36,170 bases of DNA. Origin: a bacterium (GTDB lineage Bacteria > Chloroflexota > Dormibacteria > Aeolococcales > Bog-877). The translations under genes were made by a program, and so were the position numbers. Positions 1 to 36,170 of this stretch are shown here, in pieces; the first letter of the stretch is position 1; every line of letters starts with the position of its first letter. The notes under the pieces are model-generated. The model was given only the letters and a program-made list of their open reading frames with translations. It did no database searches and was not told where the DNA came from. The stretch spans positions 1 to 36,170 of the forward strand of contig JAJZJU010000013.1 of the NCBI GenBank assembly GCA_021809895.1, in the 5' to 3' direction.

Positions 1-125
1 TCACCGGCCCTGGTCGCAAGTGCTTCGGCGGCGACGTTGACGAGACGCCGCTGGTTCTCCAACGAGCGCAGCTTGTAGAACTTCCCCGAGAACGAAGCGA
101 TCAAACTCATGAAGTCAGACTCCAT
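1..125 (-). CDS. Partial hypothetical protein running off the window edge (MESDFMSLIASFSGKFYKLRSLENQRRLVNVAAEALATRAG...)
   Basis: Open minus-strand frame from ATG at 123-125 to the window edge, 60 bp downstream of the ftsH stop. No family recognised. Confidence 0.4.
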   Translation of the reverse strand, partial: MESDFMSLIASFSGKFYKLRSLENQRRLVNVAAEALATRAG

Positions 126-185
126 ACCGGGCCGCCCGGATGCCGGTGCGCGAGCCGCGCCGGCTCTGCCGCTCCGGGGACGGAC

Positions 186-2075
186 CTACAGACCCGCAGC
201 TTGCGGGGTGGCTTCCTCAACCTGCTGGATGAGCAGGTCCATCTCCGCCCGGTCCATCGACTCCACCTCGATCAGGTGATCGGCCAGGGCCTGCAGGGTG
301 CCCCGCCGCAGCGTGAGCACCTTCTTGGCGGTCAGATATGCGTTGTCGACCAGGGAGTGCACCTCCTGGTCTATCTCGCCAGCCACCTCTTCGGAATAGT
401 TGCGCTGCTCGCCGAGATCCCTCCCCAGGAAGACCAGCTCCTCCTTGGTCCCGAACGCCAGCGGCCCCAACTTCTCACTCATGCCCCATTCGGTGACCAT
501 CCTCCGGGCGAGCTTGGTCGCCTTGCCGATGTCGTCCGAGGCGCCGGTGGTGATGTTGGCGTCGCCGAGCAGGATCTCCTCGGCCACCCGACCACCCAGA
601 ATCCCCGCCAGCTGGTCGGTCAACTCCGCCTTGCTGACCAGGACCTTGTCGTGCTCCGGCAGCTGCATGGTCCATCCCAGTGCCATGCCGCGGCTCACGA
701 TGCTGATCTTGTAGGGGGGGTCGCAGTGGGGCAGGCTGCGCATCACCAAGGCGTGTCCCATCTCGTGGTAGGCGATCACCAGCTTCTCCTGGTCGGAGAT
801 GCGCCGCGACTTCCGCTCGGGGCCGGCTATGACCCGGGCGATCGCCTCCTCCAGCTCCTTCATCCCGATCACCTTGCGGTTCTGGCGGGCGGAGAGGATG
901 GCGGCCTCGTTGATGAGGTTGGCAAGGTCGGCCCCGCTGAAGCCGACCGTCTGCTTGGCCAGGGTGGTCAGGTCCACCTCGGTATCCAGAGGCTTGTTGC
1001 GAGCATGCACCTTGAGAATCGCCTCTCGACCCCGGATGTCGGGGCGGTCCAGGGTGACATGACGGTCGAAGCGGCCGGGCCTCAGCAGGGCTGGGTCCAG
1101 CACGTCGGGCCGGTTGGTGGCGGCGATCACTATCACGTGGGTGTTGGTCTCGAACCCGTCCATCTCCACCAGGAGTTGGTTCAGGGTCTGCTCGCGCTCG
1201 TCGTGGCCACCGCCAAGACCGGCCCCGCGCTGCCGCCCGACCGCGTCGATCTCGTCGACGAAGACGATGCAGGGGCTGTTCTTCTTGGCCTGGTCGAAGA
1301 GGTCGCGCACGCGCGAGGCGCCGACCCCCACGAACATCTCAACGAACTCGGAACCGGAGATGCTGAAGAATGGCACCCCCGCCTCACCGGCCACCGCCTT
1401 GCTGAGCAGGGTCTTGCCGGCGCCGGGAGGACCGACCATCAGGACCCCCTTGGGGATGCGCGCGCCCAGGGAGGTGAACCGATCGGGGTATTTCAGGAAC
1501 TCCACGATCTCGCCCAGCTCCTGCTTGGCCTCGTCGACCCCGGCCACGTCCCCGAAGGTCACCTGGGGCTTGTCGCCGGCCACCAGGCGGGCCCGGCTGC
1601 GCCCGAACGACATCGCCTGGCTGTTGCCGCTCTGACTCTGCCTGAGCATGAACCACAGGAAGCCCAGGATCACCAGAACCAGCACGATCTGGGGCAGGAA
1701 GTCGATCAGGAACACGTTGTTATTGGCATTCTGCTCAGTCCAATTGGTGAAGCCGTACTTGGCGAAGAAGGTCTCGGTGCCGGTGCCATCGAGAACCGTC
1801 TGGTACTCCTTGCCGGTGGTTGTCCACCAATCCACCGGGGAGCTCTGGTTCTGCACCTGCGCCCGGTGATGCGGATTGGAGCTGATTATGACGGCCCCTG
1901 CCGGAACCGGCTTGCCCTCCTGCTTGAGCTGGTAGTTCTGGAGAGCCTGTTGGAGGGTCCCGGTCGGTGCCGTGGGGATGGTGGGTCCAGGCGCCATGTG
2001 CCAGGCGATCAGGGCGATCGCCAGAATGGCGGCGAAGATCACCACATAGGCTACGGCGCGGCGTTGTCCGGGCAT
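186..2075 (-). CDS. ftsH: ATP-dependent zinc metalloprotease FtsH
   Basis: N-terminal TM segments, AAA Walker A GPPGAGKT, Walker [13 protein letters not shown], zinc site HEMGH. Confidence 0.98.
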
Positions 2076-2191
2076 CGCTCAGATTCTATCCGGCCCGGCC
2101 CCGCACCTCCCCCGCGAGATCTTGGGCGGCCTCCTGCCAAAGATAGTGGCCGAGGTGCAAGCTGCCACTCCAGGCGCCCGCCGATCTATTT

Positions 2192-2220
2192 TTGACGCCT
2201 GCTACCGCTTCGGTTACAAT
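2192..2220 (+). promoter_or_regulatory. Sigma70-like promoter for the tRNA-Met genes
   Basis: TTGACG (2192-2197), 17-bp spacer, TACAAT (2215-2220), immediately 5' of the tRNA. Confidence 0.75.
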
Positions 2221-2225
2221 TCATG

Positions 2226-2297
2226 AGCGGCGTGGAGCAGTGGCAGCTCGTCGGGCTCATAACCCGAAGGTCCCAAGTTCGAATCTTGGCGCCGCAA
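2226..2297 (+). tRNA. Initiator tRNA-fMet (CAT)
   Basis: Cloverleaf with CTCATAA anticodon loop, three consecutive G-C pairs in the anticodon stem (TCGGG/CCCGA), A11-U24 in the D stem, and an unpaired 1:72 position (A/A). CCA not encoded. Confidence 0.92.
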
Positions 2298-2326
2298 CGC
2301 TCCCCGACTGAGCGCCGCGGGCATCA

Positions 2327-2402
2327 GGCGGTATAGCTCAGGGGTTAGAGCGCTCGGCTCATAACCGAGTTGTCCCTGGTTCGAATCCAGGTACCGCCAC
2401 CA
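2327..2402 (+). tRNA. Elongator tRNA-Met (CAT), CCA encoded
   Basis: GGCGGTA...TACCGCC acceptor, CTCATAA loop, T arm CCTGGTTCGAATCCAGG, 3' CCA at 2400-2402. tRNA-Ile2(CAT) cannot be excluded by eye. Confidence 0.9.
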
Positions 2403-2408
2403 CCACGT

Positions 2409-3602
2409 TCAGAATCTGCGCGAGGTCCAGCTCAGCCCCCCGTCCGTGGTGGTCCAGAGCGTGTTGGGAGGGCCGACCCAGCGCCCGACCATCGGGCTCT
2501 CAAAGCCAAGGAAGGTGGACATCGGGGTTGACGCCAGCGGATGCGTCTTCAGCTGCACCACCACCCGCCAGTGACGCCCGGAGTCGGTGGACTGGACCAG
2601 CTCCACTCCTGGCGCAGCGGCCAGCAGGAGGTTCTGGTTGACGGCCGCGAGCTCCGAATAGGCGCCGGACTTGAGCCTGGGCAGCGGCTCCATGGGCCCG
2701 AACTTCGCCCCCGAGTCAGTGGATACCTCAACTGCTGCCCGAGACCCCGACGAGTTCTCGCAGAGCGCGATAAGGACCCCGCCCGGTGCGGCGGCGAAGG
2801 CCCGTGCTCCATAGCTGGGGTCGGCTGCGGTGCAGGGGTCGGGGGCGACGGTCCAGGAGGCCCCTCTGTTGGTGGAGACCGCCAGTTGAGCCGCCTGCCC
2901 GCCCGCCGTCCCACCTGCGGCATTGCCCAAGAACGCTGCATAGATGTCCTTGGGGCCCTGGCGCAACAGCACCACCTGGCCGTGATTGAAGGTGCTGGGG
3001 GGGACGTAGAGGGTCTGCCAGGCGCTCTGGCCTACAGCGGCCTGGTCGATGGACCAGTCACAGGGCCCAGGGCACCCGGAATGGGAGAAACTCACCCTGA
3101 TCGCGGTCCCGTAGGCGACCTTGATCGCGCTCGCCTGGCGACCGGACTGCTCCTGCCAGGAGAGCCCTCCGTTGGTGGTCAGGGAGTACGGCCCACCGTC
3201 GGAGGCGAACGCATACCCGATGTCGGGGGTGGCAAAGCGAATCTGGCTCACCTGTGGGACCCCGGCGGGGCAGCCGACCGGCGCCGCCTCCAGCAGGCAG
3301 TCATGCAGGTCGGCCACTGTGGTCCAGCTCCTGCCACCATTGGTGGTCTCCAGCACCGTCGCGCAGCGCTGTCCGGCACAGCCGGCGGCTGTCCCCAATG
3401 CCCAGCCCTGCTCGGTGCTGATCCAGGTAAGTGCCACCGCCTGAAAGTCTGAGACCGTGCTGCCGGGATATGGGAGGGCACTCCCGCCCTGCGTCCCGCT
3501 CGAGTCTGAGAGCGCCCCACGGTGACTGGCGCTGGCCCCACAGCCGCTGACCACCAGGGCAACAAGGATGGCAAGGGGCCCAAGGGCCTTGGTTAGTCGC
3601 AC
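2409..3602 (-). CDS. Lipoprotein with BNR/Ycf48-like beta-propeller repeats
   Basis: Signal peptide with lipobox (VVSGCG); repeated TTNGGxSW / STDSGRHW motifs typical of sialidase/Ycf48-type propellers. GTG start. Confidence 0.75.
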   Translation of the reverse strand: MRLTKALGPLAILVALVVSGCGASASHRGALSDSSGTQGGSALPYPGSTVSDFQAVALTWISTEQGWALGTAAGCAGQRCATVLETTNGGRSWTTVADLHDCLLEAAPVGCPAGVPQVSQIRFATPDIGYAFASDGGPYSLTTNGGLSWQEQSGRQASAIKVAYGTAIRVSFSHSGCPGPCDWSIDQAAVGQSAWQTLYVPPSTFNHGQVVLLRQGPKDIYAAFLGNAAGGTAGGQAAQLAVSTNRGASWTVAPDPCTAADPSYGARAFAAAPGGVLIALCENSSGSRAAVEVSTDSGAKFGPMEPLPRLKSGAYSELAAVNQNLLLAAAPGVELVQSTDSGRHWRVVVQLKTHPLASTPMSTFLGFESPMVGRWVGPPNTLWTTTDGGLSWTSRRF

Positions 3603-3721
3603 GCAGCAGTGAACGTTACAGCGCAGGCCATGGCTACGCAGGGACTGGGGATCGCCTGCTCGAGGCAGCCCCGAGCACGCCGCGCCCTACCGCCGGCCGC
3701 GCCCGGGGCCCGCGCGCCGAA

Positions 3722-4060
3722 TCAGCCCAGGGCCGAAATCCCCTGAGAAATCTGGGTCACGGCACTGCCGACCTGGGCGGCCGCCTGCTCCACCGGCCCC
3801 GGCCCGGCGGCCTGAGCTGGGGTCTCGATCACGTACGTCTGCTCCCCGGCGGCCCCCAACCCGTCTGCGCGGGCGAGCTCAGCCTGCCAGGCGGAGCTGC
3901 TGGCGTATCGGACCTCCTGGCGCTGCGCTTTCACCTGTCCACCCAATGAGCTGGTCTGGACCTGGAGCTGGTTCAGCTGCACGCGCAGCGCCTGATCGCT
4001 GCGGTAGCTGGAGTATGCCGCCATTGCGATCCAGCAGGCCAGCACCGCCGCCACCAGCAC
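3722..4060 (-). CDS. DivIC/FtsB-like septum formation initiator protein
   Basis: Short N-terminal TM helix, coiled coil, and a C-terminal 'ELARADGLGAAGEQTYVI' resembling the DivIC 'lAReelGlvkpGE.vyvv' signature. N-terminus uncertain: GTG at 4060 or an upstream non-canonical start. Confidence 0.65.
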   Translation of the reverse strand: MLVAAVLACWIAMAAYSSYRSDQALRVQLNQLQVQTSSLGGQVKAQRQEVRYASSSAWQAELARADGLGAAGEQTYVIETPAQAAGPGPVEQAAAQVGSAVTQISQGISALG

Positions 4061-4277
4061 CAGGACGTGCCATGGCTCTGGACTGTGTGCTCGCCGGAAC
4101 AGGATCCAACGAATCCGGAGCTCGCGAATCGCGCTCCAGTCGTCAAGGTCGCTTGCGGCTCGAATCTGCTTGGACGTGGGGTGGAAGTTCGGCTAGGTTG
4201 CGACCGGCCCAGACGGCCAGTGATTTCGCTGCAGTATAGACCGCTGGCCGCCCCGGCGGGAAGGGGCTGCCAAAAAA

Positions 4278-4991
4278 CTACTCGCTGCGGTCAGTCGCGG
4301 CCGCCTCCCGCTGCCGATATTCGCTGCTCCAGCGTCGCACCACCTGGCGCAGAGCTCCCTCTGGGTCCACCCTCCGCTGAGCCGCCAGCTGCACCACCGA
4401 GAAGAGCAGCTCCCCGATCACGACCTCAGCCGAAGGGCCAGACGAGTCCGGCCTGCCGAGTTGCTCCAGGCGCTCTCTCACCTCCGTTCCAGGATCACCG
4501 CTCAGCTGGTCCGCGGCGGGCCCTCTGGCGGCCCGACGCTGCACGGATGCCGCCAGGGTCAGGGCCGGCAGAGCCTTGGGGATGCCGTCCAGGGCTGAGG
4601 TCCGCCCTGGCTTCTCGCCCCGCTTGACCTGCTCCCAGTTGGCCAGCAGCTGCTCCTGGCTGGCGATCGTGGTGTCGGCGAAGACGTGGGGATGGCGGGT
4701 CACCATCTTCTTGGTCGCCCGGGTGGCCACATCGCCCAGCCCGAAGGCACCCCGGCCCGATGCGATCGCGGTGTGCATGGCGACCTCCACCAGCAGGTCG
4801 CCGAGCTCCTCGGCCATCTCGGCATCGTCGCCCACCTCCACCGCCTCGATGAGCTCGTAGGTCTCCTCCAAGAGGTATGGCAGGAGAGTCCGGTGGGTCT
4901 GCGCACGGTCCCACGGGCATCCGTCCTCGGCTCTCAGGGCGGCCATGACCTCGAACAGGTGGGCCAGCTCGGTCACGGGGTGCTCGCTCAC
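4278..4991 (-). CDS. mazG: Nucleoside triphosphate pyrophosphohydrolase MazG
   Basis: CPWDRAQTHRTLLPYLLEETYELIEAVE ... EELGDLLVEVAMH motifs. Confidence 0.93.
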   Translation of the reverse strand: MSEHPVTELAHLFEVMAALRAEDGCPWDRAQTHRTLLPYLLEETYELIEAVEVGDDAEMAEELGDLLVEVAMHTAIASGRGAFGLGDVATRATKKMVTRHPHVFADTTIASQEQLLANWEQVKRGEKPGRTSALDGIPKALPALTLAASVQRRAARGPAADQLSGDPGTEVRERLEQLGRPDSSGPSAEVVIGELLFSVVQLAAQRRVDPEGALRQVVRRWSSEYRQREAAATDRSE

Positions 4992-7900
4992 GCCACACCG
5001 GCCGGGCTGGGCTGGGACGGTTGCCGCGCCTCGGCGAGGCGACGGAGCAGCCCCATCAGGAGGTCGGGCCAGCCGGGACCGGCGGCCTGGGAGTCGAGTC
5101 GAAGACGGTTCACCCCCGCCACCGCCACCTTGGGCATCTGGGCTGCCAGCTCGGACAGTGGCAGGCCGTGACCTGGCTCGAAGCGGACCGTCAGCAGATG
5201 CCCCTCGGTGTCCACCGCCGCGGCCCCTGCCGCCGCCGCCATCAGCCGCACTCGAAGGCCCACCAGAAGATTCTCCACCTCCGGCGGCCTGGGCCCAAAG
5301 CGCTGGCGTAGGTTGCGGGCTGTCTCCTCAAGCTCTGCCTCGCTGGTGGCCGCGGCCAGCTGCTGGTAGACGCGCAGGCGGAGTCGCTCGTCGGGAATGT
5401 AGCCGGTGGGAAGCAGGCTGCGAAGCGGCAGGGAGATGGAGACCTGTGCCGGCGACTCCACCAGCTGCTGTCCCTGCACCTCCAACACCGCCTGGCGCAG
5501 CAGGTGGTTGTACATCTCCATCCCCACGGCGGCGATGTCGCCATGCTGGGCCTCACCGAGCAGGTTGCCGGCGCCGCGGATCTCGAGGTCCTTGAGGGCC
5601 AGGGCGAAGCCAGAGCCCAGATCCTGGAGATCAGCGACCACGTCCAGGCGCTTGTCGGCCAGTTCGGTCAGGGAGCGGCTGGGGTCGTAGAGGAAATAGG
5701 CATAGGCGCGTTGACCGGATCGCCCCACCCGTCCCCTCAGCTGGTACAGCTGAGCCAGGCCCAGCCGGGAGGCGTCGTCGACGACCAGGGTGTTGGCGTT
5801 GGGGATGTCGAGCCCGTTCTCGATGATGGTGGTGCAACAGAGCACGTCGACGTCGCCCCTGGCGAAATCCACCATCACCCGGGCCAGCTCCCGCTCATCC
5901 ATCTGGCCGTGGGCCATCGCCAGCCGCGCCTCCGGGACCAGCCGGCTGAGCAGGTCCAGTTCTGCCAGCATGCTGTGGACTCGGTTGTGCACGTAGTACA
6001 CCTGACCACGGCGGGATAGTTCCCGCCGGATGACGTCCTGGATGAGGCCGTCCTCCTTGGCGGTCACGTAGGTTCGGATCGGTAGCCGACCTTCCGGCGG
6101 AGTGCGGATGACGGAGAGGTCGCGGATCCCGGCCAGGGCCATGTGGAGGGTCCTCGGGATCGGAGTGGCGGAGAGGGACAGGATGTCCACCGAGGTGCGC
6201 AGCTGCTTGAGCCGTTCCTTCTGACGCACCCCAAAACGCTGCTCCTCATCAAGCACGACCAACCCCAGGCGCTTGAACTTGACATCCTTCTGCAGCAACC
6301 GGTGGGTGCCGATCACGATGTCGACGGTGCCAGCGGCCAGCTCCGCCATAACCGCCTTGGCATCCTCCTCGGAGCGCAGGCGCGACAGCTGCTCCACCTT
6401 CACGGGGAACGCCCGCAGGCGGTCCTGGAAGGTCAGGAAGTGCTGCTGGGCCAAGACCGTGGTGGGCACCAGCACCGCCACCTGGAGGCCACCCTCGACC
6501 GCCTTGAAGGCAGCCCGCAGCGCGATCTCGGTCTTGCCGAAGCCGACATCCCCACACAGAAGTCGGTCCATGGGCCGGTCTGATTCCATATCCCGCTTGA
6601 TGTCGTCAAGGACCATGAGCTGGTCCCGGGTCTCCTGGTATGGGAAGGAGGCCTCCAGCTCCTCCTGCCAGTGCGAGTCAGCGGGGAAGGCGTGGCCGCG
6701 AGCCTGCTGCCGCTGCGCATACAGCCGCACCAGGTCCTCGGCAATCTCATCGATGCGGCGCCTGACCGACCTTCTTGTCCGCTCCCAGTCCCCCGACCCC
6801 AGCCGCGACAGCGTCGGCGACGAGTCGGCGCCTCCGACGTACCGCTCCACCCGGTCCAGGTGCTCCGCGGGCACGTACAGCTTGCTTCCCTCGGCGTACT
6901 CAAGCTGCATGTACTCGCGCTCACCGTCGCCGTCGCTCACCCGGCGCATGCCGATGAAGCGGCCCAGTCCATGGTCGCGATGCACCACTATGTCGCCCGG
7001 CTCAAGCTTCAGTCGGAATGCCGACAGGTCGGCGGACGCCCCAGGAGCGTGCCGGAGACGGCCGGCCGAGCTGGACTCGGCCCGATGAGCGGACCGCAGC
7101 AGGGCGGAGGCACGTCGCTTCTGGGCTCCGAACAGGTCCGAGTCCGCGACCACGGTGAGGCGGGCATCCCCCAGGGAGAGCCCGGCTCGCAGATCACCGG
7201 GGCCAACCAGGAGGGCGCCGGCTGGGACAGGGGTGGCAGCAGCGGAGAAGTCCTCGGCGGCGATCGGATCCATGCCCCGTTCGACGGCCAGCTCCCCGAG
7301 GCGCTCCTCCTGCAGCCCCAGGGACACGACCGATCCCCCTTCTCCCAGGACCTCAAGCGCCCACCTGCAAAACTCGTCCATGTCCCCGGCGAAGGTCGGT
7401 GCCGCAGCCATGGCTGCGTCGTCCAGCAGCCAGCCCTCGCCCTGCTCGCGGGTGAGGTCGAGCCAAGCCGAGGAGGAGAGGCGCTGGCGCAGCTCTTCGA
7501 GGGGGGCCACGCCCAGCGCCATCTCCCGAGGCAGCTCCCCTCTCTCCTCCTCAGCCTGGTGGATCTGGCGCACCTCCTCCAACCATCCCTCCGCCTGTCG
7601 TTGCAAGCGCCCCCAATCCTCGGTCACGAAGATCGTGTCCTTGGGCAGGTGTGCCAGCAATGTCTGGTCGGGATCGACCAGCAGCGGGCCGAGTGCGTCC
7701 ACCGGATCCGGCAGCCCTCCCGACCTGATCAGGTCGAGGTCGGATTCCCAGCGGTCCCGCACATCCTGGCGCAAAGCGTCCAGCTTCCAGCCCCCGATCG
7801 TGGCGGCGGCGGCCTCCAGCGATGCCTGATCCAGAGCGAACTCGCGCGCCGGCATGAGCGAGACCCGGTCGAGCCGTGCCCTCGAGCCCTGGGTCTCCGG

Positions 7901-8548
7901 TTCCAGGCGCCACAGGCCGGCAATTCGATCCCCCTCCCACTCCGCTCTCCAGGGGTGGTTGTCCAGCGGGAAGCAGTCGAGAATCCCCCCCCGCCGGGCG
8001 AAGTCGCCAGCCTGGGCGGCGATTGACTGCTGCCGATACCCTGACTCCAGCAGCAGCGAGGCCATCTTCTTGAGGGGGATCTCGGACCCCGGGGCCAGCT
8101 CGGCAAGCCAGCTGCCCATCCACTCGGGGGACAGAGTCGGCCGCAGCACCGCCTCCGGGGAGGTGACCACCAGAGTCGGTGCCGGAGAGCGCAGGGAGCG
8201 AAGAGTCTCCAGCCGGTGCCTGACCACGGCCGCCGAGGGGGCGACCCTGTCGAAGGGCAGAGTGTCTGCGGCGGGGAACAAGGTGACGCCGTTGGCCCCT
8301 CCCAGCCAGGTGACCACCTCCTCCCAGGCCGCCTCCGGCTCCGCCACCAGAAGGCAGAGTGGCCGAGGCAGGAGGTTCTGGGCGAGCGCCGCCAGCAGGG
8401 GTGTGCCGGCATGGATCACCCCTCCTATGCGCGCCTGCTGAAGTCCACTCTCCTCCCAGCGCCGCAGGGACCTGCCCAAGGGCTGGTCCATCAGCCTGGC
8501 GATCAAAGTGGGGGGAAGCTCGCGCCCCGGCTTGGACCGCTCAGCCAT
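4988..8548 (-). CDS. mfd: Transcription-repair coupling factor Mfd
   Basis: 1186 aa; CarD/RID-like 'GDIVVHRDHGLGRFIGMRRV', helicase motifs GDVGFGKTEIALRAAFKA, DEEQRFGV, 'SATPIPRTLHMAL', TRCF C-terminal domain. 4-bp overlap with mazG. Confidence 0.98.
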   Translation of the reverse strand: MAERSKPGRELPPTLIARLMDQPLGRSLRRWEESGLQQARIGGVIHAGTPLLAALAQNLLPRPLCLLVAEPEAAWEEVVTWLGGANGVTLFPAADTLPFDRVAPSAAVVRHRLETLRSLRSPAPTLVVTSPEAVLRPTLSPEWMGSWLAELAPGSEIPLKKMASLLLESGYRQQSIAAQAGDFARRGGILDCFPLDNHPWRAEWEGDRIAGLWRLEPETQGSRARLDRVSLMPAREFALDQASLEAAAATIGGWKLDALRQDVRDRWESDLDLIRSGGLPDPVDALGPLLVDPDQTLLAHLPKDTIFVTEDWGRLQRQAEGWLEEVRQIHQAEEERGELPREMALGVAPLEELRQRLSSSAWLDLTREQGEGWLLDDAAMAAAPTFAGDMDEFCRWALEVLGEGGSVVSLGLQEERLGELAVERGMDPIAAEDFSAAATPVPAGALLVGPGDLRAGLSLGDARLTVVADSDLFGAQKRRASALLRSAHRAESSSAGRLRHAPGASADLSAFRLKLEPGDIVVHRDHGLGRFIGMRRVSDGDGEREYMQLEYAEGSKLYVPAEHLDRVERYVGGADSSPTLSRLGSGDWERTRRSVRRRIDEIAEDLVRLYAQRQQARGHAFPADSHWQEELEASFPYQETRDQLMVLDDIKRDMESDRPMDRLLCGDVGFGKTEIALRAAFKAVEGGLQVAVLVPTTVLAQQHFLTFQDRLRAFPVKVEQLSRLRSEEDAKAVMAELAAGTVDIVIGTHRLLQKDVKFKRLGLVVLDEEQRFGVRQKERLKQLRTSVDILSLSATPIPRTLHMALAGIRDLSVIRTPPEGRLPIRTYVTAKEDGLIQDVIRRELSRRGQVYYVHNRVHSMLAELDLLSRLVPEARLAMAHGQMDERELARVMVDFARGDVDVLCCTTIIENGLDIPNANTLVVDDASRLGLAQLYQLRGRVGRSGQRAYAYFLYDPSRSLTELADKRLDVVADLQDLGSGFALALKDLEIRGAGNLLGEAQHGDIAAVGMEMYNHLLRQAVLEVQGQQLVESPAQVSISLPLRSLLPTGYIPDERLRLRVYQQLAAATSEAELEETARNLRQRFGPRPPEVENLLVGLRVRLMAAAAGAAAVDTEGHLLTVRFEPGHGLPLSELAAQMPKVAVAGVNRLRLDSQAAGPGWPDLLMGLLRRLAEARQPSQPSPAGVA

Positions 8549-9155
8549 CGGCGACCTCCGGGGCGGGCGGTGGCTCCGCTTCGGACCGATTGAACGTGCT
8601 CATGGCCTCCTCCAATCCGCTGCCCACGGCGGCCAGGACCGCATCCGCCGCCCGTGCCACCGCCGCCTCGAGCCGCTCCCGCTCGGCGCCCCGCGGGCTG
8701 CCGAGGACATACTCGATGGGGTCCACACCGGCTGGCGGCCGGCCGATGCCGACTCTGACCCGGGCGAAGTCCTTGGACCTCCAGTGGGTCTGCAGGGAGC
8801 GGATCCCGTTGTGCCCACCAGGGCTGCCAGACGCTCGCACTCGCAACCTCCCCACCGGCAGGTCCAGGTCGTCGTACACGACCAGCACATGGTCCAGGCC
8901 CACTCCCAGGGTCCGGGTCAGGTGAGCCCCCGCGATGCCCGACTCGTTCATGTACGTCCTGGGCTCAGCCAGCAGGAGATCTCGACCCTGCCAGTTGCTC
9001 CGGGCCAGCCGCGCCGGGCCCCGATAGCGCCCGAGAGCGGTCCCCAGACGGGAGGTCAGCACCCGGATGACGTCGAATCCCACGTTGTGGCGCTGACCCG
9101 CATGAGCCGGCTCCGGGTTCCCCAGTCCGATCACCAGCCAGGGGAGGTCGCTCAC
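8541..9155 (-). CDS. pth: Peptidyl-tRNA hydrolase
   Basis: WLVIGLGNPEPAHAGQRHNVGFDV, KSDMNESG-like 'PRTYMNESG', DDLDLPVGRLRVRASGSPGGHNGIRS. Confidence 0.95.
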   Translation of the reverse strand: MSDLPWLVIGLGNPEPAHAGQRHNVGFDVIRVLTSRLGTALGRYRGPARLARSNWQGRDLLLAEPRTYMNESGIAGAHLTRTLGVGLDHVLVVYDDLDLPVGRLRVRASGSPGGHNGIRSLQTHWRSKDFARVRVGIGRPPAGVDPIEYVLGSPRGAERERLEAAVARAADAVLAAVGSGLEEAMSTFNRSEAEPPPAPEVADG

Positions 9156-9661
9156 GCAGTTGGCTGCAACGCGGGCACCGCCGGGGGCAGGTGCCCGCGG
9201 CGGGCAGCGTCACGCGCCAGCAGCTGGCGAGTCGCCTGGGTCATCCTAGCCGCCTCCTCGCGGTCGTGATGGTCATGGCCAAGCAGATGGAGAAGACCGT
9301 GCACCGCCAGCAGCCGGAGTTCCTCCTGCGGGTCACTTCCCAACTCATCCGCCTGTTCCAGCGCCACCGGGATCGCGATCACGATGTCGCCAAGGCTGGC
9401 GGCGCCGCCAGGGGGCAGCCGGAAGCCTGAGCCCGGGACCAGGGCGGCGGTCGGGAAGGCGAGCACGTCGGTGGGCCGGTCCGAGCCGGCGAAACGCCGG
9501 TTCAGGCGCACGACGCCAGCAGCCGTGGTGAGCCGGCAGCAGACCTGGTGGTCCTGGAGCCCCAGATCGCGCAGAGCCCCCTCCAGGAGGGTCCCGATCT
9601 CAGCCTGGCGCGCCTGCTGGCGGTGAGCTGGGCTGAGAGCCCGGGACAGCCTCACATCCAC
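9152..9661 (-). CDS. ybeY: Endoribonuclease YbeY
   Basis: NRRFAGSDRPTDVLAFP and HGLLHLLGHDHH metal-binding motif. The called ORF (9152..9886) is over-extended into rpsU; likely GTG start at 9661 or 9655 after 'CAGGAG'. ATGA overlap with pth. Confidence 0.9.
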   Translation of the reverse strand: MDVRLSRALSPAHRQQARQAEIGTLLEGALRDLGLQDHQVCCRLTTAAGVVRLNRRFAGSDRPTDVLAFPTAALVPGSGFRLPPGGAASLGDIVIAIPVALEQADELGSDPQEELRLLAVHGLLHLLGHDHHDREEAARMTQATRQLLARDAARRGHLPPAVPALQPTA

Positions 9662-9681
9662 CAGCTCCTGATCCGCCGCGG

Positions 9682-9864
9682 CTAAGCCTGCTTGGCCCGC
9701 CGCTTCCTGGCCGCCATGGTCTTCTTCTTGCGACGAATGCTGGGCTTCTCGTAGAACTCCCGGCGCCGCACCTCGGTGAGGATCCCGTTCTGCTTGATCT
9801 TCTTGTTGAAGCGACGAAGAGCGCTCTCGAACGACTCTCCCTCCCGCAGCTTTACCTCCGACAG
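9682..9864 (-). CDS. rpsU: 30S ribosomal protein bS21, apparent CTG start
   Basis: 60-aa frame not in the ORF track: (M)[59 protein letters not shown]. Preceded by GGAGGAGGTGACATCCA; TGA stop three codons upstream of the CTG. Confidence 0.9.
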
Positions 9865-10031
9865 TGGATGTCACCTCCTCCAGCACGTATCAGCCCAATT
9901 TGTGAAGCGGCTCTGAACCACCTCCGCCAAGACTCGTGATTGTATCGGGGCGACCTCCCCCGCGCTCCCGCCGGCATCCCCCAGCGCTGGCGGTGACGCG
10001 GTGGCGGCCTGCGCCCGGGGAGCCAACGCCG

Positions 10032-10871
10032 TTACCCAGAATGGGCCGCCACCAACCTCAGATGCTCCTGCAACCAGCGCACCGTCGCGGCCGGATCCTC
10101 CTGGAAGAACATGTGCCCGCGGCCGGGCAGCCAGTGCAACCTGGCACCGGGGATCCGCTCCTGCAGGAGCGCGCCATTGCCGGGCGGCATCACCACGTCA
10201 GCGGTCCCGTGCAGCACCAGAGTCGGCGCCTGGATCTCAGGCAGACGGTCTCCGGTGTCATGGTGTCGGATGGCCTCCCAATGGGCCGCGAATACGCCCG
10301 GGCGGACCGGATGGGTGGCCCTCCAGTGCACGGCGTCCTCGACGACCTCCGGGTGCTCTTCCCGCCAGCGACGCTCGTAGAGCACCTGGCAGGCAACCCG
10401 GTAGGCGAGGGCAGGGTCCCGGGCATCGCCACCCAGCAGGAGCCTGGTGTCGGCAGGGTCGGCGCGCACCGCGAGGCTGCCGCCCGGACCGGTGCAGCCC
10501 AGGACCAGCGCGGCCACCAGCTTGGGGTGGCGGATGGCGAGGTGTTGGGCGACCATCCCGCCCATCGACACCCCGAAGACGAAGGCACCGCTGGGCGCCA
10601 GCCGCTCTATTACCCGGGCAGCGTCGTCGGCCAGCAGGGCCATGTCGTAGGGGCCCGGCGTGGCGTCCGAAAGTCCGATCCCGCGCTGGTCAAGGACCAG
10701 GCAGCGCCAGTGCTGGGAGAGGTCGCGAATGTTCCACAAAAACGCGTGGTGATCGGTCCCCAGCCCGGGAATCAGGAGCAGGGGCGGGCCCTCCCCCACC
10801 TGGTGGACAGCCAGCCGAACTCCGGCTGCCACGTCCACCTTCTGCGTCGAGCCATCCTTGGGCCACTCCAT
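10032..10871 (-). CDS. Alpha/beta-fold hydrolase
   Basis: LLLIPGLGTDHHAF oxyanion region, nucleophile elbow GVSMGG, terminal GRGHMFFQE with catalytic-type His. Start chosen at MEWPKDG. Confidence 0.88.
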   Translation of the reverse strand: MEWPKDGSTQKVDVAAGVRLAVHQVGEGPPLLLIPGLGTDHHAFLWNIRDLSQHWRCLVLDQRGIGLSDATPGPYDMALLADDAARVIERLAPSGAFVFGVSMGGMVAQHLAIRHPKLVAALVLGCTGPGGSLAVRADPADTRLLLGGDARDPALAYRVACQVLYERRWREEHPEVVEDAVHWRATHPVRPGVFAAHWEAIRHHDTGDRLPEIQAPTLVLHGTADVVMPPGNGALLQERIPGARLHWLPGRGHMFFQEDPAATVRWLQEHLRLVAAHSG

Positions 10872-10932
10872 GCCCCCATGGTACGGATGGCGGTCGGGCC
10901 GCTCCGGCCTGAATGCCAAGTAGACTCAGGCG

Positions 10933-11691
10933 GTGCCGACCTTCTTTGTGGAAGCTGGGGCCGACCGGGTTGGCGACCTGGTGCACATCTCGGGCGACGA
11001 TGCCTGGCACATGTCCAGAGTCTTGCGGCTCGGTCGGGGCGCCACGGTGACCCTGGTGCCTGAGGTCGGCACCGAGTGTGAGGCGGTGCTGGAGGAAGTG
11101 GGCCCCGACCTGGTGAGCGCCAGGGTCCTGGCGGCCCGCCGCCGCGCCCGGGAGCCTCGCGCCCAGCTCCACATTCTGCAGGCGATTCCCAAGGGTCCTG
11201 GGATGGCTGAGGTGTGCGAGCGGCTGGCGGAGCTGGGGGCAAGCTCGATCTGGCCAGTGCTGACAGAGCGAACCATCCCCAGGCTGGAGGAGGACCAGGC
11301 GCGGGCCCGCCAGCTGCGCTGGCAGCGGGTTGCCAAGGAGGCGGCCCAGCTGGCGCGTCGGCACCGGGCGCCTGAGGTGCATCACCCCATGCCCCTGGCG
11401 GACGTGGTGAAGAGCTTGCGTCAGCGGGAGGCGCACCTCCAGTGGCTGGCCTGCGACCAACCGTCGGCCCGGACATCCATCTCCGCCGTCGCCTGGGACC
11501 CTGGGGAGCCGACGGCGATTGTGGTCGGACCTGAGGGAGGCCTCTCACCCAGTGAGTTGGATGCGATCCTGGAGTCGGGCGGCGTCGCCGTCTCCTTGGG
11601 CCCCCGCAACCTTCGCACCCTGCTGGCGGCCAGCGTCGCCACAGTGGTCCTCCTGCAGCGCGCTGGTGATTTGGAGTCGAACCAGCCGTGA
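10933..11691 (+). CDS. rsmE: 16S rRNA (uracil1498-N3)-methyltransferase RsmE
   Basis: HMSRVLRLGRG N-terminus; C-terminal SPOUT motifs VVGPEGGLSPSEL and SLGPRNLRTLLAA. GTG start. Confidence 0.92.
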   Translation: MPTFFVEAGADRVGDLVHISGDDAWHMSRVLRLGRGATVTLVPEVGTECEAVLEEVGPDLVSARVLAARRRAREPRAQLHILQAIPKGPGMAEVCERLAELGASSIWPVLTERTIPRLEEDQARARQLRWQRVAKEAAQLARRHRAPEVHHPMPLADVVKSLRQREAHLQWLACDQPSARTSISAVAWDPGEPTAIVVGPEGGLSPSELDAILESGGVAVSLGPRNLRTLLAASVATVVLLQRAGDLESNQP

Positions 11692-12782
11692 GTGGGGCGG
11701 GGAACCTGCGCCCTGGACCCCAGCCGACGCTGGTCTTCGAGCGGCGGCTCCGTCGTGGCTCCTACCTTGTGCGAGACCCACTGGGAGAGCTCGCCGAGGT
11801 GCCCTTCGAGGTTGAGCTCAGACGCGACCCGCTGACTGGACGCAGTGGTAGGGTGGCCCACTTCCAGGGCTTCCGACTGCATCGGCCCGACCTGTCTGGG
11901 GCGGTCGCCGAGAGCCGCCCCAACTGCCCCTTCTGCCCGGAGCGGATCGAGCGGGTGACCCCGGAGCTGCCTGCGCACCCGGGCCGGGGCAGCCGCATCC
12001 GGGTTGGGGAGGCGGTGCTCTTTCCCAACCTCAGCCCCTACGATCGGCATAGCTTCGTCGACGTGCTCACCCGTGAGCACTTCCTGCGGCCAGAGGACTT
12101 CCTGCCCCACCACATCTCGGATGGCCTGCTGGCTGCCCAGCAGTACTTCACAGAGCTGCGGCCAAACAGGCGGGGCATCTGCTCAGTGGTCACCTGGAAC
12201 TACATGCCCCCTGCGGGGGCGACCCAGGTTCACGCTCACCTCCAGGGCTTCGCCACGGATCGGCCAGGAGCCCTCCTCGAAGAGGAGGTCCGCCGAGGGC
12301 GGGCCTTCCACCGACGCCATGGAATCTCCTACTGGGATCTGCTGGCGGCTGAGGAGGAGCGGCTGGGAGAGCGCTTTCTGGCCCGCGGAAAGAACAGCGT
12401 GTGGCTCACCGCCTTCCTATCCCGGAGCGTGCTCTCCGACGTGATGGTGGTGTTCCCCGACTGCCGCAGTCTCCTCGAGTTGCCAGTGGAGGGGCTCCTC
12501 GAGTTCTCCAGGGGGCTCTGCGCCTGCCTGGACTTCCTCTCGGCGGAGGGGGTCGCCGCCTTCAACCTCGCCTTCTACTCCGCCCCCTGGGGGGAGCGGC
12601 GCGACCACTTTCGCCTGCACGCCCGGCTCTCCCCGCGGATCTACTTCAACCCCGCCATCCTCGGCTCCGACACCACCGCCTGGCACCACCTCCTCGACGA
12701 ACCGTTCATGGTGCGGAGCCCCGAGTCACTCGCCTCCGGGCTGGGCCCGATTCTGCGGGCCGCCATAGCTCCCGGGAAATAA
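11688..12782 (+). CDS. GalT/HIT-superfamily-like nucleotidyltransferase or hydrolase
   Basis: CPFCPE metal-like site, 'LFPNLSPYDRHSFVDVL', and HAHLQ histidine-triad-like motif. ATGA overlap with rsmE. Confidence 0.65.
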   Translation: MSGAGNLRPGPQPTLVFERRLRRGSYLVRDPLGELAEVPFEVELRRDPLTGRSGRVAHFQGFRLHRPDLSGAVAESRPNCPFCPERIERVTPELPAHPGRGSRIRVGEAVLFPNLSPYDRHSFVDVLTREHFLRPEDFLPHHISDGLLAAQQYFTELRPNRRGICSVVTWNYMPPAGATQVHAHLQGFATDRPGALLEEEVRRGRAFHRRHGISYWDLLAAEEERLGERFLARGKNSVWLTAFLSRSVLSDVMVVFPDCRSLLELPVEGLLEFSRGLCACLDFLSAEGVAAFNLAFYSAPWGERRDHFRLHARLSPRIYFNPAILGSDTTAWHHLLDEPFMVRSPESLASGLGPILRAAIAPGK

Positions 12783-12786
12783 AGAA

Positions 12787-12812
12787 GGGCCCCGGCGCTG
12801 CTGCCGGGGCCC
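12787..12812 (-). terminator. Intrinsic terminator, best read for the minus-strand heat-shock genes
   Basis: Perfect 10-bp stem GGGCCCCGGC/GCCGGGGCCC with 6-nt loop; minus-strand tail TTCTTTATTT. Lies between convergent stops. Confidence 0.8.
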
Positions 12813-12824
12813 CAACTGCGTCGT

Positions 12825-13343
12825 TCAGCCTTGGGTCGCTCCTGCCTCGATCACGTCTGGTTGAGGAGCCGCATCCCCGCTGCTGACAGGAATCCGCCGC
12901 GGAGCCGGAGCCGCCACCCGGGGGATGGTCACGGTGAGAACCCCATTCAAGAAGCTGGCGCGGATCTCGTCTTCCTTGACATCACCAGGCAGAGTGAGCT
13001 GCCTGATCACGGAGTAGTTGGAGCGCTCCCGGCGCAGGTAGGTGCCGTCAGCCTGCTCCGAGTGCTCCAGCTTGCGCTCACCCCGAATGGTCAAAACACC
13101 CTGGTCAGCGGTGATCTCCACCTCCTCCGGCTTGAACCCCGGCACCGAGGCCTCGATCACGAACTCGTTGTCCTTCTGGCGGATGTCGAGGGGCAGGTAA
13201 GCGGTCGGTGCGGTGGTTGTGAGGCTCCTGCTGCCCACCCCCACAGGTCCCATCAACTGGCCATTGCCAAAGGCCTCATTGACCCAGCGGGACATCTCAT
13301 TCTGCAAATTGAACAGGTCGCTCCATGGATCCCAGCGAGCCAT
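12825..13343 (-). CDS. Hsp20/alpha-crystallin family small heat-shock protein
   Basis: Alpha-crystallin domain: DNEFVIEASVPGFKPEEVEITADQGVLTIRGERK ... ASFLNGVLTVTIPR. AGGAGGT SD upstream. Confidence 0.95.
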   Translation of the reverse strand: MARWDPWSDLFNLQNEMSRWVNEAFGNGQLMGPVGVGSRSLTTTAPTAYLPLDIRQKDNEFVIEASVPGFKPEEVEITADQGVLTIRGERKLEHSEQADGTYLRRERSNYSVIRQLTLPGDVKEDEIRASFLNGVLTVTIPRVAAPAPRRIPVSSGDAAPQPDVIEAGATQG

Positions 13344-13449
13344 CAGAACACCTCCTAAACCTCATCTTTTCCCAGCGTTGCTGGGGGGATGAAGCCATCC
13401 CAAGTAGGCCATACCCCGACTTGCGGGGGGCCTAAACACCGGTGCCGGA

Positions 13450-14565
13450 TCAGATGCCGATGGCGTCCTTGATGTGCTCGAAGAAGCCCCGCCTAACCGG
13501 GTGAGGCTTGCCATCCGGAGGCGCCAGCTCGCGCAGCAGGTGGCGCTGCCGCTCGGTCAGCTTGGTGGGGATCACAACCCGCAGCCTCACCACCTGGTCA
13601 CCCCGCCGACCGGTCCGTGGGTCGGGCGCCCCCTTGCCAGGCAGCCGCACCTGCTCCCCGTACTGGGTTCCCGGCTTGACCGTCATGGTGGCCGGCCCGT
13701 CGACGGTGGGCACTTCGATGGTGTCGCCCAGGGCAGCCTGAGCCACGGAGATGGGGCACTCGTACACGATGGTCATGCCGCGCCGCACCAGCTGCTCGTG
13801 CGGGCGCACCCCGATCACCAAGAAGAGGTCACCAGGCGGCCCCCCTCGCGGGCCCGCCGCACCCTCTCCGGGCACCCTCACCTGCATCTCGTTGTCGACC
13901 CCTGCTGGGATCTGGACCTCGATCGACTTCTTGGCGTCGACCAGCCCCTGTCCGTGACAGTTGGGACAGGGGGACTCGATCACCTGCCCCTCGCCGTGGC
14001 AGCGAGGGCACGGCTCGACCGTCACCATCTGTCCCAGCAGCGACTGCCTGACCCTCTGCACCTGGCCCCGGCCCTGGCACTCCTGGCACACGCTGGCGCT
14101 GGTGCCGGCCGCAGCTCCCCTGCCTCCACAGTCAGGGCAGGCGGCGGGTTTGGTCACCTCGAAGGTGCGGTTGACCCCGGTGATGGCCTCCTGGAAGTCG
14201 ATGGTGACCTGCATCCGCAGGTCCGATCCCCGCCGTGGCCCCCCCCGCTGGCGAGGCTGGGCCGAGCCCCCGAAGAACATGTCGAAGAGATCGAACGCTG
14301 ATTGGAAGTTGAACGCACCAGACCCGCCCGCAAACCCATCGCCGGCCTGGCCGTAGGTGTCGTAGCGCTGCCGGCGCTGGGGATCGGAGAGCACCTGATA
14401 GGCCTCACCCACCTCTTTGAAACGCTGCTCAGCCTGGGCATCTCCCCCATTGCGATCGGGGTGGTACTGCATCGCCAGCTTGCGGTAGGCCCGCTTGAGG
14501 TCCTCCTGGCTCGCCTGGCGGTCGACCCCCAGCACCTCGTAGTAGTCGCGCTTGGTCTGCGGCAT
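13450..14565 (-). CDS. dnaJ: Chaperone DnaJ
   Basis: J domain with HPD, G/F region, four CxxCxGxG zinc repeats. Confidence 0.97.
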   Translation of the reverse strand: MPQTKRDYYEVLGVDRQASQEDLKRAYRKLAMQYHPDRNGGDAQAEQRFKEVGEAYQVLSDPQRRQRYDTYGQAGDGFAGGSGAFNFQSAFDLFDMFFGGSAQPRQRGGPRRGSDLRMQVTIDFQEAITGVNRTFEVTKPAACPDCGGRGAAAGTSASVCQECQGRGQVQRVRQSLLGQMVTVEPCPRCHGEGQVIESPCPNCHGQGLVDAKKSIEVQIPAGVDNEMQVRVPGEGAAGPRGGPPGDLFLVIGVRPHEQLVRRGMTIVYECPISVAQAALGDTIEVPTVDGPATMTVKPGTQYGEQVRLPGKGAPDPRTGRRGDQVVRLRVVIPTKLTERQRHLLRELAPPDGKPHPVRRGFFEHIKDAIGI

Positions 14566-15206
14566 CAGTCGGATGTGTCCTTCACAGCATCCCCTCGGGG
14601 CCCGTCCCCCAACTCCCCATCCGGGGATGCCTCAGGTACGCCGGCCACGGGCGGGCCGGCGTGGGCGACGGTCACCTGGGCCGGCCGCACCACCCGGTCA
14701 TGAAGGCGGTACCCAGGCAGCAGCTCCGCCACCACCGTGTCGCGGTCCAGCCCCTCCCCTGGAACCGTCGAGACCGCGTCGTGGATGCGAGGATCGAAGG
14801 CCGCTCCCACCGCCTCCACTCTCTCCACCCCCTGGGAGGCGAGCGCCTCCTCCAGCTGCCGAACCGTGAGGCGCAGCCCCTCGGAGAGTCCGTCACGAGC
14901 GTCGGGATCGATGTGCGCCACAGCCCTGGCCAGGTTGTCCAGAGCGGGCAGGAGCGCCGTCAGCAGGGAGGCAGCGGCGTAGCGTGCCAGATCCTGCGCC
15001 TCCTGGTTCTTGCGCCGCTTGTAGTTCTCGAAGTCGGCCGCCAGGCGCTGATAGGAGGACCGGGCCTGCTCCAGCTCCGAGCGCAACTGAGCCGTGTCTG
15101 CCGGCTGCTCGCTCTCCTCCTCCGCGGTGCCGTCTTGGCCCGCTTCTGGCTCAGGTTCAAAAGCTTCGATTGGCAAGTCGCTCTCCACTGGAAAGGTTGG
15201 GCTCAT
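14565..15206 (-). CDS. grpE: Nucleotide exchange factor GrpE
   Basis: Coiled-coil 'RLAADFENYKRRKNQE', acidic N-terminus, C-terminal beta domain 'LLPGYRLHDRVVRPAQVTVA'; between hrcA and dnaJ. Confidence 0.94.
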   Translation of the reverse strand: MSPTFPVESDLPIEAFEPEPEAGQDGTAEEESEQPADTAQLRSELEQARSSYQRLAADFENYKRRKNQEAQDLARYAAASLLTALLPALDNLARAVAHIDPDARDGLSEGLRLTVRQLEEALASQGVERVEAVGAAFDPRIHDAVSTVPGEGLDRDTVVAELLPGYRLHDRVVRPAQVTVAHAGPPVAGVPEASPDGELGDGPRGDAVKDTSD

Positions 15207-16210
15207 GTGAGCAGTCGGCTGAGGGCCTCGCCGGTCAGCTGCGAGACCAACTGCAGCCGGGCGGCCACCCGCCCGTAGCGAATCCGGGTCGGACCCACCA
15301 CCCCCAGGGTACCCCAGAGCTGGTCTCCGGCCCGATAGCTGGTGAGCACCAGGCTGCAGTCCTGCAGCTCCTGCAACCGGTTCTCGTGCCCGATCACCAC
15401 CTGCATCCCGACCCTTGGAGCCAGTTCGCTGACCACGGCCGCCAGGATCCGCTGGGCCTCCAAGACCTCCAACACCGTCCGCAGCCGGTTGGGATCCTCG
15501 AACTCGGGGTTGCGCACCAGGTTGCGGACCCCGTCGTGGATCACCAAAGAGGCCCTGGTCTCCATCTGCCGCAGGCCCCGGACCAGCTCCTCGACCACCC
15601 CGGAGGGCGCACCCTGCGGTTGGGGAAGCGCCTCGATCGCGGCGGCGGAGAGGCCGGCATAGTGGCTGCTCAGCAGGCTCGCCATCTGGGAGAGCGCCTC
15701 CTGATCGAGGCGCTCGTCGACCTCCACCACCCGCTGGTGCACGGAGTTGCCGTTGGCGACAGCGATGAGGAGCGCCTGCCCCGGTCGGGCCAGAACCAGT
15801 TCGACATGGAGCAGACGGGCCTCGGTGTGACTCGGCCCGGTCACCAACGCCACGTTGTCACTGAGATGGCTCAGGGTTGCCGCAGCCAGCTCGAGGATCG
15901 ACTCGACGTCCGGCGCAGCCGCATCGAAGCTCTGCCGGATCTGCCGACGCAGAGGCGGTTCGACGATCTCCTGCGGCAGCAGGAAGTCCACGAAATACCG
16001 GTAGCCAAGGTCGGTGGGAATCCGCCCGGCCGACGCGTGCGGCTGGGTCAGGAAGCCGTCGTCGACCAGCTCCGAGAGCTCGTTGCGAATGGTCGCAGAG
16101 CTCAATTCCAGAAAGTAGCGCGCCGCCAGCGCGTGCGATCCCACGGGGACCACGGTCTCGGTGTAGTCCGAGACCACAGCACCCAAAATTCGCTCCTTGC
16201 GCTGGTCCAT
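15203..16210 (-). CDS. hrcA: Heat-inducible transcription repressor HrcA
   Basis: HrcA N-terminal wHTH 'LSSATIRNELSELVDDGFLTQPHASAGRIPTDLGYRYFVD'; CIRCE directly upstream. Confidence 0.96.
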   Translation of the reverse strand: MDQRKERILGAVVSDYTETVVPVGSHALAARYFLELSSATIRNELSELVDDGFLTQPHASAGRIPTDLGYRYFVDFLLPQEIVEPPLRRQIRQSFDAAAPDVESILELAAATLSHLSDNVALVTGPSHTEARLLHVELVLARPGQALLIAVANGNSVHQRVVEVDERLDQEALSQMASLLSSHYAGLSAAAIEALPQPQGAPSGVVEELVRGLRQMETRASLVIHDGVRNLVRNPEFEDPNRLRTVLEVLEAQRILAAVVSELAPRVGMQVVIGHENRLQELQDCSLVLTSYRAGDQLWGTLGVVGPTRIRYGRVAARLQLVSQLTGEALSRLLT

Positions 16211-16231
16211 GAGGGCGACTCCAATGCCTTG

Positions 16232-16258
16232 TTAGCACTCTATGACCGTGAGTGCTAA
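16232..16258. promoter_or_regulatory. CIRCE element (HrcA operator)
   Basis: TTAGCACTC-N9-GAGTGCTAA, exact match to consensus, upstream of hrcA. Confidence 0.97.
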
Positions 16259-16352
16259 GTCGAGTTTAGCACCGGAGTTGGGCAGGCATTGGTAAGTTCG
16301 GCCTTAGTCCCCCCTAAGCTGGACACGGTCCAAGGCACGGTAACATCTGCCC

Positions 16353-17144
16353 ATGTCTCCAGCGGCTGCCCCCAAGACCGAGAGCTGGCTCGACATCTTC
16401 AATCCGTTCTCGGCGCCTGGCCAGTCGGAGCGCGAGCAGCTGGAGCGACGCGCCGGCATAAGAGAGGTGGTCTTCGGGGTTCAGGACGGCGTCCTCACCA
16501 CCATGGGCCTCACCACCGGAGTGGCGACCGCCGCCGCCGGAGCCGCCGTGGCCCACACCACCATCCTCATAGCCGGCCTCGCGGGAGCGCTGGCGGGCAT
16601 GGTCTCCATGGGCACCGGGGCGTACCTGGCCGCGTGCGCGGAACGTGACCTCAAACGCGCCGCGATCCACAAGGAGCGGGCTGAGCTCCTGACCCAACCG
16701 GTCGAGGAGCACCAGGAGATGGTCGAGATCCTGATGGACCGAGGGGTGCCGGAGGCGACCGCTCACGAGCTCTCGCGAGCCCTGGCGAAATACCCCAAGC
16801 TGTGGGAGGAGACCCACATCGAGAAGGAGCTCGGAATCTCCAGCGATCCCCAGGACTCACCGCTGCGGGACGGGCTGGTGATGGGAGCCACCTTCCTCAT
16901 GGGCGCGGTGGTCCCCATCGTGCCGTTCATATTCCTCACCGGCATCCCGGCGGTGGCGCTCTCGCTGGGACTCTCCGCCGTCGCCCTGCTCTTGGTGGGA
17001 GTCGGGAAGGCGTGGATCATCGGCCAGCGCCCGCTGATCGGCGGAGCCCAGGTGCTCGGGGTCGGGGCCGCTGCCGCCCTGGCGGGATACATCCTGGGGG
17101 TCCTGCTGCCCCACCTCTTCGGCTTACGGCTGCCCCCGGCCTGA
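16353..17144 (+). CDS. VIT1/CCC1-family membrane transporter (Fe/Mn)
   Basis: REVVFGVQDGVLTTMGLTTGV, GMVSMGTGAYLAACAERDL, soluble E/H-rich insert, then TM pairs. Confidence 0.85.
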   Translation: MSPAAAPKTESWLDIFNPFSAPGQSEREQLERRAGIREVVFGVQDGVLTTMGLTTGVATAAAGAAVAHTTILIAGLAGALAGMVSMGTGAYLAACAERDLKRAAIHKERAELLTQPVEEHQEMVEILMDRGVPEATAHELSRALAKYPKLWEETHIEKELGISSDPQDSPLRDGLVMGATFLMGAVVPIVPFIFLTGIPAVALSLGLSAVALLLVGVGKAWIIGQRPLIGGAQVLGVGAAAALAGYILGVLLPHLFGLRLPPA

Positions 17145-18317
17145 GGGAGTTGAGGCCGAGACCAGCTCCAGGGTGACCCGGTCCAGAACCTCGAACCCGC
17201 GTGGGGTGGCCCGCGCGGTCCGGCCCTCGACGACCAACAGCCCCATCTCGGCCAGCTCGAGAGCTCTGTTGAGCTGCCCGGTTGATCCCAGCCGAACGCC
17301 ATGGCTCAGCCTCAGTCCGCACGCCAGGCGCTCCATCTGCAGATCTGACTCGCCCAGCCACTCGTGGCCGCGCCACCCGCTCGCACCCGACTCGACATCC
17401 CTGATGTAGGTCGCAGTGTCGCGCAGATGCCAGTAGCGCAGGGCCGCTCCCTCTGACGCCAGGCCCAGCGCCGCGCTCTCCGCCGCTCCCAGGAAGCCGT
17501 GCGCGCCAGGACCCAAAGCCAGGTAGGCGAGCCCGTTCCAGTAGGCCAGGTTGTGCCGCGAGCGGCGCCCCGGGCGGGCATAGTTGGAAACCTCGTACAT
17601 CTCCAGCCCCGCCTCCCCCAGCACCTCCCCCAACATCTGGCGTTGCTCCAAAAACGCCTCAACCTGCGGTGCTGGGCGCCGGCCGGACCGCACTTGACGC
17701 TGGAGCGGGGTGCCCTGTTCCACGGTCAACTCGTAGCAGGAGACATGGGTCGGACCATGTGCCATCAGCCGCCTCACGCCTCGCTCCAGGGTGCCCACGT
17801 CCTGGCCCGGCACCGCGTAGATCAGGTCACAGCTGAGGTTTTCAAAGCCGGCCAGTCGGGCCACCTGCACCGCGGATTCGGCCTGGGCAGCATCGTGTCC
17901 CCTTCCCAGCCAGGCCAGCGCCCGATCGTCCAGGCTCTGCACCCCCAGGGACAAGCGGTTGACCCCCGCCTGCAGCCAGGCTCGGGCCAGCTCCGCGGTC
18001 ACGTCCTCGGGGTTGGCCTCGACTGTCACCTCGGCCCCGGGCTGGACCGCAAAGTGGGCGCGAATCGCGTCCAGCAGCTGCCCCAAGAGGCGCGGGTGCA
18101 ACCGCGAGGGTGTGCCTCCCCCGAGATAGACGGTGTCCAGCTCCAGTTCGCCGGTGGCGATCCGGGACAGCTCCGCCAGCACCGCCTTGGTGTAGCGCTC
18201 CTGAAGTTGGTCTTCCCCCACGTGAATGGCGAAGTCGCAGTAGGGGCAGCGGCGGCTGCAGAACGGCACGTGCAGGTAGAGCGATCTGGGCGCGCCCACC
18301 ACCACCTCAGCGGTCAA
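17124..18317 (-). CDS. hemW: Radical SAM HemW (CPO-III oxidase-like)
   Basis: [17 protein letters not shown] cluster motif, [25 protein letters not shown]. Confidence 0.93.
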
Positions 18318-20115
18318 GCGACAGCACCGCCATGAACGCCTCCTGGGGGATCTCGACTGATCCCACCCGCTTCATGCGCTGCTTGCCCTCACGCTGCTTC
18401 TCGAGCAACTTGCGCTTTCTGGTGATGTCACCGCCGTAGCACTTGGCCAGCACATCCTTGCGCAGGGCCGGGACCGTCTCGCGCGCGATCACCTTGCCCC
18501 CGATGGCCGCCTGAAGAGCCACCTCAAACAGCTGGCGGGGGATGACCTCCTTGAGACGCTGGACCAGCCGCCTTCCCTGGTTGCTGGCCTGCTGGCGATG
18601 GACGATCGCCGAGAGCGCGTCGATCTTTCCCCCCGCGACCAGGATGTCCAGCTTCACCAGCTGCTCTCGGCGGTAGCCGGCAAGCTGGTAGTCCATCGAG
18701 GCGTAGCCACGGCTGCGCGACTTCAGCTGATCGTAGAAGTCGTGGATTATCTCGCCCAGGGGAAGGTCGTAGGTCAACAGCGCCCGATCCCCCGGCTGGT
18801 ACTCCAGATGGACGAACTCCCCGCGCCGCTCCTGGCAGAGCTCCATGAGGCCGCCCAGATACTCCCGGGGCGCCACCAGCTCCACCTTCACCCTGGGTTC
18901 CTCGATCCACTCCACATGTTCTGGGTCGGGCAGCTGGTCGGGGTTGTCAATCTCGAGGGTGGTGCCATCCCGCATCTGGACTCGGTAGGCCACCGAGGGC
19001 GCGGTGGTGATCAGCTCCAGATTGAACTCCCGCTCCAACCGCTCCTGCACGATCTCCATGTGCAGCAGCCCCAAGAACCCGCAGCGGAATCCGAAGCCGA
19101 GCGCCGCTGATGTCTCCGGCTCAAACGCCAGGGCGGCGTCGTTCAGCTGCAGCCGCTCCAGCGCCTCCTTAAGGTCCTGGTAGCTGTCGCTGTCGATCGG
19201 GAAGAGCCCCGCCCACACCATCGGGCTCGCCTGTCGATACCCCGGCAGAGGGCTGACCGCCGGCCGCTGAGCGTCGGTGATGGTGTCGCCCACCTTGCTG
19301 TCGCGCACGTTGCGGATGGACGCGATCACATAGCCGACCTCACCCGCGCCCAGCTCTTCGACGGCCTCCATCCCGGGCCGGAAGAAGCCCACCTCATCGA
19401 CGGTGAAGACCCCCTGCCCGGCCATCATCCGGATCTGGGTCCCGGAGCGGATGGCGCCGTCGACGACCCTGGTGTAGACCACCACCCCGCGATAGGCGTC
19501 GTACTTGCAATCAAAGATAAGAGCCCTGAGGGGGGCAATGGCCTCGCCCTGGGGTGGGGGCAGCGCGGAGACGATCGCCTCCAGCACCTGGTCCACTCCG
19601 GCCCCGGTCCGGGCCGAAACCATGAGGCACTGCTCCCTGGGGATCCCGATCACCTCCTCGATCTCCCGGGCTACCGCCTCGGGCTCCGCCTGGGGCAGGT
19701 CGATCTTGTTGACGACCGGGACTATCTCCAGCCCCAACTCCAGCGCCTTGTAGACGTTGGCCAGGGTCTGGGCCTCGATCCCCTGGCTGGCGTCAACCAC
19801 CAGCAGCGCCCCCTCACAGGCCGCCAGCGCCCTGGACACCTCGTAGGCGAAGTCCACATGCCCAGGGGTGTCTATCAGGTTGAGCTCGTAGTCGTGACCG
19901 TCCTGCGCCCGATAGGGCATCCGCACCGCCTGGGCCTTGATGGTGATGCCACGCTCGCGCTCCAGATCCATGGTGTCCAGGACCTGGGCCGTCATGTCCC
20001 GGGCGCTCACCGTACCGGTGAGTTCCAGGAGCCGGTCCGCCAGGGTGGACTTGCCATGGTCGATGTGCGCGATGATGGAGAAATTGCGGATGCGCGAGAT
20101 CGTCGAGGAGGTCAT
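18307..20115 (-). CDS. lepA: Elongation factor 4 (LepA)
   Basis: [18 protein letters not shown]1, DTPGHVDF G3, NKIDLP G4, C-terminal LepA domain. Confidence 0.98.
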
Positions 20116-20850
20116 CTGATTCTCGATTATGGCGTTCGTCTGGCCCGCTCCTCGAGCGACCTGGAGGCGGTGGCCAGTCTTCAGGCCGAAATCTGGGGTG
20201 CGCCCGAGGTGGCCGCGCCCGCCACCCTGCTGAAGGCGATGGCATCAGCCGGGGGCATAGTGCTGCTGGCCAGCGCTCGCGGAGGACCGGTCGGCTTCGC
20301 CTATGGCTTCACGGGACGCACAGCGACCGGGATTGCCTATCATCGCTCCCACGCCGCCGGGGTGCTCGCGTCCTGCCGGGACTCGGGAGTGGGTCGTGCC
20401 CTCAAGTTGGCTCAGCGGCGGCGGGCGTTGGCTCAGGGGCTGGAGCTGATGGTCTGGACCTTCGACCCCGGCCAGAGCCGCAATGCCCACTTCAATCTCA
20501 AGCGCCTGGGCGCTGTGGCCAGACGTTTCCATCGCGACTACTACGGCACCCGCACCGATCCGCTCAACCAGGGACGGCCCAGTGATCGGCTGGTGGTGGA
20601 GTGGTATCTGGACGCGGATCGCGCCCGCACCATCTCCCGCCTACGCCAGCGCCCCCTGCTGCTGGTCCCAACCCCCCCCTCGTTGCGAGGATCGAGCGAG
20701 TCGCTGGACCTGCGTCCGTCCTACCGCATCCTGCGGCGGGGTCTGGAGGATGCCTTCCGGCAGGGTCTGGCCGCCGTCGACTTCAGCCAGACCGACGCAG
20801 GTTACTGGTTCACCTCGCTGCCCAAGGGATTCTCGGATCCGGTCGAATGA
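20056..20850 (+). CDS. Predicted GNAT-type acetyltransferase (COG3375-like)
   Basis: '[33 protein letters not shown]' and '[13 protein letters not shown]' resemble that family. The called 19858 start lies deep in lepA; ATG 20056 or a non-canonical start near 20116-20119 is likelier. Confidence 0.7.
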
Positions 20851-21212
20851 TCTTCCCCGACCGTCGCCTCGGTCTCTGATTCGAGCGCTCTCAGGGCGTC
20901 CATCTCCCCGCCGTAGACCCGCTCGGGCAGTCGCTGCAACTCTGCGAATACCGACGGGTAGCTTCTCAACCAACGTTCGGTCTGGGCCAGCAAATCGGCG
21001 CGGGAGGCCGGGTACAGTACCCCGCCGAGGGCTCGCCGCAGCGCCATCTGACGGTTGCTCCAGGGCCTCCCAGTCACCTCCCCGAACCGAGGCTGGCGCA
21101 GTCCAACCTCCACCGGGGGCTGCCCGGGCAGGCCGAGCGCGGAGCGCATGATCAGCTCCTCGAAGGGGACCTTCGGCAACAGGTCGGACAGGTCGGCCTC
21201 CGGATCAGCCAC
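20802..21212 (-). CDS. DUF2795-like domain protein
   Basis: 'VLYPASRADLLAQTERWLRSYPSVFAELQRLPERVYGGEMDAL' resembles the DUF2795 pattern (YPAsk..L...A......v...L..LPdr.Y). Start uncertain: GTG 21212 or ATG 21266. Confidence 0.6.
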   Translation of the reverse strand: MADPEADLSDLLPKVPFEELIMRSALGLPGQPPVEVGLRQPRFGEVTGRPWSNRQMALRRALGGVLYPASRADLLAQTERWLRSYPSVFAELQRLPERVYGGEMDALRALESETEATVGEDHSTGSENPLGSEVNQ

Positions 21213-21244
21213 AACCGGGGTACCATGTCGCGGGGCGTACCAAG

Positions 21245-21394
21245 CCGGCCGTGGTGGAGGTCCCACCGAAGTGGGAGGACGGTCCCCGCGCCACGGCCGG
21301 TCCGGTCAAGCTAGCACCGCTTGGGGAAAGTTCACCCTGCGGTGATGCGCCCGTGACACCTTGAACCACCGACTGTGACATGGCGGTCACAGTC
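21245..21394 (-). ncRNA. Candidate structured intergenic RNA (four stem-loops) between chlI-like gene and DUF2795-like gene
   Basis: Inverted repeats read by eye: 21371-21394, 21332-21345, a CAAGC/GCTTG stem near 21307-21323, and 21245-21300 with an inner TCCCAC-TTCG-GTGGGA hairpin (minus strand). Confidence 0.4.
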
Positions 21395-22424
21395 AGGCCT
21401 CTCCCAGAATCCTGCCAGCGACCTCGGCGACGTCGTGGGGCCTCTGCCCGGGCTGGCTCCGAATCCGGTGGGCCATGACCATGGGGGCGACCGCCGCGAC
21501 CTCGGCCACCCCGGCGCGGGTCCGGCCCTCCAGCGCTGAAAGTGCCTGGGCGGCCTTGCGTGCCACCAGGTCAGCGCGGTGCCCGTCCACCTCCAGAGCG
21601 ATGGCAAGGCGGGCGATCCCCTCCAGAACCTCGCGGGCGACCTCGACGGCGTCCAGGCCGGATATGGCTCGCTGAATGCGCTCGCGCTCGGACTCCTCCC
21701 GCTCTGAGAAGGCGGCCATGAAGGCCTCTGGATCATCCTCGAACTGCTCTCTGCGAAGCACGATCTCGACTCGTTCCCGCACGTCCGTGATCCCGCGCAC
21801 GTCGACGCACAGGCCGAAGCGGTCCAGCAGCTGTGGGCGCAGATCCCCCTCCTCGGGGTTCATGGTGCCCACCAGGATGAACCGGGCCGGGTGCCAGACC
21901 GAGATCCCCTCGCGCTCGACCACGTTCACCCCCATGGCGGCGGCGTCCAGGAGTACGTCCACTATGTGGTCGTCGAGGAGGTTGACCTCGTCCACATACA
22001 GGATCTGCCGGTTCGCCTCCGCCAGCACCCCGGGCTCGAAGCGCCGCTCTCCGGACTTGATCGCGGCCTCCAGGTCGATGCTGCCCACCACCCGGTCCTC
22101 GGAGGCGTTGATAGGCAGCTCCACCACCCGCATCCGCCTCATCTCCCAGGGCAGCCGCTCCTCGCCCTTTTCAAGGCGTCCCCGGCAGTCCTGGCAGAGG
22201 TGGTCGGAGTCGGGGTCGCACGAATAGTGGCATCCCCTGACCACCTTGAGCTCCGGCAGCAGCCGCGCCAGCGCCCGCACCGCCGTCGACTTGGCGGTCC
22301 CCTTCTCCCCACGGATGAGGACGCCCCCGATGGCGGGGTTGACAGCGTTCAACTCCAGCGCCAGCCGCATCCGGTCCTGGCCGACCAGGGCGGTGAAGGG
22401 GTAGACCTGGCGGTACTCACTCAT
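21393..22424 (-). CDS. Magnesium-chelatase subunit I-like AAA+ ATPase (ChlI/BchI type)
   Basis: GEKGTAKST Walker [58 protein letters not shown]; Cys cluster [16 protein letters not shown]. Confidence 0.93.
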
Positions 22425-22465
22425 CCGGATGATTGTCGCAGAGGCGGCCCACGCGCCTTCGCCGC

Positions 22466-24589
22466 TCAACTGGACCGGCGCAGCGCCTCCGCCACGGGCC
22501 GCAGGATCCCCTGCTCGGAGACGTCGAAGAGCCCAAAGTATTGCCCGCCCATGCGCTCGGCCAGGTCTGCGCAGGCATTGAAGGCGTAACCGGCAAAGCG
22601 GGGCCCGTTCGCAGCCGTGCTGGGTTGGGGTTGCCCCGGCGGGGACAGATGGTCGCGAGCCGAGTCGATCACCAGGGCCCGGATCTGCTCGCGCCGGACG
22701 GCGGCGGCCGCCTGCTGAGCCTCCACCAGCGGCTCCTCTCCCCGCATGCTGATGTTCCCGCGGCCGTCGCTGATAAGGACCAGAAGCGGCAGCACCTCGG
22801 GGTCGCGCATGCGCTCGCTGCGAATCAGGTCTAGAGAGGCCACCAGTCCCTGGGTGAGGGGGGTGGTCCCGCCCACCGCGAGCCGGCTCAACTGACGCTC
22901 GGCCAAATCGACGCTGGCGGTCGGGCGCAGGACGGTGCGGGCCGCCCGCCCCGAAAACGAGATCATGGCGACCCGATCACGGCGCACGTAGGCGTCCTTG
23001 AGCAGGGCCAGGATGGCGGACCTGGTGGCATCCATGCGCTGCTCCGCGTCCATGCTGGCGGAAGCGTCCACCAAGAAGACGATCAGGTTGCCGATGCGCC
23101 GCTGGCGAATCTTCTGGCGCAGGTCGCGCCGCTCCAGGCGGATGGCCAACCGGTCCCGGTCGGCCTCCGGGCTGCTCCGGCTGAGCTGATGGGGCGCCGC
23201 CGCGCGCAGGGTCGCGTCGAGGGCCAGGTCCGTGGTCTTCTCCACCACCGTCGCCCCGACGTAGCGCCCTCTGCGATCCCGCGACGCGGTCTGGCTGCGA
23301 CGGCCGCTGCCATGCCGCCGCAGCCGCTCCCTGGGGAGCTGAATCCTTCCCGCCGGGGTGGCGTCGGCGACCTCCACCTCTGCCGGCGAACCGGGTCCGG
23401 GGCTGCCTGAGCTCATCCCGCCCTCTTGATCCTGGCCCGCGCTGGAGGTGGCGCCTTCGGTGGGGGGCCCATCCTCCTGGTCCCCGGTGGCGCCGTCTCC
23501 CGCCTCGGCCGCGTCATCGGCCGGGCTCGCGGTGCTCGGACTTCCCTCCGCCCCCTCCTGGGGCGCCTGGGCCTCGCCCGCCTGGGTGGGAATGCCGCCA
23601 CTGCCCAAGGACCGCCGCCGGTGCACCAGCACCAGGTCCGACACCTCCAGCAGATCCTGCAGGCTGACGTCCGGATCTGTCGCCGCCCCATCCTGGGCCA
23701 GCCGCAAGGCGCGGCGGGCGCGCGCTGCCCGGTAGAGCACCAGGTCCGCCCGGTGGCCGATCACCTGCTGGTCCACCGCGATCGCGGCTGCGGTCCGCAC
23801 CACCGCGGGTGGCACCCGGACCGTTCCCAGGAGCTCCCGCGCCTTCGTCAGATCCGCTGCCAGAGCGATGTCCTGATCAGGGTCACGGGCATGGTCAGGG
23901 TGGTTCTTCTCCATCACCAGGACACGCTGAGCGGCGTCGCGCAGCCCCTCCACATCCACGCACAGGCCGAAGCGGTCCAGCAGTTGAGGCCGCAGCTCAC
24001 CCTCCTCGGGGTTCATGGTGCCGATCAGGACGAAGCGGGCCGGATGGTGCATTGAGATCCCCTCCCGCTCCACCACGTTGACCCCCATGGCGGCGGCGTC
24101 CAGCAGGACATCGACCAGGTGATGGTCCAGCAGATTCACCTCGTCGACGTAGAGGACCTGCCCGTTGGCTTCGGCCAGCAGTCCGGGCTGGAAGACCCGG
24201 CGCCCCTCGCGAACCGCGGCCTCCAGATCGAGGCTGCCCACCACGCGGTCCTCGGATGCGCCCAGGGGCAGCTCCACGACCTTGGTCGCAATCTCCAAGA
24301 CGGCCAACTGCTCTCCTGCATTGACCCGAGCCTCGCATTCAGGGCAGAGCCGGGAGTCCTGAGGGTCGCACGAGTAGGGGCAGCCGAGCACCGCCCGCCG
24401 CTTGGGAAGGATGCCGGCCAGGGCGCGCGCCAGAGTGGATTTGGCGGTGCCCCTCTCGCCCCTAATCAGGACCCCCCCGATGGTGGGATCGACAGCCGCC
24501 AGCAGGAGGGCGAGCTTCATCCGCGGCTGCCCCACCACCTCGGACCAGCTTGGAATCCTGAATGGGGCGCCCACTCTCAGTGCGCTCAT
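22466..24589 (-). CDS. ChlI-ChlD fusion: AAA+ domain plus C-terminal VWA (MIDAS) domain
   Basis: [22 protein letters not shown], Pro/acidic linker, C-terminal VFLVDASASMDAEQRM (DxSxS) ... GGTTPLTQGL. Confidence 0.92.
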   Translation of the reverse strand: MSALRVGAPFRIPSWSEVVGQPRMKLALLLAAVDPTIGGVLIRGERGTAKSTLARALAGILPKRRAVLGCPYSCDPQDSRLCPECEARVNAGEQLAVLEIATKVVELPLGASEDRVVGSLDLEAAVREGRRVFQPGLLAEANGQVLYVDEVNLLDHHLVDVLLDAAAMGVNVVEREGISMHHPARFVLIGTMNPEEGELRPQLLDRFGLCVDVEGLRDAAQRVLVMEKNHPDHARDPDQDIALAADLTKARELLGTVRVPPAVVRTAAAIAVDQQVIGHRADLVLYRAARARRALRLAQDGAATDPDVSLQDLLEVSDLVLVHRRRSLGSGGIPTQAGEAQAPQEGAEGSPSTASPADDAAEAGDGATGDQEDGPPTEGATSSAGQDQEGGMSSGSPGPGSPAEVEVADATPAGRIQLPRERLRRHGSGRRSQTASRDRRGRYVGATVVEKTTDLALDATLRAAAPHQLSRSSPEADRDRLAIRLERRDLRQKIRQRRIGNLIVFLVDASASMDAEQRMDATRSAILALLKDAYVRRDRVAMISFSGRAARTVLRPTASVDLAERQLSRLAVGGTTPLTQGLVASLDLIRSERMRDPEVLPLLVLISDGRGNISMRGEEPLVEAQQAAAAVRREQIRALVIDSARDHLSPPGQPQPSTAANGPRFAGYAFNACADLAERMGGQYFGLFDVSEQGILRPVAEALRRSS

Positions 24590-25074
24590 GCGGGCTCTGG
24601 TGAGACGAGGCTGTTCTCGCCCAGGGCCCTGGCCCACGCGGGGGGAAGTTGGGTCACCGACCCTGGGGCCGGAGTCTCACTCCTGTCCTCACCGGGGCCA
24701 GGAGCGGGCACCGAAAGGAGGCGAAGCAGGGCCACCCCCGGCTGCTGGGTGCCATCCCAACCCACCGCGTCCAGCACCTTCAGCTCCCATCTGCTCCCGG
24801 CAGACTCCAGGTGCAGCCCCTCCAGCGACGCCCACGCACCCGCCAGCTCACGCTCCGGCTCACGCACCAACACCACCACCCGCCCGAGGTCCGCTATCCG
24901 GCCGACGCCACCAGCCGCCTGATAGGCGCCCTGGATGCGGTTGAGCCGGGCACTCGGATACAGCACCGCATAGACTCCGGGCGCGAGCTCACAGCTCAGG
25001 CCGTGGTCGCTCTCCTGACCGACCGGTGGGCTGGTCGACGCTGCAGACTGGGGAAACCCCGCAGTTGGACTCAC
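24586..25074 (-). CDS. Hypothetical protein leading the chelatase cassette
   Basis: ATGA stop/start overlap with the ChlD-like gene; GTG start preceded by TACGAT at -10-like spacing. Called ORF start (25320) runs into the divergent npdG-like gene. Confidence 0.6.
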   Translation of the reverse strand: MSPTAGFPQSAASTSPPVGQESDHGLSCELAPGVYAVLYPSARLNRIQGAYQAAGGVGRIADLGRVVVLVREPERELAGAWASLEGLHLESAGSRWELKVLDAVGWDGTQQPGVALLRLLSVPAPGPGEDRSETPAPGSVTQLPPAWARALGENSLVSPEPA

Positions 25075-25135
25075 TGCGGATATCGTAGACAGGCGGCCGC
25101 TGGCGGCGGCCCATAGCTGAGTTAGGGGAGAGCCG

Positions 25136-25807
25136 ATGAGTGCTGACGGTTTTGCGACGGTCGCTCTGGTCGGCGGCACCGGGCCACTGGGGCGCGGGCT
25201 GGCGGCCAGATGGGCGGCTGCCGGGGTCAGGGTCTGGCTGGGGTCGCGCGACCCGGTCCGGGCGGAGGAGTCGGTGGCCAAGCTCAGGTCATCGCTGCCG
25301 GCGGACGCGGCTCCCATCACGCCGGCTGGGAACCAGCAGGCAGTCGACCTAGCGCAGCTGGTGGTTCTGGCGATCCCCTACGAGGCGCTGGAGGCCCAGT
25401 TGTCAGGGCTGACCGGCCTTGGCGCGGGCCGAGTGGTGGTCTCGACCGCGGTCCCCATGGAGTTCCGCGGCGGGGTGCCCGTGGCAATCCACCCGGAGGC
25501 TGGTTCGGCCGCCCAGATGGTGCGGTCGCTGTGCCCTGAGGCCAGCGTGGTGGCAGCGCTCCACACGGTCGCCGCCAGTCAGCTCCTGCACCTCGATCGC
25601 CGCCTGGACGAGGACGTGCTGCTCTGTGGCGATGACCCCAGCGCCGCAGAGCAGGTGGCGGAGTTGGTGGCTCGGATCCAGGGCCTGAGGCCGGTCGCGG
25701 CCGGGGCACTGGCGAACGCGGCCGCCTGTGAGGGAATAACCCCCTTGTTGCTGACCCTCAACCGGCTCCACCGGGCCACGACCGGGATCCGCATCACCGG
25801 GATCTGA
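25136..25807 (+). CDS. F420-dependent NADP reductase (NpdG-like)
   Basis: VALVGGTGPLGRGLAARWAAAG Rossmann motif, GSRDPVRAEE, C-terminal 'GITPLLLTLNRLHRATTGIRITGI'. SD-like TTAGGGGAG upstream. Confidence 0.85.
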   Translation: MSADGFATVALVGGTGPLGRGLAARWAAAGVRVWLGSRDPVRAEESVAKLRSSLPADAAPITPAGNQQAVDLAQLVVLAIPYEALEAQLSGLTGLGAGRVVVSTAVPMEFRGGVPVAIHPEAGSAAQMVRSLCPEASVVAALHTVAASQLLHLDRRLDEDVLLCGDDPSAAEQVAELVARIQGLRPVAAGALANAAACEGITPLLLTLNRLHRATTGIRITGI

Positions 25808-25819
25808 GCGCCGACCGGC

Positions 25820-27205
25820 TCAGATGTGGATGGCCTGGCCGTCGGCGGCGAGCGCCGCCTCCTTGAGGGCCTCGCTCAACGTCGGGTGAGCGTGCACCAG
25901 CGCCTCGAACTGGTCAGCGCGCACGCCCGACCAGGCGGCCATCACCATCTCGGGCAACAGCTCGGTCACCTCAGAGCCCACCGCATGGGTGCCGAGCAGC
26001 CGACCTGTCGCGCTGTCCACCACGGTCTTGACGAAGCCGGTGGTGTCCCCCATTGCTATCGCCTTGCCGCTGGCGGAGAAGGGAAACTTGCCGGTCCTCA
26101 CCTGGAAGCCACGGTCCTTGGCCTGCGCTTCGGTGAGGCCGGTAGAAGCCACCTGAGGCTGGCAGTAGGTGCATCGAGGGACCAGATCGTGGTCCAGCGG
26201 CGCCACCTCTCTACCGGCCGCGGTCTCTACCGCGATCACCCCCTCGGCGCTGGCGGCGTGTGCCAGCAGGGGTGGTCCATTGACGTCGCCGATCGCGAAG
26301 ACCCCGGGGACGTTGGTGCGCAGGTGGTCGTCAACCTTGATGAAGCCCCGCTCCACCACCACCCCCAAGTCTTCTATGCCCAGGTTCTCAATGTTGGCCT
26401 GCACCCCGGTGGCGGTGAGCACCGTCTCTGCCTCGACCACCTCTCCGCTCTCCAGGGTCAGCTGCCAGCCGGCTCCGCCACGCTCGGACCTCTGGATCAA
26501 GCTGCCGACCTTGACTCCGATCCCTCTGCGCTCGAACTGGCGGGTGACCTCCTTGGAGACGTCCTCGTCCTCCTGGGGAAGCAGCCGCGGGAGAGCCTCG
26601 ATGATGGTGACACTGACCCCGTACGCGGAGTAGACGTAGGCGAACTCGGCTCCGATCGCCCCCCCGCCCACGATCGCGCAGCTGCTGGGGAGCTGGCGCA
26701 GTTCCAACGCCTCTCGGTAGGTGAAGGTGCTGCGGCCGTCCGGGGCTAGGCCCGGAAGCACTTTGGGCCTGGCCCCTGTCGCGATCACGATCTGGGAGGC
26801 GGCCACCGTCTGCCCGGACGGCTGGATCTCGATGGTCTGCTCCGACAGCAGCCGACCGCGCCCCTTGACCACCTCCACGCCGTTCTTGCGCATCAGGAAG
26901 GCCACGCCGTTGACCAGTCGGGTGACCACCTCGCGGCTCCTGGAGATCGCCAGACCGAAGTCGGAGCTCACCTCTCCGGTCTGGATGCCGAAGCGATCCG
27001 CCTCCTGGATCAGGCGGAGCACCTCCGCGTTGCGCAGCAGCGCCTTGGACGGTATGCAGCCCCAGTTGAGACAGATGCCGCCCAGGGTCTCCTGCTCCTC
27101 GATGAGCGTCACTGCCATGCCCAGCTGAGCGGCGCGGATCGCCGCCACATAACCTCCGGGGCCCGAGCCGATGATCGCGAGATCCTTCAATTCCAACTCC
27201 CTCAA
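25820..27205 (-). CDS. lpdA: Dihydrolipoamide dehydrogenase (E3)
   Basis: GSGPGGYVAAIRAAQLG, GGICLNWGCIPSKALL redox disulfide, C-terminal HAHPTLSEALKEAAL. TTG start, probably the one giving MKDLAIIG. Confidence 0.96.
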   Translation of the reverse strand: MRELELKDLAIIGSGPGGYVAAIRAAQLGMAVTLIEEQETLGGICLNWGCIPSKALLRNAEVLRLIQEADRFGIQTGEVSSDFGLAISRSREVVTRLVNGVAFLMRKNGVEVVKGRGRLLSEQTIEIQPSGQTVAASQIVIATGARPKVLPGLAPDGRSTFTYREALELRQLPSSCAIVGGGAIGAEFAYVYSAYGVSVTIIEALPRLLPQEDEDVSKEVTRQFERRGIGVKVGSLIQRSERGGAGWQLTLESGEVVEAETVLTATGVQANIENLGIEDLGVVVERGFIKVDDHLRTNVPGVFAIGDVNGPPLLAHAASAEGVIAVETAAGREVAPLDHDLVPRCTYCQPQVASTGLTEAQAKDRGFQVRTGKFPFSASGKAIAMGDTTGFVKTVVDSATGRLLGTHAVGSEVTELLPEMVMAAWSGVRADQFEALVHAHPTLSEALKEAALAADGQAIHI

Positions 27206-27233
27206 CTCCGGCTCGCGCGGAGGCCAGAAACTC

Positions 27234-28562
27234 TCAGATGAGACAGGCGGCGGGATGCTCCAAGCACCAGCGAAGATATCCCAGCGCCTCGGCGCCCTGA
27301 GCCCCGTCGGTGACTCGATGGTCGATGGACAGGGTCATCTCCATGACCTTTCCGATGGTGAGCTCCCCGCCCCTGACAATCGCCTGCTCAGACACCTCTC
27401 CCACCGCCAGAACACTTCCCTGGCCGGGGGTGACGATGGCGGCGAATTGGCTCACCCCGAACATGCCCAGGTTGCTGATGGCGGTGTGGGCGCCGGCCAT
27501 CTCCTCGGGCCGCAGGCGGTTGCTCTTGGCCCGCTGAGCGAGGTCGTGAGCCCGGCGCGCCAGCTCGGCGAACGAGAGCGACTCGCAGGCGCGCAGAGTG
27601 GGCGCCACCAAGCCGTCCGGTACCGCCACCGCCAAAGCGATGTTGCTGGAGAAGAACCGACGCAACTCGCCACCCACGAAGGCGGCGTTCAGCTGGGGAT
27701 ACCGCTGCAGGGTCAGCGCCATCGCCCGCACGATGAAGTCGGTGACTGAGAAGCGGGGCACCCCGGGGTCGCCCAGCTCGTTCAGCTCCTGGCGTAGCCT
27801 GACCAGGCGGTCCATGTCCACCCTGGTGCTGAGGTAGAAGTGGGGAATGGTCGCATTGGCTTCGGACATGCGGCGCGCGATCGCCTCCCGCATGCGACTC
27901 ACCTTGACCACCTCGCTGGGATCGGTGGGGTCGGCCATCGCCATCGAACCGACCGGCGCGCTCGCCACCACCGCCACTCCCCCCGAGCGGGCGACAGCCT
28001 CGACGTCCTCGGCCGTGATCCTGCCCTGGGGACCGTTTCCGCGCACCCTGGAGATGTCGATGCCGAGTTCGCGCGCCCGTCGCCGTGCCAGTGGGCTGGC
28101 CTTGACCCTCCCAGCCGCCATCCGGTCATCGGGATCTGTGCGGCTTGGTCCGAGATGGTGGGTCCAGTCCGGAAGCGGCACCGACTCCGTGTCCTCAGGT
28201 TGGACAGCAGCTGGCTGCGTCGAGTCCGCCGGCGGCACCGAGGGCTCCGCCTGCTTCTCCGCGGCCACCTCTGCTGGAGCGGGGGCTGTGGCGGGAGATG
28301 TCGGTTCCTTGTCGATGTCCTCATCCGCCTCGGCGATGATGGCGATCTCGCCACCAACCGCAACCTTGGCACCCGGCTGGGCCAGGATCTTGCGCATCAC
28401 CCCACTGGCGTAGGCCTCGATGTCAATGTCAGCCTTCTCGGTGGCGATGGAAGCGATTATGTCCCCCCGCTCGACATGGGAGCCCTCCTCCACCAGCCAT
28501 CGGTTGATGGTTCCCTCGGTCATGTCATAGCCCATCTGGGGCATGGTGACGCGGTAGGCCAT
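27234..28562 (-). CDS. Dihydrolipoamide acyltransferase (E2) of a 2-oxoacid dehydrogenase complex
   Basis: Lipoyl domain with 'TEKADIDIEA', E3-binding segment 'ASPLARRRARELGIDISRVRGNGPQGRI', catalytic DHRVTDG. Confidence 0.95.
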   Translation of the reverse strand: MAYRVTMPQMGYDMTEGTINRWLVEEGSHVERGDIIASIATEKADIDIEAYASGVMRKILAQPGAKVAVGGEIAIIAEADEDIDKEPTSPATAPAPAEVAAEKQAEPSVPPADSTQPAAVQPEDTESVPLPDWTHHLGPSRTDPDDRMAAGRVKASPLARRRARELGIDISRVRGNGPQGRITAEDVEAVARSGGVAVVASAPVGSMAMADPTDPSEVVKVSRMREAIARRMSEANATIPHFYLSTRVDMDRLVRLRQELNELGDPGVPRFSVTDFIVRAMALTLQRYPQLNAAFVGGELRRFFSSNIALAVAVPDGLVAPTLRACESLSFAELARRAHDLAQRAKSNRLRPEEMAGAHTAISNLGMFGVSQFAAIVTPGQGSVLAVGEVSEQAIVRGGELTIGKVMEMTLSIDHRVTDGAQGAEALGYLRWCLEHPAACLI

Positions 28563-29542
28563 CAGTTCAGCCGCCTGACCGCTTCCACTATCTGCTGACT
28601 GGCGGGGATCAGCGAGCGTTCGAGCTCGCGCGAATATGGCAGCGGCACATCGCGCATGGCCACTCGCTGCACCGGCGCGTCTAGGTCGTCAAAGCAACGA
28701 TCCTGCATTTCGGCGAGCAGGCTGGCGCCGAACCCTCCGGTCCGCCAATCCTCTCCGCAGAGAACCAGCCGGTGGGTGCGCTGCACCGAGGCCACCATGG
28801 TGGGATAGTCGAGCGGCCGCAGGGTGCGCAGGTCGATCACCTCACAGGAGATCCCATCCTCCCGCTCCAGCACCTCGGCGGCGTGCATCGCCTGCAGCAA
28901 CATCCTGGAGTACCCGATCAGGGTGACGTCACTGCCCTCGCGGGCGACTCGGGCTACACCGATGGGTACCTCCAGACCACCGTCCGGCTCGGCGTCCACC
29001 TCACCTCTGGTGCTGTAGAGCAGGCTGTGCTCGATGAAGATGACCGGGTCGGGGTCGCGAATGGAGGCCAACAGCAGCCCCTTCGCATCAGCCGGAGTGG
29101 CCGGCATCACCACCTTGAGACCGGGCACGGAGGCGAACCAACCCTCGAAGGTCTGGGAGTGGGTGGGTCCGAGCTGGCCGAACCCTGACACGGTCCTCAC
29201 CACCAGGGGTATCGAGAACTGGCCCCCGAACATGTAGTGGAATTTGGCCGCGCTGTTGACTATCTGGTCGAGCGCCAGCAGGGCGAAGTTGACGGTCATG
29301 AGCTCTGCCACCGGGATCAGGCCGCCCATGGCGGCCCCCACCGCGAAACCCACGATGCCGGCTTCGGCGATCGGAGTCTCCATCACCCGCTGGGGCCCGA
29401 ACTCCTCGACCAGGCCCTTGGTGACCGCGTACGAGCCACCGTAGCCGGTGATGCTCTCCCCCATGAGGATCACCCTTTCGTCGCGCTGCATCTCCTCGCG
29501 CATGGCACTGCGCACGGCGTCACGATAGGTTAGCTCAGCCAC
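28562..29542 (-). CDS. 2-oxoacid dehydrogenase E1 beta subunit
   Basis: 'ALREEM..DERVILMGE', 'GPQRVMETPIAEAGIVGFAVGAAMGG', transketolase C-domain. Confidence 0.95.
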   Translation of the reverse strand: MAELTYRDAVRSAMREEMQRDERVILMGESITGYGGSYAVTKGLVEEFGPQRVMETPIAEAGIVGFAVGAAMGGLIPVAELMTVNFALLALDQIVNSAAKFHYMFGGQFSIPLVVRTVSGFGQLGPTHSQTFEGWFASVPGLKVVMPATPADAKGLLLASIRDPDPVIFIEHSLLYSTRGEVDAEPDGGLEVPIGVARVAREGSDVTLIGYSRMLLQAMHAAEVLEREDGISCEVIDLRTLRPLDYPTMVASVQRTHRLVLCGEDWRTGGFGASLLAEMQDRCFDDLDAPVQRVAMRDVPLPYSRELERSLIPASQQIVEAVRRLN

Positions 29543-29544
29543 CC

Positions 29545-30657
29545 TCAGGCTCCCCGCCGGGCGCCGCTGGCGGCCGCCGCTGGAGCCGGCTCGGAGGTAG
29601 GCTCGCGCTGCCCCCCGTCAAGCGGCTTGGCGTAGATCCACTTGTCGATGGTGGCCGGGTCCGGCCAGGGAGATTCGTCGGCAAACCGGACCGCCTCGAG
29701 CATCTCCGCCTCCGCATCCTCAGTCACCTGTGCCAACTCCTGCTCACTGGAGACGCGGTGCTCCACCAGGAACCGACCGAACCGGGGGATGGGATCCAAC
29801 TCGCGCCAGCGGCGCACCTCCTCCTTGTCACGATAGAGCTCGGGGTCCGCCATGGAGTGCCCCCGAAAGCGGTAGGTGAGCGCCTCCACGAAGAATGGGC
29901 CCTTGCCGCTCCGGCAGTGAGCGGCCGCCTTCTGCACCGCCTCATACACCGAAAGCACGTCCATCCCGTCGCACTGCACGGACGGCATGGTGTATCCCTC
30001 AGCCTTGATGATCATGTCCTTGACCGGCGACTCCTCGGCCAGGGTGGCGCCCATCCCGTAGAGATTGTTCTCGCAGATGAAGACCACCGGCAGGTTCCAA
30101 AGGGCGGCCATGTTGAGCCCCTCGTGGAAGATCCCATTGCCGGTCGCACCGTCACCGAAGAAGTCCAGAACCACCTGCTCCTTCTGCTGGTACTGCATGG
30201 CGTAGGCCATGCCCGCGCCGATGGGGATATGGGAGCCCACGATCGCGTACCCGCCCCAGAAATTACGCGAAGCATCGGCCAGGTGCATCGAGCCGCCCCG
30301 GCCGTGGCAGAGTCCAGTTTCGCGCCCGAACAGTTCCGCCATGCAGGCCTTGGGATCGCAGCCTCGAGCCAGTGCATAACCATGGTCACGGTAGTGGCCG
30401 AGCACATGGTCATCGGGTCGCGCCGCGGCCAGGGCGCCAACCGCCACCGCCTCCTCACCTATATATAGGTGCAGGAAGCCACCCACCTTGGCCTGCGCGT
30501 AGGCCTCGGCGGCGTGGTCCTCGAAGTGCCTGATGAGCACCATCTTGCGGTAGATTTCGCGGCACTCCTGGGCGGTCAATCCCAAGGGAAGGTCGGCCCC
30601 GCTGCGCCGGCCGGGCCGGCTGCTGCGGGGCCTTGGTGCTCTCGAGTTTGTGGGCAT
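29545..30657 (-). CDS. 2-oxoacid dehydrogenase E1 alpha subunit
   Basis: ThDP motif 'DFFGDGATGNGIFHEGLNMAALWNLPVVFICENN', 'YRFRGHSMADP'. Confidence 0.95.
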   Translation of the reverse strand: MPTNSRAPRPRSSRPGRRSGADLPLGLTAQECREIYRKMVLIRHFEDHAAEAYAQAKVGGFLHLYIGEEAVAVGALAAARPDDHVLGHYRDHGYALARGCDPKACMAELFGRETGLCHGRGGSMHLADASRNFWGGYAIVGSHIPIGAGMAYAMQYQQKEQVVLDFFGDGATGNGIFHEGLNMAALWNLPVVFICENNLYGMGATLAEESPVKDMIIKAEGYTMPSVQCDGMDVLSVYEAVQKAAAHCRSGKGPFFVEALTYRFRGHSMADPELYRDKEEVRRWRELDPIPRFGRFLVEHRVSSEQELAQVTEDAEAEMLEAVRFADESPWPDPATIDKWIYAKPLDGGQREPTSEPAPAAAASGARRGA

Positions 30658-30842
30658 CAGCCTAGTTTACAGAGGCCGCCCCCGCACCCCGGTGGCGCCC
30701 CAGGTGCGCGCAAGCACATCCCTCCCGGTATTTACCTTTGGTTGGTCCGGACAACGGCATGAATTTGCCTGGGGTCAACCCGTGAAATCACGCAGGGGCG
30801 ATTTCGCCACGCTGGAATTGGCTGGATTCGGGGCAAAATTGT

Positions 30843-30872
30843 TTGGCAGTTTCGCGCTGTCTGGGATATAAT
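30843..30872 (+). promoter_or_regulatory. Sigma70-like promoter
   Basis: TTGGCA (30843-30848), 18-bp spacer, TATAAT (30867-30872). Confidence 0.75.
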
Positions 30873-30879
30873 CTGTGCC

Positions 30880-31032
30880 AGCGCAGCCGCGGCTCGCGGA
30901 GCTGCCAGGTGATGGGGAGCACCGGGTAACCCGGTTGCGCCCGGCGCCGTTGTAACAGGGTCTGCCCGAGCTCCAAAGGGCAGGCGGAATAGTGAGTGGC
31001 GAGACAGTTCACGCGCCTGAGGAACCCCCAAG
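30880..31032 (+). ncRNA. Candidate structured 5' leader RNA upstream of unknown gene
   Basis: Hairpins at 30883-30905, 30922-30934 and 30960-30985; possible closing helix 30906-30911/31014-31019 next to the downstream SD. Confidence 0.5.
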
Positions 31033-31440
31033 ATGATGACAACCGAGCGAGACAACCGCTACCGCGTCACCCGCCGCGACATCCTGCGTCGCCAGCACGA
31101 GGGCCTGGCCAGGACCAGGACGCTGCGCAAGTACCGGTCCCACCTGGAGCACCTCGACAGGGTGCTGGCGGACCTGGAGGACGCCCGAATCCGTGAGCGC
31201 CGCGTGGTCCCGCCGGCAATCACAGAGGAGTTGCGCCAGGCCGAGGTGTCGCGGGTCGACCCGGACCTCGCCTCGGTGGTCGCCTCCAGTCGTCCCAGCA
31301 TCGATCGGGTTCAGGACGCGGTCTTCGACGCTCAGGGCAGGATCATGGTCGAGGTCAGCCGACTGCTGGGCCAGCCAGACTGGGTCACCATCGAGGCCGA
31401 GGAGGGCGAGGCCCTGGAGATGGAGACCTCCCGTCACTGA
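31033..31440 (+). CDS. Hypothetical protein, 135 aa, charged and helical
   Basis: ATG after GAGGAA SD-like sequence, downstream of a consensus-like promoter. No domain recognised. Confidence 0.65.
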   Translation: MMTTERDNRYRVTRRDILRRQHEGLARTRTLRKYRSHLEHLDRVLADLEDARIRERRVVPPAITEELRQAEVSRVDPDLASVVASSRPSIDRVQDAVFDAQGRIMVEVSRLLGQPDWVTIEAEEGEALEMETSRH

Positions 31441-32114
31441 TCGGGAGCCGACACCTCCGCTCCAACTGAGCCACCGGCTCTCACGGCAACCTCCTGGCCC
31501 AGCGCGTAGGTCCTTGCCAGCTCGATGATCCGAGCCTGATCGCGACGCGCGCGGCGGCTCCTCGAGGTCTCCGTGTGACGTGGACGCACCGGCATGTGGG
31601 CCCGGTCCGCCAGCCGCTCCGCTTCGCGGGCTTGACGGGTCTGATTCAGCCGCTCCCATTCAAGGACTGCCGCCTCCACCAAAGCCACCTTGGCATCCGG
31701 GCTGACCTCAGTGTCACTCTCCGAGAGCTGGGTCTCCAGCCGCGACATGCGGGACGCCGGCAGCCGAGTGCGGGCGGCGGCCAGCACCTGGTCGATGTGA
31801 GCAGTGCGCTGACGCTCCTGCCTGGTGGCACTCTCGCGCTGCACCTCGTGGGCACGGGCCTCGCGGAGTTCGCGCTGCGCCTCGGTCAGGAGTGCCCGAT
31901 AGTGGTCGGCCAGGTCGGTGTGCTCGCCTTGGGCAGCCATGCCCGCCAGCTCTACGCCTCGCTGCAACAGCCGCTCCACCGCATCGTCGGCGCCAGCCTG
32001 CTGTAGCTGGGGCAGTATGAAGACGCCGAACTTGCGGTCTATCTCCACGTACACCTGACGAACTTCGGGTGGAAGTTCGGAGTGCTCGGGAACCGTGAGT
32101 GGACTACGGGACAT
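31434..32114 (-). CDS. Hypothetical protein rich in charged helices
   Basis: Start MSRSPLT preceded by GGAGGT. Heptad-like Glu/Arg/Leu composition. No domain recognised. Confidence 0.6.
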   Translation of the reverse strand: MSRSPLTVPEHSELPPEVRQVYVEIDRKFGVFILPQLQQAGADDAVERLLQRGVELAGMAAQGEHTDLADHYRALLTEAQRELREARAHEVQRESATRQERQRTAHIDQVLAAARTRLPASRMSRLETQLSESDTEVSPDAKVALVEAAVLEWERLNQTRQAREAERLADRAHMPVRPRHTETSRSRRARRDQARIIELARTYALGQEVAVRAGGSVGAEVSAPDQ

Positions 32115-32141
32115 GCGAAATTGGACCTCCAAGGGCTCGGT

Positions 32142-32840
32142 TCAAGAAATCGATGGTGGCCGGTCCACCGGGGTGGCGCTGCGACCCATCTTGGCGAAGA
32201 GACAGCCAACTCCGGCCGCCACCCCCCCCGGGGCCCGAAAGACAGAGGTCCCCGCAACAAGCACGGTGGCCCCCGCGTTGACGCACGCGGCAGCATTGCT
32301 CGCGTCGACTCCTCCGTCGACTTCGAGCTCGCAGGACAGGCCGCGGGTGTCGATCATGCTGCGCAACTCGACAAGCTTAGCGATCGCACCCCTCTGGAAC
32401 TCCTGGCCACCAAAGCCGGGGTCGACTGACATCACCAACGCGAGGTCGATCTCATCCAGGATTTGGGTGAGGAAGTCCGCCGGGGTCGCCGGGTTGATCC
32501 CGACCCCGGGACGCGCTCCCAGCCGCCGGATCGCGCTCACGGTGCGGTGGAGCTGGCGGCAGGCTTCGTAATGGACGGTGATCAGGCCCACCCCCGCCGC
32601 CACGAAGGCGGGGATGATCGAATCCGGCTCCTCGACCATCAGGTGCGCCTCCAGCAGGAGCCCACAGCTGCGGCCGCAGGCGGCTGCAACCTCAGGCCCC
32701 ATGGTGAGGTTGGGAACGAAGTGGTTGTCCATCACGTCGATGTGAATCCGGTCCGCGCCGGCCCGCTCGCAGGCGGCGACATCCTCGCCCAGCTTGGCGA
32801 AGTCGGCAGCCAGGATGGAAGGGGCGAGCTCAGCCGGCAT
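32142..32840 (-). CDS. rpe: Ribulose-phosphate 3-epimerase
   Basis: APSILAADFAKLGED, HIDVMDNHFVPNLTMGP, LVMSVDPGFGGQEF, ELEVDGGV. Confidence 0.95.
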   Translation of the reverse strand: MPAELAPSILAADFAKLGEDVAACERAGADRIHIDVMDNHFVPNLTMGPEVAAACGRSCGLLLEAHLMVEEPDSIIPAFVAAGVGLITVHYEACRQLHRTVSAIRRLGARPGVGINPATPADFLTQILDEIDLALVMSVDPGFGGQEFQRGAIAKLVELRSMIDTRGLSCELEVDGGVDASNAAACVNAGATVLVAGTSVFRAPGGVAAGVGCLFAKMGRSATPVDRPPSIS

Positions 32841-33588
32841 GGGGTTTCGACAGCAGGCCGGCCGCCGCCCGGTCACACCAGACCTCACATGCGAGGGACC
32901 TGCGGGCGACCAGTTGGGCCGGCAGCCGCACCGGAACGTAGCCTCCCTCCAGCACCTCGGCCAGGGTAGCGGCCTTCTCCTGCCCCTCCAGCAGGAAGCG
33001 CACGAGGGCCGCCGAGCGAAGCAGGCTCGGCCCCAGGGTCAGTCGCCGCTGCCCGGAGGGGTGGGTGGTGGCGAGCGCCAACCGGTCTTCCGGATACTCC
33101 CGCCCGGGGAACAGGGAGGCCGTGTGCCCATCGGCTCCCATCCCCAGCCCGACCCAGTCAATCTGGAGCCGTCCCTCCACGGTTGGAACCACACCAAGGA
33201 GCCTGGCCTCGAAGCGGGCGACGACGGTCTCGGGCCCCATCCCCTCCTCCACCTCCCAGCCGACCAGCAGCGGGGTGGGGCCGGTAAGCCTGGAGACCAG
33301 CGCCGCTCGGATCATCCCCTCGTTAGAGTCAGGGTCGGTGACCGGGACCATCCTCTCGTCCCCCGGAATCAGCACGACCCGGGCCCAGTCGATGCCCGGC
33401 AGGTCCGCCATGATCTCCAGGGCGGCCCTGGGAGTCGTTCCTCCGGGAAGCGCCACCGCCGCCTCCCCGCGCGCGGTGACCGCGCGCTGGATCTCGGCCG
33501 CCATGGTGTGGGCGGCGAACTCGGCCAGCTCACGGGGCCCATCCAGCGCGCGCACCAGAGGGTCGTGGAGGTCGAGCTCGATCGTCAA
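32830..33588 (-). CDS. pgl: 6-phosphogluconolactonase (DevB/SOL type)
   Basis: VALPGGTTPRAALEIM, IPGDERMVPVTDPDSNEGMIRAAL, GLGMGADGHTASLFPG. Start uncertain (TTG 33588 or 33681). Confidence 0.9.
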   Translation of the reverse strand: MTIELDLHDPLVRALDGPRELAEFAAHTMAAEIQRAVTARGEAAVALPGGTTPRAALEIMADLPGIDWARVVLIPGDERMVPVTDPDSNEGMIRAALVSRLTGPTPLLVGWEVEEGMGPETVVARFEARLLGVVPTVEGRLQIDWVGLGMGADGHTASLFPGREYPEDRLALATTHPSGQRRLTLGPSLLRSAALVRFLLEGQEKAATLAEVLEGGYVPVRLPAQLVARRSLACEVWCDRAAAGLLSKPHAG

Positions 33589-33681
33589 ATCAGACCAGCC
33601 TTTGGGTAGGCCGTCGGACCGAGTCCGACCGGCGCCTGGCGCCATCGATCCGGGGACGCTGCCTGCAAGCGCACTGAGCAA

Positions 33682-35721
33682 TCATCCGCCCAGCGACTCC
33701 CTGGCCCGGGCCACAATCGCATCGACAGTCAAACCCAGGTGCCGGTAGACGTCCTCGTATGGAGCCGAAGCGCCGAACCGATCCACCCCGACCACGGCGC
33801 CTTGCGCTCCGACCAGCGCCCTCCAGGGCTCGGTCACTCCCGCCTCCACGGCCACCCGGGCGGTGATCGACGGAGGCAGGACCTGATCCCGGTAGGCCTG
33901 CTGTTGCTGGTGGAAAAGCTCCAGCGACGGCATGCTCACCAGCCTGGTGGGGTGGCCCTGCCCCTGTAGGGCATCCCGGGCCTCCGCGCAGAGGCTGAGC
34001 TCGGATCCGGTGCCGATCAGGATCACCTCGGGCTTTCCTCCCTCCGCCTCTTGGAGCACGTAGCCCCCTCGGGGCACCCCTGACTCAGAGAGGGTGGCCG
34101 TGCCCTCCAGCACCGGCACGTTCTGGCGGCACAAAACCAGGGCGGTGGGAGCCTGCTTGCGCTCCAGGGCGACCGCCCAGGCCCAGCTGGTCTCGTTGGC
34201 GTCGCCGGGGCGCAGCACCACCAGGTTGGGCATCACGCGCAGCGACGCGAGCTGCTCGACCGGTTGGTGGGTGGGCCCGTCCTCACCCAGCCCGACACTG
34301 TCGTGGGTGTAGACCCAGACCACCGGCAGATGGGAAAGGGCCGAGAGACGGACGGAGGGACGCTGGTAGTCCGAAAAGTTGAAGAAGGTGGCGCTGTAGG
34401 GGCGCAAGCCGCCGTGGGCCGCCATCCCATTGCAGGCGGCACCCATGGCATGCTCTCGCACACCGAAGTGCAGATTGCGCCCCTCCCCGGTCTGGCCGTC
34501 AAAATCACCGCCCCCTTCCAGAGCGGTCTTGGTGGACTCCGAGAGGTCGGCGTCTCCACCCAAAATCCATGGGATCGTCTGGGCGATCGCGTTCAGGGCC
34601 CGGCCTCCCGCGACCCGAGTGGCGATGTCCTTATCCCCCACGTTCCAGCGCGGCAGATCTGCCTGCCATCCCGGGGGGAGCTCACCGGACTGAGACAGCC
34701 GCCACTCCACGGCGAGCTCGGGATTGGATTCAGCCCAGCTCGCGAACGCCTCACCCCAGGCGCCGCTGAGCTGCGCGCCATGAGCAACAGCCTGGCGGAA
34801 ATGTTCTGCAGCCTCCGCGGGGATGTAGAAGAAGCGCTCCGGGTCCCACCCATAAGCTCGCTTGGCGCCCGCCACCTCCTCGGGGCCCAGGGGCGAGCCG
34901 TGGGCCGCGTTGGTGTCCTGCTTGTGAGGCGCCCCGTAGCCGATGTGGGTTCGGACGGCGATGATCGAGGGCCTGGTCTTGTCCGCCACTGCGGCCGCAA
35001 TCGCGGCCTCGATGCCGGCCAGATCGAGGTTGCCGTCCTCGACGCGCTGCACCTGCCACCCATAGGCCCGGAAACGCTCGAGCACATCCTCGGAGAAGGA
35101 CAAGGAGGTGGGGCCGTCGAGCGATACGTGGTTGTCGTCGTAGAGGCACACCAGCTTGCCCAAGCCAAGGTGGCCGGCCAGAGACGCAGCTTCGGCCGAG
35201 ATCCCCTCCATCAGGTCACCGTCACCGCACAGTACGAAGGTCCGGTGGTTGACGATCTCCTGGCCGGGGCGGTTGTAGCGGTGAGCCAGAGCTCGCTCCG
35301 CGATCGCCATCCCCACCCCGTTGCCGAAGCCCTGGCCCAACGGCCCGGTGGTGACCTCGACCCCTGGGGTCAACCCGCGCTCGGGATGGCCGGGCGTGAT
35401 CGAGCCCCAGGTCCTGAAGCTCTGCAGGTCCTCCATCGAGACCTGATAGCCGGTAAGGTGGAGCAGGGAGTACAGCAGCATCGAGCCGTGCCCAGCAGAC
35501 AGGATGAAGCGATCCCGGTCCGGCCAGTTGGGGTCGTGAGGATCGTGGCGCAGGAACTTGGTCCAGAGCACGTAAGCCATGGGGGCCGCGCCCATCGGCA
35601 GACCGGGATGGCCCGAGTTGGCCTTCTGGACCCCGTCGATCGCTAGACAGCGGATGGTGTTGATGCAGAGGTTGTCCAGCTCGCTGCCTGCCTGGGGCAG
35701 CACCTCAACCGATTCGGTCAT
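33682..35721 (-). CDS. tkt: Transketolase
   Basis: [81 protein letters not shown] upstream of MTESVEV. Confidence 0.97.
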
Positions 35722-35795
35722 CCTGAACTCCTCCACTCCACCTCGACTGTCTCTGCCTCCCATGCTCTCACGACCAGGTGGGGCGCCGGCTGAGA

Positions 35796-36140
35796 TCAGT
35801 TCGCCGGGACCAACTCCGGGGCACCTGCCTCAACCGACCCCCTCTTGGAGATCCACTCGCTGAGCCCGCCCACCAGCGCGGCTGCCTCAAGCCCGTGCTC
35901 ACGCAGGAACTTGGCCGCCCGGAAGCTCCTCGACCCGGCGGAGCAGTAGACGACCAGGGGAGCTGAGCGAGGGAGCTCGCGCCAGCGCTGCGCCAGTGCC
36001 TCGATGGGAATCCACAGCGAGCCCGGGATTCGGAGCGCCTCCCGCTCATGCTGGTCCCTCACATCGAGCAAGGCCGCGCCGGCCGCCAACCATGCCAGAG
36101 CGGTCTCCCGCTCCACCTCGATGGGTAGGACCAAAGCCAT
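35796..36140 (-). CDS. Rhodanese-like domain protein
   Basis: [24 protein letters not shown] ... [21 protein letters not shown]; active-site loop CSAGSRS. Start chosen at MALVLPI. Confidence 0.9.
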
Positions 36141-36170
36141 GCCGCGATTATCAGGGAACCGCACGCCACC

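Follow-up and report, generated by a model that had tools for sequence, protein, structure and literature searches.

A conserved, structured, single-copy leader RNA upstream of an uncharacterised gene in one family of Candidatus Dormiibacterota

What a leader of 160 nt is doing between a promoter and a 135-codon gene without a recognised family is the question raised by one locus in the stretch of DNA analysed here (36,170 nt, hereafter the window), which is contained in a 2.5-Mb draft genome whose named relatives are metagenome-assembled genomes (MAGs) of Candidatus Dormiibacterota. A sequence-only reading of the locus had put forward a novel riboswitch or cis-regulatory RNA; comparison with 110 Candidatus Dormiibacterota MAGs of the same class, including a family of 18 genomes in five genera (g1–g5), bears out a structured cis-regulatory leader through its conservation, its pairing-preserving changes and the lack of an Rfam match, and does not uphold the riboswitch or either of the two switches then envisaged. 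The leader of the locus contains a structured RNA element that is conserved, single copy and linked to one gene, and that this is a new control element, no known RNA family being matched, is believable.

The 135-codon gene stands alone, flanked by pdhA (divergent) and by a convergent gene with rpe and pgl beyond it, and the order pdhA, 135-codon gene, convergent gene, rpe is constant in all family members with long enough contigs. The gene is real, as judged from third codon positions that are 57–64% identical against 86–98% for first and second positions (90–98% for the second), within and between genera; an N-terminal extension was rejected on account of an in-frame TGA five codons 5′ of the ATG in this genome. 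An all-helical fold is predicted with confidence for the product (pLDDT 90), with a pI of 11.4 and 16 Arg in the N-terminal 61 residues and a pI of 4.3 in the remainder. Searches of Pfam, NCBIfam, PDB sequences and folds gave no significant match that identifies the protein, and no fold or sequence match indicates RNA binding. The convergent gene (window 31434–32132, minus strand), whose 232-aa product is without a Pfam match above cut-off, adjoins the 135-aa gene throughout the family as a conserved neighbour.

The promoter proposed in the sequence-only reading stands as the sole sigma-70-like site found in 29000–33000, with transcription predicted to start at about 30878–30881 and a −10 hexamer (TATAAT or TATACT) kept at a constant 45–47 nt from the RNA core in 15 of 15 homologous loci. 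The −35 hexamer is good in g1 and g3 and weak in g5; in the g5 promoters (L032–L038) TATACT is kept and a recognisable −35 hexamer is absent, a difference from g1 and g3 that suggests another mode of promoter activation.

Table 1. Features of the leader and its gene (window coordinates).
Feature	Position	Strand	Evidence
Sigma-70-like promoter TTGGCA-N18-TATAAT	30843–30872	+	11/12 matches, 0.3 expected
Conserved leader RNA core	30881–30952	+	Covariance model R1: 15/110 class genomes, one strong match each
S1 5′ arm GCGCAGCC, candidate pairing with 30933–30940	30881–30888	+	Covariation tests
Hairpin P1: 30883–30887 with 30901–30905, small inner stem	30883–30905	+	13–15 of 15 sequences per pair
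Hairpin P2: outer stem 30908–30916 with 30940–30948, apical stem, GUAA-type loop 30926–30929	30908–30948	+	Pairing-preserving changes
Possible short uORF GUG-AUG-GGG-AGC-ACC-GGG-UAA	30909–30929	+	Frame in 15/15; variation not codon-like
Invariant 18-mer GGGGAGCACCGGGTAACC, candidate binding site	30914–30931	+	Identical in 15/15
S1 3′ arm GGUUGCGC; would give a pseudoknot with the P2 outer stem	30933–30940	+	93.3% of S1 cells paired
Hairpin P3 of linker	30960–30985	+	Variable sequence; not clearly formed in all genera; linker identity 40–60%
135-aa all-helical uncharacterised protein; very basic N-terminal part, acidic C-terminal part	31033–31440	+	Codon-position conservation, predicted fold

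The leader's first ~75 nt form the conserved core (~72 nt folded), which every one of the 15 genomes in three genera of the family (g1, g3 and g5) carries in exactly one copy, always 5′ of the 135-codon gene; these 15 fairly closely related sequences make up the leader alignment. Further copies elsewhere were sought with the covariance model, which returned chance-level matches only (best E 0.1). No match was found outside the family in a sample of 400 genomes of the phylum, nor was the core detected in leaders of family f3, in front of the gene's distant homologues from other families of the class, or in g2 and g4, two genera that nevertheless retain the gene with its neighbours. Upstream of the gene in two g4 loci (L087 and L088), there are short shared strings (GATTGG, GGGTACGG, GGTAAC and CCGTTAG), a hint of a diverged element beyond the recognition of the covariance model.

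Conservation has a sharp edge, beginning directly 3′ of the −10 hexamer, with unconserved DNA 5′ of it: identity is 32–42% upstream of the promoter (unalignable), 57–86% in P1, 81–91% in P2, more than at the gene's third codon positions, and 40–60% in the linker. The 18-mer GGGGAGCACCGGGTAACC occurs once per genome in the 15, and none of the remaining 95 genomes in the class contains it with up to one mismatch allowed. In leader L041 this strand is unchanged though its apical partner strand is altered, which points to recognition of the sequence rather than pairing alone. A scan of the window and nine related loci against Rfam 15 gave no match at gathering or permissive thresholds, in agreement with the earlier failure to recognise a known riboswitch core; the highest-scoring weak match, to ClpQY_promoter (19.4 bits, cut-off 42), was not repeated in relatives. 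Coding in the leader, on either strand, was considered and rejected, the P2 3′ arm varying at seven successive positions (30940–30946) and the linker carrying indels.

Minimum free energy (MFE) stability of the single sequence is not above chance (z −0.48), and folding of single sequences is uninformative because the DNA is very GC-rich; the case for structure is comparative. RNAalifold, unaided, recovers both P1 and P2 from the alignment, and 95.7% of cells are paired against 32–57% in slid controls. The first hairpin of the sequence-only reading holds where it had been placed, with L041 having a different strong hairpin in place of P1; the second (CCGGG-UAA-CCCGG, 30922–30934) was correctly located, but it is the tip of the longer P2 stem and not a separate hairpin. 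In the P2 outer stem 96.7% of cells are paired, and substitution events mapped on a tree of the gene keep pairing in 18 of 19 cases without L041 (p ~0.001) and in 19 of 27 with it (p ~0.02), two figures that belong together, as L041 was dropped only after it had been seen as a misfit; the null preserves the transition or transversion class of each event. The check on homologues that had been proposed finds the core conserved in 15 genomes, with pairing-preserving changes in P2. The many G–U pairs in the stem speak for an RNA rather than a DNA dyad. In most g5 leaders the MFE structure is a fold other than P2.

An alternative helix, S1, absent from the earlier reading, was first seen in the minimum-energy folds of g5 and was thus spotted before being tested. 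Alone it has three pairs in which both sides have changed, these changes being confined to L029, L040 and L041; a single such pair is left without L041, in which S1 is broken at four of eight pairs. Taken with the P2 outer stem, 95.0% of cells are paired and four pairs are changed on both sides, a count equalled by 1 of 500 shuffles, and the covariation score of 0.240 compares with at most 0.117 in slid versions. Among 1,770 possible 8-bp stems, S1 and the P2 outer stem rank top, slid copies of themselves aside; across 600 column-shuffled alignments, one equally paired stem arises in 16%, one in which two or more pairs have changed on both sides in 3%, and two different stems in 2%. S1 is mutually exclusive with P1, with which it competes for the same arm, and with the P2 tip. 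A pseudoknot that S1 and the P2 outer stem would form, with the invariant strand as its loop, is moderately supported by these alignments; nested P1 and P2 are predicted to be more stable, and S1 may be an alternative state, or wrong.

Downstream of the core, the third hairpin of the sequence-only reading (P3) exists in this genome and is variable among relatives. Neither proposed switch is conserved: the AGCUCC:GGAGCU pairing occurs only in this genome, and CAGGUG:CGCCUG is found here and in one sister, with a partial form in another. In most g5 leaders (L032–L038) the P3 loop GCCACGC is fully complementary to GCGUGGC ~35 nt downstream, a complementarity absent in g1 and g3. No intrinsic terminator or attenuator was found on this strand within 29000–33000 and no conserved partner of the ribosome-binding site (RBS), the Shine–Dalgarno (SD) sequence having an unpaired probability of 0.3–0.8; a conserved regulatory output of the leader was likewise not found.

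The best explanation, held tentatively, is a gene-specific cis-regulatory leader whose invariant strand is bound by a trans-acting factor. A ~72-nt structured RNA at the extreme 5′ end of a single-gene mRNA, with P1 at its 5′ terminus followed by the long P2, would present the invariant strand GGGGAGCACCGGGUAACC; S1, by swapping partners with P1 and the P2 tip, may close a pseudoknot around this strand, which would most likely be the recognition site of the factor. The binder, plausibly the gene's own product, the first 61 residues of which are strongly basic, would set how well this single mRNA is translated or how stable it is. The comparisons show the conservation, the single copy, the constant gene partner and the pairing-preserving changes; a trans-acting binder, autoregulation, a switch, a regulatory output and a direction of control are inferred. 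Such a binder is favoured over a riboswitch because the distribution is narrow and gene-specific, and an autoregulatory protein-bound leader fits at least as well because the searches turned up neither a terminator on this strand nor a conserved RBS pairing. Autoregulatory protein-binding leaders, for example those of ribosomal proteins, are single copy, gene-specific and often lineage-restricted, with a hairpin or pseudoknot bearing an invariant recognition strand; the window leader shares the single copy, the one gene (the same in 15 of 15 genomes), the lineage restriction and the invariant strand, but unlike in those systems the downstream protein is without a recognised family and its RNA binding is only putative. 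In a riboswitch, a small molecule or ion would bind the invariant loop in the S1/P2 pseudoknot, stabilising it against P1 and the P2 tip and so altering translation, which is unlikely: the 18-mer retained in L041, the competition of S1 and P1 for one arm and the double-sided changes in S1 and outer P2 accord with it, whereas the association with a single gene and with no transporter or metabolic gene, in three genera only, the want of a terminator or conserved SD pairing in the regions searched and the broken S1 of L041 do not. Of the marks of a riboswitch, the leader has a conserved structured core; an expression platform, as a terminator on this strand or conserved RBS sequestration, was not found. 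An extension of the riboswitch reading to a new pseudoknotted class confined to one Dormiibacterota family, with the GGGGAGCACCGGGUAACC loop as ligand pocket and S1 versus P1 as the switch, is decidedly unlikely. Comparative genomics has yielded orphan riboswitch candidates, with no ligand known (PMC7266159, PMC2864571), that are likewise conserved structured 5′ leaders before uncharacterised genes; the window leader differs in its much narrower distribution, its single gene and the lack of a visible expression platform.

That the terminal hairpins merely shield the mRNA from 5′-end-dependent decay, with no regulator, is unlikely; P1 does start within a few nucleotides of the predicted transcription start and L041 swaps it for another strong hairpin, but identity of the 18-mer beyond the needs of pairing is left unexplained. 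Control of the gene through translation of a short leader peptide (GUG-NNN-GGG-AGC-ACC-GGG-UAA) is very unlikely, although GUG and UAA are in frame in 15 of 15 leaders and GGAG lies seven nt 5′ of the GUG in most g1 and g5 leaders, since conservation does not follow a codon pattern: the last four sense codons are invariant at every third position, codon 2 varies at positions 1–2, the SD is absent in g3, the amino-acid composition is not telling, and the P2 3′ arm, outside the uORF, varies while pairing is preserved. The Corynebacterium ilvB-II motif (PMC10272879), likewise a conserved leader, came from an ncRNA search and proved to be a uORF; there the peptide composition explains regulation, whereas the window leader is conserved at the nucleotide level and has no such composition. 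A regulator site just 3′ of the promoter, conserved as DNA, would fit the position of the conserved sequence near the promoter and the partial dyads GGTG..CACC and GTAACC.GGTTGC, but it is very unlikely in view of a stem kept via G–U pairs, the long-range complementarity and the loss of the GTAACC.GGTTGC dyad in L041.

The core is a structured RNA, compact and open to experiment, from a phylum represented here by MAGs alone, fixed to one uncharacterised protein conserved across the family, and identifying the binder of the invariant strand would offer a first functional way into the 135-aa protein. If the element does have two states, with conserved helices in competition, it would make a useful model for RNA control within a restricted lineage. 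Other families of the class have distant homologues of the protein (~30% identity), which lack the leader type of the window; at four such loci in another family (L045, L047, L048 and L050), the upstream gene and the homologue are separated by a conserved hairpin, GGGCGG...CCGCCC, with a T-rich run after it, which is unlike the window leader and could be a terminator or attenuator.
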